Shown one piece after another: positions 1-33,086 of a stretch of 33,086 nucleotides of DNA. Source of the stretch: Gemmatimonadota bacterium. GTDB taxonomy: Bacteria > JAAXHH01. The notes beneath the pieces are model-generated. The model had not been told where the DNA came from. It saw only the letters and a list, made by a program, of their open reading frames with translations, and did no database searches. The DNA lies in assembly GCA_009837395.1 (NCBI GenBank), contig VXTP01000026.1, positions 1-33,086 of the forward strand, given 5' to 3'. Within the stretch, counting starts at the first letter, position 1. Each line of letters begins with the position of its first letter. Position numbers and translations under genes: made by a program.

Positions 1-2
1 GG

Positions 3-209
3 TTCGGGCGGTACATGATGGAGGTCCTGCTGCGGGAAATGCATCAGCTCGGATACCGCCACGCGACCACCCAGGCGAACACGGGCAGCCCCCGGCCCAT
101 TCTTCTGTACACCAACATGGGATACCGGGTCGTAGACACCAACTACCAGTATTTCAAGGATTTTGAGCGGGAGATACCACTGGAGGTATTCAAAGAGGTT
201 GGGTTCTAG
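3..209 (+). CDS. GNAT-family N-acetyltransferase, C-terminal fragment (5' end outside window)
   Basis: The reading frame is open from base 3 and runs to a TAG at 207-209, so the gene starts before the window. The visible 68 residues begin FGRYMMEVLLREMHQLGY and contain LLYTNMGYRVVDTNYQYFKDF. This matches the end of the GNAT fold: the helix after the acetyl-CoA loop, then the 'x-LYxxxGFxxxxxxxxYxK' strand and tail. Known for the family: transfer of acetyl from acetyl-CoA to an amine. The acceptor cannot be told from this part. It converges on the transketolase gene, whose stop is 46 bases further on. Family-level confidence is moderate because only the C-terminus is present. Confidence 0.7.
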   Translation, partial: FGRYMMEVLLREMHQLGYRHATTQANTGSPRPILLYTNMGYRVVDTNYQYFKDFEREIPLEVFKEVGF

Positions 210-222
210 CAGGCTGGCTTCT

Positions 223-281
223 GATCACCCGCCTGCCGCGAGCAGCGCCTGACGATCACTTGCCTGCCGCGAGCAGCGCCT
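223..281. repeat. 31-bp tandem duplication of the transketolase 3' tail
   Basis: Bases 223-250 and 254-281 match except at two positions (period 31). The inner copy is the last codons of the transketolase gene (ALLAAGK-stop). The outer copy would read ALLAAGG-stop, so both copies keep a stop codon. Only the inner copy is translated. Confidence 0.85.
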
Positions 282-2328
282 TCGCCCTGCCGGCGATGTT
301 CTCTGCCGTGAAGCCCAGGTGCTCGAACACGTCCTGGTAAGGCGCCGACGCGCCGAAGCGTTCCAGGCCGATGACGTCGCCCCGCGGGCCCACGTACCGT
401 TCCCAGCCCAGCGTGACGCCGGGTTCCACGGCCAGGCGCGCGGTGACCGACGCGGGAAGCACGGACTCCCGATATTCCCCGGTCTGCGCTTCGAACAGTT
501 CCCAGCTCGGCATGCTGACCACGCGCGCGGCTACGCCTTCACCCGTCAGCGTTTCACGGGCCTCGAGCGCCAGGTGAACCTCCGAACCGGAAGCGATGAG
601 GATCACGTCCGGCGTTCCGTCGGAGTCGGCAAGGACGTAGGCGCCCCGGTGAAGGCCGTCGGCGGGCGCCAGACCCCTGGTGGGCGCCAGACCCTCGGTG
701 GGTGCCAGACCCTCGGTGGGTGCCGCGCCGTTTCCTTCCCGGTTCAGTACGGGCAGTTTCTGCCGGGTCAGGGCAAGGGCGACAGGGCCGTCCGTGCGCC
801 TTAGCGCCGCCACCCAGGCTTCCGCTGTTTCGGCAGCGTCGGCGGGGCGGATCAGGGTCAGGTTGGGGATGGCCCGCAGCGCCATGTAGTGCTCGATGGG
901 CTGGTGGGTCGGACCGTCCTCGCCCAGTCCCACGCTGTCGTGGGTGAATACGTAGACCGGCGCGATGCCCATGAGGGCCGCCAGGCGAATGGCCGGGCGC
1001 ATATAGTCCGAGAACACGAGGAACGTGCCGGCGTAGGGGCGCAGACCCCCGTGGAGCGCCATCCCGTTCAGCGCGGAGGCCATGGCGTGTTCGCGCACGC
1101 CGAAGTGCAGGTTGCGGCCTGCGTAGTTTCCGGCGGTGTAGTTCGATTCGGCTTCCACCATGGTGTTGTTGGACCCGGCCAGGTCCGCCGAACCACCCAA
1201 CAGGCCCGGGATGCGCTGGGACAGTGCGTTGATGGTCACGCCGGACGCCTGCCGCGTGGCCATGTCCCCCTGGTCGGGCGAAAAGGTCGGGAGGTTTTCG
1301 TCCCAGCCAGCCGCCAGTTCCCCGTCCATAGCCCGCTGCCAGGTATCCGTCAGTTCGGGAAAGGCTTCCGCGTAGGCATGGACGGCCTGACGCCAGGCCA
1401 GTTCCCATCCCTTGCCGTAGGGGACCATCTGCTGGAACCAGTCACGCACGTCCTCCGGGACGAGAAACTTCGGTTTCAACGGCCACCCGAGGTTTTGCTT
1501 GGTCAGTTCGACTTCCTCTTCGCCGAGGGGCTCGCCGTGGGCCTTGGACGTGCCGGCCTTGTTGGGACTGCCGTAGCCGATGACCGTGCGGCACACGATG
1601 ATCGAGGGTCGATCCGTCTCGTTCCGCGCCATTTCGACCGCGGCTTCGACCCGGGCGAGGTCGTTGCCGTCCAGGACCCGCTGCACGTGCCACCCGTAGG
1701 AGTCGAAGCGCAGGCCCGTGTTCTCCGAGAAGGCCAGGTCCGTGCCGCCGTCGATCGTGATGCTGTTGTCCAGGTAGAGGACGATCAGCTTGCCCAGGCC
1801 GAGGTGCCCCGCGAGGGAGCAGGCCTCGGAGGCGACGCCCTCCATCATGTCGCCGTCGCTGGCGATGACATAGGTGTAGTGGTCGACGATCTCGTGGCCG
1901 GGGCGGTTGTACCGGGCCGCCAGGTGGGCCTCGGCCATGGCCATGCCCACGGCGTTCGCGATGCCCTGCCCGAGCGGTCCGGTGGTGGTCTCCACGCCGG
2001 GCGTATCGCCGTACTCGGGATGGCCGGGCGTCTGGCTTTCCCACTGCCGGAAGTTCCTGATCTCATCGAGGGAGAGGTCGTAGCCGGTGAGATGGAGCAT
2101 GGCGTAGAGCAGCATGGACCCGTGCCCGCCGGAGAGCACGAAGCGGTCGCGGTTCGGCCAGTCGGGATTCTTCGGATTGTACCGCATGAGGCGCGTCCAC
2201 AGTACGTAGGCGATGGGCGCGGCTTCCATGGGAAGGCCTGGGTGGCCGCTGTTGGCCTGCTGGACGGCGTCGACGGCCAGCATGCGGATGGTGTTGATGC
2301 ATCGTTGCTCGAGATCGTGTTCTGACAC
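256..2328 (-). CDS. tkt: Transketolase
   Basis: Thiamine-diphosphate enzyme of the non-oxidative pentose phosphate pathway that moves two-carbon ketol units between sugar phosphates in the cytoplasm. At 690 residues it is near the usual length (about 660-670). Visible motifs are NSGHPGLPM near residue 27, the ThDP/Mg motif SDGDMMEG near 157 followed by [28 protein letters not shown] in the Pyr domain, and [14 protein letters not shown]. The start is GTG at 2328, with AAAAGGA about 8 bases upstream in the mRNA. Odd feature: a loop after [13 protein letters not shown] carries a six-residue repeat (APTEGL-type, four units) that accounts for part of the extra length. The gene lies 104 bases downstream of the FGGY kinase on the same strand, so a kinase-transketolase transcription unit is likely. 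Confidence 0.96.
658..729. repeat. Four 18-bp tandem units inside tkt
   Basis: Units at 658-675, 676-693, 694-711 and 712-729 (plus-strand form like CTCGGTGGGTGCCAGACC) encode a degenerate hexapeptide repeat [18 protein letters not shown]. The repeat is in frame and sits in a loop between the Pyr and C-terminal transketolase domains. Confidence 0.9.
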
Positions 2329-2432
2329 GGTACGCGTCCTTTTCGGTTCGTATTGTAGTTGCGGCTCGTTAATGCGGTTCGTTTGTTCAAGTTCGCCAGT
2401 TTCAGACGCCCGCTAAGATACAACCCGGCCCC

Positions 2433-4037
2433 TCAACTGTCCATCATCATATCGTACAGGTCCTGCTGCCGTTTCATCGCTTCCCGGTAGCGGTCCCGGT
2501 TCGCCGGATCCGGCTCAAAGGTCTTGCCCAGGGGGGCTGGCGCGGCGGCCAGGTCTTCCAGCGCGCCGGAGGCCTCCAGCGCCAGCAACGCGGCGCCGCG
2601 GCTCGAGGCCTCGGTCACGGTCGAGGCGGTGATGGGCCGCTCCAGGACATCGGCCAGCATCTGCATCCAGGCGGGCGACTGCAGCAGGCCGGCACCCGAT
2701 GCGACGATCTCGCCGGTGTCTCCCCAGATCGACCGCAACCGGTCATGGATATTCGCGAAACAGTAAGCCGTGGCCTCCAGGCTGGCCCGCATGACGTCCA
2801 GCGGCGTGGTGTGTAGCGTCATGCCAGTTATGGCCGCCCGGGCGGCGTCGTGCCAGCCCGGACTGCGTTCGCCCGCCCAGAAGGGCAGCACCGTGAGGCC
2901 GTGGCTGTCCGGCGCCATCCCGCCCAGGTCCCGTTCGACCCGCTGCTCGTCGGCCAGGCGCAGCGTGTCGCGCATCCAACCATAGACGTTCCCGCCATTG
3001 CTCAGGGCGCCGCCCATGAGGATCCTGCGCCGGTCCGACCGGTAACACCACAGTCCGTCCGGGATCGTGAACTCCGCGGCACGCCGCATGATCCGCATGG
3101 CGCCGGAAGTGCCCACCATCAGGGCGATGCGGTCCTCGTCCACGCAGCCGCTGCCGATGTTGTTACAGGCGCCGTCGCCGATGGCCGGATACCAGGACGC
3201 TCCGGCCAGGGCGGGCCAGCGGGAAGCGAATTCACCCTTCAGGCCCCGTACCGGTTCGTCCACGTCGGTTACCGGCGTCAACTGGTCCCGCGCCACCGGC
3301 AGCGCGGCCAGCGTCTCGTCGTCCCAGTCGCACCGGTGGGCGTTGAACAACCCGGTGCCGGATGCCATGGATACGCTGCAGGCCGGCGCGCCGAACCACT
3401 TGAGGAATAGGTATTCACCGATGGACATCCAGCGTTCCACCCGGGCGAACGTTTCGGGATCGGTCCGGGCGAACCAGCATATCTTGGCAGGCAGGTAGGA
3501 TGCGTGGAGCACGCACCCGGTGCGCCCGTGGGTGGAAGCGGCGTCGAGACGCTCGCCCAGTTCGGGGATGACCGTCCCTGGCCGCGTGTCGGCCCAGCTG
3601 ATCAGCGGGGTCACGGCGCGGTCTCCCTCCACGCCCACGACGTTGTGCCAGAACGTGGTCATGGCCACGCCGTCGATCGCTCCATGACCGTCCCCGGCAT
3701 GACCGGCCCCGGCCTGGACGCCCGTTGCCTGTCCGCTCCAGGCGCAGAAGTCGTCGAGCACCGAAGCCACCTCCGCCGCCAGGCGGTCCGCGTCGATGTG
3801 AACACCGCCGTCCGGCGTGGTATCCATGTCGTAGGTTTTTTGAAAGGCGGGAGATGCGATCCGGGCCGTCCGGTCGAAGAGGATCGCCCGTACGGACGAC
3901 GTGCCGATGTCGATGGCCAGCACGAGGGGCGACTGTGTCGAGTCGGGGGACGGCTGAATCGGGTCGCGGGGCGCCCTTGTAGCGGTTCGGGGCAACTGAG
4001 TCGAGTCGCGGGACGGCTGTATCGGGTCGCGGGGCAT
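2433..4037 (-). CDS. FGGY-family carbohydrate kinase, gluconokinase-like
   Basis: ATP-dependent sugar kinase of the FGGY/actin-like ATPase fold (534 residues from this start; family usually about 490-520). The phosphate-1 motif AIDIGTSSVRAILFD is near residues 41-55. VAMTTFWHNVVGV, SWADTR, ASGTGLFN and the second-domain GDGACNNIGSG...MVGTSGAMR follow in order. The ASGTGLFN stretch and general order resemble gluconate kinases, but xylulokinase or another sugar kinase remains possible. A longer frame begins at 4193, but that codon lies upstream of a strong promoter (4146-4174), so I chose the ATG at 4037. Residues 2-37 are a repeat-derived leader with no counterpart in the family, so a start closer to LVLAIDIG is also possible. 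Transketolase follows on the same strand, consistent with feeding gluconate or a pentose into the pentose phosphate pathway. Confidence 0.85.
   Translation of the reverse strand: MPRDPIQPSRDSTQLPRTATRAPRDPIQPSPDSTQSPLVLAIDIGTSSVRAILFDRTARIASPAFQKTYDMDTTPDGGVHIDADRLAAEVASVLDDFCAWSGQATGVQAGAGHAGDGHGAIDGVAMTTFWHNVVGVEGDRAVTPLISWADTRPGTVIPELGERLDAASTHGRTGCVLHASYLPAKICWFARTDPETFARVERWMSIGEYLFLKWFGAPACSVSMASGTGLFNAHRCDWDDETLAALPVARDQLTPVTDVDEPVRGLKGEFASRWPALAGASWYPAIGDGACNNIGSGCVDEDRIALMVGTSGAMRIMRRAAEFTIPDGLWCYRSDRRRILMGGALSNGGNVYGWMRDTLRLADEQRVERDLGGMAPDSHGLTVLPFWAGERSPGWHDAARAAITGMTLHTTPLDVMRASLEATAYCFANIHDRLRSIWGDTGEIVASGAGLLQSPAWMQMLADVLERPITASTVTEASSRGAALLALEASGALEDLAAAPAPLGKTFEPDPANRDRYREAMKRQQDLYDMMMDS
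3684..3713. repeat. Two 15-bp tandem units in the FGGY kinase
   Basis: ATGACCGTCCCCGGC (3684-3698) is followed directly by ATGACCGGCCCCGGC (3699-3713), read on the plus strand. It is in frame and encodes part of a Gly/Ala/His-rich loop (AGAGHAGDGHG). Confidence 0.8.
3927..4034. repeat. 63-bp-period duplication encoding the kinase N-terminal leader
   Basis: The leader peptide contains PRDPIQPSRDSTQ and, 21 residues later, PRDPIQPSPDSTQ, so the DNA repeats with a 63-bp period. It lies between the chosen start codon and the conserved kinase fold, making the kinase N-terminus longer than normal. Confidence 0.8.
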
Positions 4038-4145
4038 GGACGATGCCTGACATCCGGATCGATGATATAATCGCGTCCTGGCGCCGTGCGGACCGGCCGT
4101 GATCATCGGACGCGGATAGAGGAGCGGGAAAGGGCTGCAGGCCGT

Positions 4146-4174
4146 ATTATATCGTCGGGCGGAGCGCGTTTCAA
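4146..4174 (-). promoter_or_regulatory. Sigma70-like promoter for the FGGY kinase-tkt unit
   Basis: On the minus strand, TTGAAA (4174-4169, 5/6 to TTGACA) is followed after 17 bases by TATAAT (4151-4146, 6/6). Transcription would start near 4139, about 100 bases upstream of the kinase ATG at 4037. This also argues against the longer frame starting at 4193. Confidence 0.65.
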
Positions 4175-4200
4175 GCCAAAAGCGCCTGGCCAAGAAAGGA

Positions 4201-4230
4201 TTGACAGGCGGGCTTCGGGCGCGTTATTTA
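4201..4230 (+). promoter_or_regulatory. Candidate sigma70-like promoter for the aldolase gene
   Basis: A perfect TTGACA at 4201-4206 is followed after 18 bases by a weak -10, TATTTA (4225-4230). It lies 70-100 bases upstream of the aldolase ATG, divergent from the kinase promoter 27 bases away. The -35 is convincing and the -10 is weak. Confidence 0.5.
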
Positions 4231-4300
4231 CAGCGTTCTGCGAAATCGATGAAACATTAGGCAATACCGAAGTAAACCGGTCGAGGAGTTACAACAGAAG

Positions 4301-5326
4301 ATGTCTTCCAAACTGAGTGAGGTCGCCCGTGCCATGGTCGCCCCGGACAAGGGGATCCTGGCCGCGGACGAAAGCAGCGGCACCATAAGGCAACGGTTCA
4401 ATGCCATCGGACTGCCGTCGACGAAGGAGAACCGCCGCGCTTACCGCCACATGCTGTTCACCACCGAAGGCATGGAGCAATTCATAAGCGGCGTCATCCT
4501 CTACGACGAGACCTTGCGCCAGAAGGCCCTGGACGAAGCCGAAACGCCCTTTCCCAGACTATTGTCCGACAAAGGCGTGATTCCGGGCATCAAGGTGGAT
4601 ACCGGCATCCATGACCTGGCCGGATTTCCCGGAGAGAAAGTCACCGAGGGGCTCGACGGCCTGCGTGCGCGCCTGACCCGGTACGGTAAGCTGGGCGCCC
4701 AATTCGCCAAGTGGCGGGCGGTCATTACCGTCGGGAAAGGCATTCCCACAGACGTCTGTATCGACGCCAACGCCCATGCCCTCGCGCGTTACGCCGCGCT
4801 GTGCCAGGAATGCGGCATCGTACCGATCGTCGAACCCGAGGTGCTGATGGACGGCGACCACAACATCTACCGGTGCGACGAGGTTACCGGCGTCACGCTG
4901 CGGCAGGTGTTCGAGGCCCTGGCCGTGCACGAGGTCAAGCTGGATGGGATCGTCCTGAAACCCAGCATGGTCATCTCGGGTTCGAAATGTCCCGAACAGG
5001 CTTCTGTGGAGGAAGTCGCGCGCCGCACGGTAAACAATTTCCTGCGCAACATCCCGCGTGAGGTACCCGGCGTCGCCTTCCTGTCGGGCGGGCAGTCCTC
5101 CGAGACCGCCACGGCGCACCTGAACGCCATGAATCACATGTTCGGTGAGCTGCCATGGGAACTCAGTTTCTCCTTCGGCCGCGCACTGCAGGCGGCCCCG
5201 TTGCGGGCATGGGGTGGAGATCCCGCCCGTTTCAAGGCGGGTCAAGAAGCCTTTTTCCACCGTGCCATGTGCAACAGCGCCGCCCGGACCGGTACGTACA
5301 GCGCCGACATGGAAACCGCGGCATAA
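4301..5326 (+). CDS. Class I fructose-bisphosphate aldolase
   Basis: Schiff-base aldolase that cleaves fructose 1,6-bisphosphate to glyceraldehyde 3-phosphate and dihydroxyacetone phosphate in the cytoplasm. At 341 residues it has the length of the eukaryote-like class I type. Landmarks are LAADESSGTI at residues 20-29, AKWRAVI with K137, PIVEPEVL with E178, and DGIVLKPSMVISG with K220 as the predicted Schiff-base lysine. SGGQSSETATAHLNAMN and the FSFGRALQ phosphate-binding stretch follow. The start ATG at 4301 has GAGGAG about 12 bases upstream. It is divergent from the FGGY kinase/transketolase unit, so sugar-phosphate enzymes leave a shared control region in both directions. The HisC-like gene follows on the same strand after 73 bases of repeat-rich spacer. 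Confidence 0.96.
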   Translation: MSSKLSEVARAMVAPDKGILAADESSGTIRQRFNAIGLPSTKENRRAYRHMLFTTEGMEQFISGVILYDETLRQKALDEAETPFPRLLSDKGVIPGIKVDTGIHDLAGFPGEKVTEGLDGLRARLTRYGKLGAQFAKWRAVITVGKGIPTDVCIDANAHALARYAALCQECGIVPIVEPEVLMDGDHNIYRCDEVTGVTLRQVFEALAVHEVKLDGIVLKPSMVISGSKCPEQASVEEVARRTVNNFLRNIPREVPGVAFLSGGQSSETATAHLNAMNHMFGELPWELSFSFGRALQAAPLRAWGGDPARFKAGQEAFFHRAMCNSAARTGTYSADMETAA

Positions 5327-5344
5327 CCTGGCCAGCTTGGCCAA

Positions 5345-5380
5345 CCAAGCGAGCCCGGCCAGCCAAGCGAGCCCGGCCAG
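5345..5380. repeat. Perfect 18-bp tandem duplication between aldolase and aminotransferase genes
   Basis: The same 18 bases (CCAAGCGAGCCCGGCCAG) occur at 5345-5362 and 5363-5380, with a shorter related CCCGGCC right after. If the aminotransferase frame were extended upstream this would read as a QASPAS-type repeat, but it is more likely untranslated spacer. Confidence 0.9.
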
Positions 5381-5399
5381 CCCGGCCGCGCCGGATCCG

Positions 5400-6497
5400 A
5401 TGTCCAGACCCCCTTACTCCGAAATCGTCGAGAACCTGCCTTCCGTGACCCCCTTCGTGGGTCCCGAGACCATCGAACGTCAGCAGGGAAAACCGTTCCG
5501 GGTGCGCATCGGCGCCAACGAAAGCGCCTTCGGCGTATCGCCCCGGGCCGCGGCGGCCATGAGCGAAGCCGCGCGAGGCGTCGCCTGGTACTGCGACCCG
5601 GAAGGCTATGAACTGCGGGCCGAACTGGCCGCGATGCACGGCGTGGACATCGAGAACGTGACCCTCGGCGCCGGGATCGACGACCTGCTGGGACTGATCG
5701 TCCGCATGTACATGGACCCGGGCGACGCGGTCGCCGCGTCCCTCGGATGCTACCCCACCTTCGTCTACCACGTCGACGGCTTCGGCGGCAGGCTGGAAAC
5801 GGTGCCCTACCGCAACGACCGCAACGATTTGACGGCGCTGACGGACCTGGCCGCGAAACAGAAGGCCTCCATCCTCTACCTGTCCAATCCGGACAACCCG
5901 ACGGGTTCTTACTACGGCAGCAACGCCATCTCCGATCTCCTGGACCGCGTGCCGACCGATTGCCTCTTCATTCTTGACGAGGCCTACCTCGACTTCGTGC
6001 CGCCGGACACCATTCTCCCCATCGACGTGGAGGATCCCCGGCTGATCCGGGTGCGCACCTTCTCCAAGGCCCACGGAATGGCCGGCGCCCGGGTCGGTTA
6101 CGCCATCGCCCACCGGGACGTCATCCGGACCTTCGACAAAGTCCGATTGCATTTCGGCGTGAGCCTGGTAGCCCAGGCCGGCGCGCTGGCCTCCCTGCGC
6201 GACCCGGAATTCGTGGCGAGCGTGGTAAAAGCCGTGGAAGCGGGAAGGGAAGACTACCATGTGCTGGCCGGGGACGCGGGGATTTCTTCGCTGCCATCCC
6301 AGACCAATTTCGTCGCCTTCGATTTCGGTACGGGCGAACGGGCTGGCGCCGTGATGAATACCCTCATCGAGCGGGGCGTGTTCCTTAGAAAACCCGCCGC
6401 GCCGGGACTGGACCGCCTGGTCCGGGTCACGGTAGGCACGCCCGGTGACCGGGCCGTCTTCTCGGAGCTGTTCCGGGACGTCATGAACGGAGCGTAA
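5400..6497 (+). CDS. Histidinol-phosphate aminotransferase-like PLP enzyme
   Basis: Fold-type I PLP aminotransferase of the HisC branch, 365 residues. Visible landmarks are RIGANESAFGVSP at 36-48 (the N-terminal 'LNENP-like' region), YCDPEGYELRAELA near 64-77, LGAGIDDLL near 89-97, and NPDNPTG at 163-169 with N166. DEAYLDF (D193, Y196) and TFSKAHGMAGARVGYA follow, with K223 as the expected PLP lysine. The frame is open back to 5145, but that part overlaps the aldolase gene and then runs through the 18-bp repeat, so I chose the ATG at 5400 just before RPPYSEIVENL. No strong ribosome-binding site is visible. Known role of the family: transamination of histidinol phosphate or similar amino acids. 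No other his genes are in the window, so a different amino-acid substrate is equally possible. A PhyH dioxygenase gene follows. Confidence 0.85.
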   Translation: MSRPPYSEIVENLPSVTPFVGPETIERQQGKPFRVRIGANESAFGVSPRAAAAMSEAARGVAWYCDPEGYELRAELAAMHGVDIENVTLGAGIDDLLGLIVRMYMDPGDAVAASLGCYPTFVYHVDGFGGRLETVPYRNDRNDLTALTDLAAKQKASILYLSNPDNPTGSYYGSNAISDLLDRVPTDCLFILDEAYLDFVPPDTILPIDVEDPRLIRVRTFSKAHGMAGARVGYAIAHRDVIRTFDKVRLHFGVSLVAQAGALASLRDPEFVASVVKAVEAGREDYHVLAGDAGISSLPSQTNFVAFDFGTGERAGAVMNTLIERGVFLRKPAAPGLDRLVRVTVGTPGDRAVFSELFRDVMNGA

Positions 6498-6517
6498 GCC
6501 GCGGGCCGGGGCAATCG

Positions 6518-6581
6518 GGCCGGGGTAGGTGCGACGAGGCAGGCGGACAGGCCGGGGTAGGCGCGACGAGGCAGCCGGTCT
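6518..6581. repeat. 32-bp-period tandem duplication upstream of the PhyH gene
   Basis: The GGCCGGGGTAGG(T/C)GCGACGAGGCAG core starts at 6518 and again at 6550. It fills most of the spacer between the aminotransferase stop and the ribosome-binding site of the next gene. Confidence 0.85.
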
Positions 6582-6613
6582 GGGCAGGCAGACCGAAGGA
6601 GGACGCTCCAACG

Positions 6614-7351
6614 GTGGTCGATCTCGAATTCTTCAAGCAAAACGGCTACGTAAGTCTCGGACAGCCCTTTACCCCGGATGAGGTCGGCCGCTTCATCGAA
6701 CTGTATGACCGTGACCGGTTGGAGATGGGGTATTTCTGGCGGCCCATCGCCTTCGACGGCCACCAGAGCGTAAACTGCGAGCCGCTCATCTCCTCACCGG
6801 AATTCGACGGGCTGATCCGCCACCCCGCGCTCATCGAACCGATCGAGACTATCTTCCAGGGACCCAGTTGCCTCGCGGAAGCCTGCCTGCGTCACATGGC
6901 ACCGCATAAGGGCGACCCGGTGGAGGTCTGGCACCGGGACCGGAGCCACATGACCGACCGGCCCTACCGCTGCGGCTACCTCCAAATGATGCTCTACCTG
7001 TCCGACGTGACTGAGGAAACCCACTGCTTTTCCATATCGCCGGAATCCAGCGACAGGCCCATCCTGGACATCGAAGAACAGGTCGAAAAGCGGGGCGGGA
7101 TCCACCTCCACGGACCGGCCGGCACGGTCATCCTCTTCAACCTGTCCGTGGTCCACGCCGCCACCGTACGGAAAACCACCCACGAACGCAAGTCCGTCCA
7201 GGTCTACTACGGCCATCGCGGCGGAGCCGTCCTCAGCCAGTACACCACCATTCCCACCGGTCTCTGGCGCGACCACCCCGATCCTGAAGTGCGTGGATTC
7301 TACAGCCTGCTCAACACGCGTTCGCGGAAGTTTGCCGAGGCGTTCGGCTAA
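6614..7351 (+). CDS. Phytanoyl-CoA dioxygenase (PhyH) family protein
   Basis: Fe(II)/2-oxoglutarate-dependent oxygenase of the PhyH family, 245 residues, predicted cytoplasmic. The facial triad is visible: H107-x-D109 in VEVWHRDRSHM and the distal H181 in NLSVVHAATV. R192 in HERKSVQVYY is a likely 2-oxoglutarate anchor. The start is GTG at 6614, supported by a strong AAGGAGGA at 6596-6603, 10 bases upstream. The substrate is unknown. Bacterial members act on varied small molecules and not only on phytanoyl-CoA. The spacer from the aminotransferase gene carries a 32-bp duplication, and the stop codon overlaps the stop of the convergent PLP-enzyme gene (7348-7351). A second, quite different PhyH protein is at 26442-27278. 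Confidence 0.88.
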   Translation: MVDLEFFKQNGYVSLGQPFTPDEVGRFIELYDRDRLEMGYFWRPIAFDGHQSVNCEPLISSPEFDGLIRHPALIEPIETIFQGPSCLAEACLRHMAPHKGDPVEVWHRDRSHMTDRPYRCGYLQMMLYLSDVTEETHCFSISPESSDRPILDIEEQVEKRGGIHLHGPAGTVILFNLSVVHAATVRKTTHERKSVQVYYGHRGGAVLSQYTTIPTGLWRDHPDPEVRGFYSLLNTRSRKFAEAFG

Positions 7352-8415
7352 CGATCCAGGTCCGTCGTCTCCCACGGCACATCTGATAGCCAGTTCCCCA
7401 GCCTGTCCCCATAGGCAAAGATGGCCGGCAGGCCGCCGGTATGAATGAAGAGCACCCGGCTGCCCTCTGGGATCACACCGGATCGCACGTGTTCGATCAG
7501 TCCCGCCATCGTCTTGCCGGTATAGACCGGGTCGAGGAGCAGCCCCTCCTGGCGTGCCGCCAGCGAGATCGCCTCGCGAACCGCGTCGTTGAGCCGGCCG
7601 TAACCCGGCGCCAGGACGCCGTCGAACGCTTCTACTTCGTCCGCGTCGAACACCTCCGGCCGCTCGATCATCGCGGCTAGTTGCTCCGCCACTTGACGTA
7701 CCCGCGCTGCCTGGCTACCGGCGTCGCGCCGCACGCAGATGCCGTAAACAGGCACCTCCTTGCCCAGGGTTCTCAAGCCCACCAGGAATCCCGCGTGGGT
7801 CAGGGCGCTGCCCGTGGGACAGACTACGGCGTCGAACTTTAGGTCGAGGGCCCGAGCCTGCGCCAGGGTCTCCTCGGCCGCGAGCACGTATCCGAGCGCG
7901 CCGAGCGGGGGATGGGCGGGGGCGAGATGGATCACGTAGGGCCTGCGGCCTTCCTGCGCAAGCGTTTGGGCAAGCAGGTCCAGCGACGCGTCCGCCGCGG
8001 GCTCGTCGTCGCCGACCGGGAAGGAATGCAGCTTCGCGCCGAAGAGCCGGTCGAGCAGCACGTTGCCGGATGATCGATAGAGAGCGTCCACGTCGGGCAC
8101 GCGCTCTTCAAGCTGAATGTGGGTTTCCATGCCGAGTTGGCGCCCGGCGGCGGCGGCCACGCGGACGTAGTTCGACTGTACCGCGCTGGTGATCAAGAGG
8201 GTGTCGGCATCCCGGGATTGCGCCTCGCCCAGGGGAAATTCGAGCTGGCGGACCTTGTTGCCGCCCATGGCCAGCCCCGTGCAGTCGTCGCGTTTGATCC
8301 ACAACTCGATGCCGAGGGCCTTACCCAGAAGGGGGGCGGGATCCAGCGGCGTGGGCGCATGGCCCAGCCGGACCCGGGGAAACTTGTCGATAGCTTTTGT
8401 GAGTGGAATGGGCAT
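7348..8415 (-). CDS. D-cysteine desulfhydrase / ACC deaminase family PLP enzyme
   Basis: Fold-type II PLP enzyme, 355 residues. WIKRDDCTGLAMGGNKVRQLEF contains the PLP lysine (GGNK). TSAVQSNYVRVAAAAGRQLGM is the phosphate/substrate loop, and LLLDPVYTGKTMAGLIE is the C-terminal active-site motif. In this family ACC deaminases have Glu after the Tyr of VY-x-GK, while D-cysteine desulfhydrases have Thr. VYTGK therefore points to the desulfhydrase type (pyruvate, sulfide and ammonia from D-cysteine). Odd: the usual S-N-H of the substrate loop is S-N-Y here, so another D-amino acid or beta-substituted substrate is possible. The gene begins 30 bases after the GH32 gene on the same strand, so the two are probably co-transcribed. 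It overlaps the convergent PhyH stop by four bases. Confidence 0.82.
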   Translation of the reverse strand: MPIPLTKAIDKFPRVRLGHAPTPLDPAPLLGKALGIELWIKRDDCTGLAMGGNKVRQLEFPLGEAQSRDADTLLITSAVQSNYVRVAAAAGRQLGMETHIQLEERVPDVDALYRSSGNVLLDRLFGAKLHSFPVGDDEPAADASLDLLAQTLAQEGRRPYVIHLAPAHPPLGALGYVLAAEETLAQARALDLKFDAVVCPTGSALTHAGFLVGLRTLGKEVPVYGICVRRDAGSQAARVRQVAEQLAAMIERPEVFDADEVEAFDGVLAPGYGRLNDAVREAISLAARQEGLLLDPVYTGKTMAGLIEHVRSGVIPEGSRVLFIHTGGLPAIFAYGDRLGNWLSDVPWETTDLDR

Positions 8416-8445
8416 GTTGGTGATTGCGCGTCATTCATGAGTGAA

Positions 8446-9951
8446 TTACGAGTTTTCCCACGCGGATCGGAGTTCGTGAACTACGAGTGAGACGATGCGC
8501 ACGCCTCCATGCACGCCCCCGCCGGCCGCATTCAGTGCCAGCCGGTGATTGGCCGCGGCCGGCAGGAAGCAGAAGGACATGGACACCTCGCCCTGGTTGC
8601 CGAAAAGCTCCAGCGAGGTGCGGTCGATCAGCAGATGGAGGCTGACGCGGCCGTCGATGGTACGCAGCGCCGCGGTTTTTCCCAGGCAGGACAACGTTTG
8701 CGCTTCCGCATCGTATTCCACGGTATGTCCCTGCACTTCGATGGTGAAGCCTCTGGCAACGGCCGATCCGTTACCGTCGCCGAGTTCGTCGTCGCCGTCC
8801 GGGTTGCCGCGACCGTCCACTTCGATCGCCATCCGCACGTCGAACAGGTCGCTCTCGTCTGCCAGGACGAGCCGGCTTTCGGCCTCGCGCAGGTCCGTGA
8901 CCGCGTAGCTGCTGATCTCTCCCGATGCGTACCGCTTCTGAAACTGTTCGGCCTCCATTTCCGCCAGGTCGCCGGCGGGCCAGGTGCGCGTCCCGGTATG
9001 CAGTAGTTCGATTTCCCGCACCGGTTCCCTGCACAGCCGGATCCCGTCCGGCAGCGTCCTGAGCGTCAGTTCAACCGGGAACGACATCTGCTGGTTGAAG
9101 GGCATGGCCGGGTACAGGCCACCCCGCATCCAAGAGATCTGGATCCGCCGGCCGTCCTCCGCCGGGATATCGCTCCAGGTCTGGGCAGCATAACCGTTGG
9201 CGCCCTGCTCCGCCTGCAGGACGTCCGTCTCGGGCGTGAACGAGTGCCCGTCGAAACGCCCGAGCAGGTAGCCGCCACTCGCGCCCCAGAATACCCACCG
9301 CGTGTTCGAGGGGTCTCCGTCCACCGGCAGCTCGAAGAAATCCGGGCATTCGGATACACCGGGCAGGGTAAGGTCCTGCAGGTGCGTCCAGGACTTGAGA
9401 TCCGGGGATGTGAACAGGGCATAGTCATTGCCGTCCATGAACAGCGTCATGATCCATCGCGCAGTCGGTTCGTGCCAGACCACCTTCGGATCGCGGTTCT
9501 CCGCCCGGATGTGCCCGATGACCGGATTGCCCGCGTACTTCGTCCACGTCCGGCCGCGGTCGTTGCTGTGGGCTATACATTGTATACACCGGCGATCGGG
9601 GAACACCCTTTCGCCGCCCGCCGTGTAGAAGGCGATCAGCGGCGGCGTGTCTCCGTCCTGGAACCCGCCGGTGTCGTGATGGTCCACCGCCGCGGACCCC
9701 GACCACATCCAGCCTGTGTCGTCCACGTCCAGTGCGGCGGTGTGCAGCTGTTTCCAGTGGACCAGGTCCGCGCTGACCGCGTGTCCCCAGGTCGTGCGGC
9801 CGTGCACCATGCTGCCCGGCGTGTGTTGGAAATAGAGGTGATACTCCCCGTCGGAATACACCAGACCGTTGGGATCGTTGATCCAGTGTTTTTTCGCCGT
9901 GAAGTGGAATTGGGGGCGGAGGGCTTCCTGGTAGAGGGTGTCGCTGGTCAT
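8446..9951 (-). CDS. Glycoside hydrolase family 32 (beta-fructosidase: levanase/inulinase/invertase type)
   Basis: Five-bladed beta-propeller plus beta-sandwich hydrolase for beta-fructosides, 501 residues. The nucleophile motif WINDPNG is at residues 23-29 (D26). RDP is at 153-155 (D154, transition-state stabiliser) and EC at 201-202 is the acid/base (E201). Also visible are FSDD-region equivalents (WSGSA), SWTHLQDLTLPGVSECPDFFEL and a C-terminal sandwich with RTSLELFGNQGEVSMSFCF. There is no signal peptide: the protein starts MTSDTLYQEALRPQFHFTAKKHW, so it likely acts inside the cell on imported sucrose or fructo-oligosaccharides. No fructose transporter is next to it. The beta-sandwich has an Asp/Gly-rich loop (NPDGDDELGDGNG). 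The start ATG at 9951 has no clear ribosome-binding site. It lies just outside the AT-rich island. Confidence 0.93.
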   Translation of the reverse strand: MTSDTLYQEALRPQFHFTAKKHWINDPNGLVYSDGEYHLYFQHTPGSMVHGRTTWGHAVSADLVHWKQLHTAALDVDDTGWMWSGSAAVDHHDTGGFQDGDTPPLIAFYTAGGERVFPDRRCIQCIAHSNDRGRTWTKYAGNPVIGHIRAENRDPKVVWHEPTARWIMTLFMDGNDYALFTSPDLKSWTHLQDLTLPGVSECPDFFELPVDGDPSNTRWVFWGASGGYLLGRFDGHSFTPETDVLQAEQGANGYAAQTWSDIPAEDGRRIQISWMRGGLYPAMPFNQQMSFPVELTLRTLPDGIRLCREPVREIELLHTGTRTWPAGDLAEMEAEQFQKRYASGEISSYAVTDLREAESRLVLADESDLFDVRMAIEVDGRGNPDGDDELGDGNGSAVARGFTIEVQGHTVEYDAEAQTLSCLGKTAALRTIDGRVSLHLLIDRTSLELFGNQGEVSMSFCFLPAAANHRLALNAAGGGVHGGVRIVSLVVHELRSAWENS

Positions 9952-10180
9952 CGCGGTTTATCCGGACTAAGGCGGGCGGACGGTATGTGTCGGATCAAGC
10001 GATTCTGCCCGAGGATGTCATACGGCGGTCTACTCCTACTGGACCGACCTGGTCAACTGGTCGTACTTGCCTTGCACTGCCATAGCCGACATTATTCGCT
10101 CTTGAGTTCAACACGATCTACTGAATTACCTTTACTGATACATACGGTATTTGGTTTATCCAGAAGTTAAATCAATAGCT

Positions 10181-10219
10181 GTCGAGATTCATTAAATTGA
10201 ATCGGGTCGACTACTTTTT
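10181..10219 (+). terminator. Bulged hairpin with T-run at the left island border
   Basis: GTCGA-GATTCA (10181-10191), a six-base loop, then TGAATC-GGG-TCGAC (10198-10211). The arms pair over 11 bp with a three-base bulge, and TTTTT follows at 10215-10219. On the plus strand this has the layout of an intrinsic terminator that would shield the island operon from read-through. An operator or the end of a small RNA are alternatives. Confidence 0.4.
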
Positions 10220-10255
10220 ATCGTAGGCGGATTCACAATTGACGGTTCTGAATTA

Positions 10256-10311
10256 CAGTGCTTTATTCCAGACTGTGGTATTGCACTGATTATGTATTGT
10301 CGACTTAAAAT
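10256..10311 (+). promoter_or_regulatory. Candidate promoter/operator of the island operon
   Basis: CAGTGC (10256-10261) and its reverse complement GCACTG (10283-10288) are 21 bases apart and flank the place where a -35 would sit. TAAAAT at 10306-10311 matches TATAAT at 5/6. The possible -35 (TTGCAC, 10281-10286) is poor and the spacer is 19. The likely start codon is 26 bases further on. The positions suggest a regulator-controlled promoter, but the match is weak. Confidence 0.3.
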
Positions 10312-10336
10312 ACTGAAATAGAAGGTGGGTTTCAAA

Positions 10337-11437
10337 ATGGGGGTTTGGCATACAGGTGACAATGAGTACCTACGCACCAACATCCACGTTGTTTCAAGTA
10401 TCCCGCTAGTTAAAGAGTATCCATGCAAACGCTGTAATTTGGTTTTTACATCAAGAGAAGAACTTTTCGAACACCGATTTGAGAAACATCCTACATACAG
10501 GCCTACTTTGTTTCTACGTGGTCAGGAGTTAGGTACATCACGCACTCTAGTTACAAGATCGATTTCCGCTACAGATGTGACTTTGAAGATGTGCGATCAC
10601 GCCATAATAAACGACGAAAGTGTAGATGTAACAACAGTACCTTCCCATCTTGCTCAGTTAAGTTCTGATGTTTGTCGGTTGGTACTGGAAAACAAAAACG
10701 TACAAGCAGAATACACTCTCGATTTTCAAATTGCCGAATATGCGGATCTTATTGGGATCGAAAAGCAATTCGTCAGAACTGTTTCTGGGCCGGGACTTGA
10801 TACACGAGCAGTTGATGAATTCATATCAGCTACTTCAGCGTATCGTTCAGCCATCGGCTACTGCGATGGTATCTGCGCGTACTTATATGGTGTACTTGCT
10901 AAGGAACGAGTCCCAGATTCTACATTGAAATACAACGAGTATACTGAGAAATACAACAAATCGGCAGAGAAGTTATCCGTATATGAGCGACCGTTAGCGA
11001 AAACGATTTCTAGTATTATCGAATTTCACTTCAATCATTTCAAGAATGCCAAATTCATGGCTGGGAGTGAACGAATTGGGCAAGCCGCTGCGAGATTTTC
11101 GTCCTTGTTGGACGGTTCAAGGCCATTTTCTGAAATATGGAAAAACACTCCAGCAACCCGTAACAGACTTGATGCTTCAGTTACAGACTGGGAAACCGAG
11201 CAGATCATCCGAATGACTGTATCGCGTAAAGACTATTTAACAAAGAACCTGCCGGAAATGGAGAATCTCCTAGAACGAATCGAAACACATTACGACAGCG
11301 TTAAACTGCACATCCTTTTAGCTGAAATAAACGCTATTGCTGGCAATTACAAAGATGCGCTTCGCCATGCGAAAAAACTTAGAAACTTGCCGGGACTAGG
11401 TAGGTGGGCAACAACAAGCATCCACAAATATGGCTAG
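10337..11437 (+). CDS. C2H2 zinc-finger protein with helical C-terminus; first gene of the island operon; function unknown
   Basis: Protein of 366 residues. A textbook C2H2 finger lies at residues 30-51 (C30-x2-C33-x12-H46-x4-H51, in YPCKRCNLVFTSREELFEHRF), which is uncommon in bacterial proteins. Residues about 55-145 read as beta-rich (RPTLFLRGQELGTSRTLVTRS onward). About 150-366 is largely helical, ending in a TPR-like helix pair (LAEINAIAGNYKDALRHAKKL). No catalytic motif, signal peptide or membrane segment is visible. I chose the ATG at 10337 because AAGGTGG sits 8 bases upstream; a GTG at 10325 is in frame but lacks such a site. The gene overlaps the next by eight bases, implying coupled translation. 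By inference the finger binds nucleic acid or a protein partner and the helical part docks the other two products. I do not recognise an established family. Confidence 0.8.
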   Translation: MGVWHTGDNEYLRTNIHVVSSIPLVKEYPCKRCNLVFTSREELFEHRFEKHPTYRPTLFLRGQELGTSRTLVTRSISATDVTLKMCDHAIINDESVDVTTVPSHLAQLSSDVCRLVLENKNVQAEYTLDFQIAEYADLIGIEKQFVRTVSGPGLDTRAVDEFISATSAYRSAIGYCDGICAYLYGVLAKERVPDSTLKYNEYTEKYNKSAEKLSVYERPLAKTISSIIEFHFNHFKNAKFMAGSERIGQAAARFSSLLDGSRPFSEIWKNTPATRNRLDASVTDWETEQIIRMTVSRKDYLTKNLPEMENLLERIETHYDSVKLHILLAEINAIAGNYKDALRHAKKLRNLPGLGRWATTSIHKYG

Positions 11438-12545
11438 GACAGTTATGAAAAACGTAGACCATGTGTCCCCTGAAGATCCCAAACTCGATTCAGAATTACC
11501 TGAACAGAAATCTGTGACAACAAGTGTCGTTTTAAATAGTTCATCTCGTACAAAGTCTCAACCTGTCGAGAGTGTTGGTCAGTTGATTCTCCAAGTATAC
11601 GACGGTACTTTTAAGCGCAAGAAGTTACGAAAAATTGAACTTGATTTCTTGCGTAAACAATCGCAATTGAGTGATGAGTCAATTAACGAACTAGTAAATC
11701 AGACGTCTGATGATAGGATTCTCACATCAACGTTTAACTTACTACAAATTGGCTTGAGAGTAGAATCGTCTAAAGTTTCGGATGAGATTGCGAGATTTGT
11801 GCTAGTAACACTAAAAAAACACCCTGTATTCAAAGGACCTTGGCTCAACGGTCCCGTGGAGAATGTAATTCAAGTAATTTCAAATCACAGGCGTTATGAA
11901 AGCCTAAGGTGGACCGATGAAGGATCCAAGTTAACAAATAAAGAAATGAAAGAGTGTAGGAAGAATGCACTTAGGTGCTATTTAATATGGGCTTGGATGA
12001 CGAAGAGTGTCCCAATTGAACGTGTTATTGACTATTTATTGAAACACACTTGGAAACCGTCGGTACGGTCGTCCCAAACTGATGCAGAAAAAGTGGTTTT
12101 TCTAGTTAACGCTCGTGATTCTGAAGCAATTGTAACCTCAACCGACATACTTCATAGAGATGCTGCAGATCAGAAAACCCGCGCTGATTCAGCCGAATCT
12201 GAGAATGAACAGTTATTGAAACAGGTTTCGACGTTGGAATCAAACCGGGACGAAATCCAATCAACGTTATATGACACGCAAGTTAAAGCCGATTCACTTA
12301 AGAAGTTGCTTGAAAAAGAACGCCAGGACCACGCCAACGATAGTGCCCATCTAAAGGATGACTATGAAACACTTCGGGGGCAGGTTTTACGCCGATTGAA
12401 TGAAGAATTGGCATTACTTGAAGCAGGACTTCATGCACTTAGAAGGAACCCCCCGAAAGTTAACGTTATGGTCGACCATGCCGAGCGTGTTATTGATGGT
12501 CTGAGGGACGAATGTAATCGGCTTCTAAAAAGAGGAGATGGCTAA
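11430..12545 (+). CDS. Helical/coiled-coil protein, second gene of the island operon; function unknown
   Basis: Protein of 371 residues. Residues 1-48 are polar and probably disordered. About 49-210 is a helical domain (QLILQVYDGTFKRKKL..., ALRCYLIWAWMTKSVPIERVI). About 243-335 is a long heptad-bearing coiled coil (AESENEQLLKQVSTLESN, SLKKLLEKERQDH). The end is a compact helical segment around RRNPPKVNVMVDHAERVID. The long coiled coil followed by a small C-terminal unit, next to an Hsp70 gene, recalls the general layout of GrpE nucleotide-exchange factors, but I see no clear GrpE signature, so this is analogy only. The start at 11430 overlaps the previous stop. ATG at 11445, with AGGA five bases upstream, is a good alternative. 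The 3' end overlaps the Hsp70-like gene by eight bases. No membrane or catalytic features are visible. Confidence 0.78.
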   Translation: MARTVMKNVDHVSPEDPKLDSELPEQKSVTTSVVLNSSSRTKSQPVESVGQLILQVYDGTFKRKKLRKIELDFLRKQSQLSDESINELVNQTSDDRILTSTFNLLQIGLRVESSKVSDEIARFVLVTLKKHPVFKGPWLNGPVENVIQVISNHRRYESLRWTDEGSKLTNKEMKECRKNALRCYLIWAWMTKSVPIERVIDYLLKHTWKPSVRSSQTDAEKVVFLVNARDSEAIVTSTDILHRDAADQKTRADSAESENEQLLKQVSTLESNRDEIQSTLYDTQVKADSLKKLLEKERQDHANDSAHLKDDYETLRGQVLRRLNEELALLEAGLHALRRNPPKVNVMVDHAERVIDGLRDECNRLLKRGDG

Positions 12546-14307
12546 GTTGAACGTGTTCGGTTTCGACTTCGGAACTACAAACAGTCTCATCTCAGTTATT
12601 CGAGGGAATCGTGCGATTTGCTTCCTCGATGAAGAGGACCGTCCAATCCCTTCGGTGGTCTGTTACGAAGGTGCCCAGAAGATTCTTGGTCGAAACGCAA
12701 AGGATCGGCTTGCCAAATCCGGATTAGGCGTTCAGGGCAACATTGTTCAATCACCGAAAATGTACTTAGGTCGAGATAGTGTCTTCGTCGAAGGCGTAGA
12801 AAGAACTCCAGTAGACATGGTTTCTGATGTAGTCCAACATGTACGCCAACAGGCGACGAATAGCGAACGTAACTCAGAGGAAATCTCAGCCGTAGTAGTC
12901 ACTATTCCAGTGGGTATGAAAGGATACCAGCGACGCGCACTTAGGGATGCATTCAAGATTTCCGGTATGAATATCCGACAATTTGTTCACGAACCGTTAG
13001 CTGCACTTTACGGTCTTTTCCGCTCCAGACGGTTTCCTGAAATGAGACGCCGTTACAACGGGAAGCTCATCCTAGTGTTTGACTGGGGTGGTGGTACCTT
13101 GGATCTGACTCTTTGTCGCGTAATAGATGACATGATAGTTCAGTTAAAAAATGACGGTACTGATGAAGTAGGAGGTGATGTATTCGATGAAACTATCATG
13201 AATCGTCTCTTACAGATTACCAGACAAACCCGGTCGCTTAGTGAAAGTGTCGAAGTATTCCCAGGAGCAAAGTCTCGCCTATTACATCATTGCGAACGAG
13301 CTAAAATTGATTTGTCCACTCGTTCCCAAGTGGCGATTTACGTTGATAGTTTCTTTAGTGGAGTAAAAGAAGAGGAATTTGACTATGTTTTACATCAACG
13401 AGATCTTGAACAACTTGTAAAGCCGCTACTAGACAAAGGCTTTGAACGTATTCGGAGAGTTTTGAGTGATGCCGGTTATTCTATGGATGAAGTTGCGCTT
13501 TGCGTAGCAACAGGCGGAATGTCAAATATGCCGGCAATCAAACAACGCCTTCACGAATGGTTCGGTCCTGAAAGAGTCGAAATACCGGACAGTACCGCTA
13601 CATTGATCTCTGAAGGTGCAGCTTGGATCGCTGCAGATTCTGTACGTCTTATTTTAGCCAAGAATATAGAGTTAGAACTAGCTCGGAATTCGTTCTTGCC
13701 AGTTGTCAAAGCAGGTACACTAATGCCCAATGAGCATGAAGAAAACACTCAGACTTTAAATCTTTATTGTACAGACCCACGCGACGGCGTAGCAAAGTTA
13801 CAACTTTGTGCGCCAAAACGACCTGGGAAGAGTGTGTTAACGAGTGAACCCAGAGATATACTAGATGTTGTGACCGTTAAGGTTGACTCGAAGGCCCAGG
13901 CATTTAAAGAACGCTTGGAGCTTGATACAAAACTGGATGATGATCTCATTTTAAAGGCGCATGCACGATCTCTTAACCATAAAGACGAAGATTATTGTGA
14001 AATACATGATTTAGAATTCGGACTAAAGTTACCTCACAGTACTAATCGCACTGATAAAACCGATACTTCATGTGACAATGTGAACACGAGAGTTGCTAAC
14101 CCTCCATCAGGCTCGATTAGTGTTCGCCCAAATGTAGCCGAAGATGTCGATCAATTTCTTGTACCGGGCGAATACCTCTACCAATACAATCCAGGCTACT
14201 TTGATGCACGTCGTAATCCGCCAGAGTTGCAGAGATATGAGAGACTTTACTACGAGCCTTGCTCAATTTGCGGCAAAGCGTCCAACGACCCAGCGTGTAA
14301 ATGTTAG
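12538..14307 (+). CDS. Hsp70-like ATPase with atypical C-terminus and terminal four-cysteine knuckle
   Basis: Protein of 589 residues. The nucleotide-binding domain (about 1-375) is intact: phosphate-1 FGFDFGTTNSL (D10, T13, T14), SPKMYLGRD with K74 at the catalytic-lysine position, and VVVTIPVGMKGYQRRAL. VHEPLAALYG (E152), phosphate-2 LVFDWGGGTLDLT (D182, G184-G186) and the adenosine motif VATGGMSNMPAIK (G326-G327) follow. After about 380 there is a beta-type stretch, but no recognisable helical lid and no EEVD-like or DnaK-type tail. Instead it ends C575-x2-C578-x8-C587-x-C589, a likely zinc knuckle. It is shorter than DnaK (about 640). An AGAGGAG abuts the ATG at 12538; TTG at 12547 would be better spaced and would remove the overlap with the upstream gene. 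No DnaJ or GrpE gene is nearby. The inferred role is an ATP-driven switch that remodels or holds its operon partners; a dedicated chaperone, defence or stress role is possible. Confidence 0.88.
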   Translation: MAKLNVFGFDFGTTNSLISVIRGNRAICFLDEEDRPIPSVVCYEGAQKILGRNAKDRLAKSGLGVQGNIVQSPKMYLGRDSVFVEGVERTPVDMVSDVVQHVRQQATNSERNSEEISAVVVTIPVGMKGYQRRALRDAFKISGMNIRQFVHEPLAALYGLFRSRRFPEMRRRYNGKLILVFDWGGGTLDLTLCRVIDDMIVQLKNDGTDEVGGDVFDETIMNRLLQITRQTRSLSESVEVFPGAKSRLLHHCERAKIDLSTRSQVAIYVDSFFSGVKEEEFDYVLHQRDLEQLVKPLLDKGFERIRRVLSDAGYSMDEVALCVATGGMSNMPAIKQRLHEWFGPERVEIPDSTATLISEGAAWIAADSVRLILAKNIELELARNSFLPVVKAGTLMPNEHEENTQTLNLYCTDPRDGVAKLQLCAPKRPGKSVLTSEPRDILDVVTVKVDSKAQAFKERLELDTKLDDDLILKAHARSLNHKDEDYCEIHDLEFGLKLPHSTNRTDKTDTSCDNVNTRVANPPSGSISVRPNVAEDVDQFLVPGEYLYQYNPGYFDARRNPPELQRYERLYYEPCSICGKASNDPACKC

Positions 14308-14327
14308 ATAGTTGTTGATTACGGCCG

Positions 14328-14876
14328 TCACACGTTGGTCTCGATCAACTGGATGCTGTGGGCATCCAGGCGGGTGTAGTCCACCACCTCGAACCGGTTG
14401 CCGTCGACGTCGGTGAGCAGAAGCCGCGAATCCGACGCCCAGTGGGTGTTCTCGTGGCCGCGGATGACGAACTCGCGCTTGCCCCGGTCGGTCATGACGT
14501 CCCAGTAGGTGACGCCGTATTCCATCTGTATGGAGTTTACCCGTTCGATCGTCGCCCGAAGGTACCGGTGGGCGAGCTCCTCCTCGATGACCTTGCGGGA
14601 ATCTTCGTCCAGGTCGTTCAAGTCCTTTATGAAGGCCACTTCCTCGTTCTTGATGTCCAGGAGCGACACGTACCGGTCCGAGTGGGCCATGGGGGAGGCG
14701 TTGACCGGCCGGACGCGGATGTAGGACCGCTCGTCGCGGACCGTCATGCGCACCGTGTTCTTCGGCGCCCGGAAGACCCGGATCTCGCTCGCTTGGTAGG
14801 GTTCGACGGGGGCGTTCTCGATCCCCGTTTCGAATTCAAAGGTGTCCGGCGCTTCTACGCCAGGTTCATCCGGCAT
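14328..14876 (-). CDS. DUF1854-domain protein partnered with ABC exporter pair
   Basis: Small acidic protein of 182 residues with no signal peptide or membrane segment. The blocks IRVFRAPKNTVRMTVRDERSY, HSDRYVSLLDIKNEEVAFI, LAHRYLRATIERVNSI, YWDVMTDRGKREFVIRG and RLLLTDVDGNRFEVVDYTRLD match my memory of the DUF1854 family. In some proteobacteria that family is annotated beside an ABC transporter as cyanophycin-metabolism associated. Here it is the last gene of a three-gene minus-strand unit, starting 14 bases after the second ABC gene with GGGGAG six bases before its ATG. No cyanophycin synthetase or cyanophycinase is present in the window, so the link to cyanophycin is only by family. Its stop lies about 20 bases from the end of the AT-rich island. 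The function is probably accessory to the transporter. Confidence 0.78.
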   Translation of the reverse strand: MPDEPGVEAPDTFEFETGIENAPVEPYQASEIRVFRAPKNTVRMTVRDERSYIRVRPVNASPMAHSDRYVSLLDIKNEEVAFIKDLNDLDEDSRKVIEEELAHRYLRATIERVNSIQMEYGVTYWDVMTDRGKREFVIRGHENTHWASDSRLLLTDVDGNRFEVVDYTRLDAHSIQLIETNV

Positions 14877-14890
14877 CTCGATCTCCCCGC

Positions 14891-17197
14891 TCAGTTTGTA
14901 TGTCCGTTGGCGCCGCGGTTCGGGTCGGCCTTGCCCCCGCCCACGGCCATGACCGCAGTGCTCGCCCGCTGCGTTTCGACCATGCGGTAGAAGTGCCCCT
15001 TCATGTCCAGCAGTTCCTCATGGGTGCCCGTCTCCACGATCTTTCCCGCGTCCAGCACCACCAGCCGGTCTGCCCGGCGGAGGGTCGAAAGCCGGTGGGC
15101 GATGGCGAAGGTCGTCCGGCCCTTCACGAGGTTGGCGATGGCCTCCTGGATGAGCTTCTCCGTGTGGGTGTCCACCGAGGAGGTGGCCTCGTCCAGGACC
15201 AGGATGCGGGGATCGTGGATGATGGCCCTCGCGATGGCGATCCGCTGCTTCTCGCCGCCCGACAGTTCCTTGCCGTTCTCGCCGATCTGCGTGTCGTATC
15301 CGTCGGGCTTCGCGCAGATGAAATCGTGGGCGTTCGCGGTCCGGGCCGCCCGCATGATCTGCTCGAGCGAGGCGTCCGGACTGCTGTACCGGATGTTCTC
15401 CGCGATGGATCCGCTGAAGAAATAGGAGTCCTGCAGCACGACGCCGATCTGCCTTCGCAGGTCCTTCAGGCCGATGTCCCGGATCGGCACGCCGTCGATC
15501 TTAAGGCCGCCGTCGTCGATATCGTAGAACCGGCAGAGCAGGTTGGTCATCGTCGTCTTGCCCGAACCGGACTTGCCTACCAGCCCGATCATCTCGCCGG
15601 GCTGCACGTGGAGGCTGATGTCGTGGAGGACGGGCTTGCCCGCCTCGTAGGCGAAGCCCACGCCTTCGAACTCCACTTCGCCCTTCATGTCCTTTATCTC
15701 GACCGGGTCGTCCCGGTCCTCGGTCTCCGCCGGAGTGTCGACGATTTCGAAGACTTTCTCCGCGCCGCTCATGGCCCGGCTCGACCAGGTGTTCAGCTCG
15801 CCGAACCACCGAAGGGGTTCGTACAGCATCCAGAGATAGGCGATGAACATGATGAGGGCGCCGGTGGTGAAGGTCTCGTCGATGACGGCGGATCCCCCGT
15901 AGTACCAGACCAGGATCAGCCCGGACGATGTCAGCATGCTGACCGTGCTGAAGAAGACGGCCGCTTCCTTTTCGCTCTCGTAATCGCCCCGGAAGACCCC
16001 TTCGTTGCTGCTCCTGAACCGGCGCATCTCCCGCTTCTCCTGGACGAAGGTCTTTACGACGCGCACCGAGGAGAGCATCTCGCCCGCCATGCCCACCAGC
16101 TTGCCCCAGCGGTAGTATTTCGTCCGGAACGCCCGGATCAGCCGGACCCAGAAATACCCCCCGCCGATGACGAGCAAAGGTATGGGAATGAGCACCATGA
16201 GCGTCAGTTGCCAGCTGGTCACGAATAACAGGACCAGGATGCCCACCAGGAGCAGGAGGTTGGTCAGGATATAGGGCACGCCGTCGACCAGGAACCACAT
16301 CATGCTTTCCGTGTCATTGGACACCCGTGAGATCAGGGACCCCACCTGCCGCTTGTTGTAGAACTTCATGCTCAGGCGGGAGAGGTTTTCGTACAGATCT
16401 TCGCGGACGGACACGATCACGCGGCCGCCGAGCCACACGGAAAGGCGGTCCTTGAAGATCTCCAGGACGAAGGATACGAGGCGGATGACCGCGTAGGCGA
16501 CGACGAGCAGGTAGAGGAACGCGAACGGGTCCCCGGCCACGCCGTCGGCAGGGACGCCGCCGGCCGGGACGCCCAGCACGTCGTCGATGATACGCCCCAT
16601 GATGTAGGGCGGGCCGAGTTCGGCCAGGGTGAACAGGAGCGACAGAAAGACCATCAGCGCGAGCTTGCCCTTGAACGGCAGGGCGTACCGGGCGATCCGC
16701 TGCATCATCGCGAGCCGGTTTGTGCACGCCGAACAGATCCCGTTCGGTTCGGGCAGGAGGCGTCCGCACCGGTCGCACCGGGTCTTGTCGACCTCCCCCT
16801 GCATGTCGACCGGATCTTCCTTGATGAGCTGGTCGATACCCCGGGCGATCCGCGCGAACTTGGCGCGCTGGGACGGGGTGTAGCGGATGATCTCTACGTC
16901 TTCGTTCCCGATCACCACGTTGATCCGGCCCGAGCCGACCAGTTCCTCCACGGCGGCGCTCTTGGCGTCGGACAGCTCGATGGACGCGTCCCCGTTTCCC
17001 GTGCCTGCCCCGTTCGAATCGAACCGCAACAGCCGCTGGTCCGTCACCACGAGCCATCGATCCTCGAACCGCAGGTCTTCCGTCAGGTCGGTCGCCGCCG
17101 CGATGCGGACGGACTCTCCTTCCCGCAACGCTTCCCGGCAACGGTCGGCCAGCGCGTCGGGCATGCGCTCTTTGTAGGTGGTCGTTGTGTCGGTCAT
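14891..17197 (-). CDS. ABC half-exporter (TMD-NBD) with N-terminal PH-like domain and zinc ribbon, subunit 2
   Basis: Protein of 768 residues. About 15-125 is a PH/GRAM-like beta domain (DRWLVVTDQRLLRFD). A zinc ribbon C141-x2-C144-x10-C155-x2-C158 follows, then six predicted membrane helices (from GKLALMVFLSLLFTLAELGP). The ATPase has Walker A GLVGKSGSGKTTMTN, Q-loop VVLQDSYFFSGSI, signature LSGGEKQR, Walker B ILVLDEATSS and the H-loop AIAHRLST. The start ATG at 17197 overlaps the stop of the upstream ABC gene in an ATGA. A longer frame back to 18067 is only a shadow of that gene. It is about 150 residues longer than ordinary half-exporters because of the PH-like plus ribbon module. It likely heterodimerises with its neighbour in the inner membrane. 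The substrate is unknown. A 15-bp duplication lies in a loop (GVPAGGVPADGV) after the first membrane helix. Confidence 0.93.
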   Translation of the reverse strand: MTDTTTTYKERMPDALADRCREALREGESVRIAAATDLTEDLRFEDRWLVVTDQRLLRFDSNGAGTGNGDASIELSDAKSAAVEELVGSGRINVVIGNEDVEIIRYTPSQRAKFARIARGIDQLIKEDPVDMQGEVDKTRCDRCGRLLPEPNGICSACTNRLAMMQRIARYALPFKGKLALMVFLSLLFTLAELGPPYIMGRIIDDVLGVPAGGVPADGVAGDPFAFLYLLVVAYAVIRLVSFVLEIFKDRLSVWLGGRVIVSVREDLYENLSRLSMKFYNKRQVGSLISRVSNDTESMMWFLVDGVPYILTNLLLLVGILVLLFVTSWQLTLMVLIPIPLLVIGGGYFWVRLIRAFRTKYYRWGKLVGMAGEMLSSVRVVKTFVQEKREMRRFRSSNEGVFRGDYESEKEAAVFFSTVSMLTSSGLILVWYYGGSAVIDETFTTGALIMFIAYLWMLYEPLRWFGELNTWSSRAMSGAEKVFEIVDTPAETEDRDDPVEIKDMKGEVEFEGVGFAYEAGKPVLHDISLHVQPGEMIGLVGKSGSGKTTMTNLLCRFYDIDDGGLKIDGVPIRDIGLKDLRRQIGVVLQDSYFFSGSIAENIRYSSPDASLEQIMRAARTANAHDFICAKPDGYDTQIGENGKELSGGEKQRIAIARAIIHDPRILVLDEATSSVDTHTEKLIQEAIANLVKGRTTFAIAHRLSTLRRADRLVVLDAGKIVETGTHEELLDMKGHFYRMVETQRASTAVMAVGGGKADPNRGANGHTN
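16541..16570. repeat. Two 15-bp tandem units in the second ABC gene
   Basis: GCCGTCGGCAGGGAC (16541-16555) is followed directly by GCCGCCGGCCGGGAC (16556-16570). In frame, it encodes a VPAGG/VPADG repeat in the loop between the first two membrane segments. Confidence 0.8.
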
Positions 17198-19395
17198 GCC
17201 ACCTCCATGATCTCGGATGTGGCTTTCTGCAGCCGCACCAGGTGATGGAAATGGCCGCGGTTGGCGATCAGTTCTTCGTGGGTGCCTTCCTCGACGACCC
17301 GGCCCTGCTCCAGCACCACCAGCCTGTCGGCGTCCCGCAGCGTGGACAGGCGGTGGGCGATGGCGATCGTCGTGCGGCCCTTGATCAGCCGAGCGATGGC
17401 TTCCTGGAGCTGTTTCTCCGTCTCGGCGTCTACCGAGGACGTGGCCTCGTCCAGGATCAGGATGCGGGGGTCGTGGAGAATCGCCCGGGCGATAGAGACG
17501 CGCTGCTTCTCGCCGCCCGACAGCCCCGTGCCCTTGTCCCCGAGAATCGTATCGTATCCATCGGGCTTCGCGAGAATGAAGTTGTGGGCGTTGGCCGCCC
17601 GGGCCGCCGCCATGATGTCCTCGAAACTCGCGGCGGGCTTCCCGTAGGCGATGTTCTCCCGGATCGTCCCGTTGAAAAGGATCGGTTCCTGCAGGACGAC
17701 CCCGATATGGCCCCGCAGGTCCTCGAGCCGGATGTCCCGCAGGTCCACGCCGTCCAGCGTGATCGAACCGTAGTTCACGTCGTAGAACCGGCAGATGAGA
17801 TTGATGGTCGTACTCTTCCCGGCGCCCGACTTGCCGACCAGCCCGATCATCTCGCCGGGCCGGATATGGAGATTGACGTCCCGCAGCACCGGCAGCGCGG
17901 CGTCGTACCCGAACGTCACGCCGTGGAACCTGATCTCGCCCCGCGTTTGCAGCATCTGCTTCGCGTTCTTGTCCTCGTAGTTCTCCGGTTCCATGTCGAT
18001 AAGCTCGAAGACCCGTTCGGCGGCGCTCATGGCCCGCGTCATCCAGCTGTTGACCCGGCCGAGCCACCGGAGCGGCCCGTAGAACATCTGCAGGTAGAAG
18101 TAGAACAGGATCAACTCACCCAGGGTGAGTTCCTGTCCGAGCACCTGCCCGCCCCCCACCAGCCACACCACGACGAAGCCCAGGAAGTTCAGCAGGCCCA
18201 TGGTGGAGAAGTAGTAGATCCACTGTTTCTCGGTCCAGTACTCCAGGGCGAACATGTCCCTCGCGTTGCGCTTGAACCGGCCGACTTCCCGGTTCTCCTG
18301 GGCGAAGGCCTTGACGATCCGTATCCCCGACAGGGATTCCTGGATGTGGGTGAAGAACCCTTCCCACTGGCGCCACATGCGGGTGTAGTAGGTCCGCAAT
18401 CTCCGGTACAGGACCCTTCCCCAGATGATGATGAGCGGCACGGGGATGAGGATGTAGAGCGTGAGCACCCAGTTGGTGTAGAACAGTATGCCGATGATCC
18501 CGAGCGTCGTCATCCAGCGGAGGATAAGGAAGGGCAGGCCGTCCACCAGGAAGCTGCGCACGTTCCGGGTGTCCCGCGTCACGCGCGAAAGCAGGCCGCC
18601 CGTCTTCTGCTTGTCGTGGAATCCCAGCGAAAGGTATTCGACGTGGTGGTACACCTGGGCCCGGATATCCGCCACCACGCGGGCGCCCACCCAGGCCGTC
18701 AACCAGCCGTTCGCCATCTCGCCCAGCCAGCGGAGGACGAGCAGGCCGGCCATGGCCGCGACGAACCAGAACAGCAACTCCTTGTCGCCGTTCTCGAAGG
18801 CGTCGTCGATGATGAGCTGCGTTATCTTGGGCGGGAGGAGTTCCGCCACGCTGAGCACGGCGAACAGCGCCACCATGGCGATGGCCTTGGCCCGGTGGGC
18901 GCCCAGGTAGGCGCAGATCCGCTTGAGCATGCCCCACTTGCTGACGCAGGCGGGACACAGCCCGTCCCGGGTGGGCAGGCGCCTGCCGCAGGTTTCGCAG
19001 ACCACCCGGGGGAATTCCGTCTTGACCTGGAACGGCTTTTCCTCGATGTGCTGCTCGATGCCGCGCTGCGCCTCGTTGAAGACGTCCACGCGGCTCTGGG
19101 AATAGCGGATCAGCGGAATCGTGTCATCGGCCGTGGAGACCTCCAGGCAGGAGCCGCCTACCAGGGGTTCCACCGCCACCCTGGTCAGGTCCTCCAGCGG
19201 GACGGCGATATCGTCGCCGGCGCCGTTGAGTTCCAATGCCATGACGCGTCGGTCGGTTACGATGAGCCAGGAGGGCTGGAAACGGCCTTTCGCATCCAGG
19301 TCCGATTCCAGGGTGATGTGGATTTCTTCGTCGGTTTCCAGTACGGGGTAGAGTTTCTTCTGAATCTGATCCGGCAGGGGATCGGCCAGGCGCAT
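17194..19395 (-). CDS. ABC half-exporter (TMD-NBD) with N-terminal PH-like domain and zinc ribbon, subunit 1
   Basis: Protein of 733 residues from the ATG at 19395, chosen because GGGAG sits about 6 bases upstream; the frame is open back to 19458. Domain order mirrors its neighbour: PH-like region about 10-115 (PSWLIVTDRRVMALELNGAGD), zinc ribbon C133-x2-C136-x10-C147-x2-C150, and a membrane domain from AKAIAMVALFAVLSVAELLPP. The ATPase has Walker A GLVGKSGAGKSTTIN, signature LSGGEKQR, Walker B ILILDEATSS and AIAHRLST. Both subunits have full catalytic motifs, so neither site looks degenerate. First gene of the unit with subunit 2 and DUF1854. The two are clearly ancient paralogues: the same N-terminal module but only moderate identity. 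ABC exporters with this membrane fold move lipids, peptides or drugs; the cargo here is not evident. Confidence 0.93.
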   Translation of the reverse strand: MRLADPLPDQIQKKLYPVLETDEEIHITLESDLDAKGRFQPSWLIVTDRRVMALELNGAGDDIAVPLEDLTRVAVEPLVGGSCLEVSTADDTIPLIRYSQSRVDVFNEAQRGIEQHIEEKPFQVKTEFPRVVCETCGRRLPTRDGLCPACVSKWGMLKRICAYLGAHRAKAIAMVALFAVLSVAELLPPKITQLIIDDAFENGDKELLFWFVAAMAGLLVLRWLGEMANGWLTAWVGARVVADIRAQVYHHVEYLSLGFHDKQKTGGLLSRVTRDTRNVRSFLVDGLPFLILRWMTTLGIIGILFYTNWVLTLYILIPVPLIIIWGRVLYRRLRTYYTRMWRQWEGFFTHIQESLSGIRIVKAFAQENREVGRFKRNARDMFALEYWTEKQWIYYFSTMGLLNFLGFVVVWLVGGGQVLGQELTLGELILFYFYLQMFYGPLRWLGRVNSWMTRAMSAAERVFELIDMEPENYEDKNAKQMLQTRGEIRFHGVTFGYDAALPVLRDVNLHIRPGEMIGLVGKSGAGKSTTINLICRFYDVNYGSITLDGVDLRDIRLEDLRGHIGVVLQEPILFNGTIRENIAYGKPAASFEDIMAAARAANAHNFILAKPDGYDTILGDKGTGLSGGEKQRVSIARAILHDPRILILDEATSSVDAETEKQLQEAIARLIKGRTTIAIAHRLSTLRDADRLVVLEQGRVVEEGTHEELIANRGHFHHLVRLQKATSEIMEVA

Positions 19396-19611
19396 GTAAC
19401 TCCCTTTGGCACCCTGCTGTGGGGATTGCCGCCGTGCGGGTTGAACGGGACCGGTCATATATCAATAAAGTGGATGCACCTGCTGGTCTTCACTACTACG
19501 CATACGATTTGAAGTCCCGGGGCAGTGTGAGGAAATCGCGGCATGTCCAGTTCGCAAAGGTACACTTTCTGAGCCCGAAAATCAAGGAAAAGCAGCCTGC
19601 CGAAATCGTTT

Positions 19612-19636
19612 ATTTACTGTAAATACTTTGATTTAC
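19612..19636. promoter_or_regulatory. Alternating ATTTAC/GTAAAT palindromes upstream of the PfkB gene
   Basis: ATTTAC-T-GTAAAT (19612-19624) is a perfect 13-base palindrome with one central base. Its right arm also pairs with a second ATTTAC at 19631-19636. It lies in the 267-base space between the divergent ABC and PfkB genes, 26 bases before the chosen PfkB start, so an operator or an mRNA leader structure is possible. The rest of this space shows nothing I can identify. Confidence 0.35.
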
Positions 19637-19662
19637 GTCCGCCGGATCTTACATTGCACGAG

Positions 19663-20703
19663 ATGACTCCACACCGCCTCGAAAGCCTGTTGTCCCGCTT
19701 CGCCGGCCTTTCCGTCATGGTCGTGGGCGACTTCTTTTTGGACAAGTACCTGGTCCTCGATCCGGCACTGGACGAACCGTCCCTGGAGACGGGGCTGGCC
19801 GCGCGCCAGGTCGTGGCCAGACGCTGCATGCCCGGTGCCGCGGGTACGGTAGTTGCCAACCTGCACGCCCTGGGGGTCGGAGACCTGCTCGCCGTGGGGG
19901 TCACGGGAGACGACGGCGAGGGGTACGAACTCAGGCAGGGGCTGGCGGCCATGGGGATCCGCCTCGACGGACTGTTCGAATCCACGGACCGGTTCACGCC
20001 CACGTACATCAAGCCCATGAACCGGGAGCCGGGTGGAGAAAAGGAATTAAGCCGCATCGACATTCAGAACCGGACGCCCACGCCGCGGTCCCTGGAAGAC
20101 CGGTTGATCGAATTCATGGAAGACATGATGCCCGTGGTGGACGGCGTGGCCGTCCTGGACCAGGTCGGACGGCGTAACACCGGGGTCGTCACGGACCGGG
20201 TCCGAGATGCGATCTGCCGCCTGGGCCGGGACCAGCCCGACAAAGTCATCCTGGCGGATTCACGCGAACGCATCGGCAATTTCCGCCACGTCATCCGCAA
20301 GGGGAACCGGGACGAGATGCGCGGGGTGGCCGAAGAAACGGCCCAGCCGGGTGAGATGGGCGGAGCAGACAAAAAATCGGGGTTGGGCAAGACGCGCGGA
20401 GCGGGCGATGAAGCAGCCCGGCCGGTTTTCGTCACCCTCGGCGCGGACGGCCTGCTGCTGATCGACGGCGAGGACCGACGGCATGTGCCCGGCGTACGCG
20501 TTCCGGGACCCGTGGACACTGTAGGGGCCGGGGACAGCGTCACGGCCGGGATCGTGGCCTCGCTGGCCGCCGGCGCGACGCCCATGGAGGCCGGCCTGGT
20601 CGGCAACCTAGCGGCCTCGGTCACCGTCCGTCAACTGGGCGTCACGGGAACGGCCTCGCCCGCGCAGTTGGTGGAAGCATTGAAGACGATGATGGAAGCG
20701 TAG
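19663..20703 (+). CDS. PfkB-family carbohydrate kinase (RfaE1/ribokinase-like)
   Basis: Sugar kinase of the ribokinase fold, 346 residues from ATG 19663. A TTG at 19654 is in frame, and neither start has a strong ribosome-binding site. The N-terminal VMVVGDFFLDKYLVLDP resembles the opening of heptose-7-phosphate kinase (RfaE1). PGAAGTVVANLHALG fits the PfkB-1 glycine-rich region, and DTVGAGDSVTAGIVASLAAG is the PfkB-2 signature with the catalytic Asp (GAGD). Odd: a low-complexity insert of about 25 residues rich in Gly/Ala/Lys (AQPGEMGGADKKSGLGKTRG onward) sits before VFVTLGADGLL. Convergent with the outer-membrane protein gene, 34 bases apart. The exact sugar is not determined; no nucleotidyltransferase domain is attached. 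Confidence 0.85.
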   Translation: MTPHRLESLLSRFAGLSVMVVGDFFLDKYLVLDPALDEPSLETGLAARQVVARRCMPGAAGTVVANLHALGVGDLLAVGVTGDDGEGYELRQGLAAMGIRLDGLFESTDRFTPTYIKPMNREPGGEKELSRIDIQNRTPTPRSLEDRLIEFMEDMMPVVDGVAVLDQVGRRNTGVVTDRVRDAICRLGRDQPDKVILADSRERIGNFRHVIRKGNRDEMRGVAEETAQPGEMGGADKKSGLGKTRGAGDEAARPVFVTLGADGLLLIDGEDRRHVPGVRVPGPVDTVGAGDSVTAGIVASLAAGATPMEAGLVGNLAASVTVRQLGVTGTASPAQLVEALKTMMEA

Positions 20704-20737
20704 AGGACGCCGGGCGATCAGCGCCGCGCCGGGGTAC

Positions 20738-21373
20738 CTACTGAGGTGCTACCGTCCAGAAACTGAAGACCACCGAGGCGGCGACCGGAAACCACTGGAT
20801 GTTCCGGTCGTTGAAGGCGCGGATGTACCGGACGTCGAGTGCCAGGCCGACCGTGGAGGTCATCGGCACATGCACTCCGCCGCCCAGAAGGATACTGAAC
20901 GAAGTCTCGGAACTGAAAGCGGTCAGTTTCGTGCCACGCGCGGTACCGAAGAACCGGTCTATAGACCTGGTGTAGCCGATGCCGCCCACCCCGTGGACGG
21001 CCGCGGGTGAAGTGGCGGTCTTGAACATCAATCCGAAGTTGGCGCCTTCCAGGCTTACGTTGGCATCCACCTCCGGTCCGAGTCGCTGCAACGTTTCGTC
21101 ACTCAGGCGGTCCCGGTCGTGTTGGCCGCGTTTGACGGAAAATAGGTTGTCATGGCCGTTGAACGCGAGATGAACGGTTTCGGAAACGCGTACCGTCACC
21201 CCCAGGAGGAACAACGATCCCCTGGTTTTTCCATCCGCGAAACCACCTGAAGGAATACTCCTCCCGCCGCCCAGGCTGATCGACATGCGCTTTTCCTGCA
21301 CCTGGGCGTAAGCCGTGCCTGTTGACAGCAACGAGACCCCCGCGGTCAACAGGAAAAGGACGATCTGCTTCAT
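20738..21373 (-). CDS. Predicted outer-membrane beta-barrel protein
   Basis: Protein of 211 residues with a clear signal peptide: MKQIVLFLLTAGVSLLSTGT then AYA-Q as the cleavage site. The mature part alternates polar and hydrophobic residues (RMSISLGGGRSIPSG, SLFLLGVTVRVSETVHLAFN, FGLMFKTA, GVGGIGYTRSI, FSILLGGGVHVP, VGLALDVRYIRAF). It ends in the strand FPVAASVVFSFWTVAPQ, as in small eight-stranded OmpA/OmpW-like barrels. I chose ATG 21373 because it begins the signal peptide, although GGAAGG is very close to it. An upstream ATG at 21436 shares a base with the Lhr stop (TAATG) and would add 21 residues before the signal peptide. The gene is on the same strand just after lhr, and may be translationally coupled to it. 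Function unknown. Confidence 0.78.
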   Translation of the reverse strand: MKQIVLFLLTAGVSLLSTGTAYAQVQEKRMSISLGGGRSIPSGGFADGKTRGSLFLLGVTVRVSETVHLAFNGHDNLFSVKRGQHDRDRLSDETLQRLGPEVDANVSLEGANFGLMFKTATSPAAVHGVGGIGYTRSIDRFFGTARGTKLTAFSSETSFSILLGGGVHVPMTSTVGLALDVRYIRAFNDRNIQWFPVAASVVFSFWTVAPQ

Positions 21374-21435
21374 GCCTTCCGCCCGGGATTGGACGCCAGG
21401 GCCGTCAAGGACCGCCGGTCCGCATCTCTTGCGCA

Positions 21436-25857
<4,422 letters not shown>

Positions 25858-25942
25858 GGGGCTACTGGTCTGAAAGATCGGTTTTAAGGTCCAGTCGCGA
25901 AATGGCGCACAACTCGGTAAAGGAAAGCATTACGCCTATAAA

Positions 25943-25979
25943 ACTTAATTGATTTCTTTGTGCTAATCAAGTGTTAAGT
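25943..25979 (-). terminator. AT-rich bulged hairpin between lhr and the small membrane genes
   Basis: ACTTAATTGATT (25943-25954) pairs with AATCAA-GTG-TTAAGT (25965-25979): 12 bp with a three-base bulge and a ten-base loop. Read on the minus strand, the stem is followed by a short T-run (TTTTATAGG). It may end the transcript coming from the small membrane-protein genes, or be an operator in front of lhr. The rest of 25858-26020 holds no gene. Confidence 0.4.
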
Positions 25980-26020
25980 ATGGGTCCCGGGTCTAGAAAG
26001 ACTACCGCGGCCGACGATAA

Positions 26021-26185
26021 CTAGTAGGCTATGGCGTAGATCAGCAGGACGGTCCCCAGGATGAGCGCGATCAATCCCCGGTTCCGGGTGGTGAGCCCGA
26101 TCCGCTCCACCGTTCTGCCGCCGGCCCAGACGATCACGCCCGATACGAACAGGTAGATTCCGACGGCGATCAATAATGCGCTCAT
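26021..26185 (-). CDS. Small two-helix membrane protein, copy 1 (54 aa)
   Basis: ATG at 26185 to TAG at 26023-26021 encodes 54 residues starting MSALLIAVGIYLFVSGVIVW and ending LIYAIAY. Two hydrophobic helices flank a short positively charged loop AGGRTVERIGLTTRNRG. It aligns with the next gene's product in layout and in the loop: GG-x2-x-ERIGL-(S/T)-T-x-x-RG. An upstream in-frame stop leaves no other ATG. No clear ribosome-binding site is visible. It lies 41 bases after copy 2 on the same strand. Function unknown; inner-membrane location is inferred. The conserved loop in two adjacent copies supports a real gene. Confidence 0.7.
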   Translation of the reverse strand: MSALLIAVGIYLFVSGVIVWAGGRTVERIGLTTRNRGLIALILGTVLLIYAIAY

Positions 26186-26226
26186 GATGCTGGCCCGATG
26201 TTGAGATTATGAGGTCCGGGGAAACG

Positions 26227-26421
26227 TCAGGTCAGCAAGGTAATCCCGATGGTGTTTATGACCACGCCCACGGCCATGGCGATCTTGCCGCGCCGGGGGG
26301 TGGACAGGCCGATACGTTCCATGTTGTTGCCGCCGGCCATGGCGAGCAGGCCCGTGATGAAGAGAAACATGCCTATAAACATCAATGGGAAAATAAAGAC
26401 GGCGTCCAATACTTCGCTCAT
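26227..26421 (-). CDS. Small two-helix membrane protein, copy 2 (64 aa)
   Basis: Start ATG at 26421 with AAGGAG about 9 bases upstream; 64 residues beginning MSEVLDAVFIFPLMFIGMFL. Helix one is followed by AMAGGNNMERIGLSTPRRG, then helix two KIAMAVGVVINTIGITLLT. The loop matches that of copy 1, so the two are paralogues. The longer frame through 26937 is a shadow of the PhyH gene. The gene begins 20 bases after the PhyH stop on the same strand, so PhyH, copy 2 and copy 1 probably form one unit. Function unknown. Confidence 0.75.
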   Translation of the reverse strand: MSEVLDAVFIFPLMFIGMFLFITGLLAMAGGNNMERIGLSTPRRGKIAMAVGVVINTIGITLLT

Positions 26422-26441
26422 ACCGGTGGCTCCTTGTTGAA

Positions 26442-27278
26442 TCACGCCTCGTACAGCACCGGGCAATACGCGGGATCGTCCAGGTGCTGCACGTAGTAGT
26501 CGTTGCGGCCCTCTACCGGATGCGCGTTTTCCGTCCGCAGGTGAAAGGCAAAGCTGCGGCGCGGCGCGTCCGATACGTTCGGCCCGCTGGCGTGGTAAGT
26601 GTGGCGGTCGTGGAAACTGACCGCGCCGGGAGGCAGGACCGCACAGGCTTCTTCCCAGATTTCTCCCGCGGGTACGGGGATGTCCTTTTGCTGCGCCTCG
26701 TGGTCGTGACCGAAGAAGTCTCCGCTGTCCAGCAGCCCCCACCGGTGCGAGCCCCGCAGGAACCGCATGGGCCCGGACGCCTCGGTCACGTCGCTCACGG
26801 CGACCCAGGCCGTGAACAGCTCGCCCTCCAGGTACCTCCAGTACTGCTTGTCCTGGTGCCAGCCGACATTGCCCGTCACCCCGCCGTCTGAACCGGCCAA
26901 GCTGACCGGCGGCTTGTAGAGCATCTGCGAGGCCCACAGCTGGACGCGCTTAGCTCCCAGCAGGGCGGCGGCCCAGCGCCCGATGGCGGGGTGCGAGGCC
27001 AGTTCGTAGATGGTCCGGTCCGACAGGTGCGCCTGGTCGATCTTGCGGATGCGCTTCGGGTCGTCGCCCGGGTTCCATGATCTGCGCGGCGGTTCCCCGG
27101 TCTCGTATTCGCCGTCCATGACCGCGTCCATGCGGGCGGTCACCCGTTCGATCAGATCGGCCGGGATGATGGACGGCGACAGGTAGAAGCCGTCCCGTAG
27201 GTACAGGTCCCGGGCGTCCGGGGGAACGGCCAACTTCGGCTCCGAGGGAACGGCAACTTTCGGCATGGAACTCGTCAT
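26442..27278 (-). CDS. Phytanoyl-CoA dioxygenase (PhyH) family protein, second type
   Basis: Fe(II)/2-oxoglutarate oxygenase, 278 residues. LYLRDGFYLSPSIIPADLIE near 25-44 is the usual PhyH opening. The metal triad is H141-x-D143 (GWHQDKQYW) and H229 in HTYHASGPN. R241 in APRRSFAFHL is the likely 2-oxoglutarate anchor. WVAVSDVTEASGPMRFLRGSHRW is the standard 'AL-D-x-T-x-x-NG-x-x-x-x-PGSH' equivalent. It is much closer to the canonical PhyH pattern than the protein at 6614-7351. The N-terminus has a duplicated octapeptide (PKVAVPSE/PKLAVPPD). Substrate unknown. The M20 amidohydrolase gene is upstream on the same strand, 45 bases away, and two small membrane-protein genes follow. Confidence 0.92.
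   Translation of the reverse strand: MTSSMPKVAVPSEPKLAVPPDARDLYLRDGFYLSPSIIPADLIERVTARMDAVMDGEYETGEPPRRSWNPGDDPKRIRKIDQAHLSDRTIYELASHPAIGRWAAALLGAKRVQLWASQMLYKPPVSLAGSDGGVTGNVGWHQDKQYWRYLEGELFTAWVAVSDVTEASGPMRFLRGSHRWGLLDSGDFFGHDHEAQQKDIPVPAGEIWEEACAVLPPGAVSFHDRHTYHASGPNVSDAPRRSFAFHLRTENAHPVEGRNDYYVQHLDDPAYCPVLYEA
27216..27263. repeat. Two 24-bp tandem units at the 5' end of the second PhyH gene
   Basis: Encodes residues 6-21 of the PhyH protein as two octapeptides, PKVAVPSE and PKLAVPPD, upstream of the conserved fold. Confidence 0.75.
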
Positions 27279-27288
27279 CTAATCCTCG

Positions 27289-27342
27289 CTCGTCAGGCAG
27301 TGTGCTACGCGTCAGACAGCGCGCTACGCGTCAGGCAGCGCG
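27289..27342. repeat. About 19-bp tandem duplication of the M20 gene 3' tail
   Basis: The unit at 27324-27342, which contains the real stop and the last codons (ALPDA-stop), is repeated at 27305-27323 with one mismatch. It recurs again, shortened by three bases, at 27289-27304. The copies with the CTA (minus-strand TAG) lie just outside the gene, as in transketolase. Confidence 0.85.
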
Positions 27343-28730
27343 CTCTTGTACGTCTTGCCGTCCCGCGCCTCGTCGAATTCCTCGTTGGCGCGCTTGAGCA
27401 GTTCCGGGTCCCGCAACAGGTCCAGGCCCGTCAGCGCCAGGGCCTTGGCGGCGAAGAGCATGCCCCTGCTGCCGATGCTCGAACCGGAGGAGGCCACCAT
27501 CTGCCAGCTGTGGGCGGGCGTGCCCAGGGGCCAGCAGCAGGTCGTGAGCTGCCCCGTGGGCGCGATCCAGCTCACGTCGCCCACGTCCGTCGAACCTTCC
27601 ACGTGCGGCGGCGTGTCGGAATGGGGAAGTACCTGCGTCCAGAGGGGATTCTCGATGCTCTCGGCAATGGAATCCTTGACCGTCGATTTCTCCATCCGCT
27701 CGTAGGCCGACCGGACCGCGTTCTCTGGAAAAGTCGCCTGGAGCTGCCGGGCGAAGCGCCGCTCCTCGGCGGTGAAGACGAGATCGTTTACGGCCTGCAT
27801 GTTCTTCAGCATCAGGTCGGAGATCGTGTCGTTCGGCAGGACCTCGTAGGCGCCCCCGATAAACTCGATATCGTGAGTGGTGCCGCTCATCAGCGCGGCG
27901 CCTCGGGCGATGTCGAGCACCCGTTCGTACATCTCGTCCACCTCGGCGCGTTTCGGCGACCGGATGTAGTACCACACCTGGGCGTAGGCCGGCACCACGT
28001 TCGGCGCCTCCCCGCCGCTCGTTACCACGCTGTGGATGCGGGCCTCCGGTACGACGTGCTCCCTGAGGTAATTCATGCCCACGTCCATCAGCATCACGCC
28101 GTCGAGGGCGCTGCGTCCCTGGTGCGGCATGGCCGAGGCATGGGCGGCCACGCCGTGGAAGTTCACCTTGAAGGAGTTGAGCGCGAGCGACGAACCGTTC
28201 CAGACCACGTTCGTTGCGCCGGGATGCCAGGTGATGGCGGCATCGAGGTCGTCGAAGACGCCGTCACGCGCCATGAGCACCTTGCCCACCACCTGCTCTT
28301 CCGCGGGACAGCCGTAGTACCGGATCGTGCCGCCGATGCCATCCCGTTCCATCGCGCGCTTCAGGGCCTTGACCGAGCCCAGGCACGCCGTGCCGAAGAG
28401 GTTGTGGCCGCAGCCGTGGCCGGGGCCGCCCGGTTCGATGGCCTCCCGCTCCGCGGAAACCGTCTGCGACAGGCCGGGCAGTGCATCGTACTCGCCCAGG
28501 TACCCGATGATGGGATCTCCCGAGCCCCAGGTGGCGACGAAGGCCGTTTCCATCCCCCCGGCGCCCCACTCGACGGAGAAACCGTCCGCTTCCAGCTCCT
28601 TTGCCTGCAGTTTCGACGCGTAGGTCTCCTGCATGGCGATCTGCGGATGGTCCCAGATGTCCATGGCCATCCGGGACAGATTGCCGTCCTGGTCGCTTAT
28701 GTAGTCGATGATCAGTTTTTCCGCGGTCAT
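27324..28730 (-). CDS. M20-family peptidase/amidohydrolase (AbgB-like)
   Basis: Zinc-dependent amidohydrolase of 468 residues. The metal-binding motif GHGCGHNLFG lies near residues 104-113, preceded by GYLGEYDALPGL and EAIEPGGP. GCPAEEQVVGKVLM (catalytic/metal glutamates) and ITWHPG follow. The lid domain carries VNFHGVAAHASAMPHQGRSALDGV and the C-terminal half TDVGDVSWIAPT. This order matches the AbgB / aminobenzoyl-glutamate utilisation branch, which removes amide-linked groups from amino acids. The exact substrate is unknown. No signal peptide, so cytoplasmic. A good promoter lies at 28811-28839 (minus strand). The 3' tail is tandemly duplicated. PhyH and two small membrane-protein genes follow on the same strand. 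Confidence 0.9.
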   Translation of the reverse strand: MTAEKLIIDYISDQDGNLSRMAMDIWDHPQIAMQETYASKLQAKELEADGFSVEWGAGGMETAFVATWGSGDPIIGYLGEYDALPGLSQTVSAEREAIEPGGPGHGCGHNLFGTACLGSVKALKRAMERDGIGGTIRYYGCPAEEQVVGKVLMARDGVFDDLDAAITWHPGATNVVWNGSSLALNSFKVNFHGVAAHASAMPHQGRSALDGVMLMDVGMNYLREHVVPEARIHSVVTSGGEAPNVVPAYAQVWYYIRSPKRAEVDEMYERVLDIARGAALMSGTTHDIEFIGGAYEVLPNDTISDLMLKNMQAVNDLVFTAEERRFARQLQATFPENAVRSAYERMEKSTVKDSIAESIENPLWTQVLPHSDTPPHVEGSTDVGDVSWIAPTGQLTTCCWPLGTPAHSWQMVASSGSSIGSRGMLFAAKALALTGLDLLRDPELLKRANEEFDEARDGKTYKSALPDA

Positions 28731-28810
28731 GATCGGGCTTCTCCAGTCGGTACGCGGGATATTCGATAGGAATGCGGTATTTGGGATGTCGATGTGGAGT
28801 ACAAGGGTAT

Positions 28811-28839
28811 ATTATAACTGTCGTCAGGCATACATGCAA
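28811..28839 (-). promoter_or_regulatory. Sigma70-like promoter for the M20-PhyH unit
   Basis: On the minus strand, TTGCAT (28839-28834, 3/6) is followed after 17 bases by a perfect TATAAT (28816-28811). Transcription would start about 75 bases before the M20 ATG. The three 11-bp tandem units begin just upstream of the -35. Confidence 0.5.
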
Positions 28840-28840
28840 C

Positions 28841-28873
28841 GTAGATGCACTGTAGATACATTGTAGATACATT
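28841..28873. repeat. Three 11-bp tandem units in the divergent M20/GIY-YIG control region
   Basis: GTAGATGCACT (28841-28851), GTAGATACATT (28852-28862) and GTAGATACATT (28863-28873). The period equals about one DNA helical turn. The bases just before (28830-28840) match the first unit at 7 of 11 positions. They sit immediately upstream of the minus-strand -35 and 22 bases before the GIY-YIG start. Confidence 0.85.
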
Positions 28874-28895
28874 TCCAGGGGCGTACGACTACACC

Positions 28896-29753
28896 ATGCG
28901 CCAGTTCGACCGGAAATTCGGTGAGCGCCTCATCGATGAATCGCCCATGACGCCGGCGGTCTACCTGTTCAAGGACGGGCAGGGAGCCGTTCTCTACGTC
29001 GGCAAGGCCGGCAATATCCGCCGGCGCCTCCAGCAGTACCGAAACGCCTCGCGCCGCAAGGTGCACCGCAAGATGCGGACGCTGGTCCGGGAGGCGAGCA
29101 CCCTGGAGATCATGCCGCGGGATTCGGAACGGGAGGCGCTGCTGCTCGAGAACGAACTGATCCGCAAGCTGAGGCCGCCGTACAACGAAGACGGTACCTG
29201 GGACTTCCTTTACCCGGCCCTCGGCCTGGGCGGCACGGAGAAGCAGGTCCTGCTCTGCTTCACGACCCATGTGGATGTGTGGCAGGATCTGGACCTCAAG
29301 TGGTTCGGCGTGTTCAAGTCGCGGCGGCGCGCCCTGGCCGCCTTCGACGCGCTGGTCTACGTGCTGAAGCTGATCGGACATATCGAACCGGTCCGGCATC
29401 TCCCGCCCCACGAACGGATCCGGGGTTCCCGCCTCACCGGCTTCCGCCAGGTGCCGACCGAGGTCGTTGCCTCCCTCGAACGCTACCTGTCCGGCGCCGG
29501 GCCCGACGCCCTCGTGCCCCTGACCCACGGCCTGCTGGAGAAACCCGTCGCCCGCCTCAGCGCTTCGGAAGTCCAGCGGAACATCCGTTTTCTGGCGCAC
29601 TTCCACGAGCAGGATCTCGCTCCGCTGCGCGCGGCCATGGAATCGGCAGGCCGTCCGGGTATGTACGTACCGCAGGACGAGCGGGACGCGCTGTTCCTTG
29701 CGACGGATGAGCGTATCGCCGATAATACCGATGGAGAATCACGTGTTCAGTAG
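28896..29753 (+). CDS. Stand-alone GIY-YIG nuclease (UvrC N-terminal/Cho-like)
   Basis: Protein of 285 residues from ATG 28896. The GIY-YIG domain fills about 1-100: PAVYLFKDGQGAVLYVGKAGNIRRRLQQY carries the VYLF/LYVGK pair and catalytic Arg. ALLLENELIRKLRPPYN has the metal-binding Glu and the Asn seen in UvrC. The remaining 185 residues lack the UVR and endonuclease V domains of UvrC, so this resembles the stand-alone GIY-YIG excision nucleases (Cho-like) in layout. The frame is open back to 28845, but that stretch lies in the 11-bp repeats, whose period is not a multiple of three. ATG 28896 begins the conserved FDRKFGERL segment. Divergent from M20 and followed by the antitoxin gene 19 bases later. 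DNA incision in repair is inferred. Confidence 0.85.
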   Translation: MRQFDRKFGERLIDESPMTPAVYLFKDGQGAVLYVGKAGNIRRRLQQYRNASRRKVHRKMRTLVREASTLEIMPRDSEREALLLENELIRKLRPPYNEDGTWDFLYPALGLGGTEKQVLLCFTTHVDVWQDLDLKWFGVFKSRRRALAAFDALVYVLKLIGHIEPVRHLPPHERIRGSRLTGFRQVPTEVVASLERYLSGAGPDALVPLTHGLLEKPVARLSASEVQRNIRFLAHFHEQDLAPLRAAMESAGRPGMYVPQDERDALFLATDERIADNTDGESRVQ

Positions 29754-29772
29754 TTTAGCAGAAAGGACAATT

Positions 29773-30036
29773 ATGACTGAATCAGTCATATCCGCTAATG
29801 GACGAATCACGCTACCTAAACCCGTGCGGGAGGCGCTTGGGTTGAAAACAGGCGACAGGATTCGCTACGTGGTTGATGGCAGAACGATCCACATCCTCCC
29901 TGTACGGCCGATAGATCGTCTATTCGGAATGCTCAGATACACCTCGGTGCCTGTCACCATTGAGGAGATGGAGAGAACCATTGGAGATACCGCGTGCGGG
30001 GACGCCGCGTGCGGAGACGCCGCGAGCAAGGAATGA
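29773..30036 (+). CDS. AbrB/VapB-type antitoxin-like transcription factor, no toxin partner visible
   Basis: Protein of 87 residues from ATG 29773, with GAAAGGA 5 bases upstream. The swapped-hairpin DNA-binding domain of the AbrB/MazE/SpoVT type covers about 1-45: SVISANGRITLPKPVREALGL then KTGDRIRYVVDGRTIHILPV. RLFGMLRYTSVPVTIEEMERTI matches the toxin-binding tail of VapB proteins. The last 17 residues are a three-unit pentapeptide repeat (DTACG, DAACG, DAASK) that is not part of the family. A PIN/VapC toxin normally follows directly; here the next 87 bases hold no intact toxin and the next gene is an exonuclease, so it is an orphan antitoxin or has been recruited as a regulator. Confidence 0.85.
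   Translation: MTESVISANGRITLPKPVREALGLKTGDRIRYVVDGRTIHILPVRPIDRLFGMLRYTSVPVTIEEMERTIGDTACGDAACGDAASKE
29986..30030. repeat. Three 15-bp tandem units at the antitoxin 3' end
   Basis: Units at 29986-30000, 30001-30015 and 30016-30030 (GACGCCGCGTGCGGA-type), in frame, encode DTACG-DAACG-DAASK. Confidence 0.85.
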
Positions 30037-30123
30037 TGTTCAACCGATATTGTTCGACCCTGGTAATGTTATTCACAGAGAACCCAACCTGGAAAACAAC
30101 CTCCACCGAAATCGAGACCTATC

Positions 30124-30981
30124 ATGTTCAAAAGCGTAAAACACGATGTGTGGGCCTTCGACGCGGAATGGGTGCCCGACCCCGACGCGGGACGCCTGCT
30201 CTACGACCTGCCGGCCGATAAGCCCGACTTCGAAGTCGTCCAGGAGATGTGGCGCCAGAACGGGGCCACCGAAGAAAAGCCGCGGCCCTTTCTCAAGTAT
30301 GCCATGTCCCGCCTGGTCTCCATCGCCATGGTGACCCGGAGCCAGGATCCCCAGGGCAATGTTACGATCGACCTGCGCGTACAACCCCGGGACCCGGACA
30401 ACCCCGACGACTGCGACGAAGCCACGATCCTGTCCCGGTTCCTGGAAAGCGTGGGCCGCCGCCTGCCCCAGCTCGTCGGATTCAATTCCACCGGATCGGA
30501 CCTCCCGATCATGATCCAGCGGGGGATCATCAAGGGCATCACCGCGGCCGGGTTCTGCAAGCGGCCGGACAAGCCGTGGGAGGGCTACGATTACTTCTCG
30601 CGGGCCAGCGAGTGGAACGTGGACCTTATGATGGCCATCGGAGAGTGGGGCAAGGCGCGACCTTCCCTGAAGGAGATGGCGGTGCTGTCGGGCATCCCGG
30701 GCAAGATGGGCGGTTTCGACGGGGACAGCGTCGCCGAGGCCTGGCTCGACGGCGGTATCCGGCGCATCGCCCAGTACAACCAGCATGACGCCGTGACGAC
30801 CTACCTCGTCTGGCTTCGCATCGCCCATTTCGCCGGGTTCTTCAACGACGACCAGTACCGAGAAGAACAGGACCTGGTGCGGTCCATGCTCGAGGAGAAG
30901 GCGAAATCTCCGGAGAACGGGCACCTGGCCGAATATGTCCAGGAATGGGACCGGCTCAGGGGGATGGTGGGGGAGGGGTAA
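30124..30981 (+). CDS. 3'-5' exonuclease related to the PolB proofreading domain
   Basis: DEDD-type exonuclease of 285 residues, the length of stand-alone PolB-exonuclease-like proteins. Exo I is D13-A-E15 (VWAFDAEWVP). Exo II is GFNSTGSDLPIM with N121 and D126, and WNVDLM (D167) follows. Exo III is QYNQHDAVTTYLV with Y218 and D222, giving the DEDDy set. It would remove nucleotides from DNA 3' ends; RNA or DNA preference is not visible. No strong ribosome-binding site precedes ATG 30124. It follows the antitoxin gene after 87 bases, on the same strand as the GIY-YIG nuclease, so a repair-type gene group is possible. Convergent with the LRR gene 59 bases on. Confidence 0.88.
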   Translation: MFKSVKHDVWAFDAEWVPDPDAGRLLYDLPADKPDFEVVQEMWRQNGATEEKPRPFLKYAMSRLVSIAMVTRSQDPQGNVTIDLRVQPRDPDNPDDCDEATILSRFLESVGRRLPQLVGFNSTGSDLPIMIQRGIIKGITAAGFCKRPDKPWEGYDYFSRASEWNVDLMMAIGEWGKARPSLKEMAVLSGIPGKMGGFDGDSVAEAWLDGGIRRIAQYNQHDAVTTYLVWLRIAHFAGFFNDDQYREEQDLVRSMLEEKAKSPENGHLAEYVQEWDRLRGMVGEG

Positions 30982-31040
30982 TTGGCAAGAGACTGTATCG
31001 TCTGCGTCAGGTAGGCGACCGCTTTTCAGTCAACCGCGTG

Positions 31041-33086
31041 TTATTCACAACCATCAATCCAGGCGAACGTAAGCCCGTCAAGCCATGTCTGAAAATCGGT
31101 ATCGGAAGGTGCACATAGCCCTGTGTCGTTCAGGCGCAACTCAACGAGGTTGGAAAGACGGAGGAGCGATGATGGCAGGGCTCCCGACATTTGAGTGTTG
31201 TGTGAAAGCCCAAGTACTCTCAGGCTGGCCAGATTGCCAAGAGTGGACGGCACATCGCCCGATAGGTTATTTCGGTTAATGCACAGTACTTGTAGATTCC
31301 GCATTGAGCCCAGTTCAGGGGGAATCGGTCTCGTCAACCCGTTGTTATCAAGAATCAGCGCCCATAGGTTTTGCAGCCTTCCCAGTTCGGCGGGGATCTC
31401 GCCCGTCAACTCATTGTCATTAAAGTCTAATCTTTCAAGTTTCTGCAGTCGTCCCAGTTCGGCGGGGATCTCGCCCGTCAACTTATTCCAGCGTAGTTGC
31501 AGAACTTCGAGATTCTGCAGTTGACCTAATTCAGCGGGGATGGCGCCTGTCAGGTCATTGCCTTCAAGATCCAGGCTGAGAAGATTCTGCAGTTGGCCAA
31601 GTTCAGCGGGGATAGCGCCCGTCAGTTCATTGCCTTCAAGAGACAACCATTTGAGTTTCTGCAGTTGACCCAGTTCGCGAGGAATCGGTCCCGTCAGTTG
31701 GTTTCTGTCAAGAGCTAGATACCCACTGAGGTTCCTCAGCCGTCCCAATTCGGCCGGGATGATACCTGTTAACTGATTGCCGCCAAGGTGCAGCCATTCA
31801 AGATGCTGCAACCTTCCCAGTTCAGCAGTGATGACGCCTGTCAACTGGTTGGTAAAGAGGTCCAAACCGATCACTCTCTCATCGAGGCCTGCTGTGGTCA
31901 CACCATGCCATTCGTGTAGAGGCTTATCGCTCAGCCAGTTGGTGTTGTTCGTCCAATTCGGGCCGTCCGTGGCGTGGTAAAGCGCGATCAGCGCGTCGCG
32001 GTCTGTCGAAGGTTCAAGGTCATCCTCGCAGAAACTGACACCCGCCTTGTACATGATTCCATCCACCCACGACTGAAACACGGGTTCCGCAGGTACGCAG
32101 AGATTCGTAGACTCCAGCCGCAATCCTTCCAGTTCGATACCGGTTAAAGACCGGGGCAACGGACCGGTCAATCCTTGGTTATTGCTGAGTACCAGCGTTT
32201 TGAGATTCGAGAGATCGCCCAGTTCGGGTGGCAATCCACCCACCAGTTGATTATAACTCAAGTACAAGCTTACTACGTTCTCGAGTTGGCCCAGTTCTGA
32301 AGGTATGCTTCCTGACAATCGGTTGTTGTTAACGTTAAATCCCGTGAGGTTTCCGAGTTTACCCATTACGCGCGGGATGCTGCCCGTCAGTTCATTGTTT
32401 TGGAATTGCAGGGTTACGAGTTGCTTTAGTTTGCCCAGTTCGGGAGGAATGTTACCCGATAACCGGTTGTCGAACAGATCCAGTACCGTGAGGTTTCCGA
32501 GTTCACCCATTTCGCGCGGGATGCTGCCCGATAACTGGTTGTCATACAGGTGCAAGTTCCGCAGGTTAACCAGTTTGCCCAGATCAGAAGGGATGTTGTC
32601 CGTTAGCCGGTTGCCGCCGAGGTTGAGGATTTCAAGGCTGGTCATATTCCCCAATTCGGGCGGAATTGAACCGGAAAGTTGATTGTCTTCGACAAACAGC
32701 CAGAGAAGGTTCCTAAGTTTAATCAAGTCCAGTGGGATATGGCCCGTCAGTTCATTGTTGCCCAATAACATCAGTTCCAGATTACTCAATTGTCCCAGTT
32801 CGGGTGGGATACCGCCCTTTAACTGATTCATATCGAGAAACAACTGGGTTAGTTCAGTCAACTGGCCGAGTTGCGGAGGAATCGTTCCGGTCAGGTTGTT
32901 CTCGCGTAGCCCCAGATAGGTCACACGCCCGTTACTTTTGGCGTTAACCCCGTACCAGCTATTTAGCGGCGCATCACTCAACCAGTTGGTGTTGTCCGTC
33001 CAGTTCGGACCGTCCGTGGCGTTGTATAGTGCGACTAATACGTCACGATCTGTCGACATTTCCGGCGGGGGAGGAGGAGGCGGGGG
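31041..33086 (-). CDS. Large protein with two plant-type leucine-rich-repeat modules and a poly-Pro linker (5' end outside window)
   Basis: The frame stays open to the right edge. The ATG at 33059 is preceded in frame by Glu and eight prolines, so it is internal and the true N-terminus lies beyond the window. Module 1 (about 33056-32030) and module 2 (about 32010-31041) each open with STDRD-x-L-x-ALY-x-ATDGPNWT-x-NTNWLSD and a W-x-GV cap. They then carry 11 and 10 repeats of about 24 residues ending LSG-x-IP-x-ELG-x-L, the plant-type LRR consensus. Each closes with a two-cysteine cap (LCVPAE...SFCEDD; LCAPSD...DGCE), and the protein ends straight after the second cap. LRR solenoids bind proteins or glycans; export is inferred from the cysteine caps, but no signal is in view. 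GC is lower than neighbours (about 45% in module 1, 58% in module 2 on sample lines). Confidence 0.9.
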   Translation of the reverse strand, partial: PPPPPPPPEMSTDRDVLVALYNATDGPNWTDNTNWLSDAPLNSWYGVNAKSNGRVTYLGLRENNLTGTIPPQLGQLTELTQLFLDMNQLKGGIPPELGQLSNLELMLLGNNELTGHIPLDLIKLRNLLWLFVEDNQLSGSIPPELGNMTSLEILNLGGNRLTDNIPSDLGKLVNLRNLHLYDNQLSGSIPREMGELGNLTVLDLFDNRLSGNIPPELGKLKQLVTLQFQNNELTGSIPRVMGKLGNLTGFNVNNNRLSGSIPSELGQLENVVSLYLSYNQLVGGLPPELGDLSNLKTLVLSNNQGLTGPLPRSLTGIELEGLRLESTNLCVPAEPVFQSWVDGIMYKAGVSFCEDDLEPSTDRDALIALYHATDGPNWTNNTNWLSDKPLHEWHGVTTAGLDERVIGLDLFTNQLTGVITAELGRLQHLEWLHLGGNQLTGIIPAELGRLRNLSGYLALDRNQLTGPIPRELGQLQKLKWLSLEGNELTGAIPAELGQLQNLLSLDLEGNDLTGAIPAELGQLQNLEVLQLRWNKLTGEIPAELGRLQKLERLDFNDNELTGEIPAELGRLQNLWALILDNNGLTRPIPPELGSMRNLQVLCINRNNLSGDVPSTLGNLASLRVLGLSHNTQMSGALPSSLLRLSNLVELRLNDTGLCAPSDTDFQTWLDGLTFAWIDGCE
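31381..31800. repeat. 72-bp coding repeats of LRR module 2
   Basis: Starts such as CCCAGTTCGGCGGGGATC recur every 72 bases (for example 31381, 31453 and near 31525), matching the 24-residue LRR period. Several neighbouring units are nearly identical at DNA level (LTGAIPAELGQLQNL, LTGEIPAELGRLQ), which suggests recent duplication or conversion. Confidence 0.85.

Follow-up and report, generated by a model that had tools for sequence, protein, structure and literature searches.

A recurrent zinc-finger, coiled-coil, and Hsp70 gene trio as a candidate chaperone-powered anti-phage system of bacteria

A three-gene unit encoding a C2H2 zinc-finger protein (ZnF), a coiled-coil protein (CC), and an Hsp70-family ATPase is repeatedly found, in one fixed order, inside or beside known antivirus systems in unrelated bacteria and is therefore probably an undescribed chaperone-powered anti-phage system. 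That this trio has a defense role of some kind, probably directed against phages, is well supported by its genomic context, and we regard such a role as highly probable. The copy described here lies in a 33,086-nucleotide stretch of DNA that was analyzed as a whole and is hereafter called the window.

Gene content and composition of the locus

All three plus-strand open reading frames that the first-pass annotation had placed at window positions 10337-14307 were confirmed, namely, the genes for ZnF (10337..11437), CC (11430..12545), and Hsp70 (12538..14307), and both overlaps between them are, as it had claimed, exactly 8 bases long (ATGGCTAG, 11430-11437, and ATGGCTAA, 12538-12545). The ZnF frame is open from a GTG codon at 10325, with an alternative ATG start at 10337 that is the likely one because conservation among the homologs begins at the MGxWHTG motif. 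The trio is the sole gene content between GH32, which ends at 9951, and DUF1854 (14328), so that the description of an island without other cargo holds. The genes around it in the window serve routine metabolism and transport (GH32, PLP enzyme, transketolase, FGGY kinase, aldolase, ABC transporters, DUF1854, PfkB, and PhyH). Elsewhere in the window, positions 31041-33059 encode a 672-aa LRR-repeat protein within a stretch whose GC content, about 52%, is below that of the remaining window.

The base composition of the trio is indeed far from that of its flanks (GC of 0.43 vs 0.64). Across the 68 genome loci of the family described below, the mean difference between trio and flanks is modest (0.033); the strong contrast is therefore special to the window lineage and a few others, and low GC content was rejected as a general trait of the trio. 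The annotation had also credited the operon with a control region of its own, a claim that stands in part: the region immediately upstream (9958..10336) is AT-rich, non-homologous to the empty sites, and presumed to be the control region, whereas the pattern matches in a control-region search stayed at the level of shuffled sequences, with no excess of either promoters (7 vs 7.4 in shuffles) or terminators (3 vs 3.9).

Lateral acquisition of the trio

Alignment to eight same-genus loci that lack the trio delimits the acquired segment to 9958..14324. In these eight genomes, the gap between GH32 and DUF1854 measures 0.87-1.04 kb in seven and 3.7 kb in one (G003); in G010, 868 bp separate the homologous ends and contain a single phytanoyl-CoA dioxygenase (PhyH) gene. 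The corresponding interval of the window spans 4,367 bp and holds the trio, with the PhyH gene absent there, and in another genome (G004) the trio and PhyH are both present at the site, with the Hsp70 gene split between two contig ends. Because the trio is missing from this site in the eight same-genus genomes and is present in 2 of the 16 genomes of the window's phylum, we conclude that the site accepts inserts and that the trio was laterally acquired. The GH32-DUF1854 interval is a small insertion hot spot, and the earlier view of the trio as a self-contained operon inserted between housekeeping genes is borne out by the eight sites without it. A search for transposon ends recovered no direct repeat of at least 8 bases common to the two ends searched, and the trio carries no mobility gene of its own. 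The LRR gene of G003 (L112, G003:C12:1200-7700; ORF 1789-4614) encodes a 942-aa protein and fills the interval.

Recurrence and joint divergence across bacteria

A scan of the genome collection seeded on Hsp70 recovered 68 loci at 37-93% identity, beyond which identity fell abruptly to 29% or less, among generic Hsp70s. CC is encoded directly upstream of Hsp70 in all 68 loci and ZnF upstream of CC in 67, the exception (L072) being cut by a contig end, and gene order and strand are identical throughout; ten generic Hsp70 loci contained no match to ZnF or CC. Scans seeded on ZnF, covering 396, 399, and 369 genomes (about 1,160 in total), gave six genomes, each with the trio (two re-checked and four already among the Hsp70-seeded loci), and no ZnF outside it. 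By the titles of the records, the trio is spread over about nine phyla (Latescibacterota, Binatota, Acidobacteriota, Nitrospirota, Pseudomonadota, Actinomycetota, Cyanobacteriota, Myxococcota or 'Deltaproteobacteria', and Chloroflexota), and this fixed-order recurrence across phyla makes it a unit beyond chance. The check proposed in the first-pass annotation, recurrence in the same order in unrelated bacteria next to defense genes, thus turned out positive, and the converse outcome that it had named, homologs that never co-occur or that stand apart in core settings, was not encountered: the trio is always linked, and ZnF is never found alone in the genomes scanned.

The distribution is very rare and patchy: among the 370-400 or so genomes covered by each ZnF-seeded scan, only the center genome and one other had the trio. 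The nearest relative of the window Hsp70 is a Binatia sequence (70% identity), and one other genome of its own phylum has the family. The trio is carried by two related conjugative Paenarthrobacter plasmids (L004 and L005) and by two contigs of the viral collection, one of them a BREX locus (L008) and the other (L007) with serine integrase and ParB-like genes nearby; the phage collection contained no ZnF match. An IS3 element breaks the ZnF gene of each of these plasmids, and the pieces left differ between the two. A weak ZnF-like match (H3, E = 4e-4) on Rhizobium leguminosarum plasmid p2 (L006), which adjoins Shedu and restriction genes in a defense island, was taken as spurious or a remnant, the ORFs of the locus having no profile match to ZnF, CC, or Hsp70.

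The three proteins diverged together: the pairwise identity matrices of ZnF, CC, and Hsp70 correlate at 0.86, 0.83, and 0.80 (Mantel-type), with the highest of 300 permutations reaching 0.24. Mean identity is 50% for Hsp70, 31% for ZnF, and 22% for CC, and this much faster divergence of ZnF and CC would fit recognition parts. Between two species of the genus (L003 vs the window), identity is 92% for the compared part of Hsp70, 60% for CC, 75% for ZnF, and 84% for the flanking GH32; the partners therefore outpace the chaperone in divergence at this range as well.

Domain organization of the three proteins

The Hsp70 matches PF00012 at 7e-49, above the cut-off, and its profile alignment to the DnaK nucleotide-binding domain (NBD) and substrate-binding beta-domain (SBD-beta) extends through DnaK residue 484. 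In the NBD (12553..13647, plus strand), residues D10, T13, T14, K74, E152, D182, and D189 correspond, when aligned to DnaK, to its catalytic set and are invariant in all 59 homologs, so that the ATPase reported as intact is, judging from its residues, predicted to be so. A region resembling the SBD-beta follows (13648..14037, plus strand), with no recognizable alpha-helical lid after it, the profile alignment to PDB 5obu ending at query position 490; close to the C-terminus, a zinc-knuckle-like motif, CxxCx8CxC (14260..14304, plus strand), has its Cys residues in 59, 59, 55, and 58 of the 59 homologs. The NBD and SBD-beta align with DnaK at 25-30% identity and thereby resemble the housekeeping Hsp70s DnaK and HscA, but the protein scores far below the NCBIfam cut-offs for DnaK and HscA (153.5 bits against 648), ends in a Cys-knuckle tail where DnaK has the helical lid, and has ZnF and CC as obligate partners. 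With neither the equivalog score, nor the alpha lid, nor the housekeeping partners, it does not qualify as DnaK proper.

ZnF consists of an N-terminal MGxWHTG motif, one C2H2 finger, a beta domain, and a C-terminal helical (TPR-like) domain, which in the AlphaFold model (pLDDT of 90.6) appear as the finger, a mixed beta domain (residues 61-135), and a helical array (residues 139-369). The two Cys and two His residues of the finger (10424..10489, plus strand; C34, C37, H50, and H55, counted from the GTG at 10325) have C2H2 spacing, are invariant in 59/59 homologs, and match a PDB C2H2 finger profile; in the single ZnF sequence, the finger is weak (Pfam E value of 0.009, below the cut-off). CC is modeled (pLDDT of 88.3) as a helical domain (residues 49-226), a 108-residue helix (231-338), and a short C-terminal return helix (344-370). 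By column conservation, its most conserved stretch, DDYExLRxxVxRRLxxExxLLxxGLxALRxxPPKxxVM..ER..dgL..E, maps to 12348..12527 on the plus strand.

Neither predicted fold matched the PDB at E<=0.001, and the roles proposed below for ZnF and CC are guesses for that reason. The weak PDB matches of the ZnF model were largely to TPR proteins, and its fold search produced no viral match. There was no convincing match of either protein among the PADLOC and NCBIfam models, the weak coiled-coil matches reflecting composition, and none to a Pfam family apart from the weak C2H2 finger. These results agree with the claim that the two proteins lie outside any named family, and ZnF and CC appear to represent two new protein families with confidently predicted folds. 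The long-helix-plus-hairpin model of CC and its DYExLR motif suggested a GrpE-like nucleotide-exchange factor, a candidate that was rejected: the hhalign probability against a 35-sequence GrpE alignment was 1.8%, compared to 1.1% for the reversed control, and GrpE was not among the families matched by most of the 59 CC proteins in the Pfam scan. A J-domain in ZnF or CC was rejected as well, since the families listed when 59 members of each protein were scanned with Pfam do not include DnaJ. The trio has no recognized nuclease or toxin domain.

Association with defense genes

Among the 71 loci in the neighborhood table, 13 contain BREX genes, 12 of these with PglX, and in all 12 loci with PglX the trio sits between pglX and pglZ of type 1 BREX. 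At the viral-collection locus L008, for instance, PADLOC identified the neighbors as PglX (E = 0), PglZ (1.6e-294), and BrxL (1.2e-303). The trio itself matches no PADLOC model of brxA, brxB, brxC, pglX, pglZ, or brxL and is not a core part of type 1 BREX. A GmrSD-type gene is present in 8 loci and an HmaA-like gene in 4; in yet other loci, Hhe/PDC-S37-like, type III restriction, or SNF2 helicase genes adjoin the trio, which is thus enriched next to known defense genes. In Thiocapsa sp. KS1 (L015:2557-14731), the trio lies between HmaA and HmaB, which make up a known defense system. A decayed BREX locus (L144, G487:C259:22000-40000) retains an intact trio and GmrSD between short pglX and brxL fragments.

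In a PADLOC scan, 78 non-BREX neighbors of the trio matched 170 models at E<=1e-15, compared to 31 for 75 neighbors of generic, unrelated Hsp70s, a contrast that is only rough because many models overlap, and for which this single gene set is the sole control. The window copy has no recognized defense gene adjoining it, its defense context coming from relatives, and together with its nearest relatives (Binatota, Acidobacteriota, and Nitrospirota) it mostly has no recognized defense gene within about 10 kb.

Proposed function and alternative explanations

We favor, with somewhat better than even confidence, the explanation that the trio is a compact, laterally transferred, independent three-protein anti-phage module with ZnF as the sensor, CC as the scaffold, and Hsp70 as the ATP-driven remodeler. 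It is supported by the presence of the trio on conjugative plasmids and an integrase-bearing viral contig, and by its retention beside GmrSD in the decayed BREX locus; against it stand the lack of a recognized effector domain and neighborhoods that, for the window copy and its closest relatives, mostly show no recognized defense gene. Phages commonly depend on the host Hsp70 machinery, lambda and DnaK being the textbook case. ZnF, with its finger, beta domain, and TPR-like helices, would be the recognition subunit and might bind an invader molecule, nucleic acid, or nucleoprotein, and the long-helix CC could serve as a dimeric scaffold or as a co-chaperone docking on Hsp70. ATP hydrolysis by Hsp70 would then clamp or remodel whichever invader complex is bound (one serving replication, packaging, or anti-restriction, for instance) or, alternatively, free ZnF and CC from an inhibited state. 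Either the infection would be blocked directly or neighboring restriction systems would be protected and armed. More tentatively, and with less than even confidence on our part, the trio may be a stand-alone, nuclease-free machine and a class of defense of its own, in which Hsp70, the ZnF sensor, and the CC co-chaperone clamp or dismantle a phage nucleoprotein complex with ATP. Confirmation of the anti-phage module would bring a chaperone-based mechanism into bacterial immunity, account for a three-gene insert that recurs in BREX loci, and provide the two protein families for further testing.

The position of the trio exactly between pglX and pglZ in 12 loci, often with GmrSD, and between HmaA and HmaB in one could instead mark it as an accessory, inactive alone, that folds, assembles, or shields PglX/PglZ/GmrSD complexes or counters phage anti-restriction proteins on behalf of BREX and other restriction systems, in line with the recruitment of backup and counter-anti-restriction modules by BREX (PMC12839542). 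We consider this unlikely given that most loci, the window included, are without BREX, that the trio is kept where only fragments of BREX are left, and that its partners elsewhere are unrelated (dynamin, Hma, and GmrSD) or missing. Any phage link would disappear if the trio were a specialized stress or protein-quality-control chaperone set that lies in gene-insertion hot spots by chance. The intact Hsp70 catalytic residues and the SBD-beta would suit such a set, as would solo copies between metabolic genes and the window site, itself an insertion spot with an LRR gene in another species, but the very rare, patchy distribution of the trio, its repeated placement within BREX cores, its carriage on plasmids and a viral contig, and a fast-diverging single-finger protein that is no known co-chaperone make this quite improbable. 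We give very little credence to a maintenance or competition module of mobile elements or plasmids, which would, for example, block incoming plasmids or regulate transfer: the conjugative Paenarthrobacter plasmids and the viral contig L007, with its ParB-like and serine integrase genes, are compatible with it, but most copies come from bacterial genome assemblies, mobility genes are missing from the trio, and the BREX slot points to phage.

Comparison with known systems

Consistent with the island having been called undescribed, the literature searched, which did not extend to supplements, subscription papers, or most preprints, contained no description of the trio, and neither ZnF nor CC convincingly matched a PADLOC model; a dedicated, catalytically intact Hsp70 running a defense module was likewise not found in this literature or in PADLOC. 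Among the closest parallels is CnuD of the CoCoNuTs, type III McrBC-related systems (PMC11090510), which is also an Hsp70 NBD/SBD protein in a predicted defense operon with coiled-coil proteins, often adjoining BREX or other restriction systems. CoCoNuTs are built on McrB and McrC homologs, and CnuD has degenerate Walker A-like motifs (PMC11090510), whereas the catalytic residues of the trio Hsp70 are invariant in 59/59 homologs and the protein ends in a Cys knuckle; no McrB GTPase or McrC-DUF2357 was detected among the window genes and the subset of neighbor proteins scanned. Hsp70 and partner genes also occur together in the GAP1-N2 GTPase-centered HSP70 + GrpE and DO-GTPase/tubulin/HSP70 systems (Kaur et al. 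2020, PMC7159879), predicted NTP-dependent, chaperone-threshold conflict systems, but the trio has no recognized GAP1-N2 GTPase, tubulin, DnaJ, or GrpE, CC being no GrpE homolog.

As an extra defense gene that forms a second layer inside a type I BREX locus, BrxU/GmrSD (PMC8565348) offers a positional parallel, and GmrSD adjoins the trio in several loci. BrxU is a nuclease that in pEFER lies between brxC and pglX (PMC8565348), unlike the trio, which has no recognizable nuclease and lies between pglX and pglZ. Nuclease add-ons are listed in a 2026 survey of BREX, the main text of which makes no mention of chaperone, DnaK, heat shock, C2H2, or dynamin (PMC12839542); nor does the main text of DefensePredictor mention Hsp70, DnaK, or chaperone (PMC13092281). 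Lacking the defining features of its nearest relatives and absent from the literature searched, most subscription papers and preprints aside, the trio is a candidate for a new kind of system.

Accessory genes at trio loci

Two further genes accompany the trio in part of its range and may be optional add-ons. A conserved fourth gene, encoding a protein of about 445-540 aa, lies downstream of Hsp70 in 15 actinobacterial loci (L005:13310-14650 and 14 others); the one member scanned matched neither Pfam nor PADLOC. A dynamin-like GTPase with a PLD-like (MIT_C) C-terminal domain is encoded in 8 loci (L022:4648-7569 and seven others) from betaproteobacteria and relatives, directly upstream of the trio in most of them; its MIT_C domain is also similar to the C-terminal part of certain BrxL proteins.
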